This document shows positions 1-40,639 of a stretch of 40,639 bases of DNA, one piece after another. The translations under genes and the position numbers were made by a program. The stretch comes from Methylococcaceae bacterium (GTDB lineage Bacteria > Pseudomonadota > Gammaproteobacteria > Methylococcales > Methylomonadaceae). The notes under the pieces are model-generated. The model was not told where the DNA came from, made no database searches, and saw only the letters and a program-made list of their open reading frames with translations. Location: NCBI GenBank assembly GCA_012965425.1, contig DTSI01000097.1, positions 1-40,639 on the forward strand, written 5' to 3'. Each line of letters begins with the position of its first letter. The first letter of the stretch is position 1.

Positions 1-251
1 AAATGAGTCGTGTTTATTCGGCACGGATTGCCGGCATTAAAGCCGCTGATGAAAACTTAGACGTCGCAGGTTCAGCCATGGCCTCTGATGCTTTCTTCCC
101 GTTCAGAGACGGTATTGATTCAGCTGCAGAAGCTGGAATTACCGCGGTCATTCAACCCGGCGGATCCATTCGGGATGAGGAAATAATTACCGCTGCGGAT
201 GAACATAATATGACCATGGTCTTTACCGCTATGCGACATTTCAGACACTGA
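1..251 (+). CDS. purH: PurH C-terminal end (AICAR transformylase / IMP cyclohydrolase), partial
   Basis: This is the last ~82 codons of bifunctional PurH, which performs the final two steps of IMP synthesis: formylation of AICAR and ring closure. The reading frame is open to the left edge, so the ATG at position 3 is an internal methionine. Family hallmarks are the [15 protein letters not shown] stretch, [11 protein letters not shown], and a terminal MRHFRH. These belong to the transformylase (C-terminal) domain. In the terminal motif this protein has TAMRHFRH where most homologues, from memory, have TGMRHFRH; that is a mild substitution. purD follows 47 bases downstream on the same strand, the usual purHD arrangement. 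The identification is secure; only the length is cut by the window. Confidence 0.95.
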
Positions 252-298
252 TTCCCGTTCCCAACTAACGCATTCATACTCAACAGAAAACTTTATTC

Positions 299-1573
299 AT
301 GAACATTCTAATCATAGGAGGCGGCGGCCGCGAACATGCTTTAGCCTGGAAGGTCCGCCAATCAGAACAAGCCACCACCGTTTATGTTGCACCCGGAAAC
401 GCTGGGACAGCTCTTGAACCCGGCATAGAAAATGTAGCCATCGACACAACAAACATTGATGCCTTAATCATCTTTGCGCAAGAAAAAAACATTGCCCTGA
501 CTATTATTGGCCCTGAGATCCCCCTTGTTGCCGGCATTGTAGACCGCTTTCAAGCAGCAGGACTTAACTGTTTTGGCCCCCATGCGGCAGCGGCTCAGTT
601 AGAAGGCTCCAAAACCTTTTGCAAAAACTTTATGGCCCGCCATAACATCCCTACTGCCGAATACCAAACCTTTACCGATATACATTCAGCAGTCCGTTAT
701 ATTCAAAAAAAAGGCGCCCCCATTGTAGTCAAAGCCGATGGGCTCGCGGCCGGAAAAGGTGTCATTGTCGCCCAAACTGAATCAGAAGCCATTGCTGCCG
801 TTCAAAAAATGCTAGCCGGCAATGCTTTTGGCGAAGCAGGTCATCGTGTTGTTATTGAAGAATTTTTACAAGGTGAAGAGGCCAGCTTTATTGTTATCGC
901 TGACGGCAAAACCGCCCTCCCCATGGCAACTTCTCAAGATCACAAGGCCCTCAATAACGGCGACTTGGGTCCGAATACAGGCGGCATGGGAGCCTACTCT
1001 CCGGCTCCTTTAATAACACCAGCAATACACCAACGGGTTCTCGATGAAATCATCCAACCTACATTAGATGGCATGATTGCTGACGGCATGCCCTATACCG
1101 GTTTCTTATACGCCGGTTTAATGATCAGCCCTAACGGCACCCTAAAGGTTCTGGAATATAATTGCCGCTTTGGTGACCCTGAAACCCAACCTATTATGAT
1201 GCGGTTGCAAAGCGATTTAATTGAACTGTGTCTAGCTGCTTTAGACCATCAATTGCACGAAAAAACAACAGTCTGGGATGACCGGCCCGCCTTAGGGGTT
1301 GTACTCGCTGCCGGGGGCTATCCCGAAAGCTACAAAAAAGGCAATATTATTGAAGGGCTCAACTCTGCAACGACACCTGAGCAAAAAATATTCCACGCTG
1401 GCACTTGTCTTGAAAAGGACCAAACACTCACAGCAGGGGGGCGTGTTCTTTGTGCCTGTGCCTTAGGTAACAACCTAAGCGACGCCCAAACCAATGCTTA
1501 TCAATTAGTGAGCACCATACACTGGGAACAGATGTATTATCGAACCGACATTGGCTTCAAAGCGCTAACCTAA
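299..1573 (+). CDS. purD: Phosphoribosylamine--glycine ligase (GAR synthetase)
   Basis: PurD joins glycine to 5-phosphoribosylamine using ATP, the second step of de novo purine synthesis, in the cytosol. The 424-residue product has the standard length. It starts with the N-terminal nucleotide-binding-like loop MNILIIGGGGREHALAWK. It continues with the ATP-grasp region (VVKADGLAAGKGV around residue 145, then EEFLQGEEASF) and the GPNTGGMGAYSPAP motif. The metal-binding part EYNCRFGDPETQ lies near residue 290, and the C-terminal domain contains VLAAGGYP. The start is the ATG directly encoding the Gly-rich loop; no strong Shine-Dalgarno is visible, so it may depend on translation from purH 47 bases upstream. 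The convergent gene after it is separated by a palindrome-rich gap that probably ends transcription. Confidence 0.97.
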   Translation: MNILIIGGGGREHALAWKVRQSEQATTVYVAPGNAGTALEPGIENVAIDTTNIDALIIFAQEKNIALTIIGPEIPLVAGIVDRFQAAGLNCFGPHAAAAQLEGSKTFCKNFMARHNIPTAEYQTFTDIHSAVRYIQKKGAPIVVKADGLAAGKGVIVAQTESEAIAAVQKMLAGNAFGEAGHRVVIEEFLQGEEASFIVIADGKTALPMATSQDHKALNNGDLGPNTGGMGAYSPAPLITPAIHQRVLDEIIQPTLDGMIADGMPYTGFLYAGLMISPNGTLKVLEYNCRFGDPETQPIMMRLQSDLIELCLAALDHQLHEKTTVWDDRPALGVVLAAGGYPESYKKGNIIEGLNSATTPEQKIFHAGTCLEKDQTLTAGGRVLCACALGNNLSDAQTNAYQLVSTIHWEQMYYRTDIGFKALT

Positions 1574-1596
1574 CGCTTCCTGTAACCTAACAAATC

Positions 1597-1640
1597 ATTG
1601 ACCGTCAATGCTGTTGTTAACAACGACAAATACGGTCAAT
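1597..1640. terminator. Nested inverted repeat between convergent purD and apeB, probable bidirectional terminator
   Basis: A 9-base arm (ATTGACCGT, 1597-1605) is exactly complementary to ACGGTCAAT at 1632-1640. Between them sits a perfect 12-base palindrome, GTTGTTAACAAC (1613-1624). The right arm overlaps the stop codon of the minus-strand aminopeptidase. There is no long T tract on either strand, so this is a hairpin seen in the sequence with terminator function inferred from its convergent position. Confidence 0.45.
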
Positions 1641-2949
1641 GCTGTAAGAATTGCCGCATCAGTTTAATCATATCGCCGTGATCCTTCACCCCCGCACTCT
1701 CTCGCAGGCTGTGCATCGCCCACATAGGATTCCCCAAATCAACAGACCTTATTCCTAATTTAGCTGAAACAATCGGACCAATCGTGCTCCCGCAACCTAA
1801 ATTGGTTCGGTGTGAATATTTCTGCACCGGCACACCTGCCTGCTGGCACCAATCAACACACATGGCTTCAGCAATATTGTCCGTCGCATAGCGCTGATTA
1901 GCATTCACTTTTATAACCGGTCCCTTATTGACACTGACACGATGTTTAGGCTCATAAGCCCAAGAAAAACTGGGTTGGTAAGCGTGCGCCATATCCACAC
2001 TCAGCATAAAACTTTGGCTTAAGGCCCGAAAATAACTTTCTTTACCGGGTAACATTGACGCGCCTATGCGCATCAAAACATCCGGCAAAAAACTTCCGGA
2101 AGCCCCTTTGGTGCTTTCACTGCCAATCTCTTCATGATCAAAAAAAGCACAAACTTTCGTTGCCGATGACGCCATCACCTCATCATTTAAAAATGCTTCA
2201 ACTGCGGCATGGCACGACGCTAAATTGTCTAACTGAGAACTTGCTAGAAACTCATCGTTCAAGCCCCATAATGTTCCCTGCTGGGTATCATAACTACAAA
2301 GCTCCCAAGATAAAATGGCCGACTCACACAATCCGGATTGAACCGCGATTAATTCTTTAAACTGCATGGATTCTGGCAACGCGTCTTCCACTGTTGCCAG
2401 TATTAGCGGTAACGCTGTTTGTTTATCTAACTTTAACCCCTCATCATTCACCTTATTATTCATGTGAATCGCCAAATTTGGCAGTCTCAATAACGGCTTT
2501 TCAAACAGAATGGTCTTATTAGTTATCGCCCCATCCTCATCTCTATAACTTACACAACCAGCTAAACTTAAATCCCGGTCAGCGTAGGTTGCCAAAATTG
2601 GACTCCCATAAACTTCAACACCCACTCTTAATAATCCAGCCTCAATATAACTCGCATTGGGTTTAACACGTAATCCCGGAGAATCAGTATGCGCACCGAT
2701 AATATTAAATCCGCGCTCAACTAAGGGCTCATGACCAACTATAAACGCGACAATGGACGACCCCCCTCGCACCACATAATAACGTCCCTTTGCAATCAAG
2801 GCCCATTCCGTTTTTTCATCCAAGGGGCTAAAACCATGCGCGTGCAATTGTTGCTTAACGGTCTCAACCGCATGCCAAGGACTTGGCGAAGCATCAATAA
2901 ACGCCAACAATGCTTCTGCTTGTTCACGATAAAAATCAGTTCTCTTCAT
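1636..2949 (-). CDS. apeB: M18 family aspartyl aminopeptidase
   Basis: A probable cytosolic zinc aminopeptidase of family M18, which removes N-terminal (often acidic) residues from peptides. I set the start at the ATG at 2949, giving [20 protein letters not shown] and 437 residues. The frame is open further upstream, but that extension lies inside msrB and does not resemble the family. Metal and catalytic motifs are visible: [10 protein letters not shown] (His87, Asp89), [19 protein letters not shown] with the paired glutamates, SVDMAHA, and the C-terminal [10 protein letters not shown]. Its start overlaps the end of msrB by 14 bases in another frame, implying translational coupling. The two genes probably form a small operon that handles damaged or degraded protein. 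Family assignment is firm; substrate preference is inferred. Confidence 0.95.
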
Positions 2950-3340
2950 CAACCTTTTCCAGACGCAGTGAAATAGAATTAATACAATACCGGAGACCCG
3001 TCGGCGCAGGTCCATCTTCAAAAACATGCCCTAGATGCGCATCACAATGTTTACACGTAACTTCGATTCGCCGCACCCCATGACTGTTATCTTCAACTTG
3101 ACAAATATTTTCAGCATTCAAAATATCCCAAAAACTCGGCCATCCAGAACCTGAATCAAATTTTGTTACAGAATCAAACAAAGGCTTAGCGCAACAAGCA
3201 CAATGGTAGATGCCATTATCATGGCAATCTGTATATTCACCCACAAAAGGCGCCTCTGTACCTTTACCACGACAAACGGCATATTGTTCAGGGGTTAACT
3301 GGCTCTTCCAATCCGCATCACTCACTTGTTTTTTAGGCAT
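2936..3340 (-). CDS. msrB: Peptide-methionine (R)-S-oxide reductase MsrB
   Basis: MsrB reduces the R-epimer of methionine sulfoxide in proteins, repairing oxidative damage. The 134-residue protein is a single SelR domain. Zinc is held by two CxxC pairs (Cys47/Cys50 in CACC and Cys96/Cys99 in CKHC). The family signature GSGWPSFW is present, and the catalytic cysteine is Cys119 in RYCINSISL, so this is the cysteine and not the selenocysteine form. No signal peptide is present, so it is cytosolic. A strong purine-rich ribosome site (GAGGGAG) precedes the ATG. The last 14 bases overlap the start of the M18 aminopeptidase gene. It is divergent from the oad operon, with about 200 bases between. Confidence 0.97.
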
Positions 3341-3501
3341 AACTCCCTCTTTACTTTTACTTTACCTTATTCACACTAAAATAACGCGGTTCTTTATACA
3401 GATTAAGGGCCATAAAACTGCATTTAAAGCTATTAAAATCGGTGAATTTGTTCGTGAAATAACAACTCTTTAGTGCGGCTTATCTGTACCCAGTAAGACT
3501 A

Positions 3502-3510
3502 TGATATAAT
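3502..3510 (+). promoter_or_regulatory. Extended -10 promoter element for oadGAB
   Basis: The bases TGATATAAT match the extended -10 consensus TGnTATAAT exactly, 40 bases before the oadG start. The region 17 bases upstream of the hexamer has no good TTGACA match, which is common for extended -10 promoters. The assignment comes from sequence only. Confidence 0.5.
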
Positions 3511-3549
3511 TCACCCAATTTTAATTTAAATTAACCAACACTCGCATCA

Positions 3550-3774
3550 ATGACTAATAATATCTACTTGGGATTGGAATTAATGGGTCTTGGCATGGGC
3601 ATTGTGTTCCTATTTTTGCTATTACTTATTTTCAGCATTTCCATCATGTCTTTCTGCGTACAACGATTCCAATCAATACCAGAAGTGACAGCGCCCAAGA
3701 CAACAAGCCAAGAAATTGATAGTAATATTGTGGCTGCAATTACCATTGCTGTAAACCGCTATCGCACGAAATAA
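3550..3774 (+). CDS. oadG: Oxaloacetate decarboxylase gamma subunit (small membrane subunit)
   Basis: The small membrane subunit of the sodium-translocating oxaloacetate decarboxylase, which holds the alpha and beta subunits together. The 74-residue product has one strong hydrophobic segment at about residues 8-36, preceded by LGLELMGLGMGIVFLFL, typical of the OadG family. A short polar cytosolic tail ends in NIVAAITIAVNRYRTK, a common OadG tail pattern (AAI..AV..YR). It lies 53 bases ahead of the chosen oadA start in the standard G-A-B order. The identification rests on family pattern plus context, since proteins this small diverge quickly. Confidence 0.9.
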   Translation: MTNNIYLGLELMGLGMGIVFLFLLLLIFSISIMSFCVQRFQSIPEVTAPKTTSQEIDSNIVAAITIAVNRYRTK

Positions 3775-3827
3775 TCTAACACATTTTGCATGACCAAAAT
3801 TTAAGTCATAAACAAGGAAAAACAAAT

Positions 3828-5606
3828 ATGGCAACGGCAAATCAACCTATCGGCATAACCGAGGTCGTCTTACGTGATGCCCATCAGTCTATTCTGGCAA
3901 CACGCCTACGAATAGAAGATATGCTGCCCATTTGTGGAAAACTTGACCAGGTTGGTTACTGGTCAATCGAATCTTGGGGAGGCGCTACTTTTGACGCCTG
4001 TATTCGCTACTTAGGCGAAGACCCCTGGGAACGGTTACGACTCCTCAAAGACGCCATGCCCAACACCCCGCAACAAATGTTATTCCGGGGTCAGAACATT
4101 CTCGGCTATCGCCACTACGCGGATGATGTTGTAGACAAATTTGTTGAACGCTGCGCAATCAACGGTATTGATGTTTTCCGGATTTTCGATGCCATGAATG
4201 ATATGCGCAATATCAAACGTGCCGTCACCGCTGTACTGGAAACAGACAGGCATGCGCAAGGAACACTTTCATATACCGTTAGCCCGGTCCACAACATGGA
4301 TTTATGGGTAAATTTAGGCAAACAAATTGAAGACATGGGTGCTCACTCCCTTTGCATTAAAGACATGGCGGGCTTATTAACCCCCTATGACGGCTACGAG
4401 TTAGTGAGCAAACTCAAAGCCAGCGTTGATATTCCCATCCATATGCAATGCCATGCAACAACCGGCCTCAGCGTTGGCACTTATATTAAGGCCATTGAAG
4501 CTGGTCTTGATAATGTAGATACCGCTATTTCATCGCTGAGTATGACTTATGGGCACAGTCCCACCGAAACCATTGTCACCAGTCTGCAAAACCAGCCCAC
4601 TCAAACCGGCCTTGACTTAACCTTGCTGGAAGAAATTGCCGCCTACTTTAGAGATATTCGCAAAAAATATGCGCAATTTGAAGGCAGTTTAAAAGGTGTA
4701 GACGGTCGAATATTAGTGAGCCAGGTGCCCGGCGGTATGCTCACTAATATGGAAATCCAACTTAAAGAACAGGGTGCTGCTGATAAATTTGATGCTGTCC
4801 TGAAAGAAATTCCTCGCGTCCGGGAAGACCTTGGCTTCATTCCCTTAGTCACGCCCACCTCACAAATTGTGGGCACACAAGCCGTCATTAATATCCTTAC
4901 CGGTGAACGCTATAAAACCATCACAAAAGAGTCTGCCGGAGTCCTAAAAGGCGAATACGGCACCACGCCAGCCCCTGTGAATAAAACGTTACAGGAACGC
5001 GTCCTTAATGGCGAATCTGCCATTACTTGCCGTCCTGCAGATAATATCCTACCGGAAATGGATAAGCTCATTAGTGATGTTAAAGACAAAGCCCAAGCTC
5101 AGAATGTAACACTGGCTAAAAACATTGAAGAAGACGCTTTAATTGATGGCCTATTTTATCAAGTCGGTTGGAAGTTTATCCAAAACCGGGGAAATCCTAG
5201 TGCTTTTGAGGCAGCACCGGACCCTGTAGCTTTTGCAAAAGCCAATGCCCTTTCAGAGCCAGCCCCCATCGAGACTTACACCGTCACTGTCGAGGGTAAA
5301 AATTACCACGTCGTTGTCGGACCCGGTGATGCCGATTTTGATATTCAACCCGCCGCAGCCGGTGCAGAACCCACAATGCCTAGCAAGGTCAGCTCCGGAG
5401 AAACTATAACCTCTCCCATGGCCGGCAATATTTTCAAAATCAATACGACAGTCGGTGCCACCGTCGCTGAAAATGAAGTCACCATCATCCTTGAAGCGAT
5501 GAAGATGGAAACCGAAATTCGAACTAAGTTTAGCGGTACTGTTTCTGCCATCCACATTAAAGAAGGCGATGCAGTAACTGTCGGGCAAGTCCTTATTACG
5601 CTTTAA
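3828..5606 (+). CDS. oadA: Oxaloacetate decarboxylase alpha subunit (biotin carboxyltransferase)
   Basis: OadA transfers the carboxyl group of oxaloacetate to its own biotin, giving pyruvate; the beta subunit then decarboxylates the biotin and exports Na+. I chose the ATG at 3828 (592 residues, [20 protein letters not shown]) because AAGGAAA sits just upstream and family similarity begins there. The frame extends to 3786 without support. Domains: carboxyltransferase TIM barrel (about 5-270) with metal ligands Asp17 in LRDAHQS and the histidines of HMQCHATTG, and [11 protein letters not shown] carrying the active-site lysine. A PYC/OADA conserved region (about 290-470) follows. A short linker lacking a long Pro/Ala stretch leads to the biotinyl domain, whose EAMKMET motif has the biotinylated lysine at residue 559. 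Pyruvate carboxylase subunit B is the main alternative, but flanking oadG and oadB settle it. Confidence 0.96.
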
Positions 5607-5655
5607 ATATAAAACCAAACAACCCTTATCTAAATAATATCTTCAAAATATAGCC

Positions 5656-6783
5656 ATGGAAAACCTGACCTTACTTTGGGAAAGCACCGGAATATATAAT
5701 CTAGAAAGTGGCCAAGCCATTATGACTGCCGTTGGCTTTTTGCTGATTTTCCTCGCCATTAAAAAAGGCTTTGAACCCCTATTACTTCTCCCTATTGGTT
5801 TTGGCGCCATCTTAAGCAACATCCCTGGCTCTGGAATGACCGAAGCCGGCGGCATTCTTTACTATTTATATGGCGGCATTAAAACCGGCATTTTCCCATT
5901 ACTTATTTTTATGGGTGTAGGCGCTATGACTGACTTTGGCCCCATGTTAGCTAATCCTAAGACCTTACTGCTTGGCGCCGCTGCACAATTCGGGATCTTT
6001 GCTACCCTTATCGGCGCTTTAGCACTCAACGCTATTCCAGGATTGGATTTTACCCTTAAAGATGCTGCCGCTATCGCAATCATAGGCGGTGCTGATGGGC
6101 CAACAGCGATTTATGTTGCCTCCAAACTGGCCCCTGCGCTACTCGGTGCGATTGCGGTTGCCGCTTATTCTTACATGGCCTTAGTGCCGTTAATCCAACC
6201 CCCTATTATGCGCGCGCTGACAACGCCCGAAGAACGTAAAATTGAAATGCATCAACTTCGGCACGTGAGTCAAACGGAAAAGATCATTTTCCCACTTGTT
6301 CTCGTTTTCTTAACCGCATTATTACTACCTTCTGCAGCACCGCTCATCGGTATGTTCTGTTTTGGTAACCTGATGAGCTCTTGCGGTGTTGTTGACCGAC
6401 TAAGCGATACGAGCCAAAATGCGCTGATCAATATTGTTACTATTTTTCTTGGCCTTGCCGTCGGTTCTAAGCTCAATTCCGAAGCCTTCCTACAGCCAGA
6501 AACATTAGGTATTCTAATCTTAGGCGCAATTGCCTTTTGCATTGGTACCGCTACCGGCATACTGATGGCAAAACTCATGAATGCTTTCAGCAAAATACCA
6601 ATTAATCCTTTAATTGGTGCCGCTGGCGTTTCTGCAGTACCGATGGCGGCCCGGGTAGCAAATAAAGTCGGCCTTGAAAACAACCCGCACAACCATCTGC
6701 TCATGCATGCCATGGGGCCGAATGTAGCTGGCGTCATTGGCTCTGCGGTTGCGGCGGGGATTTTATTAAACTTGGTTCATTAA
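5656..6783 (+). CDS. oadB: Oxaloacetate decarboxylase beta subunit (Na+-translocating carboxybiotin decarboxylase)
   Basis: The integral membrane subunit that decarboxylates carboxybiotin on OadA and uses the energy to pump Na+ out of the cell. The product has 375 residues, the shorter of the usual OadB lengths. It consists of many hydrophobic segments and carries the invariant [15 protein letters not shown] motif, with the aspartate at residue 147 that takes part in Na+/proton binding in studied homologues. A second conserved block, [21 protein letters not shown], sits near residue 320. It ends with the expected [24 protein letters not shown]. The gap to oadA is 49 bases. Together with oadG and oadA this makes a complete pump, linking oxaloacetate breakdown to a sodium gradient and suggesting a saline habitat. 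Confidence 0.96.
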
Positions 6784-6916
6784 CACACGGGCTACTTTCG
6801 CTCTCACTCACGAAACGAATGAATTCAAGAAATCCGACAAAAAAGCCCATAGCACTGATAATTTACAACAGACTCATGGGGTTCAATCCATGCAATTGTT
6901 TTAGGTACGTTTCCGA

Positions 6917-7459
6917 TTAGAAGGCTTTTAGCGTGATGAGTAACTGGGCATTTTGGCTAATTGCAACAGACTGTAAAACAGCCTTAAGCATTTTTTGCTT
7001 AACATCCCGATCTTGTAATTGATAAACCTTTACTTTAGCAAACGCTGTTCCGACAACCTTTTGAATAACTGATTGTATTTTCTCAACAGTGGCAATAGGC
7101 ATATGCGCTATCTCAATAGCCTCCACCTTTGGCTGAATCAAAAAGAATTGGCTCGTTTCAGGGTTATATTCAATTTTGCCAGAAACTTTAACGAACCCTT
7201 GACTCTGAATCGCACCCAAAATACTCAACGAAACTTTAATTGAGAAATGAACGCGATCACTCCCCTCAATAAGATCTACCTGCGGATGACTTAACTGGAT
7301 GCGATATAAATGACTGCGTTTCTCCATCGGTTTAATTGCAGATAAATAATCTTGCAATGCCTGTTCAGAAATCGAGACGGTATAACTAAAAGCGCTAACG
7401 CCGGTCGCAAATAACAATAAAAAACAGCCCGTACGCCACTTTAAATTACTAAAAAACAC
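6917..7459 (-). CDS. DUF1439 (YceB-like) exported protein
   Basis: A 180-residue exported protein with the pattern of the DUF1439/YceB family, whose role is not well known; E. coli YceB is an outer-membrane lipoprotein. It begins with a signal peptide (residues 1-23, hydrophobic core CFLLLFATGVSA) with a probable signal peptidase I site after VSA. No lipobox cysteine is placed correctly, so unlike YceB it should be periplasmic and soluble. The remainder is alternating beta strands (YTVSISEQALQDYLS, VDLIEGSDRVHFSIKVSL, GFVKVSGKIEYN), followed by a helical end. The start is GTG preceded by GAGG. It lies 12 bases after the TSUP permease gene on the same strand and is probably cotranscribed. Confidence 0.75.
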   Translation of the reverse strand: MFFSNLKWRTGCFLLLFATGVSAFSYTVSISEQALQDYLSAIKPMEKRSHLYRIQLSHPQVDLIEGSDRVHFSIKVSLSILGAIQSQGFVKVSGKIEYNPETSQFFLIQPKVEAIEIAHMPIATVEKIQSVIQKVVGTAFAKVKVYQLQDRDVKQKMLKAVLQSVAISQNAQLLITLKAF

Positions 7460-7471
7460 GGCCTCGCACTA

Positions 7472-8194
7472 TTAAAAAGATTTAATGGCTAACACAAGCC
7501 CTGAAGCAAACAAAAAGGCCGCAAAAATATTACTGTATTTGTCATTATCAATCTTCTGATAAACAACCTCTTCGGTTAACAAAAACATAATAACCCCAAC
7601 ATGCAAAAAGGCCATATTATTACTGTATGACAGTTCATAACTGTCAACTAAAAAGAACAACGTTATAATCTGAAAAATTGCGAAGGTCGCATAACAAACT
7701 GCCACCGTAACGCGCGTCATATCCTTTTGATAATGCTTCCCATGCACAATCGCCGTCAATAATGATCCACCGAGATTTGTTAAACCATGAACAATACCCA
7801 TGGTAGCCAAATAAGTTTTCTCGTACTTAACCAGAGATACCATCATTTTCTCAACTTTTTCTGAATAGCTTTTTAACGCAACAAAAATTAAAAACAACCC
7901 GACTAATAACCCAATATTAATTTTGGCAGTCGTGACAATAAATAAAAACAACACCACAAACGGAATAGTATAAAGCAAAACATTTTTATAAAAACCAAGA
8001 TCAATATGACTATAGTGTTTAAGAATCTGGAATGAATTGATTGCAATAGAAATAGGCAAAAGGGTAATCAATGCATCTAAGAAATCATAACCCAATAACA
8101 ATAACAACGGTGTTCCAAACAACAAAACACCCACACCAAAGATTGACTGAACAACAGACGTTGCAATAACGGTTAATAATATATCGACTGGCAT
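7472..8194 (-). CDS. TSUP family (TauE/SafE-like) membrane permease
   Basis: A 240-residue membrane protein with about eight hydrophobic segments, matching the TSUP/TauE-SafE type of small anion exporters. Recognisable parts are an N-terminal VIATSVVQSIFGVGVLLFGTPLLLLLGY repeat and the second half HGLTNLGGSLLTAIVHGK, which mirrors the first as in the two-repeat fold of the family. Family members are linked to sulfite, sulfonate or other organic anions; the substrate here cannot be told. A good ribosome site (GAGAGGA) precedes the ATG. It follows phoR by 106 bases and precedes the DUF1439 gene by 12, so it may be an extension of the phoBR transcript, though no sequence signal shows phosphate control. 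Confidence 0.8.
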   Translation of the reverse strand: MPVDILLTVIATSVVQSIFGVGVLLFGTPLLLLLGYDFLDALITLLPISIAINSFQILKHYSHIDLGFYKNVLLYTIPFVVLFLFIVTTAKINIGLLVGLFLIFVALKSYSEKVEKMMVSLVKYEKTYLATMGIVHGLTNLGGSLLTAIVHGKHYQKDMTRVTVAVCYATFAIFQIITLFFLVDSYELSYSNNMAFLHVGVIMFLLTEEVVYQKIDNDKYSNIFAAFLFASGLVLAIKSF

Positions 8195-8300
8195 AAGTCC
8201 TCTCGCGACCTTATAAAAGCATTAAAGAATGCTTGATTATGCCATAGTCGCTGAATGATGTGATGTTGATCGCACGAATAACGCGACGGCTATTAAAGGA

Positions 8301-9596
8301 CTAACAACAACGAGAGTGCGGAAAAATACAACTGAATCGACTCCCTTCTCCTTCTTTACTGGTAATTATTAATTTAGAATCATGATTGGCCAACACATGC
8401 TTCACAATAGCCAACCCCAAGCCGGTTCCACCTTTTTCACGACTACGCCCCACATCAACCCGATAAAAACGTTCTGTTAGGCGAGGAATATACTCCTCCG
8501 CTATGCCATCGCCATAATCTTGCACCTCAAACTTAACGCCTCTCGGAACCATTTTCCAACTGATATCAATTTTTGAATCTTCATCGGAGTACTTCATCGC
8601 ATTAACGATCAAGTTAGTAAAAACACTCTCCAGATCTTTCGCCTTACCCCGAATCTTTACCCCTGACTGAAGCGATAGATTTAGCCGAGAATGTAAGGTA
8701 TCAATACCATCTCCAGAGAGACACAAACGGGCAAGAACTGCTGACACATCAATAGAGTCAAGCAATTCTAGGGGTTCAATATTCTCATCAGGCTTACATT
8801 CAAGGCGCGCTAATAAAAGCAAGTCTTCAACCAATCCTTCCATTCGCGATGTCTGTTGCGCCATTCTGGAAAGACTATCAGTCAAAAAAGTTGATGCCCC
8901 ATCATCGGTATCTTGCAGGGTTTCCACATAGCCTTTTATAACAGTTAAAGGCGTTCGCAACTCATGTGATACATTCGCTATAAAATCTCGCCGCACATCT
9001 TCAACTTTCTTTAATTTGGTTACGTTTTGAGCCAACAATAACCGCAAGTCATTGTTATGAACTAAAAACCTGAACTCTAAAAAGATCCCTTTATTAACCG
9101 GCGAGGTAATAACAACCGTTTCACTTAAATCTCTGGCGCTCAAATAATTCACTAATAACGGGTGATCTATAACACTTAAAACATGAGCGCCTAAATTTTT
9201 CTTCTTTAACCCAATAAGCTCTCTGGCCGAATCATTAAACCACTCAACCTCATCATCTAAATTAAGAACAATAGCGGCATCAGGCAAGGTAGCCGTTGAT
9301 TTATAAAACTGGTTAAGCAAATTCCCCAGTCGTTTTTTGGTCCGACGGTGGCGCTGATGAACCCTGTCCAAATAAAAATAGACCCAATACCAGACGCCTT
9401 TAGAATTCGGCACGCCTTTTATTTTATGCGCATCGAGCCTTTTCACTAAAATTGACAATTGCCAGAACTGGTGCCACAAAAGCATTAACAACGCCCCAAA
9501 GGCCCAAATAAAAAAGTGCCCCCACATCAAACTAAATAATGCTGCAATTAATAAATAAGCGAGCAATTCAATAATGGCTGCTACCCAAAAACTCAT
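8301..9596 (-). CDS. phoR: Phosphate regulon sensor histidine kinase PhoR
   Basis: PhoR is the membrane kinase that phosphorylates PhoB when phosphate is scarce, normally under control of the Pst transporter and PhoU. The 431-residue protein has two N-terminal membrane helices (about 5-25 and 27-45) with no sizeable periplasmic sensor loop, as in E. coli PhoR. A PAS domain (about 100-190, TLPDAAIVLNLDDEVEWFN) follows. HisKA has the phosphoacceptor His211 in FIANVSHELRTPL. The ATPase domain shows the N box NLIVNAMKYS, the G1 box DYGDGI and GGTGLGLAIVKH. It starts 9 bases after phoB in the usual order. pst and phoU genes are not in this window. Confidence 0.95.
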   Translation of the reverse strand: MSFWVAAIIELLAYLLIAALFSLMWGHFFIWAFGALLMLLWHQFWQLSILVKRLDAHKIKGVPNSKGVWYWVYFYLDRVHQRHRRTKKRLGNLLNQFYKSTATLPDAAIVLNLDDEVEWFNDSARELIGLKKKNLGAHVLSVIDHPLLVNYLSARDLSETVVITSPVNKGIFLEFRFLVHNNDLRLLLAQNVTKLKKVEDVRRDFIANVSHELRTPLTVIKGYVETLQDTDDGASTFLTDSLSRMAQQTSRMEGLVEDLLLLARLECKPDENIEPLELLDSIDVSAVLARLCLSGDGIDTLHSRLNLSLQSGVKIRGKAKDLESVFTNLIVNAMKYSDEDSKIDISWKMVPRGVKFEVQDYGDGIAEEYIPRLTERFYRVDVGRSREKGGTGLGLAIVKHVLANHDSKLIITSKEGEGSRFSCIFPHSRCC

Positions 9597-9605
9597 AAAA
9601 CCACG

Positions 9606-10292
9606 CTACGATGAAAAACGATAACCAAACCCCCGTACTGTCTTGACTAACTCGCCACAACCATGCTCCGACAAAACTTTTCTAAGACGTCGAATATGCA
9701 CATCTACCGTACGCTCTTCTAAATACGCCGTACGTCCCCAAACATTATCAAGCAGTTGTGTTCGGTTATACACTTTCTCAGGATGCGTCATAAAGAACTG
9801 CATTAATTTAAACTCGGTTGGACTGAGGGGAACATCACGACCTTGGTACGACAATTGATAACTATCCGTATCTAATATTAAGTCATTAACCACAACTTTA
9901 GTCTTAGTAAATAATTTTCCTGTACGCCTGAGCACAGCCTTAATCCTCGCAACCATTTCTCTCGGCGAAAAAGGCTTTGTCATGTAATCATCAGCACCGA
10001 CTTCAAGTCCTCTCACCTTGTCTTCTTCCGACCCTCTGGCTGTTAACAAAATAACCGGCAATTCTTTTAAGGATGAATCTTTTTTAAGCTGACGACACCA
10101 ATCAACCCCTGAAATATCTGGCAACATCCAATCTAACAAGATTAAATCAGGCATAGACTCAGCTATAGATTTCCGTGCTCCAAGCACATCCTTAGCACAT
10201 TGAACATCAAAGCCTGCATTCTCAAGCACTATGAGCAGCATTTGCCGAATAGGCTCTTCATCTTCAACTACCAATATTTTGGCAGAATTCAT
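9606..10292 (-). CDS. phoB: Phosphate regulon response regulator PhoB
   Basis: PhoB is the OmpR-family transcription factor of the phosphate starvation response, binding Pho boxes when phosphorylated by PhoR. The 228-residue protein has a receiver domain (1-120) with acidic residues in VVEDEE, the phosphorylated Asp54 in LLDWMLPD, and Lys106 in TKPFSP. A winged-helix DNA-binding domain (about 130-228) contains LTPTEF-like LSPTEFKLMQFF, RTQLLDNVWG, EERTVDVHIRRLRK and a terminal TVRGFGYRF. The 75-base gap to clpB upstream must hold its promoter if it is separate. I looked there for a Pho box and found none convincing. A weak hairpin with a T tract in that gap may separate it from clpB. Confidence 0.96.
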   Translation of the reverse strand: MNSAKILVVEDEEPIRQMLLIVLENAGFDVQCAKDVLGARKSIAESMPDLILLDWMLPDISGVDWCRQLKKDSSLKELPVILLTARGSEEDKVRGLEVGADDYMTKPFSPREMVARIKAVLRRTGKLFTKTKVVVNDLILDTDSYQLSYQGRDVPLSPTEFKLMQFFMTHPEKVYNRTQLLDNVWGRTAYLEERTVDVHIRRLRKVLSEHGCGELVKTVRGFGYRFSS

Positions 10293-10307
10293 AAATTTCC
10301 CTTACTT

Positions 10308-10331
10308 AAAATAAAAAACCTATTGTAGGTT
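10308..10331 (-). terminator. Weak intrinsic terminator between clpB and phoB
   Basis: Read on the minus strand, AACCTA (10331-10326) and TAGGTT (10322-10317) pair around a CAA loop and are followed by a T-rich run (TTTTATTT). It begins 37 bases after the clpB stop. The stem is short and A+T-rich, so it may be only partly effective. Function is inferred. Confidence 0.4.
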
Positions 10332-10367
10332 ATGGAAGATAACTAAATGATGTCATAAAAAAACTTA

Positions 10368-12947
10368 TTAAACCCTAATATTAAACGAATATTGATCGTC
10401 TATGAAGTCACAATTGATCACATCACCGGCAGCATATACGCCTGCTAACAATTGCTCTGCTAAGCTATTTTCAAGTTGCTTTTGAATTGTTCTCTTTAAT
10501 GGCCTGACACCATAAACAGGATCAAAACCTGATGCGGCTAAATGATCTAGCGCTCTCTCCGACACTACTAATTCAATACCCATCGCTGCTAATCGAACAA
10601 TCAAGAGATCTACTTGTATCGCGGTAACCGCTCTTATTTGCTCTTTTCCTAAGGAATGAAACACAATCGTCTCATCGATGCGATTAATAAATTCAGGGCG
10701 GAAATGTTCAGCAACCACATCCATTACTGCTTTTTTCATGTCGAGATAATTTTCATCATCGCTGTATCCCTGAATCAGCGTTGATCCTAAATTAGACGTT
10801 AAAACAATTACCGTGTTACGAAAATCAACTGTTTGCCCTTGCCCGTCGGTTAAACGCCCCTCATCTAAAACCTGAAGTAACACATTAAAAACATCCGCAT
10901 GGGCTTTTTCAATTTCATCCAGCAAAATCACAGCGTAAGGTTTTCTTTTGACCGCTTCCGTCAAATAGCCACCTTCCTCATAACCGACATAGCCCGGTGG
11001 GGCACCAATCAATCGGGCAACACTGTGTTTCTCCATGAATTCAGACATATCAACACGGACAAGCGCATCTTCAGTATCAAATAAAAACGCGGCTAAAGCC
11101 TTACATAATTCTGTTTTACCCACGCCCGTGGGTCCTAAAAAAAGAAAAGATCCATTAGGACGATTAGGTTCCGAGAGACCGGATCGTGATCGCCTTATCG
11201 CATGACTGACTGCCGTTAATGCTTCCCGTTGCCCAATAACCCGTTCTGCTAACTCTTGCTCCATCCGAAGTAATTTTTCACGTTCGCCTTCAATCATCTT
11301 AGCAACAGGAATTCCCGTCCATTTAGAAACCACGTCAGCAATTTCCTGCTCAGTTACCTTATTTCTTAATAAGGTGAGGGGCTGTTTTTCTGCATTATCG
11401 AGATAATTGAGTTCTTTTTCCAATTGCGGAATACTACCGTATTGCAACTCTGACATACGGGCAAAGTCATGACTACGATTAGCGACTTCTAATTCCAACC
11501 GGGCTTTCTCTAATTTTTCCTTAATCGTAGCTGCCCCCTGCAAAGAAACTTTTTCAGCTTTCCAAATTTCTTCCAAATCAGAAAACTGCTTTTCTAATTC
11601 GTAAATCTGCTCCTCCAAGGTCGCTAAACGCTTATGAGAAGCCTCATCGGATTCTTTTGCTAACGCTTCTTTTTCAATTTTAAACTGAATAAGGCGACGT
11701 TCCAGTTTATCCATTGACTCAGGTTTAGAATCCATTTCCAATCGTATCTGACTCGCTGCTTCATCGATTAAATCGATGGCCTTATCAGGCAATTGACGAC
11801 CGGTAATATAACGATGAGATAATGTGGCAGCTGCAACAATGGCAGGGTCCGTAATCGTCACGCTGTGATGCACCTCATAACGCTCTTTTAGACCACGTAA
11901 AATTGCAATGGTATCTTCAACTAAAGGCTCTTCAATCAACACCTTTTGGAATCGGCGCTCCAATGCTGAATCCTTTTCAATGTACTTTTTATACTCATCC
12001 AAGGTTGTCGCACCAACACAATGCAACTCTCCTCGGGCCAACGCCGGCTTAAGCATATTCCCCGCATCCATAGCACCTTCTGCTTTCCCGGCACCCACCA
12101 TGGTATGTAATTCATCAATAAAAATAATGATATTACCCTCTTGTTTGGAAACATCTTTCAGAACGGCTTTTAAACGCTCTTCAAATTCACCGCGAAACTT
12201 CGCGCCGGCAACTAAAGCCACTATATCCAGCGATAAAACACGCCGCCCCTTCAGCCCTTCTGGCACTTCCCCGTTAATAATACGTTGCGCCAAACCCTCA
12301 ACAATAGCTGTTTTTCCAACACCCGGTGCGCCTATCAAAACCGGATTATTTTTTGTTCTACGTTGCAAAACTTGTATCGTTCGCCGTATTTCATCATCTC
12401 GTCCAATAACCGGATCTAACTTCCCCTGCTCTGCCAGCTCAGTCAGATCTGAGGTGTATTTTTGTAAAGCATGACACTGATCTTCAGCATTTTGATCCGT
12501 CACAACTTGGCCATTACGAAGCTCCCGAACCGCACCTTCTAGCGCCAACCGTGGAAAGCCGGATTTTTCTAAAATGGACCTTAGCACATTTTCACCACCA
12601 TAAAGCGCTAACAAAAAAATCTCACTAGAAATATATTTGTCCTGATACTGCTGTGCTAATTCATCGGCACTATTCAGCACCCGCCTCAACGTATGGGAGA
12701 CTGAAACAACACTATTGGAACCGGTTACGGTCGGTAGTTTTTGTAATTCATATTTTATTAATGAACGAAGTAAATCAAAATCTCCTTGCGCTTTTTTTAA
12801 TAACAACAAGATACTCCCACCTGTCTGATTTAACAACGCTTCCAACACATGGACCGCCTCAATGACCGGGTTTTCTCCTCCCATAGCCAATCCCTGTGCA
12901 TCAACCAATGCCTCTTGAAATTTGCTTGTTAATTTATCTAATTGCAT
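10368..12947 (-). CDS. clpB: ATP-dependent disaggregase ClpB
   Basis: ClpB is the hexameric AAA+ chaperone that pulls polypeptides out of aggregates together with DnaK. At 859 residues it is the usual length. It has the N-terminal Clp-N repeats (1-150). AAA1 has Walker A GAPGVGKT and Walker B IIFIDELH, with the pore segment [11 protein letters not shown]. The long coiled-coil middle domain (about 400-530) is rich in Glu/Lys/Leu. AAA2 has [20 protein letters not shown], pore residues GYVGYEEGG and [11 protein letters not shown], followed by the C-terminal D2-small domain. The ClpP-binding IGF loop of ClpA/ClpX was not seen, consistent with ClpB. An AGGA-type ribosome site precedes the ATG. A heat-shock type promoter lies immediately upstream; phoB follows downstream on the same strand. 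Confidence 0.97.
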
Positions 12948-13291
12948 AACCTATCCTATTAAAATCCTATCTCATGGTTAGATATTGGGACTAATAATCC
13001 AGTTTTCAATTTACAACCAGAAAAAATAACCCTTAAACATATTAAACTTCTATTTTTTACACAGCCTGTGCAACCACCTATGCTCACGCCCTGCATCTAC
13101 GCTATCTCAAAACGTCCTCAACTAATCTATTAAGAACCAGACTCTGGGTTAAGCCTTAACATATTCATTTTAATAAGGCATAAATTTCATTTATGGTACA
13201 CCTTATTTTTTTAATACTCGGTCTATTTTTTTGTTCTGTGGTAGGATAATTTGACCTATCGCTGTATAAAATTTCTTGGATTTTACAACTA
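12948..13291. other. Intergenic region between divergent clpB and the DUF1538 operon
   Basis: This 344-base gap is the longest without a gene. The clpB-proximal end carries the sigma-32-like promoter described separately. In the middle is a modest inverted repeat, GCCTTA (13153-13158) with TAAGGC (13174-13179). Close to the DUF1538 start is a T-rich stretch and a tiny hydrophobic frame (13193-13249, 18 residues) without a ribosome site. I could not fix a promoter for the DUF1538 operon: TTGACC at 13251 and TATAAA at 13265 are present but only 8 bases apart. Confidence 0.6.
12982..13010 (-). promoter_or_regulatory. Sigma-32 (RpoH) type promoter of clpB
   Basis: On the minus strand TTGAAA (13009-13004) is followed after 14 bases by CCCAATAT (12989-12982). 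The RpoH consensus is CTTGAAA, a 13-15 base spacer, then CCCCATnT, so only one base of the -10 octamer differs. The predicted start of transcription would leave a leader of roughly 28 bases before clpB, a known heat-shock gene, which supports the call. Confidence 0.65.
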
Positions 13292-14026
13292 ATGGCTGTA
13301 TTCAGAAATCGTTTTATCACTCAGGTATTTCGTAGCTTTGCGGATCTGATCCCCATGCTTACGGTGATCCTTATTTTTCAGTTTTTGGTCATAAAACAAC
13401 CTATACCCGATGTCGTTAACCTCATAACCGGCACTCTTTTTATCGTGCTCGGCTTAACGTTATTTATTCAAGGATTGGAACAAAGCCTTTTTCCCATTGG
13501 CGAATCAATGGCGCAAGCCTTTGCTCAAAAAGGCAGTCTATTCTGGCTGCTTTGTTTTTCTTTTTGCTTAGGCTTTAGCACTACCATTGCAGAACCGGCC
13601 TTAATTGCTATTGCCAATGAGGCCGCCCACATTGCCCAAAACGAAGGGCTGCTTGAGAACTCGACAACAACCGTTTTACAGTATGCTCTCGGCCTTCGGG
13701 TAACTGTTGCATTATCGGTTGGTCTGGCCATACTACTGGGGGTATTAAGAATCATCTACGGCTGGCAATTACAGCACTTAATTATATACGGTTATTTAGC
13801 AATTATTGTACTCACACCCTTTGCACCGGAACACATTATCGGTATTGCTTACGATACCGGCGGTGTCACAACCTCAACCATTACCGTACCCTTAGTGACC
13901 GCTCTGGGCATTGGACTTGCCAAAGCCATTAAAGGCAGAAATCCTATGACCGATGGTTTTGGATTAATCGCTTTTGCGTCCCTTACGCCAATCATATTTG
14001 TCATGATTTACGGAATGCTACTGTGA
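13292..14026 (+). CDS. DUF1538 membrane protein, first of a pair
   Basis: A 244-residue membrane protein of the DUF1538 type, function not established. About seven hydrophobic segments are visible. Motifs shared with the next gene mark the family: GLEQSLFPIGE (about 62-72), GFSTTIAEPALIAIA (about 90-104), ALGLRVTVALSVG, and a C-terminal block YDTGGVTTSTITVPLVTALG followed by DGFGLIAFASLTPI. The small-residue/Thr-Ser block GGVTTST and the TTIAEP motif look like re-entrant or substrate-contacting segments, suggesting a transporter; that is inference. It ends with a GTGA overlap into its paralogue. The pair is followed by P-II-like and CBS genes, implying a ligand-regulated transporter. The start ATG has a poor ribosome site. 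Confidence 0.85.
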   Translation: MAVFRNRFITQVFRSFADLIPMLTVILIFQFLVIKQPIPDVVNLITGTLFIVLGLTLFIQGLEQSLFPIGESMAQAFAQKGSLFWLLCFSFCLGFSTTIAEPALIAIANEAAHIAQNEGLLENSTTTVLQYALGLRVTVALSVGLAILLGVLRIIYGWQLQHLIIYGYLAIIVLTPFAPEHIIGIAYDTGGVTTSTITVPLVTALGIGLAKAIKGRNPMTDGFGLIAFASLTPIIFVMIYGMLL

Positions 14027-14796
14027 CCGAGTGGCTCGATCATTTTGCCAGTATCCTATTCGCAACTGCTCGGGACATTCTCCCTATTTTGTTAATCATC
14101 TTAGTTTTTCAGCTTTTTATTATTCGAAAGCCCATACCACATTTTAAAAAAACAATGATCGGTTTTGTCTTCGTTCTAGTCGGTATCGCCTGCTTTTTGG
14201 AAGGCCTCGAACGCGCACTTTTTCCACTGGGCGAATTAATGGCTCAACAACTCACTCACACTGAATTTATCAGCCCCCACAACACCTCGTCTGAAACGCT
14301 CTGGTATGCTTATGGCTGGGTCTACTTGTTTGCCGCCAGCATTGGTTTTGCCACTACCTTAGCTGAACCGTCCTTGATGGCTGTCGCCATTAAGGCCGAG
14401 GCTATTTCTGGCGGCACTATTCATGCATTAGGCCTGCGCTTGGCAGTTGCACTTGGCGTTGCTTTTGGAATCACACTCGGTAGCTATCGAATCATTACCG
14501 GTACCGAGTTATATCTCTATATTTTAGTCGGCTATTGCATCGTCATTATTCAAACCTTTTTTGCGCCTAAGTCACTTATTGGCCTGGCTTACGACTCAGG
14601 CGGCGTTACCACTTCATCGGTCACTGTTCCCTTAGTCACTGCGCTGGGACTGGGATTGGCCTCTTCTATTCCCGGGCGAAGCCCCTTACTCGATGGCTTT
14701 GGACTCATCGCATTCGCCAGTTTATTTCCTATCATGACAGTTCTAGCTTATGCCCAAATTTCCCACTGGCTAAACCGTCGTAAATCTTCCTATTAA
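14023..14796 (+). CDS. DUF1538 membrane protein, second of a pair
   Basis: A 257-residue paralogue of the preceding protein, beginning at GTG inside the GTGA that also holds the previous stop codon, so the two are almost certainly translationally coupled and probably form a heterodimer. Conserved blocks run in the same order: GLERALFPLGE, GFATTLAEPSLMAVA, ALGLRLAVALGVAFG, YDSGGVTTSSVTVPLVTALG, DGFGLIAFASLFPI. It carries an additional hydrophilic insertion (about residues 82-95) between the first two blocks and a basic tail, NRRKSSY, at the C-terminus, probably cytosolic. As I recall, many organisms carry DUF1538 as one longer fused chain; here the halves are separate genes. The substrate is unknown. 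Confidence 0.85.
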   Translation: MTEWLDHFASILFATARDILPILLIILVFQLFIIRKPIPHFKKTMIGFVFVLVGIACFLEGLERALFPLGELMAQQLTHTEFISPHNTSSETLWYAYGWVYLFAASIGFATTLAEPSLMAVAIKAEAISGGTIHALGLRLAVALGVAFGITLGSYRIITGTELYLYILVGYCIVIIQTFFAPKSLIGLAYDSGGVTTSSVTVPLVTALGLGLASSIPGRSPLLDGFGLIAFASLFPIMTVLAYAQISHWLNRRKSSY

Positions 14797-14811
14797 TACC
14801 GAGGTTATATT

Positions 14812-15162
14812 ATGCACTTCAAATTAATTATTGCCTTTGTCGAAGATGACAAAACAGAGACGGTACTCGATACAGCGCGTCGTCATGGCGCCAAAGGTGT
14901 GACGGTTATTAACAATGCCCGCGGCGAGGGAATCGTTCAACCTAAAACCTTCTTAGGATTAACCCTTGAAACGCAACGCAATGTTTTACTATTTTTAGTC
15001 GAAGAACATTTAAGTCGTTATATTCTAGAGAAAATAGCCAGTGCGGGCGAATTTGACAGCAAACCAGGAACCGGTATCGCTTTTAAAATTGATGTTGATG
15101 ATGCCATTGGCGTTATGCATCAAGTCAACGAACTAACCCACGAACTTGAGGACAAAATATGA
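14812..15162 (+). CDS. Divergent P-II-like signalling protein
   Basis: A 116-residue protein with the P-II order of strands and helices: KLIIAFVEDDKTETVLDTARRHGAKGVTVINNARGEG resembles the P-II N-terminus ending before the T-loop. FLVEEHLSRYILEKIASAGEF resembles the second beta-alpha-beta unit. Canonical features are missing: the T-loop has PKTFLGLTLETQRN instead of the uridylylated tyrosine segment, and the B-loop TGxxGDGKI motif is replaced by SKPGTGIAFKIDV. It is therefore a P-II-like sensor with unknown ligand, not GlnB/GlnK. A GAGGT ribosome site sits just before the ATG. It lies 15 bases after the DUF1538 pair and overlaps the CBS gene by 4. By analogy with GlnK-AmtB and SbtB-SbtA it may gate the membrane proteins. 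Confidence 0.8.
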   Translation: MHFKLIIAFVEDDKTETVLDTARRHGAKGVTVINNARGEGIVQPKTFLGLTLETQRNVLLFLVEEHLSRYILEKIASAGEFDSKPGTGIAFKIDVDDAIGVMHQVNELTHELEDKI

Positions 15163-15566
15163 GCCATTCCGAAAAAATAACCGTCAGAGACATCATGAGA
15201 ACAACTTTTAGCACCATTGATGGTAACGCTACGGTGAGTGAGGCACTGCTCCTGATGAAGTCATCGAAAACATCAACGATTATTGTAAACCGGCGTCATG
15301 ATCTTGATGAGTTTGGACTGATTACATCCAGTGATATTGCCAGACAAGTGATGGCTAAAAACAGAGCCCCTAACCGCGTTAATGTCTATGAAATTATGGA
15401 AACACCGGTGATTTGTGTTCGTCCTGAAATGGATATCCGGCTATGCGCCCGATTGTTTGCTAATTATAATCTCGTCCGCGCGCCGGTCATTGAAAACGAC
15501 AAGATTATCGGTATGATCAGTCCTAATACTCTGGTCCTTGATGGTTTGTACAAAATATGTAGCTGA
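15159..15566 (+). CDS. Twin-CBS-domain protein
   Basis: A 135-residue protein made of two CBS repeats: the first about residues 8-62 (VRDIMRTTFSTIDGNATVSEALLLM, then GLITSSDIARQVM), the second about 70-128 (VYEIMETPVICVRPEMDIRLCARLF, then IIGMISPNTLV). Such stand-alone pairs usually bind adenine nucleotides or S-adenosyl compounds and control an associated protein. The start ATG overlaps the P-II-like stop as ATGA, so the four genes from 13292 form one coupled operon. No DNA-binding or membrane segment is present. The likely role, inferred from context, is a second input (energy charge) to the DUF1538 transporter. A GC-rich hairpin follows the stop. Confidence 0.85.
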   Translation: MSHSEKITVRDIMRTTFSTIDGNATVSEALLLMKSSKTSTIIVNRRHDLDEFGLITSSDIARQVMAKNRAPNRVNVYEIMETPVICVRPEMDIRLCARLFANYNLVRAPVIENDKIIGMISPNTLVLDGLYKICS

Positions 15567-15573
15567 ACAATAA

Positions 15574-15603
15574 GCCCGCCCAAAAAAATGTTATTTAGCG
15601 GGC
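15574..15603. terminator. GC-rich hairpin between the DUF1538 operon and the convergent TM2 gene
   Basis: GCCCGC (15574-15579) pairs with GCGGGC (15598-15603) around an A/T-rich 18-base loop. It lies between convergent genes, directly after the CBS stop. No clean T tract follows on either strand, so a bidirectional terminator is likely but not ideal. Confidence 0.55.
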
Positions 15604-15619
15604 CCATTTATATAATTTA

Positions 15620-16234
15620 TTACTTTAACGGTCTGTTTTGTGCATCCCTGTCAATTCGATGCATCAACAGTAAGATTCCTTCCAAAACGCCCCATACCAC
15701 TGCGAAACCAAGCGTCCCAACGGTTGCTGCTATTTGTGCAATACCCAATTTCCAATGCCCTAGATAGAAACGTCCGGCACCCGCTCCACCGAGAAACATG
15801 GATAAGAAAATAGCAAGGCGCCGCGATTTAACTGGTTCTCCTTGTGGTCCAGTATAGTCACCAATCAACTCCATTTTAATAACTTTTCCGTATTTTTTAT
15901 GCACCTCTTCGGCTTCAAAGGCGACCTGACAACCACTGTACGGTAGGTTATCTTCAAGCCACTGCGTCTCTTCAAAATAATAACTTTTATTATTCTTTGC
16001 TGTTGAGAGTATGCCCGTCTTATTCTTTTTATCGTAACCGGCTATATGCCCTTTATAGCGATTAATTTCAGGTGCCTTCTCCTTCGGAGAGGTACTTTTT
16101 TCTGACCCTACGCTTTGCTCAAGTTCCACCTTTTGCTCTGCCGCCTCGTGCCCCAACGTTATCTCTTGATCTTGGACAGCACTTTGGTCTTGCGATCCAT
16201 TACCGCCCTTATCATCTTTATCATCAATTGCCAT
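15620..16234 (-). CDS. TM2-domain membrane protein with OB/cold-shock-like region
   Basis: A 204-residue protein from the ATG at 16234; a TTG five codons upstream is possible but less likely. Three parts are visible: an acidic, Gln-rich disordered head (1-55), a beta-rich central region (about 58-125) and a C-terminal TM2 domain (about 138-195). The central region has a cold-shock/OB-like rhythm (YKGHIAGYDKKNKTGIL, SYYFEETQW, YSGCQVAFEAEEV, KVIKMEL) but lacks the aromatic RNA-binding signatures of true CspA. The TM2 domain has RRLAIFLSMFLGGAGAGRFYLGHWKLGIAQ and a second helix, GFAVVWGVLEGILLLM. TM2 proteins occur widely with little known function. Cold-shock-like domains joined to small membrane domains are known in other combinations. 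The next gene upstream on this strand is also a membrane protein. Confidence 0.75.
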   Translation of the reverse strand: MAIDDKDDKGGNGSQDQSAVQDQEITLGHEAAEQKVELEQSVGSEKSTSPKEKAPEINRYKGHIAGYDKKNKTGILSTAKNNKSYYFEETQWLEDNLPYSGCQVAFEAEEVHKKYGKVIKMELIGDYTGPQGEPVKSRRLAIFLSMFLGGAGAGRFYLGHWKLGIAQIAATVGTLGFAVVWGVLEGILLLMHRIDRDAQNRPLK

Positions 16235-16435
16235 ATGCTTTTCCACCAACCTTATACTTAAATAATTTAATTTTTTACACTCGCTGAAATGCGTTTAATC
16301 ACAATCTAACCAAGATATGGGTATTTAAAACAGATTGTTACCGGTCACTTTTCCGTGGCGTAGTTTAATCAGGCTTAACTATAACGATGTCGGAAAGGTA
16401 TAGCAACGAACTAACCGCTAAATTAACAATAACGC

Positions 16436-16966
16436 CTAAATTATTGTCCGCGAAAGATGAAATATCACATAGTACGAACCATAGAAAAATAAAAACGATA
16501 ACCCCAACCCTGAAGCTAATGATCGCGATAACGCATGACGAAAAATATGTCCCATGACCCCCCAATGCCAGAGCATAATAACTAAAAATAAAAAAAACAC
16601 TTTCTCTGCTAGCATCTCTGACTTTAACAACCCCATAACCGGGAGCGAACAAAAACTAATAATACTATCGGTGCCTAACAAAGCCGTTAATGTTTGACTA
16701 AAACGCTGAATATTACCAAAAATGAACAACACCCCCCAAGTAAACCCTGCCAACAGCCCTAACTGTACAAAAACCTGCAACAGACCATTAACCCAAGTCA
16801 TCGATAACATAATCAATGCGCTATTCACCACAATATAAAGGTATATCGCGCGCCGCAAAAATTCTGGCGAACGAGTCAGCGCTTGTGGACCACTCTTAAA
16901 ACGGCAAATATTTATTGAGGTTAAAAATAACTTTATAAAAATATGCATTGCTGCGACAAACTCCAT
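16436..16966 (-). CDS. Unknown four-helix inner-membrane protein
   Basis: I do not recognise the family. The 176-residue product has four clear hydrophobic segments at about 40-60, 62-85, 118-137 and 150-172, separated by short loops; the N-terminus (1-38) is amphipathic with positive residues. Notable features are the polar pattern FLRRAIYLYIVVNSALIM before helix one and the His/Trp cluster MLWHWGVMGHIFRHA between helices three and four. There is no signal peptide and no catalytic motif. It starts at the ATG at 16966 without an obvious ribosome site; Met7 is an alternative with GGAG upstream. About 200 bases separate it from the TM2 gene downstream on the same strand, so cotranscription is uncertain. 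A minus-strand frame at 16365-16652 overlaps it and is judged a shadow. Confidence 0.6.
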   Translation of the reverse strand: MEFVAAMHIFIKLFLTSINICRFKSGPQALTRSPEFLRRAIYLYIVVNSALIMLSMTWVNGLLQVFVQLGLLAGFTWGVLFIFGNIQRFSQTLTALLGTDSIISFCSLPVMGLLKSEMLAEKVFFLFLVIMLWHWGVMGHIFRHALSRSLASGLGLSFLFFYGSYYVIFHLSRTII

Positions 16967-17107
16967 TTAATCCAAATAACTAACATCGTATTGGGCCACC
17001 ATGTTCGTAAGCAATTATTGACACTTTTCCAAACAATGACTTACCGCCATGATCTAAACCCTATAAACTTACAACAATTAACATCAAAAACTAAAGCTTG
17101 ATTCTTC

Positions 17108-18196
17108 ATGTCCCTTACACAAAATGAGCTCACCGCCCAAATACAGCGTTTAACAACAACATTAAACAATGTTGGAGCTTATATCTATACCAAAGATATG
17201 CAAGGTCATTATACCTATGCCAACCAAATGGTCTGCGACCTTTTTAACTGCTCTTTAAATGGCATAGTTGGGCTATCGGATAAAACATTCTTTGATTTAT
17301 CCACCTTCAATGAATTACAAAATAATGACCGTCGTGTTCTTGATGACGGGGAACACATTGAATCCGAAGAGACCAATATTATCATTCAAACCGGTGAAAA
17401 AAGAATTTACTGGACCGTTAAAAAACCATTAACCGATAGCCACGGTCAAATTATCGGATTATGTGGCATTTCAACTGATATCACTGAACGCCGCCTATTA
17501 GAAGAAAAACTCATGACTGCAAATCAAACTCAGGATAAATTATTGTCAATCATGGGCCATGACTTAAAAGGACCTATTGGTTTTATCGCAGGATTATTTA
17601 ATTCTGGCATTTTAAAAGATAACAACAAAAGCCCTGATCTTTGGTCAGCAATACACACCTCCATCAACAATATACATGAAATTCTTGAAAATCTTTTATA
17701 TTGGGCACAATGTCAGAAAGGAGATCTTCAGCCGGATAAAGTCCAAATCAAAATTGAACCTCATCTTAAAAGTAGTAAAAAAGCATACGAGGCGGCCATT
17801 AAAAATAAAAACATTACGCTCAACTTTGAAATAGAAGCAGAACTTTATATCGATGTTGACCCTTTTATGTTTGATACCATAATCCGAAACATACTCCATA
17901 ATGCAATAAAATTCACCCCACAAAATGGCGCAATCACGTTAACAGCAGAACAGACCGATAACAGTATTTCAATTAGCATTACGGACTCAGGCCTCGGCAT
18001 GAAACCATCGACTCTTGAAACGCTTTTTACACCTAAAAAACACAACCCTCTATCCGGCACCAATGGTACTCAAAACGGCACTGGGCTGGGGTTAATGCTC
18101 TGTAAGGAATTTGTTGAACTTCACAACGGCACAATAGGTGTTGATAGTGTCGTTCATAAAGGGAGTCGATTTTGGTTTACCTTACCAAAAACCTAA
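17108..18196 (+). CDS. Orphan cytosolic PAS-domain sensor histidine kinase
   Basis: A 362-residue kinase without membrane segments. Order: short helical leader (1-20), PAS domain (about 20-128; NVGAYIYTKDMQGHYTYAN through GLCGISTDITERR, a PAC ending), HisKA with His151 in IMGHDLKGPIGFI, and HATPase_c (about 225-360). The ATPase domain shows the N box NILHNAIKFTPQNG, the G1 box DSGLGM and GTGLGLMLCKEF. The H box is of the HDLKGP kind seen in several soluble hybrid and orphan kinases. No response regulator lies next to it, so its partner is elsewhere. A PAS-only paralogue follows 291 bases downstream. The sensed signal is unknown; no heme-, flavin- or metal-binding residue could be assigned with confidence. 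Confidence 0.88.
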   Translation: MSLTQNELTAQIQRLTTTLNNVGAYIYTKDMQGHYTYANQMVCDLFNCSLNGIVGLSDKTFFDLSTFNELQNNDRRVLDDGEHIESEETNIIIQTGEKRIYWTVKKPLTDSHGQIIGLCGISTDITERRLLEEKLMTANQTQDKLLSIMGHDLKGPIGFIAGLFNSGILKDNNKSPDLWSAIHTSINNIHEILENLLYWAQCQKGDLQPDKVQIKIEPHLKSSKKAYEAAIKNKNITLNFEIEAELYIDVDPFMFDTIIRNILHNAIKFTPQNGAITLTAEQTDNSISISITDSGLGMKPSTLETLFTPKKHNPLSGTNGTQNGTGLGLMLCKEFVELHNGTIGVDSVVHKGSRFWFTLPKT

Positions 18197-18410
18197 AAGC
18201 CATTCAAAAGCACTTAAGTTAACGCGCTTGATTTATTAACCCATAATCGGCCTACAGAATTTATCGCTAACGACAAACGACGCTATCATTCATCAAAAGC
18301 GCCCATATCATCCCCAAATGATTCTAATTAAATCACCCAAAAGTAAAATGAGTAGCATTTACTACATTAGCGACTCACTGAAATACATAACGAGCTACGC
18401 AGCGTGTCTA

Positions 18411-18439
18411 TTGTGAGCTACAATCGGTATTGATAATAT
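18411..18439 (+). promoter_or_regulatory. Candidate sigma-70 promoter for the PAS-only gene
   Basis: TTGTGA (18411-18416) and TAATAT (18434-18439) are separated by 17 bases, upstream of the gene starting at 18488. Four bases match each consensus hexamer. The rest of the 291-base gap between the kinase and this gene shows nothing I can name. A separate promoter would mean the paralogue is not simply read through from the kinase gene. Confidence 0.4.
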
Positions 18440-18487
18440 TATAGAGATAAAAACATTTAACGTTGAATAGCAATAGTTATTAAACCT

Positions 18488-18991
18488 ATGAAAAAACCAC
18501 TCACCGAAAACGAACTGCTTTTTTTACAAATCCAAGAGCTCACACTCACTCTTGATTATGTAAACGCCTATGTTTTTACAAAAGACTGCCAAGGAAGCTA
18601 TACCTATGCTAATAAAAAGGTTTGTGATCTTTTCAAATGCTCTTTAGATAAGCTCATTGGTAAAACAGATGCAGCTTTCTTTGATTTAGCTACGACTGAG
18701 AAATTACAAGAAAATGATCAGCGTGTTATTGAACATGGCGAAACTATAGAATATGAAGAAATTAACATCATTAAAACAACCAATGAGCGCCGAATCTATT
18801 CATGCAAAAAAAGCCCCTTGCGTAATAATAAAGGTGAAGTTACCGGAATATGCGGCATTGCCACTGATATCACAACACAACGCGCACTAGAGGCAAAAGT
18901 TGAAAAACAAAAAAGACTTATCGAACGTATGTTAGATAATAAAGAGTTAATGATCAAAGCAACACAGACTTTAATTAAGAATGTATTTTAA
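18488..18991 (+). CDS. PAS-only protein, paralogue of the upstream kinase sensor
   Basis: A 167-residue protein whose first ~135 residues align almost without gaps to the PAS domain of the kinase at 17108; about half of the positions look identical by eye, including AY-TKD-QG-YTYAN, VCDLF-CSL, FFDL and GICGIATDIT. After the PAC end it has only a charged, predicted coiled-coil tail (about 130-167, rich in Lys/Glu/Leu) and stops. There is no HisKA or ATPase domain, and no remains of one follow in any frame that I could see. It may bind the same signal and modulate the kinase through the shared dimerising helix, or be a decayed duplicate. The intact frame and its own putative promoter favour a working gene. 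Confidence 0.75.
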   Translation: MKKPLTENELLFLQIQELTLTLDYVNAYVFTKDCQGSYTYANKKVCDLFKCSLDKLIGKTDAAFFDLATTEKLQENDQRVIEHGETIEYEEINIIKTTNERRIYSCKKSPLRNNKGEVTGICGIATDITTQRALEAKVEKQKRLIERMLDNKELMIKATQTLIKNVF

Positions 18992-19082
18992 GCTGATAAT
19001 CCACATCCATCCACACTGACCTTTTCCAGAAGAATTAACAGAAAGCGCTTATTCAAAGCCCCCAACTGTCAAAATAAAAACA

Positions 19083-20981
19083 TCAATGCGCTAACTGTGC
19101 TTCAAATTGTTCCATCTCCTCAGTAACCCGCAACCACTGATTCTCCGCTTCCTGCACTAAAAGATCCAATTCACCTTTTCTTTTCAATAAATTTTTTAAT
19201 TGCTCCTTTTGGGACACCTGATAAATTTCAGAATCTGACAGAGCCTGCTCTATTTCAGTCTGCTCCCGATGAAACCTATCCACCGCTTTCTCAACCTTAA
19301 GCAAGGCATCCCGTAGCGGTTTAAGTTTTTTTCGTTTTTCAGCATCTAACCGGCGTTGATCTTTACGGGAAAGCTCTCCTTCAGGACCGAATTCACCCGC
19401 AGATACAATGCTTTTTTTATCTTCAACCCAATGCTGGTAGTCATCAAGATCACCTGAAAAAACCTGTACCGCGCCCTCATCAACAAAAATCAACTTATCG
19501 GTGACCGAACGAATTAAATGCCGATCATGAGACACAACAACTAATGCGCCCTGATAATCCTGTAAGGCCATACTTAGGGCATGACGCATCTCTAGATCAA
19601 GGTGATTAGTCGGCTCATCAAGCAAAAGTAAATTAGGATTTTGGTAAACCAATATCGCTAAAACCAAGCGGGCTTTTTCACCACCCGAAAAGGGCCGAAC
19701 CGATGCCAAAGCCTTGTCACCAACAAAATTAAACCCACCTAAAAAATTCCTTAGCTCTTTTTCAGTGGCTAAAGGGTCCAAATGCTGAAGGTGCCACAAA
19801 GGGCTTTCCTCTAGACGCAATTGCTCTAACTGGTGCTGAGCAAAATAGCCAATATCTAATGCATCAGCCCCCTGACGGATTCCTGACAATGGCTCAATCT
19901 CACCCGCCAAGCACTTAACCAAGGTCGACTTACCGGCACCGTTTTTCCCCAACAACCCAATTCTATCGCCCGGGGTAATAAATAAATCCACATCTTCTAA
20001 AATCGTTTTATCCGGATAACCAATGGCGGCCGATTCCAGTGTTAATAATTGATTGGGGATTTTACCCGGATCTTTAAAACTAAAATTAAAAGGCGAATCA
20101 ACATGGGCTTGTGCAATAAAGTTCATTCGCTCCAATGTTTTAATACGACTTTGCGCCTGCTTTGCCTTTGTTGCTTTAACTCGGAAACGGTCAATAAAAC
20201 TTTGAATATGAGCGATCTCTTTTTGTTGTTGCTCATAGGAAGCCTGTTGTTGGGCCAATTTTTCCGCTCGCAACCTTTCAAAAACAGTATAGTTACCCGT
20301 GTAAATTTGTGCCGTGTTCTGCTCAATATGCATAATATGATCGGCAATCGCATCCAAAAAGTCACGATCATGGGAAATTAACAATAAGGTACCCGGATAT
20401 CTTATTAACCAATTCTGCAGCCAGATGACCGCATCCAGGTCGAGATGGTTTGTCGGCTCATCAAGCAGTAACATATCAGAGCGACACATTAATGCTTTCG
20501 CTAAATTCAAACGCATCCGCCAGCCCCCTGAAAACTCCATGACCGGCCGTTCTTCGTCCGTCACTAAAAAGCCCAACCCGTCCATAAGTCGTGATGCCCG
20601 ACTTTGTGCGGTATAACCACCAATATCATCCAGCTTTACGTGAAGTTCTGCCTGTTTAATACCATCATTCACTAACTCAGCATCGGCTAATTGTGCTTGT
20701 AACGTGCGCAGGTTCCTATCACCATCAATAACATAATCGATCGCTTTTCCAGCAATAGCCGGTGTTTCTTGCGCAACATGTGCTATTTCAATACCCTGCG
20801 GCATTGATAAATCACCCTCATCCGAATGAATAACATTACGAATCATTGCAAATAAACTGGATTTACCGGTTCCATTCGCACCGGTCACACCGACCTTTTG
20901 TCCTTTATGGATGATGAAAGACAGGTCTGAAAACAACAGTAATTCTCCACGCCGTAGGCTGATATTTTTAAAATTGAGCAC
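19083..20981 (-). CDS. yheS: ABC-F family ATPase, YheS-like
   Basis: A 632-residue soluble protein with two ABC ATPase domains in one chain and no membrane part, as in ABC-F translation factors. The N-terminus (FKNISLRRGELLLFSDLSFIIHKGQKVG) and the segment VAQETPAIAGKAIDYVIDGDR match the YheS branch rather than Uup, EttA or YbiT. Domain 1: Walker A GANGTGKSS (34-42), signature FSGGWRMRLNLAKAL, Walker B LLLDEPTNHLDL. A charged linker (about 235-310) follows. Domain 2 has GLLGKNGAGKST, FSGGEKARLVLA and LLLDEPTNHLDLE. A C-terminal coiled coil (about 535-630) ends the chain. The predicted role is acting at the ribosomal E site to ease stalls. The start codon is GTG with AGGA and AAAGG nearby. It stands alone. 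Confidence 0.92.
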   Translation of the reverse strand: MLNFKNISLRRGELLLFSDLSFIIHKGQKVGVTGANGTGKSSLFAMIRNVIHSDEGDLSMPQGIEIAHVAQETPAIAGKAIDYVIDGDRNLRTLQAQLADAELVNDGIKQAELHVKLDDIGGYTAQSRASRLMDGLGFLVTDEERPVMEFSGGWRMRLNLAKALMCRSDMLLLDEPTNHLDLDAVIWLQNWLIRYPGTLLLISHDRDFLDAIADHIMHIEQNTAQIYTGNYTVFERLRAEKLAQQQASYEQQQKEIAHIQSFIDRFRVKATKAKQAQSRIKTLERMNFIAQAHVDSPFNFSFKDPGKIPNQLLTLESAAIGYPDKTILEDVDLFITPGDRIGLLGKNGAGKSTLVKCLAGEIEPLSGIRQGADALDIGYFAQHQLEQLRLEESPLWHLQHLDPLATEKELRNFLGGFNFVGDKALASVRPFSGGEKARLVLAILVYQNPNLLLLDEPTNHLDLEMRHALSMALQDYQGALVVVSHDRHLIRSVTDKLIFVDEGAVQVFSGDLDDYQHWVEDKKSIVSAGEFGPEGELSRKDQRRLDAEKRKKLKPLRDALLKVEKAVDRFHREQTEIEQALSDSEIYQVSQKEQLKNLLKRKGELDLLVQEAENQWLRVTEEMEQFEAQLAH

Positions 20982-21144
20982 TGCCTTTCATTCCTGTTTA
21001 CTAAATAAGGCCTGCATTATAAGACTTCTATTTACCCAAAAACAATTATGTTTCACATCAACGAACCCCACAACAACAAAGCACTCCGCATAGAGAACAG
21101 TCATCGGATCAGTTATAAAATAAACCGGTTTTAACAACTCCATT

Positions 21145-21173
21145 TTGATCAAGCACCGGAGTCAGTTTTAATA
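21145..21173 (+). promoter_or_regulatory. Candidate sigma-70 promoter for the ABM-domain gene
   Basis: TTGATC (21145-21150) and TTAATA (21168-21173) with a 17-base spacer stand 41 bases before the ATG at 21215. The hexamers match consensus at four positions each. The assignment comes from sequence and position only. Confidence 0.4.
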
Positions 21174-21214
21174 CGGATTAAAGTATTTAATTAACCCAAA
21201 AGAGAATCTAGAAA

Positions 21215-21524
21215 ATGTATATCGCAATTAATCGATTTAAAATTAATCAAGGTAAAAAAGATGCGTTTGAAAAGATGTGGCAACGCAGAGAAACCCACTT
21301 AGATAACGTACCCGGTTTTATAAAATTTCACTTGGCAAAAGGAAATTCAGAACAAACTCATACCCCCATATATCTCACAAAGCACCTGGCACTCAAAAGA
21401 AGATTTTACCCAGAGGACAAAATCAGAAGCATTTCGCTTAGCGCACAAAGGCGCAGGAAAACACAGCGATATATATCAGGGACACCCAATATTTGAAGGC
21501 TTTGAAGTCGTTATCGGCGCTTAA
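21215..21524 (+). pseudogene. Antibiotic biosynthesis monooxygenase (ABM) domain gene, interrupted by a +1 frameshift
   Basis: The start encodes MYIAINRFKINQGKKDAFEKMW, then LDNVPGFIKFHLAKG, the family's N-terminal half (about 102 residues in full; small ABM/IsdG-like oxygenase fold, some members degrade heme). After HTP the frame changes. The other half is found one base out of frame: TWHSKEDFTQ, SEAFRLAHKGAGKHSDIYQG and HPIFEGFEVVIGA, ending at the TAA at 21522-21524. Removing one C from the run of five at 21363-21367 restores a continuous protein that aligns well (HTPYISQSTW). In the unrepaired frame translation would continue with unrelated residues to 21496. This is either a real homopolymer mutation, slippage-controlled, or a sequencing error. 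The ribosome site is AGAGAA. Confidence 0.85.
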
Positions 21525-21561
21525 AAAAAAGAAAAACGAAACAGCACAAAACGGTTAGCAC

Positions 21562-21597
21562 AAAAAAGCAATGCCGCTTTTCAACAGCATTGCTTTG
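21562..21597. terminator. Strong hairpin terminator between the ABM gene and the YcxB-like gene
   Basis: AAAGCAATGC (21565-21574) pairs perfectly with GCATTGCTTT (21587-21596), a 10-base stem with a 12-base loop. On the minus strand it is flanked by a run of six T's, giving a standard intrinsic terminator for the gene ending at 21622. It can also serve the plus-strand gene. Confidence 0.75.
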
Positions 21598-21621
21598 ATG
21601 ACTTAGCCCCAAGCGATGTAG

Positions 21622-22143
21622 TTAACTGTATCGGTCTATCAACTTATCAGCCTGTTCTGAGAACTTTTCTAAATCGCCTGATGTTATAGACCGAACCGGA
21701 ATAATTAATGCAGTATCAATATCAATATAGATGTAAACATATTTGTCACCGTATTCAACACGTAACAATTCCTTCCATGCCATTGTGTGTTCACCGGAAG
21801 GTGAAACTTCCACCAATACTTTAGGCTCAATGGCTAATTTATAATGCCCCAGTATGTTCGCCTTTTCTTCGTCGGTGTATTGCGTTCTAAGACGTCTACG
21901 CATTTCCCAACGACTAAAATAAGGCATCCCAAAGACTAAAATCAACGCAAAAATAACGGTAAACAAACCGGTATATTCATCTTTAAGTAAAATGCCATAA
22001 AAAAGACCGATCATAACCAGAATGGCTGGCACAATGCCTTGACCAAATCGTAATCTTTTTCTTGATCGTTCCGTATTTAGAAAACGCTTCTCATTGAAAA
22101 AAATTAAATCTTCTTCTACTAAATCATACTCTACTTCAAACAT
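21622..22143 (-). CDS. YcxB-like membrane protein
   Basis: A 173-residue protein of the YcxB type, function unknown. It begins with EVEYDLVEEDLIFFNEKRFLNTERSRKR, typical of these proteins. Two close hydrophobic helices follow (about 38-53 and 57-75), then a basic stretch FSRWEMRRRLRTQY. A soluble C-terminal beta domain has LAIEPKVLVEVSPSGEHTMAWKELLRVEYGDKYVYIYI and IIPVRSITSGDLEKF. The ribosome site GGGAT lies before the ATG. It follows the NDH-2 gene by 24 bases on the same strand and likely shares its transcript, ending at the strong hairpin downstream. Nothing shows a functional link to NADH oxidation. Confidence 0.7.
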   Translation of the reverse strand: MFEVEYDLVEEDLIFFNEKRFLNTERSRKRLRFGQGIVPAILVMIGLFYGILLKDEYTGLFTVIFALILVFGMPYFSRWEMRRRLRTQYTDEEKANILGHYKLAIEPKVLVEVSPSGEHTMAWKELLRVEYGDKYVYIYIDIDTALIIPVRSITSGDLEKFSEQADKLIDRYS

Positions 22144-22167
22144 AGGGATCCCAATAAAATCAAAAAA

Positions 22168-23472
22168 CTAGTGCATTTTAATACGCGCATGCGTACTACG
22201 CCTAAACAAATTAGATAGCGTCAACATCGCGGTTCGAAAATAACCATGAATAGCCACTTGATGCATTTTATATAAAGACAAATAAACCAATCGAGCGATA
22301 AAACCCCCGACACTAACCGACCCCATCAGATTACCCATCAAACTTCCAACCGTTGAACTCTGGCCAAGAGCGACCAATGAACCAAAATCACGGTAAATAT
22401 AATCAATCGTTTCATCACTCCCCTGTAAGCGATTAATTAATGTCTTTTCCAATGTGCTTGCTTGCTGATGGGCTGCTTGCGCACGCGGCGGTACCGGCCG
22501 GTCATGCCCCGGCCATGGGCAAGCGGCACAATCGCCCATCGCAAAGATATCACCATCTTCTGTAGTTTCCAACGTCTGTTTAACAACCAGTTGGTTAATC
22601 CTGTTGACTTCCAAGCCATCCAAATTCGTCAACCAATCAGGCCCTTTAATCCCTGCTGCCCAGACTTTTATATCGGCCAAAACAATATCACCGTCCTTTA
22701 AGCGCACACCTTTGTCTGTTACGCCCACAACTTGCTGTCCTAACTTTAACTCAACGCCTAACTTATGTAATTGCTTATGAACAGTAAACGCCAATTTCTC
22801 TGAGAGTGCTGGCAACAAGCGATGTGCTGTATCGATAATCGTTACTTTAACCGTAATATCATCCAAACCATACATCGAAAATTGTTTTTTAACATCCAGT
22901 AACTCAGCTGATAATTCAACACCGGTCGCCCCTGCACCAATAATAGCGATAGACAGGCATTTATTTTTACTTTGCTCCTTCGTGTGGGTAGTAATGTAGC
23001 GTTCAACTAACTTTTTCTGAAAACGATATGCTTGATAAGGCGTATCAAGAAACAGACAATGTTCATTAACCCCGCTAACATTAAACATATTGCTAACACT
23101 GCCGACACAAATAATCAAAGTATCGTAATTAAAAACCCGTTTCGGAATAATTTCATCACCGTTGTTGGTAATCGTTGGGCTAACAAAAATCTCTTTCTTA
23201 GCCCGATCCAGACCTTCCATCCGTCCTAAACGAAATTGAAAATGACAACGATGCGCCTGCGCTAAGTATTCTATTTCATCGGTTTCAGCAAAAGAGCCCG
23301 CCGCCACCTCATGAAGCAACGGCTTCCAAATATGCGTATACGATGCTTCAACTAACGTAATTTCTGCCTTTTTCTTTCGGCCCAACTTACGGCCAAGACT
23401 GGATGCTAATTCCAAGCCTGCAGCACCGCCACCGACAATAACAATTTTATAAAGTTCTTTTTCACCGGTCAT
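22168..23472 (-). CDS. ndh: Type II NADH:quinone oxidoreductase (NDH-2)
   Basis: NDH-2 passes electrons from NADH to quinone through FAD without pumping ions, at the inner face of the cytoplasmic membrane. The 434-residue chain has an FAD-binding Rossmann loop, IVIVGGGAAGLELAS (about 10-24), and KPLLHEVAAGS. A second nucleotide-binding loop, IAIIGAGATGVELSAEL (about 174-190), follows. FAMGDCAACPWPG is the conserved FAD-contacting region, and PPRAQAAHQQA is the quinone-site signature of NDH-2. The C-terminal segment (about 355-430) is hydrophobic and basic and includes GSLMGNLMGSVSVGGFIARLVYLSLYKMHQ, suited to membrane attachment. AAGGGA precedes the ATG. The enzyme would lower NADH without adding to the proton or sodium gradient, a counterpart to the Oad pump. 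Confidence 0.93.
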   Translation of the reverse strand: MTGEKELYKIVIVGGGAAGLELASSLGRKLGRKKKAEITLVEASYTHIWKPLLHEVAAGSFAETDEIEYLAQAHRCHFQFRLGRMEGLDRAKKEIFVSPTITNNGDEIIPKRVFNYDTLIICVGSVSNMFNVSGVNEHCLFLDTPYQAYRFQKKLVERYITTHTKEQSKNKCLSIAIIGAGATGVELSAELLDVKKQFSMYGLDDITVKVTIIDTAHRLLPALSEKLAFTVHKQLHKLGVELKLGQQVVGVTDKGVRLKDGDIVLADIKVWAAGIKGPDWLTNLDGLEVNRINQLVVKQTLETTEDGDIFAMGDCAACPWPGHDRPVPPRAQAAHQQASTLEKTLINRLQGSDETIDYIYRDFGSLVALGQSSTVGSLMGNLMGSVSVGGFIARLVYLSLYKMHQVAIHGYFRTAMLTLSNLFRRSTHARIKMH

Positions 23473-23668
23473 TTCACTTTATCCCTTAAAAACAAGCGTG
23501 TTTACAAAATAACTAAGCGCTCCACAACTGAAGTGGCATTATAGCTAATAATGTCATTACCCATAATAAAAAACCATCGGCTTTATCAACCCCGATAACC
23601 AATCAACACCCACCCTTACCTTAATAAACTCTACATTTAGTTATTGGAGACAGCAATTTAGCTATGCT

Positions 23669-24037
23669 ATGATCAAAAACATGAACCACCTAACGCGACC
23701 CTATTACTTGCCTGTTGCCCTCATTTTAACGGTATCTTTAAACACCGCTTTTGCGCAACCGTTGACAGAACCCGTGCCTATGCCCGAACCACCAGAACTT
23801 CCTATGCCGGTTCAAAGTGGCGATACCATGGTGCCCGATATTACCATTATTCGCCGTGCTGGAAAAACCATCCATGAATACCGCATTAACGGCGAACTTT
23901 ATAAAGTTAAAATTGTACCGGATTATGGCCCTCCTTATTATCTCGTCGATATGGATGGTGATGGCAATATGGAAATGCGCCGTTCTGACCTTGAAAAGGG
24001 CTCACGTCTCCCTAAGTGGCAGTTAATGAGTTGGTAA
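23669..24037 (+). CDS. DUF2782 exported protein
   Basis: A 122-residue protein with the DUF2782 signature VTIIRRxxxxxEYRxNGxLYxxKxxPxxGPPYYLVDxDGDG, here DITIIRRAGKTIHEYRINGELYKVKIVPDYGPPYYLVDMDGDGN. The N-terminus is a signal peptide (residues 1-29, core LPVALILTVSL, cleavage after AFA). The short mature head is Pro/Glu/Met-rich, followed by the single domain and WQLMSW at the end. Function unknown; in several gammaproteobacteria I recall it next to polA, which is not the case here. The start is ATG 23669; ATG 23681 would remove four residues. The visible GGAG lies 18 bases upstream of the first start, rather far. Confidence 0.8.
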   Translation: MIKNMNHLTRPYYLPVALILTVSLNTAFAQPLTEPVPMPEPPELPMPVQSGDTMVPDITIIRRAGKTIHEYRINGELYKVKIVPDYGPPYYLVDMDGDGNMEMRRSDLEKGSRLPKWQLMSW

Positions 24038-24097
24038 GCTCTTTCATCACAACACTTTTTCTTCCAAAACGTTTAGCTTTTCATTAAACACGCCGCC

Positions 24098-24820
24098 ATG
24101 GATTCTGTTATTCCACAAATTTCATTTTTAAATCTAACTATTGCCTTTATTCCCGTTTTTCTTGTTCTCCCCTTTTTTATCTATTGGTCCTTAGGGACCA
24201 AAAAGATCATTTATGCGCTTTCTCGAATGTTGGTGCAATTACTAACCATTGGCTATTGTTTAACTTTTTTATTCACTACTGAAACCCCTTGGGTTCTCAT
24301 TTTGGTCTTACTCATCATGGTTTTTACAGCAAGTTGGATTTCCTTAAATGAAGTCCCGCAACAGCGAAAGGATCTCTTTTTTAAGGCACTGCTTGCTATT
24401 TCACTGGGTGGCGGCCTGACATTAGTCATTACCCTCTTTGGCGTATTACAATTATCACCTTGGTTTCAACCGCAATTTATAATCCCACTGTCAGGAATGA
24501 TTTTCGCTAATGCCATGAATGCCATCAGCCTTGCGGCAGAAAGATTCACTAGCGAGTTGGCACATCAACAAACATACCCACAAGCTCGAAATATCGCCTT
24601 TGGTACCGCTCTTATACCGATCACCAATTCACTGTTGGCGGTCGGGTTAGTCTCCATCCCCGGCATGATGAGCGGACAAATCTTATCCGGTATTACACCG
24701 GTCATTGCGGCACGCTACCAAATTATGGTTATGTGCATGTTATTTGCCTCAGCGGGCCTATCCACAGCGCTTTTTTTAACCCTGTCCCGATTTTCCACAA
24801 GACAATCTGATAACATATAA
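24098..24820 (+). CDS. fetB: FetB/UPF0014-type ABC permease
   Basis: A 240-residue membrane protein with about six or seven helices, matching the UPF0014 family that includes E. coli FetB, the permease of the FetAB iron exporter. Recognisable features are the motif LSRMLVQLLTIGYCL near the start, FIIPLSGMIFANAMNAISLAAERF in the middle, and GTALIPITNSLLAVGLVSIPGMMSGQILSGITPVIAARYQIMVM near the end; the last is the most conserved part of the family. The ATPase partner FetA is not beside it, which is unusual for a two-gene exporter; it may be encoded elsewhere. It follows the DUF2782 gene by 60 bases. A weak nested hairpin lies after the stop. Confidence 0.85.
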   Translation: MDSVIPQISFLNLTIAFIPVFLVLPFFIYWSLGTKKIIYALSRMLVQLLTIGYCLTFLFTTETPWVLILVLLIMVFTASWISLNEVPQQRKDLFFKALLAISLGGGLTLVITLFGVLQLSPWFQPQFIIPLSGMIFANAMNAISLAAERFTSELAHQQTYPQARNIAFGTALIPITNSLLAVGLVSIPGMMSGQILSGITPVIAARYQIMVMCMLFASAGLSTALFLTLSRFSTRQSDNI

Positions 24821-24823
24821 GTC

Positions 24824-24865
24824 AAACAATAGAATAATGATACTCGGTCATTGGCTCATTGTTTT
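24824..24865 (+). terminator. Weak nested hairpin after the FetB gene
   Basis: AAACAAT (24824-24830) pairs with ATTGTTT (24858-24864), and an inner AATGA/TCATT stem (24836-24840 with 24848-24852) is separated from it by a 5x5 internal loop. It ends in a run of four T's. The hairpin is seen in sequence; termination is inferred and probably inefficient. Confidence 0.3.
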
Positions 24866-24899
24866 AACTTAAATTAACATTTAAAGACAGGAGGCCTTC

Positions 24900-25832
24900 T
24901 TGATCACTTACAAAATAAAAACCGTTACGCTTCTGCTTGGACTTTGTTTATTACCGCTCGAATGGGTACATGCAACGACTGCCGGGCAAGATAAAATACA
25001 CGTCACTTCCGAAAGCGAAATAAAAAAAGAGGGTGATTCCTTATTTTCTTTAACCCTTCAATGGCGCCTTGATAACGGTAGAACCTATGAATCTACTGCC
25101 ATGGCATTCATTAATGGCCCTGACAAGCTACGCCCAGATACCGCAATCAGTGCTACTAAGAAATTAAAATCAGCGATGTATGACGCACTTGAAGAACTTT
25201 ACCCAAATTCACGCGGCGTTAAGGCAGTGACTCCTAAAAAACAGCCGGAGGTTACGATCAGCAATAATGCTGGATTTTCGTTTACCCGCGTCACTTTCAG
25301 AGATTACGCCAACCAAAAATTAAGCTATGACTTGGTCGGACAATCTTTTGGCGCCGCTCAAGTTAACTTCTCTGTTGATATGGTCTACTTTGCCGATATC
25401 GCTTATCTTGATGAATTTGCTCCTCCCAAGCAAACTCAAGCAGCCGGTGGCGGTATTACGATTACTATTGATAACAACCCACCCATCCAAATTGCAACCA
25501 AAAACAAAGATACCCGGTCTATTGAAAAAGAACTTGCTAATGCAATTTCACAGGCCACTTTTAGTAATTTATCTATCATTCCGCACAGTCGGGGCGGTGG
25601 TAAAAGAAACAGCAAACCTTTCGATGGCGGTGAAATCCAATTCTCCAACTTAGCCGCTAACAAAATTACAATCGATTTAAAAGACCCAAGCCTTGGCGTC
25701 TTAACTAAATTCCAATTTAAAGATACCGCAAATGAGCAGGGAGCAACGTCATACTTCAAATGGGTTTTCGCCGTGCTGATATTATTAGGTGCCGGATACT
25801 TTTTTTACAGTTGGTACAAAGAAGAAAAGTAA
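24900..25832 (+). CDS. Unknown exported protein anchored by a C-terminal helix
   Basis: I do not recognise the family. The 310-residue product starts at TTG, supported by a perfect AGGAGG five bases upstream and no in-frame ATG nearby. Residues 1-26 form a signal peptide (core VTLLLGLCLLPL, cleavage near VHA). The body is beta-rich and polar: DGDSLFSLTLQWRLDNGRTYES-like strands, a second repeat-like section around GGGITITIDNNPPIQIATK, and a loop SRGGGKRNSKPFDGG. Residues 288-305 (WVFAVLILLGAGYFFYSWY) form one membrane helix, with a short KEEK tail in the cytosol. The protein would thus face the periplasm with a C-terminal anchor. It is followed by an excellent hairpin and appears to be a single-gene unit. 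Confidence 0.75.
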   Translation: MITYKIKTVTLLLGLCLLPLEWVHATTAGQDKIHVTSESEIKKEGDSLFSLTLQWRLDNGRTYESTAMAFINGPDKLRPDTAISATKKLKSAMYDALEELYPNSRGVKAVTPKKQPEVTISNNAGFSFTRVTFRDYANQKLSYDLVGQSFGAAQVNFSVDMVYFADIAYLDEFAPPKQTQAAGGGITITIDNNPPIQIATKNKDTRSIEKELANAISQATFSNLSIIPHSRGGGKRNSKPFDGGEIQFSNLAANKITIDLKDPSLGVLTKFQFKDTANEQGATSYFKWVFAVLILLGAGYFFYSWYKEEK

Positions 25833-25863
25833 AAGACACAACCAAAAAGCTAAATCGTTCGCT

Positions 25864-25906
25864 CCAAATAAAACCGTCCATTAACTCTCGCAACGGTTTT
25901 ATTTGG
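25864..25906. terminator. Long perfect hairpin between the exported protein gene and fructosamine kinase gene
   Basis: CCAAATAAAACCGT (25864-25877) and ACGGTTTTATTTGG (25893-25906) form a perfect 14-base stem with a 15-base loop. The right arm overlaps the stop codon and last codons of the minus-strand kinase gene. T-rich arms and convergent position point to a terminator acting in both directions. Confidence 0.65.
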
Positions 25907-26795
25907 ATTCAGCGAGCAACCGATCCATAAGCCCCTGCGCCTGATTTAGATAGCCCCCGCCAAATAAATTTAAATGATTCAAAATATGATAGAGGTTATA
26001 AAGATCTCTACGTACACGGTAGCCCGCATCTAATTTTAATGACGCGTTATAAGCGCTGTAAAACCCAGCACTAAATCCACCAAATAATTCAGTCATTGCA
26101 ATCTCAGCCTCACGATCACCGTAATAACAGGCTGGATCAAATATAATCGGCATACCCGTTTTATCGACTGCAACATTTCCAGCCCATAAATCTCCATGCA
26201 ATAATGACGGCTGCGGTTGATAATCGGTAAAAAATAGCGGCACGACTTCCTTCAAGGCTTGACCCGACTGTTGTAGTCTCCCACCGTAACCGTGCTCAAG
26301 CGCTAACTGCAATTGAAAACCTAAACGTTGCTGATTCCAGAAAGATGGCCAATCTTCTGCTCGGCGATTTTTTTGTACTGTTGTCCCAATCGTATTATCT
26401 CTGTGCCAGCCAAAAAAAGGCTGCTGTACGCCGTGAAGTTCTGCTAACTGTGTACCAAGATAGGCCTCAGACTCAAGATTGCTCCGCCCGAATTCCACAA
26501 AGGTCAGCAACAAAAAACTCTTATTATCAATAACCCCACTTAACAATGGTTGAGGCACTGAAACCGTTCGAGTTGAATATAACTCCTCAAGCCCTACATA
26601 TTCCGCCTCGAACATAACGAGTAAATCAGCGCTATTAAATTTAATAAAATAACGTTGCCCACGCCCAGCTATTTGATACCCCTCATTAATGCTCCCGCCA
26701 CTCACGGGGAGCATTTGATCAATTTCAAACGCCGACCCGGTTATCTCTGCGATTTTATCCGCTAATAATTTTTTATCCACGAACTTAAATAACAA
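25899..26795 (-). CDS. Fructosamine kinase family protein (YniA-like)
   Basis: A 298-residue member of the fructosamine-3-kinase/aminoglycoside-phosphotransferase fold. Such kinases phosphorylate sugar adducts on proteins or small amines, leading to deglycation. Motifs: ATP-loop region SGGSINEGYQI, the phosphate-anchoring RYFIKFN, the catalytic loop LLHGDLWAGNV (with Asp and Asn), and the metal-binding FDPACYYGDREAEIAM, a very typical F3K sequence. The C-terminus RRDLYNLYHILNHLNLFGGGYL also fits. The start is unsure: the longest frame uses TTG at 26795, 5 bases after the tupA stop; GTG at 26780 is possible and neither has a good ribosome site. It is probably read with the broken tupA. Confidence 0.88.
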   Translation of the reverse strand: MLFKFVDKKLLADKIAEITGSAFEIDQMLPVSGGSINEGYQIAGRGQRYFIKFNSADLLVMFEAEYVGLEELYSTRTVSVPQPLLSGVIDNKSFLLLTFVEFGRSNLESEAYLGTQLAELHGVQQPFFGWHRDNTIGTTVQKNRRAEDWPSFWNQQRLGFQLQLALEHGYGGRLQQSGQALKEVVPLFFTDYQPQPSLLHGDLWAGNVAVDKTGMPIIFDPACYYGDREAEIAMTELFGGFSAGFYSAYNASLKLDAGYRVRRDLYNLYHILNHLNLFGGGYLNQAQGLMDRLLAESK

Positions 26796-26800
26796 TCTCT

Positions 26801-27564
26801 TTAAGGAAGACTATTACCATAAAACAAAACTTGTCCCTGGCGCCTAAAATCATTAATAATTGCCTGACCTTCGGCACTAATCAAATAATTAATATACTGG
26901 CGCGCCAAATCAAAGTGTACATGCGGATGCTTTTTTGGATTAATCGCCATCACATGATAGGGGTTATTAAACGCTAAATCACCTTGATAGCCGATTTCCA
27001 AAGCCACCTTTCCTTGATAGGCAAGGTACGTTCCCCGATCCGTTAAGGTATAAGCAAGTCTATCATCAGCCATACGTAAAACCGCTCCCATACCTTGACC
27101 AACAGAGGAATACCACTGGCCTTCGGGGTTAATGCCGACTTGTTGCCACAACTGTATTTCCTTTTTATGTGTCCCCGAATCATCCCCTCTGGAAATAAAA
27201 ACGCTTTGTCCACTTGAGATTTTCTTCATCACCTCACTCAGTGTTTTTAGCTGACGTAAACCCAAAGGGTCATCACTCGGTCCAACAATCACAAAATCAT
27301 TATGCATAACAGCTTCACGATGAACGCCAAATCCCGCATCAACAAAAGCAACCTCGGCTACAGGTGCATGTACTAAAATAACATCAACGTCGCCGTTTTC
27401 CCCCAAGCGCAATGCCTTGCCGGTACCCACTGCAATAAAACTGACAATAACCCTGAGTTTTCAGTACTGGTCGTGGTCGCTACCCGTAAAACCGCCGCCT
27501 CTTCCGCGTACACTGAAAAAAACAAACCACTGCATATAAAGACAATAAAACATCTTTTAACCAT
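26801..27564 (-). pseudogene. tupA: Tungstate-binding protein gene tupA, broken by an internal deletion
   Basis: The first part, from ATG 27564 (with AGGA upstream), encodes a signal peptide (cleavage near VYA) and LRVATTTSTENSGLLSVLL, the TupA N-terminus. The rest of TupA is in another frame from about 27437 on: IAVGTGKALRLGENGDVDVILVHAP, then ISRGDDSGTHKKEI, LTDRGTYLAYQG, ending at 26801. Compared with the usual family pattern, roughly 14 residues (the P-x-F-E...GYKV part) are missing at the junction, and the loss is not a multiple of three; I estimate about 43 bases. The short repeat TTG/ATTG at the junction suggests slippage deletion. The N-terminal frame would run on to 27373 and stop. 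Without a frame fix no working periplasmic binding protein can be made. Confidence 0.85.
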
Positions 27565-27720
27565 AGTTATATCCTAACAATCGCTACTACCCCTATTAAA
27601 CATCAAGTCAATTTCAACCCACCCTGAACACGTACCCGAATCAAAGCTCAAACCCATTAGAGCCACTTTAAAAAATCATCGTTAAACGCTCCCTTATAGG
27701 CTCATGTACAATATCGAATT

Positions 27721-28698
27721 ATGAATCATGCTTACCATTTGACCAACCTTAAATTTAGCTACGGGCACAAAGAAATTCTCAATATTGAATCCCTGTCAAT
27801 AAAATCAAATCAAATTACCGCACTCTTCGGCGCTAATGGCTCCGGCAAAAGTACGTTACTCAACATTCTTGCTTTTCTTATACCACCGACCCAAGGTCAG
27901 TTAAACTTTTTAGGCAAGCCGGCGCTTACAAAAAAAAGCCCTCATTATCGAAAACAAATTGCTTTTTTAACCCAACGCCCTTACCTACTCCATGGCACTG
28001 TCAAACAAAACATCTCAACTGCGTTAAAAATTCGCGATATACCAACACCACTACACGCAGAGCGTATAGCCACTAGCTTGAGTCATTTAGGTATTACAAA
28101 CCTCGCTGAACGCACCGTGGATGAATTATCCGACGGTGAAAAACAAAAATCTGCATTGGCACGCGCACTGGCTTTAGACCCTGATATTCTTATCCTTGAC
28201 GAACCCTTCAGCTATTTAGATCAGGCAAGTAAAAACACTCTTGAAAGCTTCATAAAACACTACCATAAAACCTTAATTTTTAGCACCCATAACCGTCTTC
28301 AGGGCTATGCACTAACAGATGAAGTCATTACCTTGGTTGCGGGGAAACCGGTTCAAAGTTCGTTGGTTAACTTATTTTCTGGGCGAATTTCAAATAACAC
28401 TTTTAATACCACTCACCTTGCCATTACCCCACCTGACCAAACAACTGCAGGAACGCACATTTCTATAGACCCCTCGCAAATTGTCTTATCTAAGTCGTCC
28501 CTATCCTCCAGTATGAGAAATCATTTCCAAGGGCGAATTACCGCGATTACCGAAGAATTAAACAATATTCTTGTCACGGTTAATGCCGGTGAAACCTTTC
28601 ATGTCATGATAACCCATCAAGCCTCCAGTGCTTTAAAGCTCAACGTTGGTAATACAATTTGGCTAAACTTCAAATCCAATGCCGTTACTATTTTTTAA
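27721..28698 (+). CDS. tupC: ABC transporter ATPase, tungstate/molybdate type (TupC-like)
   Basis: A 325-residue cytosolic ATPase that would drive an oxyanion importer. Walker A GANGSGKST (about 38-46), the Q-loop region FLTQRPYLLHGTV, signature LSDGEKQKSALARAL (D in place of the usual second G of LSGGQ), Walker B ILILDEPFSYLD, and a switch histidine in IFSTHN. After residue ~215 there is a C-terminal regulatory extension with a Mop/TOBE-like segment (about 262-325: FQGRITAITEELNNILVTVNAG, then LNVGNTIWLNFKSNAVTIF), as in molybdate and tungstate ATPases. It is divergent from the broken tupA. The permease gene tupB, expected between them, is missing. The start ATG has no ribosome site. Confidence 0.85.
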   Translation: MNHAYHLTNLKFSYGHKEILNIESLSIKSNQITALFGANGSGKSTLLNILAFLIPPTQGQLNFLGKPALTKKSPHYRKQIAFLTQRPYLLHGTVKQNISTALKIRDIPTPLHAERIATSLSHLGITNLAERTVDELSDGEKQKSALARALALDPDILILDEPFSYLDQASKNTLESFIKHYHKTLIFSTHNRLQGYALTDEVITLVAGKPVQSSLVNLFSGRISNNTFNTTHLAITPPDQTTAGTHISIDPSQIVLSKSSLSSSMRNHFQGRITAITEELNNILVTVNAGETFHVMITHQASSALKLNVGNTIWLNFKSNAVTIF

Positions 28699-28770
28699 AA
28701 GACACCCTGTTTAAAATACTTTAAAGCCTTATTTTCGGTTAGAATCAGATGTTTTACTCATCAACGCACC

Positions 28771-29307
28771 ATGAACCCGTTAGTAACCATCGGTCAATGT
28801 ACCATAACGCTCATTGACACTCTAAATGAACAGATTGGCCGAGGCGTTTCCTGGTTTACGCTGGCCATTGTACTGGTAACCGTCGCTATTGTTATCTCCC
28901 GTTACTGCTTTAATATCGGCTCCATTGCCGTACAAGAGTCTATTTCATATATGCACGCCCTTATTTTTATGCTGGGTGCCGCCTACACACTCAAACATAA
29001 CGCCCATGTCCGCGTTGATATTTTTCATCACCGTTTTAGCAAAACCACGCAAGGCTGGGTTGATTTTTTAGGCACCCTTTTATTATTAATTCCTGTTTGC
29101 CTTTTCATTATCATCAGCAGTTGGGGTTATGTCACTGACTCCTGGGAAGTTCAAGAGTCGTCTCGAAATTCTGGCGGATTACCCGGCGTTTATCTCCTTA
29201 AAAGCACTATTATTATGATGGCTGGCTTACTCTTTCTGCAAGGCATCTCGTTAGCTATTAAAAGTCTGTTTTCTGCCCTCGGCATTCCCCTAAACGCAGA
29301 GTCATAA
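28771..29307 (+). CDS. TRAP transporter small permease (DctQ)
   Basis: The small membrane subunit of a sodium-driven TRAP uptake system for organic acids or similar anions. The 178-residue protein has four helices (about 22-45, 60-78, 98-120, 143-165). It shows the DctQ pattern, with VQESISYMHALIFMLGAAYTLKHNAHVRVDIFHHRFS in the first half; the HVRVDI motif is the clearest family mark. ESSRNSGGLPGVYLLKSTI follows. The large subunit begins 3 bases downstream. No DctP binding protein is present in the neighbourhood. The substrate is not predictable from this subunit. The subtype resembles the mannitol/chloroaromatic group of TRAP permeases. Confidence 0.92.
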   Translation: MNPLVTIGQCTITLIDTLNEQIGRGVSWFTLAIVLVTVAIVISRYCFNIGSIAVQESISYMHALIFMLGAAYTLKHNAHVRVDIFHHRFSKTTQGWVDFLGTLLLLIPVCLFIIISSWGYVTDSWEVQESSRNSGGLPGVYLLKSTIIMMAGLLFLQGISLAIKSLFSALGIPLNAES

Positions 29308-29310
29308 CCG

Positions 29311-30690
29311 ATGGAAGAATATTTAGCTTTTTGGATGTTCCTTGCTGTCTTTCTGGTACTGCTTTCTGGTTTTCCTGTTGCTTTTGCTTTAAGCGGAACG
29401 GCACTCGGATTTGCCGCCTTAGGTATTCAACTGGACCTTTTTGATATTGCCTTTTTGCACGCATTACCGAATCGGTTATTCGGCATAATAAATAATGAAA
29501 CACTTATTGCCGTCCCTCTCTTTGTCTTTATGGGTGTCATGTTAGAGCGCGCCCAACTTGCCGAAGACTTACTGGAAAGCATGGCTGACTTATTTGGATC
29601 CATGCGCGGGGGACTCGGTGTCGCTGTTACTCTTGTTGGTATGCTGATGGCTGCAAGCACCGGTATTGTTGGCGCCACGGTAGTAACCATGGGACTGTTA
29701 TCACTACCCACCATGTTACGCAACCAGTATGACCCCGCTATCTCTTGCGGAATCATTTGCGCCTCAGGAACTTTAGGTCAAATCATTCCTCCCTCGATTG
29801 TATTAGTTTTACTCGGTGATGTAATGTCGACAGCCTATCAACAGGCCCAACTAGACATGGGGATATTTGCACCGGAAACTATCTCCGTCGGCGACCTGTT
29901 TGCAGGCGCCCTACTCCCGGGACTGGGACTGGTCTTTTTTTATCTACTTTACATCATCCTGACAGCCCAGTTGAGGCCTGAATTGATGCCGGCCCGTGTG
30001 GATAAAAACGACCCTAAAACTAGAAATTACCAACAATTATTTACCGGACTCCTTCCGCCTTTACTGCTTATGTTTGCCGTTTTAGGCTCTATTATTGCCG
30101 GTATTGCAACCCCGACAGAGGCGGCCTCCGTAGGAGCAAGCGGCGCACTCCTCTTATCTTTCTTGCGCAAAAAATTAACCCTCTCAACGCTGCGTACCGT
30201 CATGCAAACGACCACGAAAATTACTAGCATGGTCTTTATGATTCTTATTGGCGCTGCGCTGTTTTCTCTGGTCTTTCGAGGTTTTAACGGTGATGAAATT
30301 ATTATAGCGTTGTTATCTGATCTACCCGGCGGAAAACTAAGCGCCACTTTTCTAGTGATGATTGTCATGTTTGCACTTGGTTTTGTGCTGGATTTCATCG
30401 AAATCACTTTTGTTATTGTGCCGATCATTGGCCCCATTCTCTTAGGCATGGGTATCGACCCCATTTGGCTTGGAATTATGATTGCCATTAACTTACAAAC
30501 CTCGTTCCTAACGCCCCCTTTTGGTTTTGCGCTCTTTTACCTACGCGGTGTCGCACCGGCTGAAATTACTACCATACAAATTTATCGTGGCGTAATGCCC
30601 TTTATTCTGATTCAATTATGCATGCTGGGATTATTAGCTTATTGGCCCTCATTAGCCACATGGTTACCTGAATTTATTTATAAAAATTAA
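29311..30690 (+). CDS. TRAP transporter large permease (DctM)
   Basis: The 459-residue DctM subunit, which forms the transport path. About 12 hydrophobic segments are visible. Family blocks: LSGFPVAFALSGTALGFA near the start, IAVPLFVFMGVMLERA, MAASTGIVGATVVTMGLLSLPTML, ASGTLGQIIPPSIVLVLLG (a hallmark DctM sequence near residues 150-168), GIATPTEAASVGASGALLL, and LQTSFLTPPFGFALFYLRG close to the end. The insertion around 175-195 (GDVMSTAYQQAQLDMGIF) is typical of the mannitol/chloroaromatic-type large subunits. lptM begins 4 bases after the stop, so the TRAP genes appear to read directly into the lptM-lysA-dapF cluster. Confidence 0.95.
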   Translation: MEEYLAFWMFLAVFLVLLSGFPVAFALSGTALGFAALGIQLDLFDIAFLHALPNRLFGIINNETLIAVPLFVFMGVMLERAQLAEDLLESMADLFGSMRGGLGVAVTLVGMLMAASTGIVGATVVTMGLLSLPTMLRNQYDPAISCGIICASGTLGQIIPPSIVLVLLGDVMSTAYQQAQLDMGIFAPETISVGDLFAGALLPGLGLVFFYLLYIILTAQLRPELMPARVDKNDPKTRNYQQLFTGLLPPLLLMFAVLGSIIAGIATPTEAASVGASGALLLSFLRKKLTLSTLRTVMQTTTKITSMVFMILIGAALFSLVFRGFNGDEIIIALLSDLPGGKLSATFLVMIVMFALGFVLDFIEITFVIVPIIGPILLGMGIDPIWLGIMIAINLQTSFLTPPFGFALFYLRGVAPAEITTIQIYRGVMPFILIQLCMLGLLAYWPSLATWLPEFIYKN

Positions 30691-30694
30691 ACTT

Positions 30695-30808
30695 ATGATT
30701 ACCAAAAAAATTATTTGCTTGGTTTGTATGGCACTTTTACTATCGGCTTGTGGACAAATGGGCCCGCTTTATATACCTAATGACAACCCACCTATTCACA
30801 TGCCCTAA
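30695..30808 (+). CDS. lptM: LptM (YifL) small lipoprotein
   Basis: A 37-codon gene just ahead of lysA. The product is a lipoprotein precursor: a basic start (MITKKIICLV), a hydrophobic stretch and the lipobox LLSAC, with the lipidated Cys at residue 19. The mature end is CGQMGPLYIPND followed by a short Pro-rich tail. The CGxxGPLYxP pattern and the position before lysA-dapF define LptM/YifL, which helps LptD mature in the outer membrane LPS translocon in E. coli. The gap to dctM is 4 bases and to lysA 2 bases, so translation is probably coupled. No ribosome site is evident. Confidence 0.92.
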   Translation: MITKKIICLVCMALLLSACGQMGPLYIPNDNPPIHMP

Positions 30809-30810
30809 CT

Positions 30811-32058
30811 ATGGATTATTTCAATTATCAGGACAATCAACTTTTTGCTGAACACTGTTCTGTTCGTGATATTACCGAACAATTTGGCACACCTTGTTAC
30901 CTCTATTCCCGTGCCACACTGGAACGACACTGGCAGGCCTTTGACCGCGCCTTTGGCAGTCACCCTCACCTGATCTGCTATGCGATGAAAGCCTCTTCAA
31001 ACATTGCCATTTTAAATATACTGGCACGTTTGGGTTCCGGCTTTGACATTGTCTCTATCGGCGAAATGGAACGCGTTATTGCAGCCGGCGGAGACCCTAA
31101 AAAAATAGTTTTTTCCGGTGTCGGAAAACGAGAAGATGAAATTCGAGCCGCACTCAATACCGGCATTCACTGCTTCAATATCGAAGTCAGTGAAGAACTC
31201 GACCGCATTAACACCATAGCAAAAGAATTGGGTTGTATTGCCAATATCTCTATTCGGGTAAATCCTAATGTGGATGCAAAGACACATCCCTATATCTCCA
31301 CCGGTCTTAAAGAAAATAAGTTTGGTATTGATATCAATGAAGCATTTACACAGTATCAACACGCCGCGACCTTAGGACACATCAAAATACTGGGCATTGA
31401 TTGTCATATCGGCTCTCAACTGACGGAGACAGAGCCCTTCATTGATGCGCTTGATAAGATTTTATTACTCGTTGACCGACTCAGTGCAGAAAGAATAACG
31501 ATCGAACACCTCGATTTAGGCGGCGGACTCGGCATTTGTTATCAACATGAATCCCCACCTGAACCCAAAGACTATATTGCGGCGCTCCTTGAAAGATTAG
31601 CCGATAGAAACATCAAAATACTACTTGAACCGGGGCGCGCCATTGCCGGTAATGCCGGAATATTAGTCACACGAGTTGAATACCTAAAACCCACTGAAGC
31701 GAAAAACTTCGCTATTGTTGATGCTGCTATGAACGATCTACTGCGTCCTGCCCTCTACAATGCCTGGCAAGACATTATTCCAGTCAATCAACTTTCAACC
31801 GCAACAACAAAGTATTGGGACATTGTGGGTCCCATTTGTGAAACAGGCGATTTTCTAGGCAAACAACGCTCCTTGGCATTATCACCTAATGACTTATTAG
31901 CCGTTCGGTCATCAGGTGCCTATGGCTTTTCCATGAGTTCAAACTACAACTCAAGACCACGCCCCCCTGAAATCCTAGTTGACGGCGATCAATATCACCT
32001 TATTCGGGAACGAGAATCAATCGCCAGTTTATGGCAAGGCGAAACACTGCTCCCATGA
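30811..32058 (+). CDS. lysA: Diaminopimelate decarboxylase
   Basis: LysA removes CO2 from meso-diaminopimelate to give lysine, with pyridoxal phosphate. The 415-residue product is of usual length. Lys60 in ICYAMKASSN binds PLP. FDIVSIGEMERVIAAGGDPKKIVFSGVGK, HIGSQLTE, LDLGGGLGICYQ, LLEPGRAIAGNAG, and GPICETGDFLG (with the active-site Cys from the partner subunit) are present, as is GAYGFSMSSNYNSRPRPPEILVDG. The ATG lies 2 bases after lptM. dapF follows after 55 bases. LysA and DapF act on consecutive metabolites (DapF makes the meso-DAP used by LysA), so coexpression balances lysine and peptidoglycan precursor supply. Confidence 0.97.
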   Translation: MDYFNYQDNQLFAEHCSVRDITEQFGTPCYLYSRATLERHWQAFDRAFGSHPHLICYAMKASSNIAILNILARLGSGFDIVSIGEMERVIAAGGDPKKIVFSGVGKREDEIRAALNTGIHCFNIEVSEELDRINTIAKELGCIANISIRVNPNVDAKTHPYISTGLKENKFGIDINEAFTQYQHAATLGHIKILGIDCHIGSQLTETEPFIDALDKILLLVDRLSAERITIEHLDLGGGLGICYQHESPPEPKDYIAALLERLADRNIKILLEPGRAIAGNAGILVTRVEYLKPTEAKNFAIVDAAMNDLLRPALYNAWQDIIPVNQLSTATTKYWDIVGPICETGDFLGKQRSLALSPNDLLAVRSSGAYGFSMSSNYNSRPRPPEILVDGDQYHLIRERESIASLWQGETLLP

Positions 32059-32113
32059 ACTTAACAGCCAAAACCAACAGCAAACGACCCCAACTCTACC
32101 GACCATTTTAACC

Positions 32114-32953
32114 ATGACTACAATTGCCTTCACCAAAATGCATGGCCTCGGCAATGACTTTGTTGTTATTGATGCTATTAATCAAACAATAACCCTTAGC
32201 CCAAAGCAAATACGTTTTCTCGCCGACAGACATTTTGGCATTGGCTTTGATCAATTGCTATTAGTCGAAGCCAGTCACCCGGATTCATCGGCTGACTTCA
32301 AGTACCGCATCTTTAATGCCGATGGCAGTGAAGTCTCTCAGTGTGGTAACGGTGCGCGCTGTTTTGCTCATTTTATTCGTTGCCAAAAATTATCCCTAAA
32401 AGATGACCTTCTCGTAGACACCCACGCTGGACAATTATTACTCAGTTTCAGTCAGAATGACTTAATTACCGTTAATATGGGGCTACCTAAACACGAGCCG
32501 TCGCAAATCCCCTTAGCCATATCATCTCCACAGTCATCACGGTATTCCGTGACTATTGATACTATTGAGTGGTCTTTTTCTGCTGTCTCCATTGGTAACC
32601 CGCATGCTGTTATCGTCATTGACGATATCGAGACCGCCCCCGTCAATACCCTGGGAAAAACACTTGAAAACCACCCTATTTTTCCTGAACGCGCTAATAT
32701 TGGGTTTATGCAAATTATCAAACCCAACCACATTAAATTACGTGTCTATGAACGCGGTTCCGGTGAAACATTAGCGTGTGGCAGTGGTGCATGCGCGGCT
32801 GTTATTTGCGGTATTGAAAGAGATATGTTAGAAAAAGATGTACGCGTTGAATTACCAGGCGGTGAACTGAAAATTCATTGGCGAGGACGTAGCACGCCAG
32901 TTTTTATGACCGGTTCGGCCACGCCTGTTTTTAACGGTACTATTAGTCTGTAA
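32114..32953 (+). CDS. dapF: Diaminopimelate epimerase
   Basis: DapF converts LL- to meso-diaminopimelate without cofactor using two cysteines. The protein from ATG 32114 (MTTIAFTKMHGLGNDFVVID) has 279 residues, the normal length. The frame is open back into lysA, but that extension is not family-like. Catalytic Cys77 lies in SQCGNGARC and Cys222 in ACGSGACAAV; GNPHAVIVIDD and ERGSGETLACG are also typical. The next gene, DUF484, is 15 bases downstream, as in many gammaproteobacteria. Confidence 0.97.
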   Translation: MTTIAFTKMHGLGNDFVVIDAINQTITLSPKQIRFLADRHFGIGFDQLLLVEASHPDSSADFKYRIFNADGSEVSQCGNGARCFAHFIRCQKLSLKDDLLVDTHAGQLLLSFSQNDLITVNMGLPKHEPSQIPLAISSPQSSRYSVTIDTIEWSFSAVSIGNPHAVIVIDDIETAPVNTLGKTLENHPIFPERANIGFMQIIKPNHIKLRVYERGSGETLACGSGACAAVICGIERDMLEKDVRVELPGGELKIHWRGRSTPVFMTGSATPVFNGTISL

Positions 32954-32968
32954 CACGGAATCTAAGCC

Positions 32969-33685
32969 ATGACACCTAAAATAACCGAGACTGAAGTCAA
33001 AGCCTATCTTGAAAAAAATCCTGATTTTTTTCATAACCATCTTGAGTTATTAGAAAACCTTTCTGTTCCTCATCCAAGCGGACCGGCTATTTCCTTAGTG
33101 GCCAAACAACTTGAAATTTTCAGAGCTAAACACCAAAAAGTCGAAGGGCAATTTATAGAATTAATTGATATCGCTAAAGAAAATGATCTCACAGCTCAGC
33201 GGATGCATGAACTCACGCTCGCCATCCTTGATTCCCAGACCCTTAACGATCTTCTGGAAAACTTAGATGAAGTCTTTGCTAATTGTTTTTTAAGTGATTT
33301 TTTTACCCTTAAAGTTTTTAATGAAAAAAAACACGATGCTCAATCACCCATAAATCTATTCATTAACAGGCACAGTAAACAAGCACTTGCATTCAAAGAG
33401 GTTCTTACATTAAATCAACCTAAATGTGGCAAGCCGCCTATAAATCAAGCACGAATCCTATTTGCAGAAAATGCCTTACAAATTAAATCTTGTGCCATTA
33501 TACCTATGAACTTCACTGGGTTAGAGGGTATCATTGCAATAGGGAGCCGTGAAAAAGAACGTTATAAAGTGGATATGGGGCACCTCTTCTTGACTCAAAT
33601 CAGTGAAATTATTGCAACACAACTCATTACCTGCCTAACAAAAGCGCATGGCACGCATAGCTCCTTAAAGAATTCCCCAGTGTAA
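32969..33685 (+). CDS. DUF484 (GAF-like) protein
   Basis: A 238-residue protein of the DUF484 family, found between dapF and xerC in many gammaproteobacteria; role unknown. The start TETEVKAYLEKNPDFFHNHLELLENLSVPHPSGPAISLVAKQLEIFR is the classic DUF484 head: (V)xxYLxxxPDFFxxHxxLLxxLxxPHxxGxAVSLVExQxxxLR. After it comes a helical linker (about 50-80) and a GAF-like domain (about 85-235), ending with GHLFLTQISEIIATQL. No membrane segment is present. Gap to dapF 15 bases and to xerC 27. The context suggests a link with cell-wall or chromosome resolution genes, but this is only by location. Confidence 0.9.
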   Translation: MTPKITETEVKAYLEKNPDFFHNHLELLENLSVPHPSGPAISLVAKQLEIFRAKHQKVEGQFIELIDIAKENDLTAQRMHELTLAILDSQTLNDLLENLDEVFANCFLSDFFTLKVFNEKKHDAQSPINLFINRHSKQALAFKEVLTLNQPKCGKPPINQARILFAENALQIKSCAIIPMNFTGLEGIIAIGSREKERYKVDMGHLFLTQISEIIATQLITCLTKAHGTHSSLKNSPV

Positions 33686-33712
33686 AAAAATGCATTCAAT
33701 ATTATCACGCAC

Positions 33713-34612
33713 ATGACTCCTGAAGCACTTAGTTTACTCACTGACTTTTTTGATCACCTACGCTATGAAAAACGTGCATCAAAAAACACCTTAATCAACT
33801 ACCAACGGGACCTTAAGCAGCTAACGCTATTTTGTCAGCAAAAATCATGTAAGCACTGGTCCGAGCTACAATACTCTGACATCAGAAACCATATTGCCGG
33901 CCGCCACCGCCAAGGCCTCAGCGGTAAAAGTTTACAACGAGAATTATCTGCTGTTCGTAGTTTCTTCAATTACCTCGTTAAAAATAATTATTTACAAATT
34001 AATCCAGCCAGCTATCTACGCGCACCTAAAGCGTCCAAAACCCTACCTAAAACACTTGATGTTGACCAGATTAATGGCCTACTTGAGACGCCTGCAAAAT
34101 CAACACTAGAATGCCGAGATCTGGCTATTTTTGAAGTGTTTTATTCTTGTGGCCTTCGACTTTCAGAACTCACCGGATTGAACGTTGAAGATATTGATTC
34201 CTCCGAACAAATGGTCACTATTCGACACGGAAAAGGGCATAAAAGCCGCTTGGTACCCATTGGTAAAAAAGCACTATCAGCCCTAAAAAAATGGCTACCC
34301 ATACGACTCTCCCTCATAAAAAATAACGACCCCGCACTCTTTCTCAGCCAACACGGCAAGCGCCTTAGCAACCGAAGCGTACAAAGCCGACTGAGCCAAT
34401 GGTGTCAAAAAACCCATAGCCCTGTCCATATTCATCCCCACATGCTACGTCACTCTTTTGCCAGCCACTTTTTAGAATCCAGTCAAAATCTACGTGCGGT
34501 TCAAGAACTACTCGGCCACAGTAAAATAAGCACAACACAGATCTACACACACCTTGATTTTCAACATTTGCTACAAGTTTATGATAACACCCACCCTCGC
34601 GCTAAAAAGTGA
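33713..34612 (+). CDS. xerC: Tyrosine recombinase XerC
   Basis: XerC acts with XerD at the dif site to resolve chromosome dimers before division. The 299-residue protein has the N-terminal core-binding domain (1-105; YQRDLKQLTLFC, RELSAVRSFFNYLVK) and the catalytic domain. All catalytic residues are there: Arg149 in CGLRLSEL, Lys174 in HGKGHKSR, His243 and Arg246 in HPHMLRHSFA, His269 in LLGHSKISTTQIYTH, and the nucleophile Tyr278. Length and placement behind dapF-DUF484 identify it as the housekeeping XerC and not an integrase of a mobile element. xerC-proximal HAD hydrolase genes common in some relatives are absent. Confidence 0.96.
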   Translation: MTPEALSLLTDFFDHLRYEKRASKNTLINYQRDLKQLTLFCQQKSCKHWSELQYSDIRNHIAGRHRQGLSGKSLQRELSAVRSFFNYLVKNNYLQINPASYLRAPKASKTLPKTLDVDQINGLLETPAKSTLECRDLAIFEVFYSCGLRLSELTGLNVEDIDSSEQMVTIRHGKGHKSRLVPIGKKALSALKKWLPIRLSLIKNNDPALFLSQHGKRLSNRSVQSRLSQWCQKTHSPVHIHPHMLRHSFASHFLESSQNLRAVQELLGHSKISTTQIYTHLDFQHLLQVYDNTHPRAKK

Positions 34613-34745
34613 TCCTATCTGATTTACAACGGCCATTTTTCCTTTCCTTTAAATAAATATCGTTTTCAATAACTTACCTTGGCATTTCTGATAACATAAC
34701 GTTTAATTTCTTTACCTGTCTGAATAAACAAGCAAGGCATACAAT

Positions 34746-35738
34746 ATGACGATCAGTTCAATTATTGATAATATTAAATACCGTGGGTTTGGCTGGATAT
34801 TGGGTTTTTTTGTTTTCATGATCCTTGTGTTAGCCACTATTCTAGCGCAGTACTCATCAATGGAACCCGAGCAGTTCAACGTTCAAGAAGAAGCGCTCAA
34901 ATCATCCCAAAAAACCAATATACGGATCGTCCCTAACGGCTATGTCTATAGCAACACGCTTGCTATTCTCATCACTACCCTTTTAGACAAAAACGGCGGC
35001 TACTTAAGCAACGATGTTGCCCCGCCCAGCGTATTCCTCGATAACATGCCGAGTTGGGAGTTTGGTGCTTTAGTCATGGTTCGTGATGGTGCGTCCGCAC
35101 TTAGGAATCACTTTGCACGTTCACAATCGCAATCAAGTGAAGACCCGGATTTAGCGAAAGCAGAACCGTATTTTTACTATGAACACACCTCTTGGGCACT
35201 CCCTTCAACGGAAGGGGAATACCGTAAAGGTAATAGAGCACTCAAACGCTATATGCATCGTCTACTCAATACCCGAGCCCAAAACCGCGCTCAATTTTAT
35301 TCTCGCGCCGATAATCTAAGGCAATATTTTGAAGTTGTTGAAAAGCGCTTAGGCGGTCTTTCTGCCCGGTTAATTGCCAGTACCGGCCGACTCCAACCCA
35401 CTAATATCAATGAACGCTATGCAACCATGATGCAAACCTCTTGGATAAAAATTGATGATGTTTTCTGGGAAGCACGGGGTGCAACGTGGGCACTGGTCCA
35501 CCTACTTAAAGCTGTCGAACACGATTTCGGCAACGTTTTAGCCGATAAAAATGCCACCGAAACGATGCAACGCGTTATCCACGAATTAGAAAAAGCCATC
35601 ACCCCCATTTGGAGCCCTATGATTCTAAATGGTGATGGTTTTGGCATCTTATCTAATTATTCGCTAACAATGGCAACCTATATTACCCGAGCTAATGCTG
35701 CAACTTTAGATTTGCGCGACATTATGATGCGCGGTTAA
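34746..35738 (+). CDS. DUF2333 membrane-anchored protein
   Basis: A 330-residue protein of family DUF2333. One N-terminal membrane helix (about 15-35) follows a short cytosolic start, so the remainder likely lies in the periplasm. Typical parts are GYVYSNTLAILITTLLDKNGGYLSNDVAPPSVFLDNMPSWEFGALVMVRD, LNTRAQNRAQFYSRADNLRQYFEVVEKRLGGLSARL, and DDVFWEARGATWALVHLLKAVEHDF. The final portion has MILNGDGFGILSNYSLTMATYITRANAATLDLRDIM. No enzymatic motif is evident. The DUF4389 gene comes 53 bases later. Function unknown; the domain is widespread in gammaproteobacteria. Confidence 0.9.
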   Translation: MTISSIIDNIKYRGFGWILGFFVFMILVLATILAQYSSMEPEQFNVQEEALKSSQKTNIRIVPNGYVYSNTLAILITTLLDKNGGYLSNDVAPPSVFLDNMPSWEFGALVMVRDGASALRNHFARSQSQSSEDPDLAKAEPYFYYEHTSWALPSTEGEYRKGNRALKRYMHRLLNTRAQNRAQFYSRADNLRQYFEVVEKRLGGLSARLIASTGRLQPTNINERYATMMQTSWIKIDDVFWEARGATWALVHLLKAVEHDFGNVLADKNATETMQRVIHELEKAITPIWSPMILNGDGFGILSNYSLTMATYITRANAATLDLRDIMMRG

Positions 35739-35791
35739 AAACTACTGGTTAATGCTTTTCGTAGCGAATCAATCATTAAGGAAACTCAAAC

Positions 35792-36094
35792 ATGCAAGAG
35801 GATATTAATCAGAACCTGCAAAAATTAAGCACCTGGAAACGTATTTTCTTTATGGCAATCTTTGCTGTCATGGTCAGTCTGGTTCAAATAGTTTTACAAC
35901 TTATTATTCTATTACAGATTGCTTCAATGCTAATGACCGGCAACCCGAACACCAACATTCTTGGTTTTGGTAAAAAACTTTCAATGTACCTCTACGATAT
36001 CGTATTGTTTTTAACTTTCAACAGCGAACGACTGCCGTTTCCTTTTTCAGAATGGTCACTGACTGAAACCTTGGAAAAAAAAAGCCCTCGATAA
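35792..36094 (+). CDS. DUF4389 small membrane protein
   Basis: A 100-residue membrane protein of the DUF4389 family. Two hydrophobic segments (about 18-48 and 64-80) lie after a charged start, and the diagnostic C-terminal part is NILGFGKKLSMYLYDIVLFLTFNSERLPFPFSEW, where FLTFNSExxPFPFSxWP is the family signature. A GGAA ribosome site is present. It lies 53 bases after DUF2333 and 52 before dinB. Role unknown. Confidence 0.88.
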   Translation: MQEDINQNLQKLSTWKRIFFMAIFAVMVSLVQIVLQLIILLQIASMLMTGNPNTNILGFGKKLSMYLYDIVLFLTFNSERLPFPFSEWSLTETLEKKSPR

Positions 36095-36146
36095 GGCCTC
36101 AAGAGATCTAAAAATCTACCCTGATTAACCGTCTTGCTTTTGTCCC

Positions 36147-37238
36147 ATGAGTACAGAACTGTTAAGAAAAATCATTCACATAGACATGGATGCTTTTTTT
36201 GCTGCCGTCGAACAGCGTGACTTCCCACAATACCGCAATAAACCCCTCATCGTCGGCGGCTTGCCAAACAGTCGGGGTGTCGTTGCCACCTGTAGTTATG
36301 AAGCGCGTGCCTTTGGTATTCATTCCGTTATGCCATCATCAAAAGCCTACCGTCTGTGTCCCAGTGCAATTTTCGTAAAACCCAGATTCGCAGTTTACCG
36401 AGCAGTCTCGGAACAAATTCGTGAAATTTTCAGAGAATATACTGATCTTGTTGAGCCGGCCTCACTGGATGAAGCCTACCTTGATGTGACAACTGTTCAG
36501 GACTTTCAACAGTCAGCAACACTCATTGCGCAAGATATTACGCAAAAAATAAAACAACGCACTCAACTGACTGCATCCGCCGGTATTTCTTATAATAAGT
36601 TCCTCGCCAAAATCGCTTCCGATATAAATAAACCCAATGGTTTTTATACTATTACTCCAGAACAAGGGCCAACGTTTATTAAGCAATTACCCATCGGCAA
36701 ATTTCATGGCATTGGACGCGCCACTGAAAAGAAAATGCACGCTCTGGGTATTCATACCGGAAAAGAACTCACAATGCTCAGCAAAGAACAGTTACAAAGT
36801 CATTTTGGTAAAACCGGGTTACATTACTTTCACATAGCCAACAATCAAGATAACCGTCCCGTACGCCCTCACCGGCTAACAAAATCAGTCGGTGTTGAAC
36901 AAACATTTTCAAAGGACATCAGTGATCCCATTTTAATTGAACAAACGATCAATCGTTTATTTTTAGCAGCTTTTGCAAAGTTACAAACAAAAGAGCTCAC
37001 CGCAATGACCGTCACGATTAAAGTAAAGTATGAAAACTTTGAGCAAATTACCCGTAGCAAAACCATCCTTGACCGCATTACCGATCCAAGCCTAGGTCCG
37101 TACATTATTGCAGAACTCACCAAGAAAACCGCTATTAGTCAACGAAAAGTTCGGTTATTGGGTGTCACCTTTTCATCGCTAGAATCAACCATCACATCAC
37201 CTCGTCCTAAACAACTGGATTTATTTCAACTTAACTGA
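36147..37238 (+). CDS. dinB: DNA polymerase IV (Y-family)
   Basis: DinB is the error-prone translesion polymerase. The 363-residue chain has the palm motif IIHIDMDAFFAAVE (Asp13 as metal ligand and the Phe pair at 17-18 including the steric gate), the second catalytic pair Asp108-Glu109 in SLDEAYLDVT, and SAGISYNKFLAKIASD (fingers/palm). The thumb helix-hairpin-helix region has LPIGKFHGIGRATEKKMHALGI. The little-finger domain (about 235-345) follows. The last residues QLDLFQLN give a clamp-binding motif (QLDLF). The final 13 bases overlap the convergent darP gene in the opposite strand. No LexA box was recognised upstream. Confidence 0.96.
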   Translation: MSTELLRKIIHIDMDAFFAAVEQRDFPQYRNKPLIVGGLPNSRGVVATCSYEARAFGIHSVMPSSKAYRLCPSAIFVKPRFAVYRAVSEQIREIFREYTDLVEPASLDEAYLDVTTVQDFQQSATLIAQDITQKIKQRTQLTASAGISYNKFLAKIASDINKPNGFYTITPEQGPTFIKQLPIGKFHGIGRATEKKMHALGIHTGKELTMLSKEQLQSHFGKTGLHYFHIANNQDNRPVRPHRLTKSVGVEQTFSKDISDPILIEQTINRLFLAAFAKLQTKELTAMTVTIKVKYENFEQITRSKTILDRITDPSLGPYIIAELTKKTAISQRKVRLLGVTFSSLESTITSPRPKQLDLFQLN

Positions 37239-37747
37239 TCCGTCTCATCAAATAATCCTTTTAACTGCCGGAATAATAACCGTGCAGACTTCGCTGGTTT
37301 AGCCAGTGCCATTTCTTTTTTAGCCCCTCGTACCAACTGACGTAAATATTGTATATCCGCTTCTGGATGGGTATCTAATAATTCAGTTAACGCCGTTTTA
37401 TCATCCGATAACAGTCGAGCCCGCCAATGCTCTACTTTATGCAACTCACGCGCAGAATGCGCACTTTTATTTTTAAATAAATCAAGACGTTCTCGAATAA
37501 TATCCGTTTCAATAGTACGTAATATCCCAGCAATATATTTAAGCTGCCTTTTTCGGGCACCTTTATTAGCAGGCATAGCAGATGCCATCTTAACAGCCTC
37601 CCTTAACTGATCTGATAACTTCAACGCCACTAAACTTGCAACCGATAATTCAACTAATTCTTTTGCCATCATATGTAAGACCTGATCCTCTCGCTTTAAT
37701 TGCGAACGACTTGGCCGGTTAACATCCGCTACTTCTAAATCTTTCAT
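37226..37747 (-). CDS. darP: DarP/YjgA ribosome-associated protein
   Basis: DarP (YjgA) joins late 50S ribosomal subunit intermediates. Starting at ATG 37747 the product has 173 residues; the longer frame upstream belongs to the preceding small gene. The ribosome site GGGGTG sits just before the start. Family features are RPSRSQLKREDQVLHMMAKELVELS at the start, ANKGARKRQLKYIAGILRTID-like (here TIETD) in the middle, and the RARLLSDDKTALTELLDTHPEADIQYLRQLVRGAKKE block. The 3' end overlaps the end of dinB by 13 bases, tail to tail, so no terminator separates them. Confidence 0.93.
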   Translation of the reverse strand: MKDLEVADVNRPSRSQLKREDQVLHMMAKELVELSVASLVALKLSDQLREAVKMASAMPANKGARKRQLKYIAGILRTIETDIIRERLDLFKNKSAHSARELHKVEHWRARLLSDDKTALTELLDTHPEADIQYLRQLVRGAKKEMALAKPAKSARLLFRQLKGLFDETDQLS

Positions 37748-37748
37748 A

Positions 37749-37922
37749 TCACCCCATAACCAATAAAAACACCACAAACAAAACCACCAAACCTATCGGC
37801 ACTATGACGGCCTTCCAATCCGAGGGAACATCACGATTCCTTATCATTGATGACCTTATACTCGGAATGAATATTAATAACACCCCTGACACAATTATCC
37901 CTAAGACTAGATTTTCCCACAT
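37749..37922 (-). CDS. Small two-helix membrane protein upstream of darP
   Basis: A 57-residue product from ATG 37922 (MWENLVLGIIVSGVLLIF); a TTG five codons upstream is also possible. It has two hydrophobic segments (about 4-20 and 37-55) with a basic loop between (RSSMIRNRDVPSDWK), so both ends probably face the periplasm by the positive-inside rule. Its TGA stop is one base from the darP ATG, which strongly suggests translational coupling and supports a real gene. I do not recognise a family. The function is unknown. Confidence 0.6.
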   Translation of the reverse strand: MWENLVLGIIVSGVLLIFIPSIRSSMIRNRDVPSDWKAVIVPIGLVVLFVVFLLVMG

Positions 37923-37986
37923 TGATAATGTTTCCAATTTACCTACTCACTTAACTTATTCAACACGATTAGCTCACTTACCTACC

Positions 37987-38502
37987 TTAAAGCATTGTCA
38001 AAATTTGCTGCCATTGGCGTTTTTTTTCTACTACCGACATGGCCGCATAGGCGGGACTCGTCGAGGGTAATCGATAGTAGTCTAGATCATTCACTATCTG
38101 AGGTAACACCCGACGCTGAAAAATTTGCTCTGCCGCCCGACCATTAAAAAACACTGCCCGCACCAAGGGATATGTCTTAAAAAAACAACCAAAATCATTG
38201 ACCGTTATAGACTGCGACTTAATGCTCGAATCTAAACTTCCCTCACGTTGACAACTTTGTAAAACATCCCAAACGGCAACACCTTCAGTCAATAACAAGG
38301 CAACCTTCTGCTGGTAAGTTGTTAACTCTGGAGCAGCAAACAAAGACGACATAATCAACCAAAAAGCATTACGCTCATGACCATAGTACTGTTGCTTCTT
38401 GAGTGAATCTTGACTGGGTACCGTTCCTAATACAAGCACTTTTGAGGCTTCGTTTACCAAGGGTGAAAAACCACTGACCCAATCACCTGAACCATTGACC
38501 AA
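37987..38502 (-). CDS. DNA-deoxyinosine (hypoxanthine) glycosylase, UDG superfamily family 6-like
   Basis: A 171-residue DNA repair protein that would remove deaminated adenine (hypoxanthine) from DNA. The N-terminal motif VLVLGTVPSQDSLKKQQYYGHERNAFW is the family-6 form of UDG motif I, with LGTxPSxxSLxxxQYYxxxxNxFW and the proposed catalytic Asn45. The C-terminal RLPSTSPAYAAM matches the LPSTSPA motif II of that family. In between lie VAVWDVLQSC and FFNGRAAEQIF. The start is TTG at 38502, preceded at five bases by GAGGAG; ATGs nearby are out of frame. Mug/MUG enzymes and single-strand UDGs have different motif sequences. It is divergent from pgm. Confidence 0.85.
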   Translation of the reverse strand: MVNGSGDWVSGFSPLVNEASKVLVLGTVPSQDSLKKQQYYGHERNAFWLIMSSLFAAPELTTYQQKVALLLTEGVAVWDVLQSCQREGSLDSSIKSQSITVNDFGCFFKTYPLVRAVFFNGRAAEQIFQRRVLPQIVNDLDYYRLPSTSPAYAAMSVVEKKRQWQQILTML

Positions 38503-38589
38503 AATTACTCCTCAAAGTGGCATTATACGCCAACATAACCCCACATAACGTAATTGAAATGTAAGTCATAACCACAAATACAGCACTAA

Positions 38590-40293
<1,704 letters not shown>

Positions 40294-40314
40294 GTACGTT
40301 TTCCTATTCACCGG

Positions 40315-40639
40315 TCAACTCAAGGTCAACGATGTATGCAAATTTTCAACCGGTATTTGCTCTTCAATATCATGAGCGACCGTATGTAATAAACAAATCA
40401 CCGTCACGCCCACGGCGATCAAAGCAATCTGTTTTAAACTAGATTGCATATCTGTTTTCTTATGCAAGGTAGGAATTAAATCAGCAACGGCAATATAAAT
40501 AAAACTTGAAGCGGCCAAAACCAGAAAATAAGGCAAATAACCGTGTAAATCAGCCAAACCAAAATAGGCAAAAATACCGCCAAAAACAGTTGTTAAACTA
40601 GCTAGAACATTATAGAACAGTGCCTTCCGACGTGAATAA
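40315..40639 (-). CDS. ZIP-family divalent metal transporter, C-terminal part (partial)
   Basis: The frame is open to the right edge of the window (108 codons seen), so the N-terminal part is missing. Residues at the edge (SRRKALFYNVLASLTTVFGGIFAYFG) and LPYFLVLAASSFIYIAVADLIPTLHKK match the second half of ZIP transporters, which take up zinc, iron or manganese; the AxxFIYIAxADLIPxLH segment is the metal-path helix V signature. LKQIALIAVGVTVICLLHTVAHD is the last helix, and the tail is polar. An apparent start within the visible segment is a TTG and is not the real start. The gene is convergent to pgm, with a 21-base gap. Confidence 0.88.
   Translation of the reverse strand, partial: YSRRKALFYNVLASLTTVFGGIFAYFGLADLHGYLPYFLVLAASSFIYIAVADLIPTLHKKTDMQSSLKQIALIAVGVTVICLLHTVAHDIEEQIPVENLHTSLTLS

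Follow-up and report, generated by a model that had tools for sequence, protein, structure and literature searches.

A four-gene operon that may encode a P-II-gated UmpAB-type cation/proton antiporter with a CBS protein as second sensor

Introduction

The best-known roles of P-II proteins are in the control of nitrogen and carbon. In the SbtB/CPII type, an adenylate- or bicarbonate-binding P-II-like protein lies beside a carbon transporter or carboxysome; CzcABC, a system that enters the comparisons below, is an RND metal exporter.

According to the available portions of PMC10710835, P-II proteins directly block or lock transporters, the uptake of ammonium, nitrate/nitrite, urea and bicarbonate is under their control, and the transporters known to be controlled in this way can work as trimers. 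In Geobacter, the P-II-like protein PII-NG is encoded with the proton-cation antiporter CzcABC and has been proposed as a metal sensor; no CBS partner is mentioned for it in the part of the source available (PMC7726332). CBS-CP12 of cyanobacteria binds AMP (PMC9406205, available portion).

The closest described membrane system is UmpAB of Halomonas zhaodongensis, a hetero-dimeric Na+(Li+,K+)/H+ antiporter whose exchange of Na+, Li+ and K+ against H+ in vesicles is best at pH 9.0. Seven transmembrane (TM) helices were predicted in each of UmpA and UmpB, the C-terminus of UmpB is hydrophilic, and the pair was active in E. coli when umpA and umpB were the sole two genes supplied (PMC5484666). The sensors described below are therefore dispensable for basal activity, which fits a regulator role for them and demonstrates none. 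In its available portion, that 2017 paper presents itself as the first functional report on DUF1538 and does not contain the words P-II, CBS, topology or inverted; among the five papers listed for DUF1538, our literature search found no later functional report.

Homologous halves in opposite orientation have been described for DUF606, YdgE/YdgF and YdgQ/YdgL; DUF606 has been duplicated several times and occurs both split and fused. For two pairs accepted as antiparallel, a review gives charge biases of 7, 6, -6 and -7 for the four proteins, and the candidates in its table have 3-6 TM helices (PMC3962082, available portion).

The operon

The DNA analysed here (the window, 40,639 nucleotides) comes from a methane-oxidiser-like bacterium. 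The open reading frame list and the sequence place four genes, umpA-umpB-P-II-CBS, at 13292-15566, all on the + strand:

13292-14026, + strand: umpA, DUF1538 subunit, 244 aa, predicted N-in/C-out with 7 membrane helices
14023-14796, + strand: umpB, DUF1538 subunit with a GTG start, 257 aa, predicted N-out/C-in
14812-15162, + strand: P-II-like signalling protein of a DUF1538-linked subfamily, 116 aa, predicted P-II fold
15159-15566, + strand: twin-CBS protein, 135 aa, two CBS stretches (Pfam)
15574-15603, no strand assigned: hairpin between the convergent cbs (+) and TM2-domain (-) genes, a possible terminator, weak on the + strand

A GTGA overlap joins umpA to umpB, a 15-base gap (14797-14811) separates umpB from the P-II gene, and the P-II and CBS genes overlap at ATGA. 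A preliminary description of this DNA had the gene count, coordinates, overlaps and gap exactly as they stand in the reading frames and sequence, and the motif order that it gave (FP-GE, TT-AEP, GGVTTS) is found in both membrane proteins. Pfam bears out its family calls of two DUF1538 proteins, a divergent P-II-like protein and a twin-CBS protein. Compared with the nearest relative, L032, the four genes of the window all show purifying selection, with dN/dS of 0.089, 0.092, 0.034 and 0.015 in the order umpA, umpB, P-II, CBS. Because of this selection and the wide recurrence of the gene order (below), the cluster is more than a chance arrangement.

The membrane pair

Both membrane proteins match PF07556 (DUF1538) at 234.7 and 222.1 bits (cut-off 22.6; E 9.1e-70 and 6.3e-66), and the NCBIfam models UmpA and UmpB score highest for them. 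The preliminary description had called the system an uncharacterised transporter, a label that does not hold, since DUF1538 pairs were described as the UmpAB antiporter in 2017 (PMC5484666, available portion). Like the Halomonas pair, the window pair consists of two overlapping DUF1538 genes with seven predicted TM helices in each product and a hydrophilic C-terminus in UmpB. It differs in scoring under the NCBIfam equivalog cut-offs (UmpA 345.3 of 490 bits, UmpB 332 of 500) and in its P-II and CBS partners, which the available part of the 2017 paper lacks. The window pair is a member of the DUF1538/UmpAB family, not filed as an equivalog. The best match to the UmpA model among 369 genomes of the class reaches 422.7 of 490 bits (G457, whose locus L247 has all four genes), and none of 20 genomes of its family exceeds the equivalog cut-off. 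The DUF1538 profile gave one unrelated match (E 1.8) against PDB sequences, and the viral contigs searched gave none.

The shortfall in score leaves room for a different substrate. The DUF1538 pair could carry bicarbonate, another anion or another solute under P-II gating in the manner of SbtB-SbtA, with the Na+/H+ antiport of Halomonas as a secondary activity or a peculiarity of its lineage. The range of uptake systems under P-II control is in keeping with this, as are the reliance of DUF1538 function on one self-described first report and the origin, by title, of one close relative (L039) from a fen. However, the sole assayed pair exchanges monovalent cations for protons, and the residues E115 and D191 (UmpB numbering), 93-100% conserved across all eight half classes, are common to them all. 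A substrate other than cations therefore seems rather unlikely, and antiport is the preferred reading.

Charge distribution predicts that the two halves are antiparallel. The K+R bias was above zero for UmpA in 197/199 pairs and below zero for UmpB in 197/199, with means over the 199 pairs of +6.0 and -6.1; the two exceptions on each side are swapped labels at L136 and L307, so that the corrected tally is 199/199. Fused DUF1538 proteins repeat the opposite bias in their halves (59/59 and 56/59). The DUF1538 pair thus has the odd TM number and the opposite positive-inside bias of homologous halves that characterize antiparallel pairs, and its biases match those of the accepted pairs in size. 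The opposite positive-inside charge leads us to predict an antiparallel pair of 7+7 helices, a split inverted repeat; bias predicts such an orientation of UmpA and UmpB and does not prove it. Opposite charge is also a possible reason why two subunits are needed. DUF1538 resembles DUF606, YdgE/YdgF and YdgQ/YdgL in its homologous, opposed halves, and DUF606 also in having split and fused forms and, putatively, multiple duplications; it differs from the published candidates in its seven TM helices and linked P-II protein.

A single-chain structure model of UmpB (pLDDT 88.3) is compatible with seven TM helices, of which two are broken, one at the TT-AEP motif and the other at GGVTTS. Foldseek found nothing in the PDB for this model at E<=0.001 (best E 0.37). 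A second search (VIA) gave no match above noise either: the best chain reached Z 5.3 and MgtE chains 4.5-4.7, all in the range stated as noise for helical proteins. A UraA/SLC26-like 7+7 fold is a candidate idea for the pair, of which one half was modelled.

Conservation of the neighbourhood

The preliminary description had proposed a search for the same neighbourhood in other genomes, and the association of DUF1538 with P-II proved strongly conserved. All four genes occur in order at 73/80 named loci; at the remaining 7, those genes that are visible follow this order too. DUF1538 is carried by 67/150 genomes sampled from what we take to be the window's phylum, Pseudomonadota, and P-II adjoins 79/84 DUF1538 units read in those 67 genomes (an automated 78 plus the L297/G735 unit, which lay beyond the 400-base overlap limit; odd third or seventh matches in G802, G826, G830 and G837 were not counted as units). 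Four units (L233, L244, L263 and L276) have no adjoining P-II despite 3.3-5.3 kb of downstream sequence. At class level, 369 genomes were surveyed, of which 126 had matches and 53 of these were read; all 53/53 loci have P-II, one only beyond an inserted stretch. One survey of gene order covered the 30 best-scoring of 90 genomes. P-II also adjoins DUF1538 in 9/9 plasmid records, including a fused Clostridial DUF1538 with tandem P-II genes.

For the profiles, ORFs from the 80 loci were kept by set lengths (66 UmpA, 69 UmpB, 61 P-II, 71 CBS) and aligned, each time with the window row added, as A3 (62 UmpB + 13 UmpA), A4 (59 P-II), A5 (40 UmpA) and A6 (37 CBS). The P-II profile A4 matches 67/67 DUF1538 genomes, and among the 83 others gives 4 strong and 8 weak matches. 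As second sensor, DUF1538 systems have the CBS protein in some cases and another P-II in others; the CBS gene is missing from many DUF1538 units. P-II is thus the near-constant partner of DUF1538 and CBS the variable one. Judged from its listings, our literature search found no recognised link of P-II or PII-like proteins to CBS proteins, to an antiporter or to UmpA.

It is conceivable that P-II and CBS are merely co-transcribed with umpAB and act elsewhere, on an enzyme or on transcription, without touching UmpAB. In G833 a P-II-CBS pair lies on a separate contig beside a malic-enzyme-like gene (L344, read from sequence), and P-II-like paralogs occur apart from DUF1538. (The orphan set left out G801 and G833, although their P-II genes are also on another contig.) However, P-II adjoins DUF1538 in all three DUF1538 clades and in both the split and the fused forms, and does so in Pseudomonadota, in Clostridia and in the phylum to which Desulfamplus (L071) belongs, presumably Desulfobacterota. 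Such adjacency is as expected of a direct partner and makes action on another target improbable.

The P-II-like and CBS proteins

The third protein exceeds the Pfam gathering score for P-II (PF00543; 35.8 bits against 25; E 1.1e-8) and its model has a predicted P-II fold. The best structural matches are classical GlnZ/GlnK (GlnZ at Z 12.0, with 3.3 A across 89 residues); adenylate-bound CPII at 11.2 is tied with these, and AMP-bound SbtB scores 10.8. The protein nevertheless falls outside classical GlnB/GlnK: PROSITE-style patterns for the T-loop uridylylation and C-terminal motifs matched 0/59 rows each, and residues aligning with K90, R101 and R103 are non-basic, so that the classical ATP-phosphate residues are absent. 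Three far stronger P-II matches lie elsewhere in the genome that the window comes from, and the genomic neighbours of this P-II-like gene are DUF1538 genes.

The absent motifs and non-basic phosphate positions mean that the ligand may not be ATP/ADP. The protein might instead sense a cation, a metal or pH, like CutA1 or the CzcABC-linked PII-NG, which likewise shares an operon with a proton/cation antiporter. Such sensing seems unlikely in view of the similarity of the model to GlnZ/GlnK and to the adenylate-bound CPII and AMP-bound SbtB structures, and of the co-encoded CBS protein of an AMP-binding type; adenylate sensing remains the preferred reading.

The CBS protein matches Pfam CBS in two stretches (E 1.2e-17), and its top-scoring solved relative is cyanobacterial CBS-CP12 (5nmu; E 4e-37 over 124 profile positions). 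The CBS pair of 5nmu aligns with the window protein, which differs in having no CP12 tail within its 135 aa and in having an antiporter, not the Calvin cycle, as its operon partner. The best reading is an AMP-type second sensor, with the ligand suggested by this relationship.

Proposed mechanism

The operon probably encodes a P-II-gated UmpAB-type monovalent cation/proton antiporter with its own cytosolic control unit, in which the AMP-type CBS protein is a second sensor. UmpA, with its N-terminus inside and C-terminus outside, and UmpB, the other way round, with seven helices each, would form an antiparallel 14-helix inverted-repeat transporter. Its ion path would be made up of helices 3 and 6 of each half, both broken, together with E115 and D191. 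The P-II-like protein would dock, presumably as a trimer, at the cytosolic face and inhibit or re-set the antiporter, like GlnK on AmtB or SbtB on SbtA. The CBS protein would read AMP or another adenylate and tune the P-II switch, so that cation/proton exchange would follow the energy state of the cell. Antiparallel assembly (from charge), contact, docking, inhibition, direction of control, ion path and ligands are the elements of this scheme that we infer.

The GlnK-AmtB-like gating put forward in the preliminary description gains support as a putative mechanism. The likeness to GlnK-AmtB and SbtB-SbtA lies in a small P-II protein of the same predicted fold tied to one membrane transporter (PMC10710835, available portion). 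The DUF1538 systems differ from these in a transporter predicted to be of the antiparallel two-subunit type, in a second sensor (CBS or a second P-II), and in a P-II subfamily with neither the classical uridylylation motif nor the C-terminal one. From PII-NG/CzcABC they differ in the CBS partner and in the transporter, CzcABC being an RND metal exporter.

UmpAB is known solely as a hetero-dimer, unlike the trimers among P-II-controlled transporters, and this counts against the proposed scheme.

Evolution and significance

In a tree of 30 of the 258 pairs or fusions, with 13 mislabelled, broken or very divergent loci left out, the DUF1538 halves pair separately within three clades, and a single clade of all first halves was rejected (p-AU 6e-7). 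As a tentative generalization, somewhat short of an even chance, DUF1538 systems may be widespread P-II-gated cation/proton antiporters under two-sensor control (P-II plus CBS or a second P-II), with an antiparallel 7+7 core that arose by at least three duplications and underwent repeated fusion or splitting, the order always being N-in half, then N-out half.

Antiport and the hetero-dimer were already known from Halomonas; the present analysis adds the gene order and families, their conservation and selection, the charge asymmetry of the halves, the P-II fold predicted for the third protein and the relation of the CBS protein to CBS-CP12. If the proposal is true, a P-II subfamily would bring ion and pH homeostasis in several bacterial groups under the kind of switch known from nitrogen and carbon control, Na+/K+/pH balance would be tied directly to adenylate state, and the 'P-II family nitrogen regulator' annotations adjoining DUF1538 would acquire a function. 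With split as well as fused forms in three clades, DUF1538 allows ideas on how inverted-repeat transporters evolve to be tested within one family, and could provide a natural series for this evolution.

The 3' end of the operon

The hairpin that the preliminary description placed at the 3' end exists (arms 15574-15579 and 15598-15603), but as a possible terminator it is weak on the + strand: there it is not significant (z -1.2, with 28/200 shuffles equally or more stable) and has no T-run. A terminator scan of the window did not include it among its predictions, and the scan counts equalled the shuffle counts; neither Rfam nor a tRNA scan found anything in the window. On the - strand the hairpin is stronger (z -3.75), and a similar stem, judged by eye, is retained in L032.

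The operon and its membrane pair

The four open reading frames lie where the preliminary description had placed them, and the GTGA and ATGA overlaps and the 15-base gap that it gave are all confirmed.

13292–15566, + strand: operon umpA-umpB-P-II-CBS (two DUF1538 membrane proteins, a P-II-like protein and a CBS protein)

Pfam domains follow along the operon in the order DUF1538, DUF1538, P-II and two CBS stretches; its neighbours are a divergent gene with ClpB-type domains upstream and a convergent TM2-domain gene downstream (both Pfam). The hairpin described at the 3' end is present, but is weak on the coding strand. The nearest named relative is L032, a locus on an uncultured Methylococcales contig, with 90–95% amino-acid identity. 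All four genes are constrained, since dN/dS against L032 is 0.089, 0.092, 0.034 and 0.015 for genes 1–4 in order, and the constraint is strongest in the two sensors (P-II and CBS).

The transporter had been described as uncharacterised, but the DUF1538 pair belongs to the UmpAB antiporter family, which is already described. Among NCBIfam models, UmpA and UmpB (annotated as a Na,Li,K/H+ antiporter) fit the window's membrane proteins best; because both proteins score under the equivalog cut-offs, the pair is best regarded as members of the UmpAB family whose exact substrate is still putative. Co-expression of UmpA and UmpB of Halomonas zhaodongensis yields a hetero-dimer that exchanges Na+, Li+ and K+ for H+, optimally at pH 9.0 (PMC5484666). 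The main text of that paper does not contain the words P-II, CBS, topology or inverted, and neither a P-II/DUF1538 link nor an antiparallel architecture was found in the literature searched.

A nearly constant P-II partner

The gene cluster is confirmed and has a wider distribution than the preliminary description supposed. Of 151 genomes sampled from the window's order, 90 have DUF1538, nearly always as two matches each, and umpA-umpB-P-II-CBS was found in all 30 of the best-scoring genomes among these 90. The complete four-gene order is kept in 73 of 80 named relatives. Elsewhere among the 80, umpA alone is missing in three (L055, L064 and L074), where its position is the contig start, and CBS alone in three more, L063 being cut by the contig end and L039 and L073 having room for it; L062 has ~670 bases beyond umpB without P-II.

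At the level of the class, 126 of 369 genomes have DUF1538 matches, and P-II is present in all 53 of the loci read from these, in genome G272 only past an insertion of ~1.4 kb. The phylum sample has DUF1538 in 67 of 150 genomes, and P-II is adjacent in 79 of the 84 units read in those 67 (78 scored as adjacent, plus L297, whose P-II exceeded the overlap limit used in scoring). The five units without adjacent P-II are L245, cut by the contig end, and L233, L244, L263 and L276, in which 3.3–5.3 kb follow. For the phylum of Desulfamplus, DUF1538 was found in 8 genomes out of 198; P-II lies beside it in seven, and a contig end cuts the other. All nine plasmid records with DUF1538 (3 Alphaproteobacteria, 6 Clostridia) have P-II adjacent. 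A profile of the P-II-like protein is matched by all 67 DUF1538 genomes of the phylum sample; among the 83 genomes without DUF1538 there are four strong matches and eight weak ones, the latter scoring as ordinary P-II proteins would.

Several loci depart in detail. In L232 (2383–3772), ~1.4 kb, possibly an inserted element on the opposite strand, separates umpB from P-II, and CBS then follows. Genome G833 carries its P-II-CBS pair on a contig other than that of its DUF1538 pair (L344:141–955), where, by reading of the sequence without a search, it adjoins a malic-enzyme-like gene. Genomes G739, G834, G846 and G862 have a strong P-II-like match and no DUF1538 match in the assembly. At L342:1277–1926 a 99-residue DUF1538 remnant lies immediately ahead of a P-II-like gene, reflecting either a system in decay or a break in the assembly.

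Architectures and a possible second sensor

Architectures of DUF1538 units (split pair, umpA and umpB as separate genes; fused, both halves in one chain)
Split pair + P-II + CBS (window architecture)
Split pair + P-II
Fused 500-residue DUF1538-DUF1538 + P-II + CBS
Fused 500-residue DUF1538-DUF1538 + two P-II domains in a single chain (Clostridia)
Long fusions, ~570–730 residues, then one or two P-II genes or a single chain with two P-II domains

A unit with CBS tends not to have a second P-II, and vice versa. In the phylum sample, split pairs with CBS (n=31) have one P-II each, and fused units have two P-II and no CBS (16) or CBS and one P-II (3); L251 alone among the fused units combines CBS with a second P-II, two systems being adjacent there. 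Among split-pair genomes, those without downstream CBS (counting G855, which has CBS upstream) have an additional P-II-like gene apart from DUF1538 in 12 of 21 cases, and those with downstream CBS in none of 30 (51 related genomes; Fisher p 1.9e-6, uncorrected). This exclusion, together with the restriction of the extra gene to genomes without downstream CBS, suggests, but does not prove, that each antiporter has two sensors. In the phylum sample, 19 split pairs lack CBS and have a single P-II adjacent; they fit such a rule only via an ‘orphan’ P-II-like gene, which not all of their genomes carry.

The orphan genes (L325–L327, L329–L341, L343) encode a core of ~110–120 aa with an ARGVG/ARGTG-type motif and, as read from sequence starts, often lie beside genes for an SH3-like secreted protein and an acetylglutamate-kinase-like protein, or beside a mutS-like gene. 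After the long fusions of L179, L180, L182 and L238 come proteins of 369–392 aa with two P-II matches each (the second at 280–365 in L238), which leave space for a third domain and have no other Pfam match. Genomes G723, G727, G731, G782, G818, G838, G849 and G855 carry two or three distinct DUF1538 systems, and as a rule every system has a P-II of its own.

The sensors and their possible role

The P-II-like protein is modelled with a P-II fold (pLDDT 82.4, T-loop ~54), and the model's best structural matches are GlnZ/GlnK (Z 12.0), with CPII at 11.2 and SbtB at 10.8. Two classical P-II motifs are absent in all 59 aligned rows, in which R37-G38-x-G40 and K45-T46-F47-x-G49 are nearly invariant. 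Positions 89, 100 and 102 of the window's protein are non-basic; they align with K90, R101 and R103, nucleotide-phosphate contacts of classical P-II. Since three other P-II genes in the window's genome score far higher against Pfam, the operon gene is a dedicated fourth copy. The top solved match of the CBS profile is CBS-CP12 (E 4e-37), which binds AMP (PMC9406205).

The umpAB genes are functional in E. coli without further genes (PMC5484666), so that the sensors would be regulatory and not obligate subunits. Direct P-II control is established for the transporters AmtB and SbtA, for SbtA only with AMP-bound SbtB (PMC10710835). The simplest reading, in which we infer the binding, the sign of control and the ligands, is that the P-II-like protein, presumably as a trimer, and the CBS protein control UmpAB: the trimer would dock on the cytosolic face and may restrict cation/proton exchange under adenylate control, with the CBS protein perhaps supplying a second input.

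Predicted antiparallel halves and their origin

Orientation was predicted from Lys+Arg counts of the loops that connect the seven helices, alternating loops being compared. This bias averages +6.0 for UmpA (>0 in 197/199) and -6.1 for UmpB (<0 in 197/199), and both exceptions in each set come from L136 and L307, whose gene order was swapped in ORF calling, so that correct ordering gives 199/199, although these rows come from related sequences and the counts are not independent. In fused proteins the bias is >0 in 59/59 first halves and <0 in 56/59 second halves, the misfits being a broken protein (L149) and two in which a single loop is rich in charges (L193, L194). When inner loops only are counted, the class means retain their sign, with zero or opposite values in 9 UmpA, 2 UmpB, 7 long first-half and 2 long second-half rows. 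Members of two accepted antiparallel pairs are listed in a review with biases of 7, 6, -6 and -7 (PMC3962082). UmpA is thus predicted to be N-in/C-out and UmpB N-out/C-in, with seven helices each. With these orientations, head-to-tail A-B fusion would be possible without an additional helix. In the UmpB model (pLDDT 88.3) the third membrane helix is broken at A114-E115 of the TT-AEP motif and the sixth at residues 197–200, at the end of GGVTTS; E115 and D191 are conserved at 93–100% in all classes.

Three clades with starred support emerge from a 60-row tree. Each contains split and fused forms, and first and second halves part within each; in the long-fusion clade the split form is a single long-branched pair, L250, of unsure placement. 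These groups were also recovered in an earlier tree of 108 rows, though its deep nodes were less well supported (94/73). A single clade of all first halves, a constraint tested after the initial tree had been seen, costs 84 log-likelihood units and is rejected (p-AU 6.4e-7). The trees would fit either three duplications into an antiparallel pair or homogenisation of the halves within lineages. The DUF606 family has a similar history (PMC3962082).
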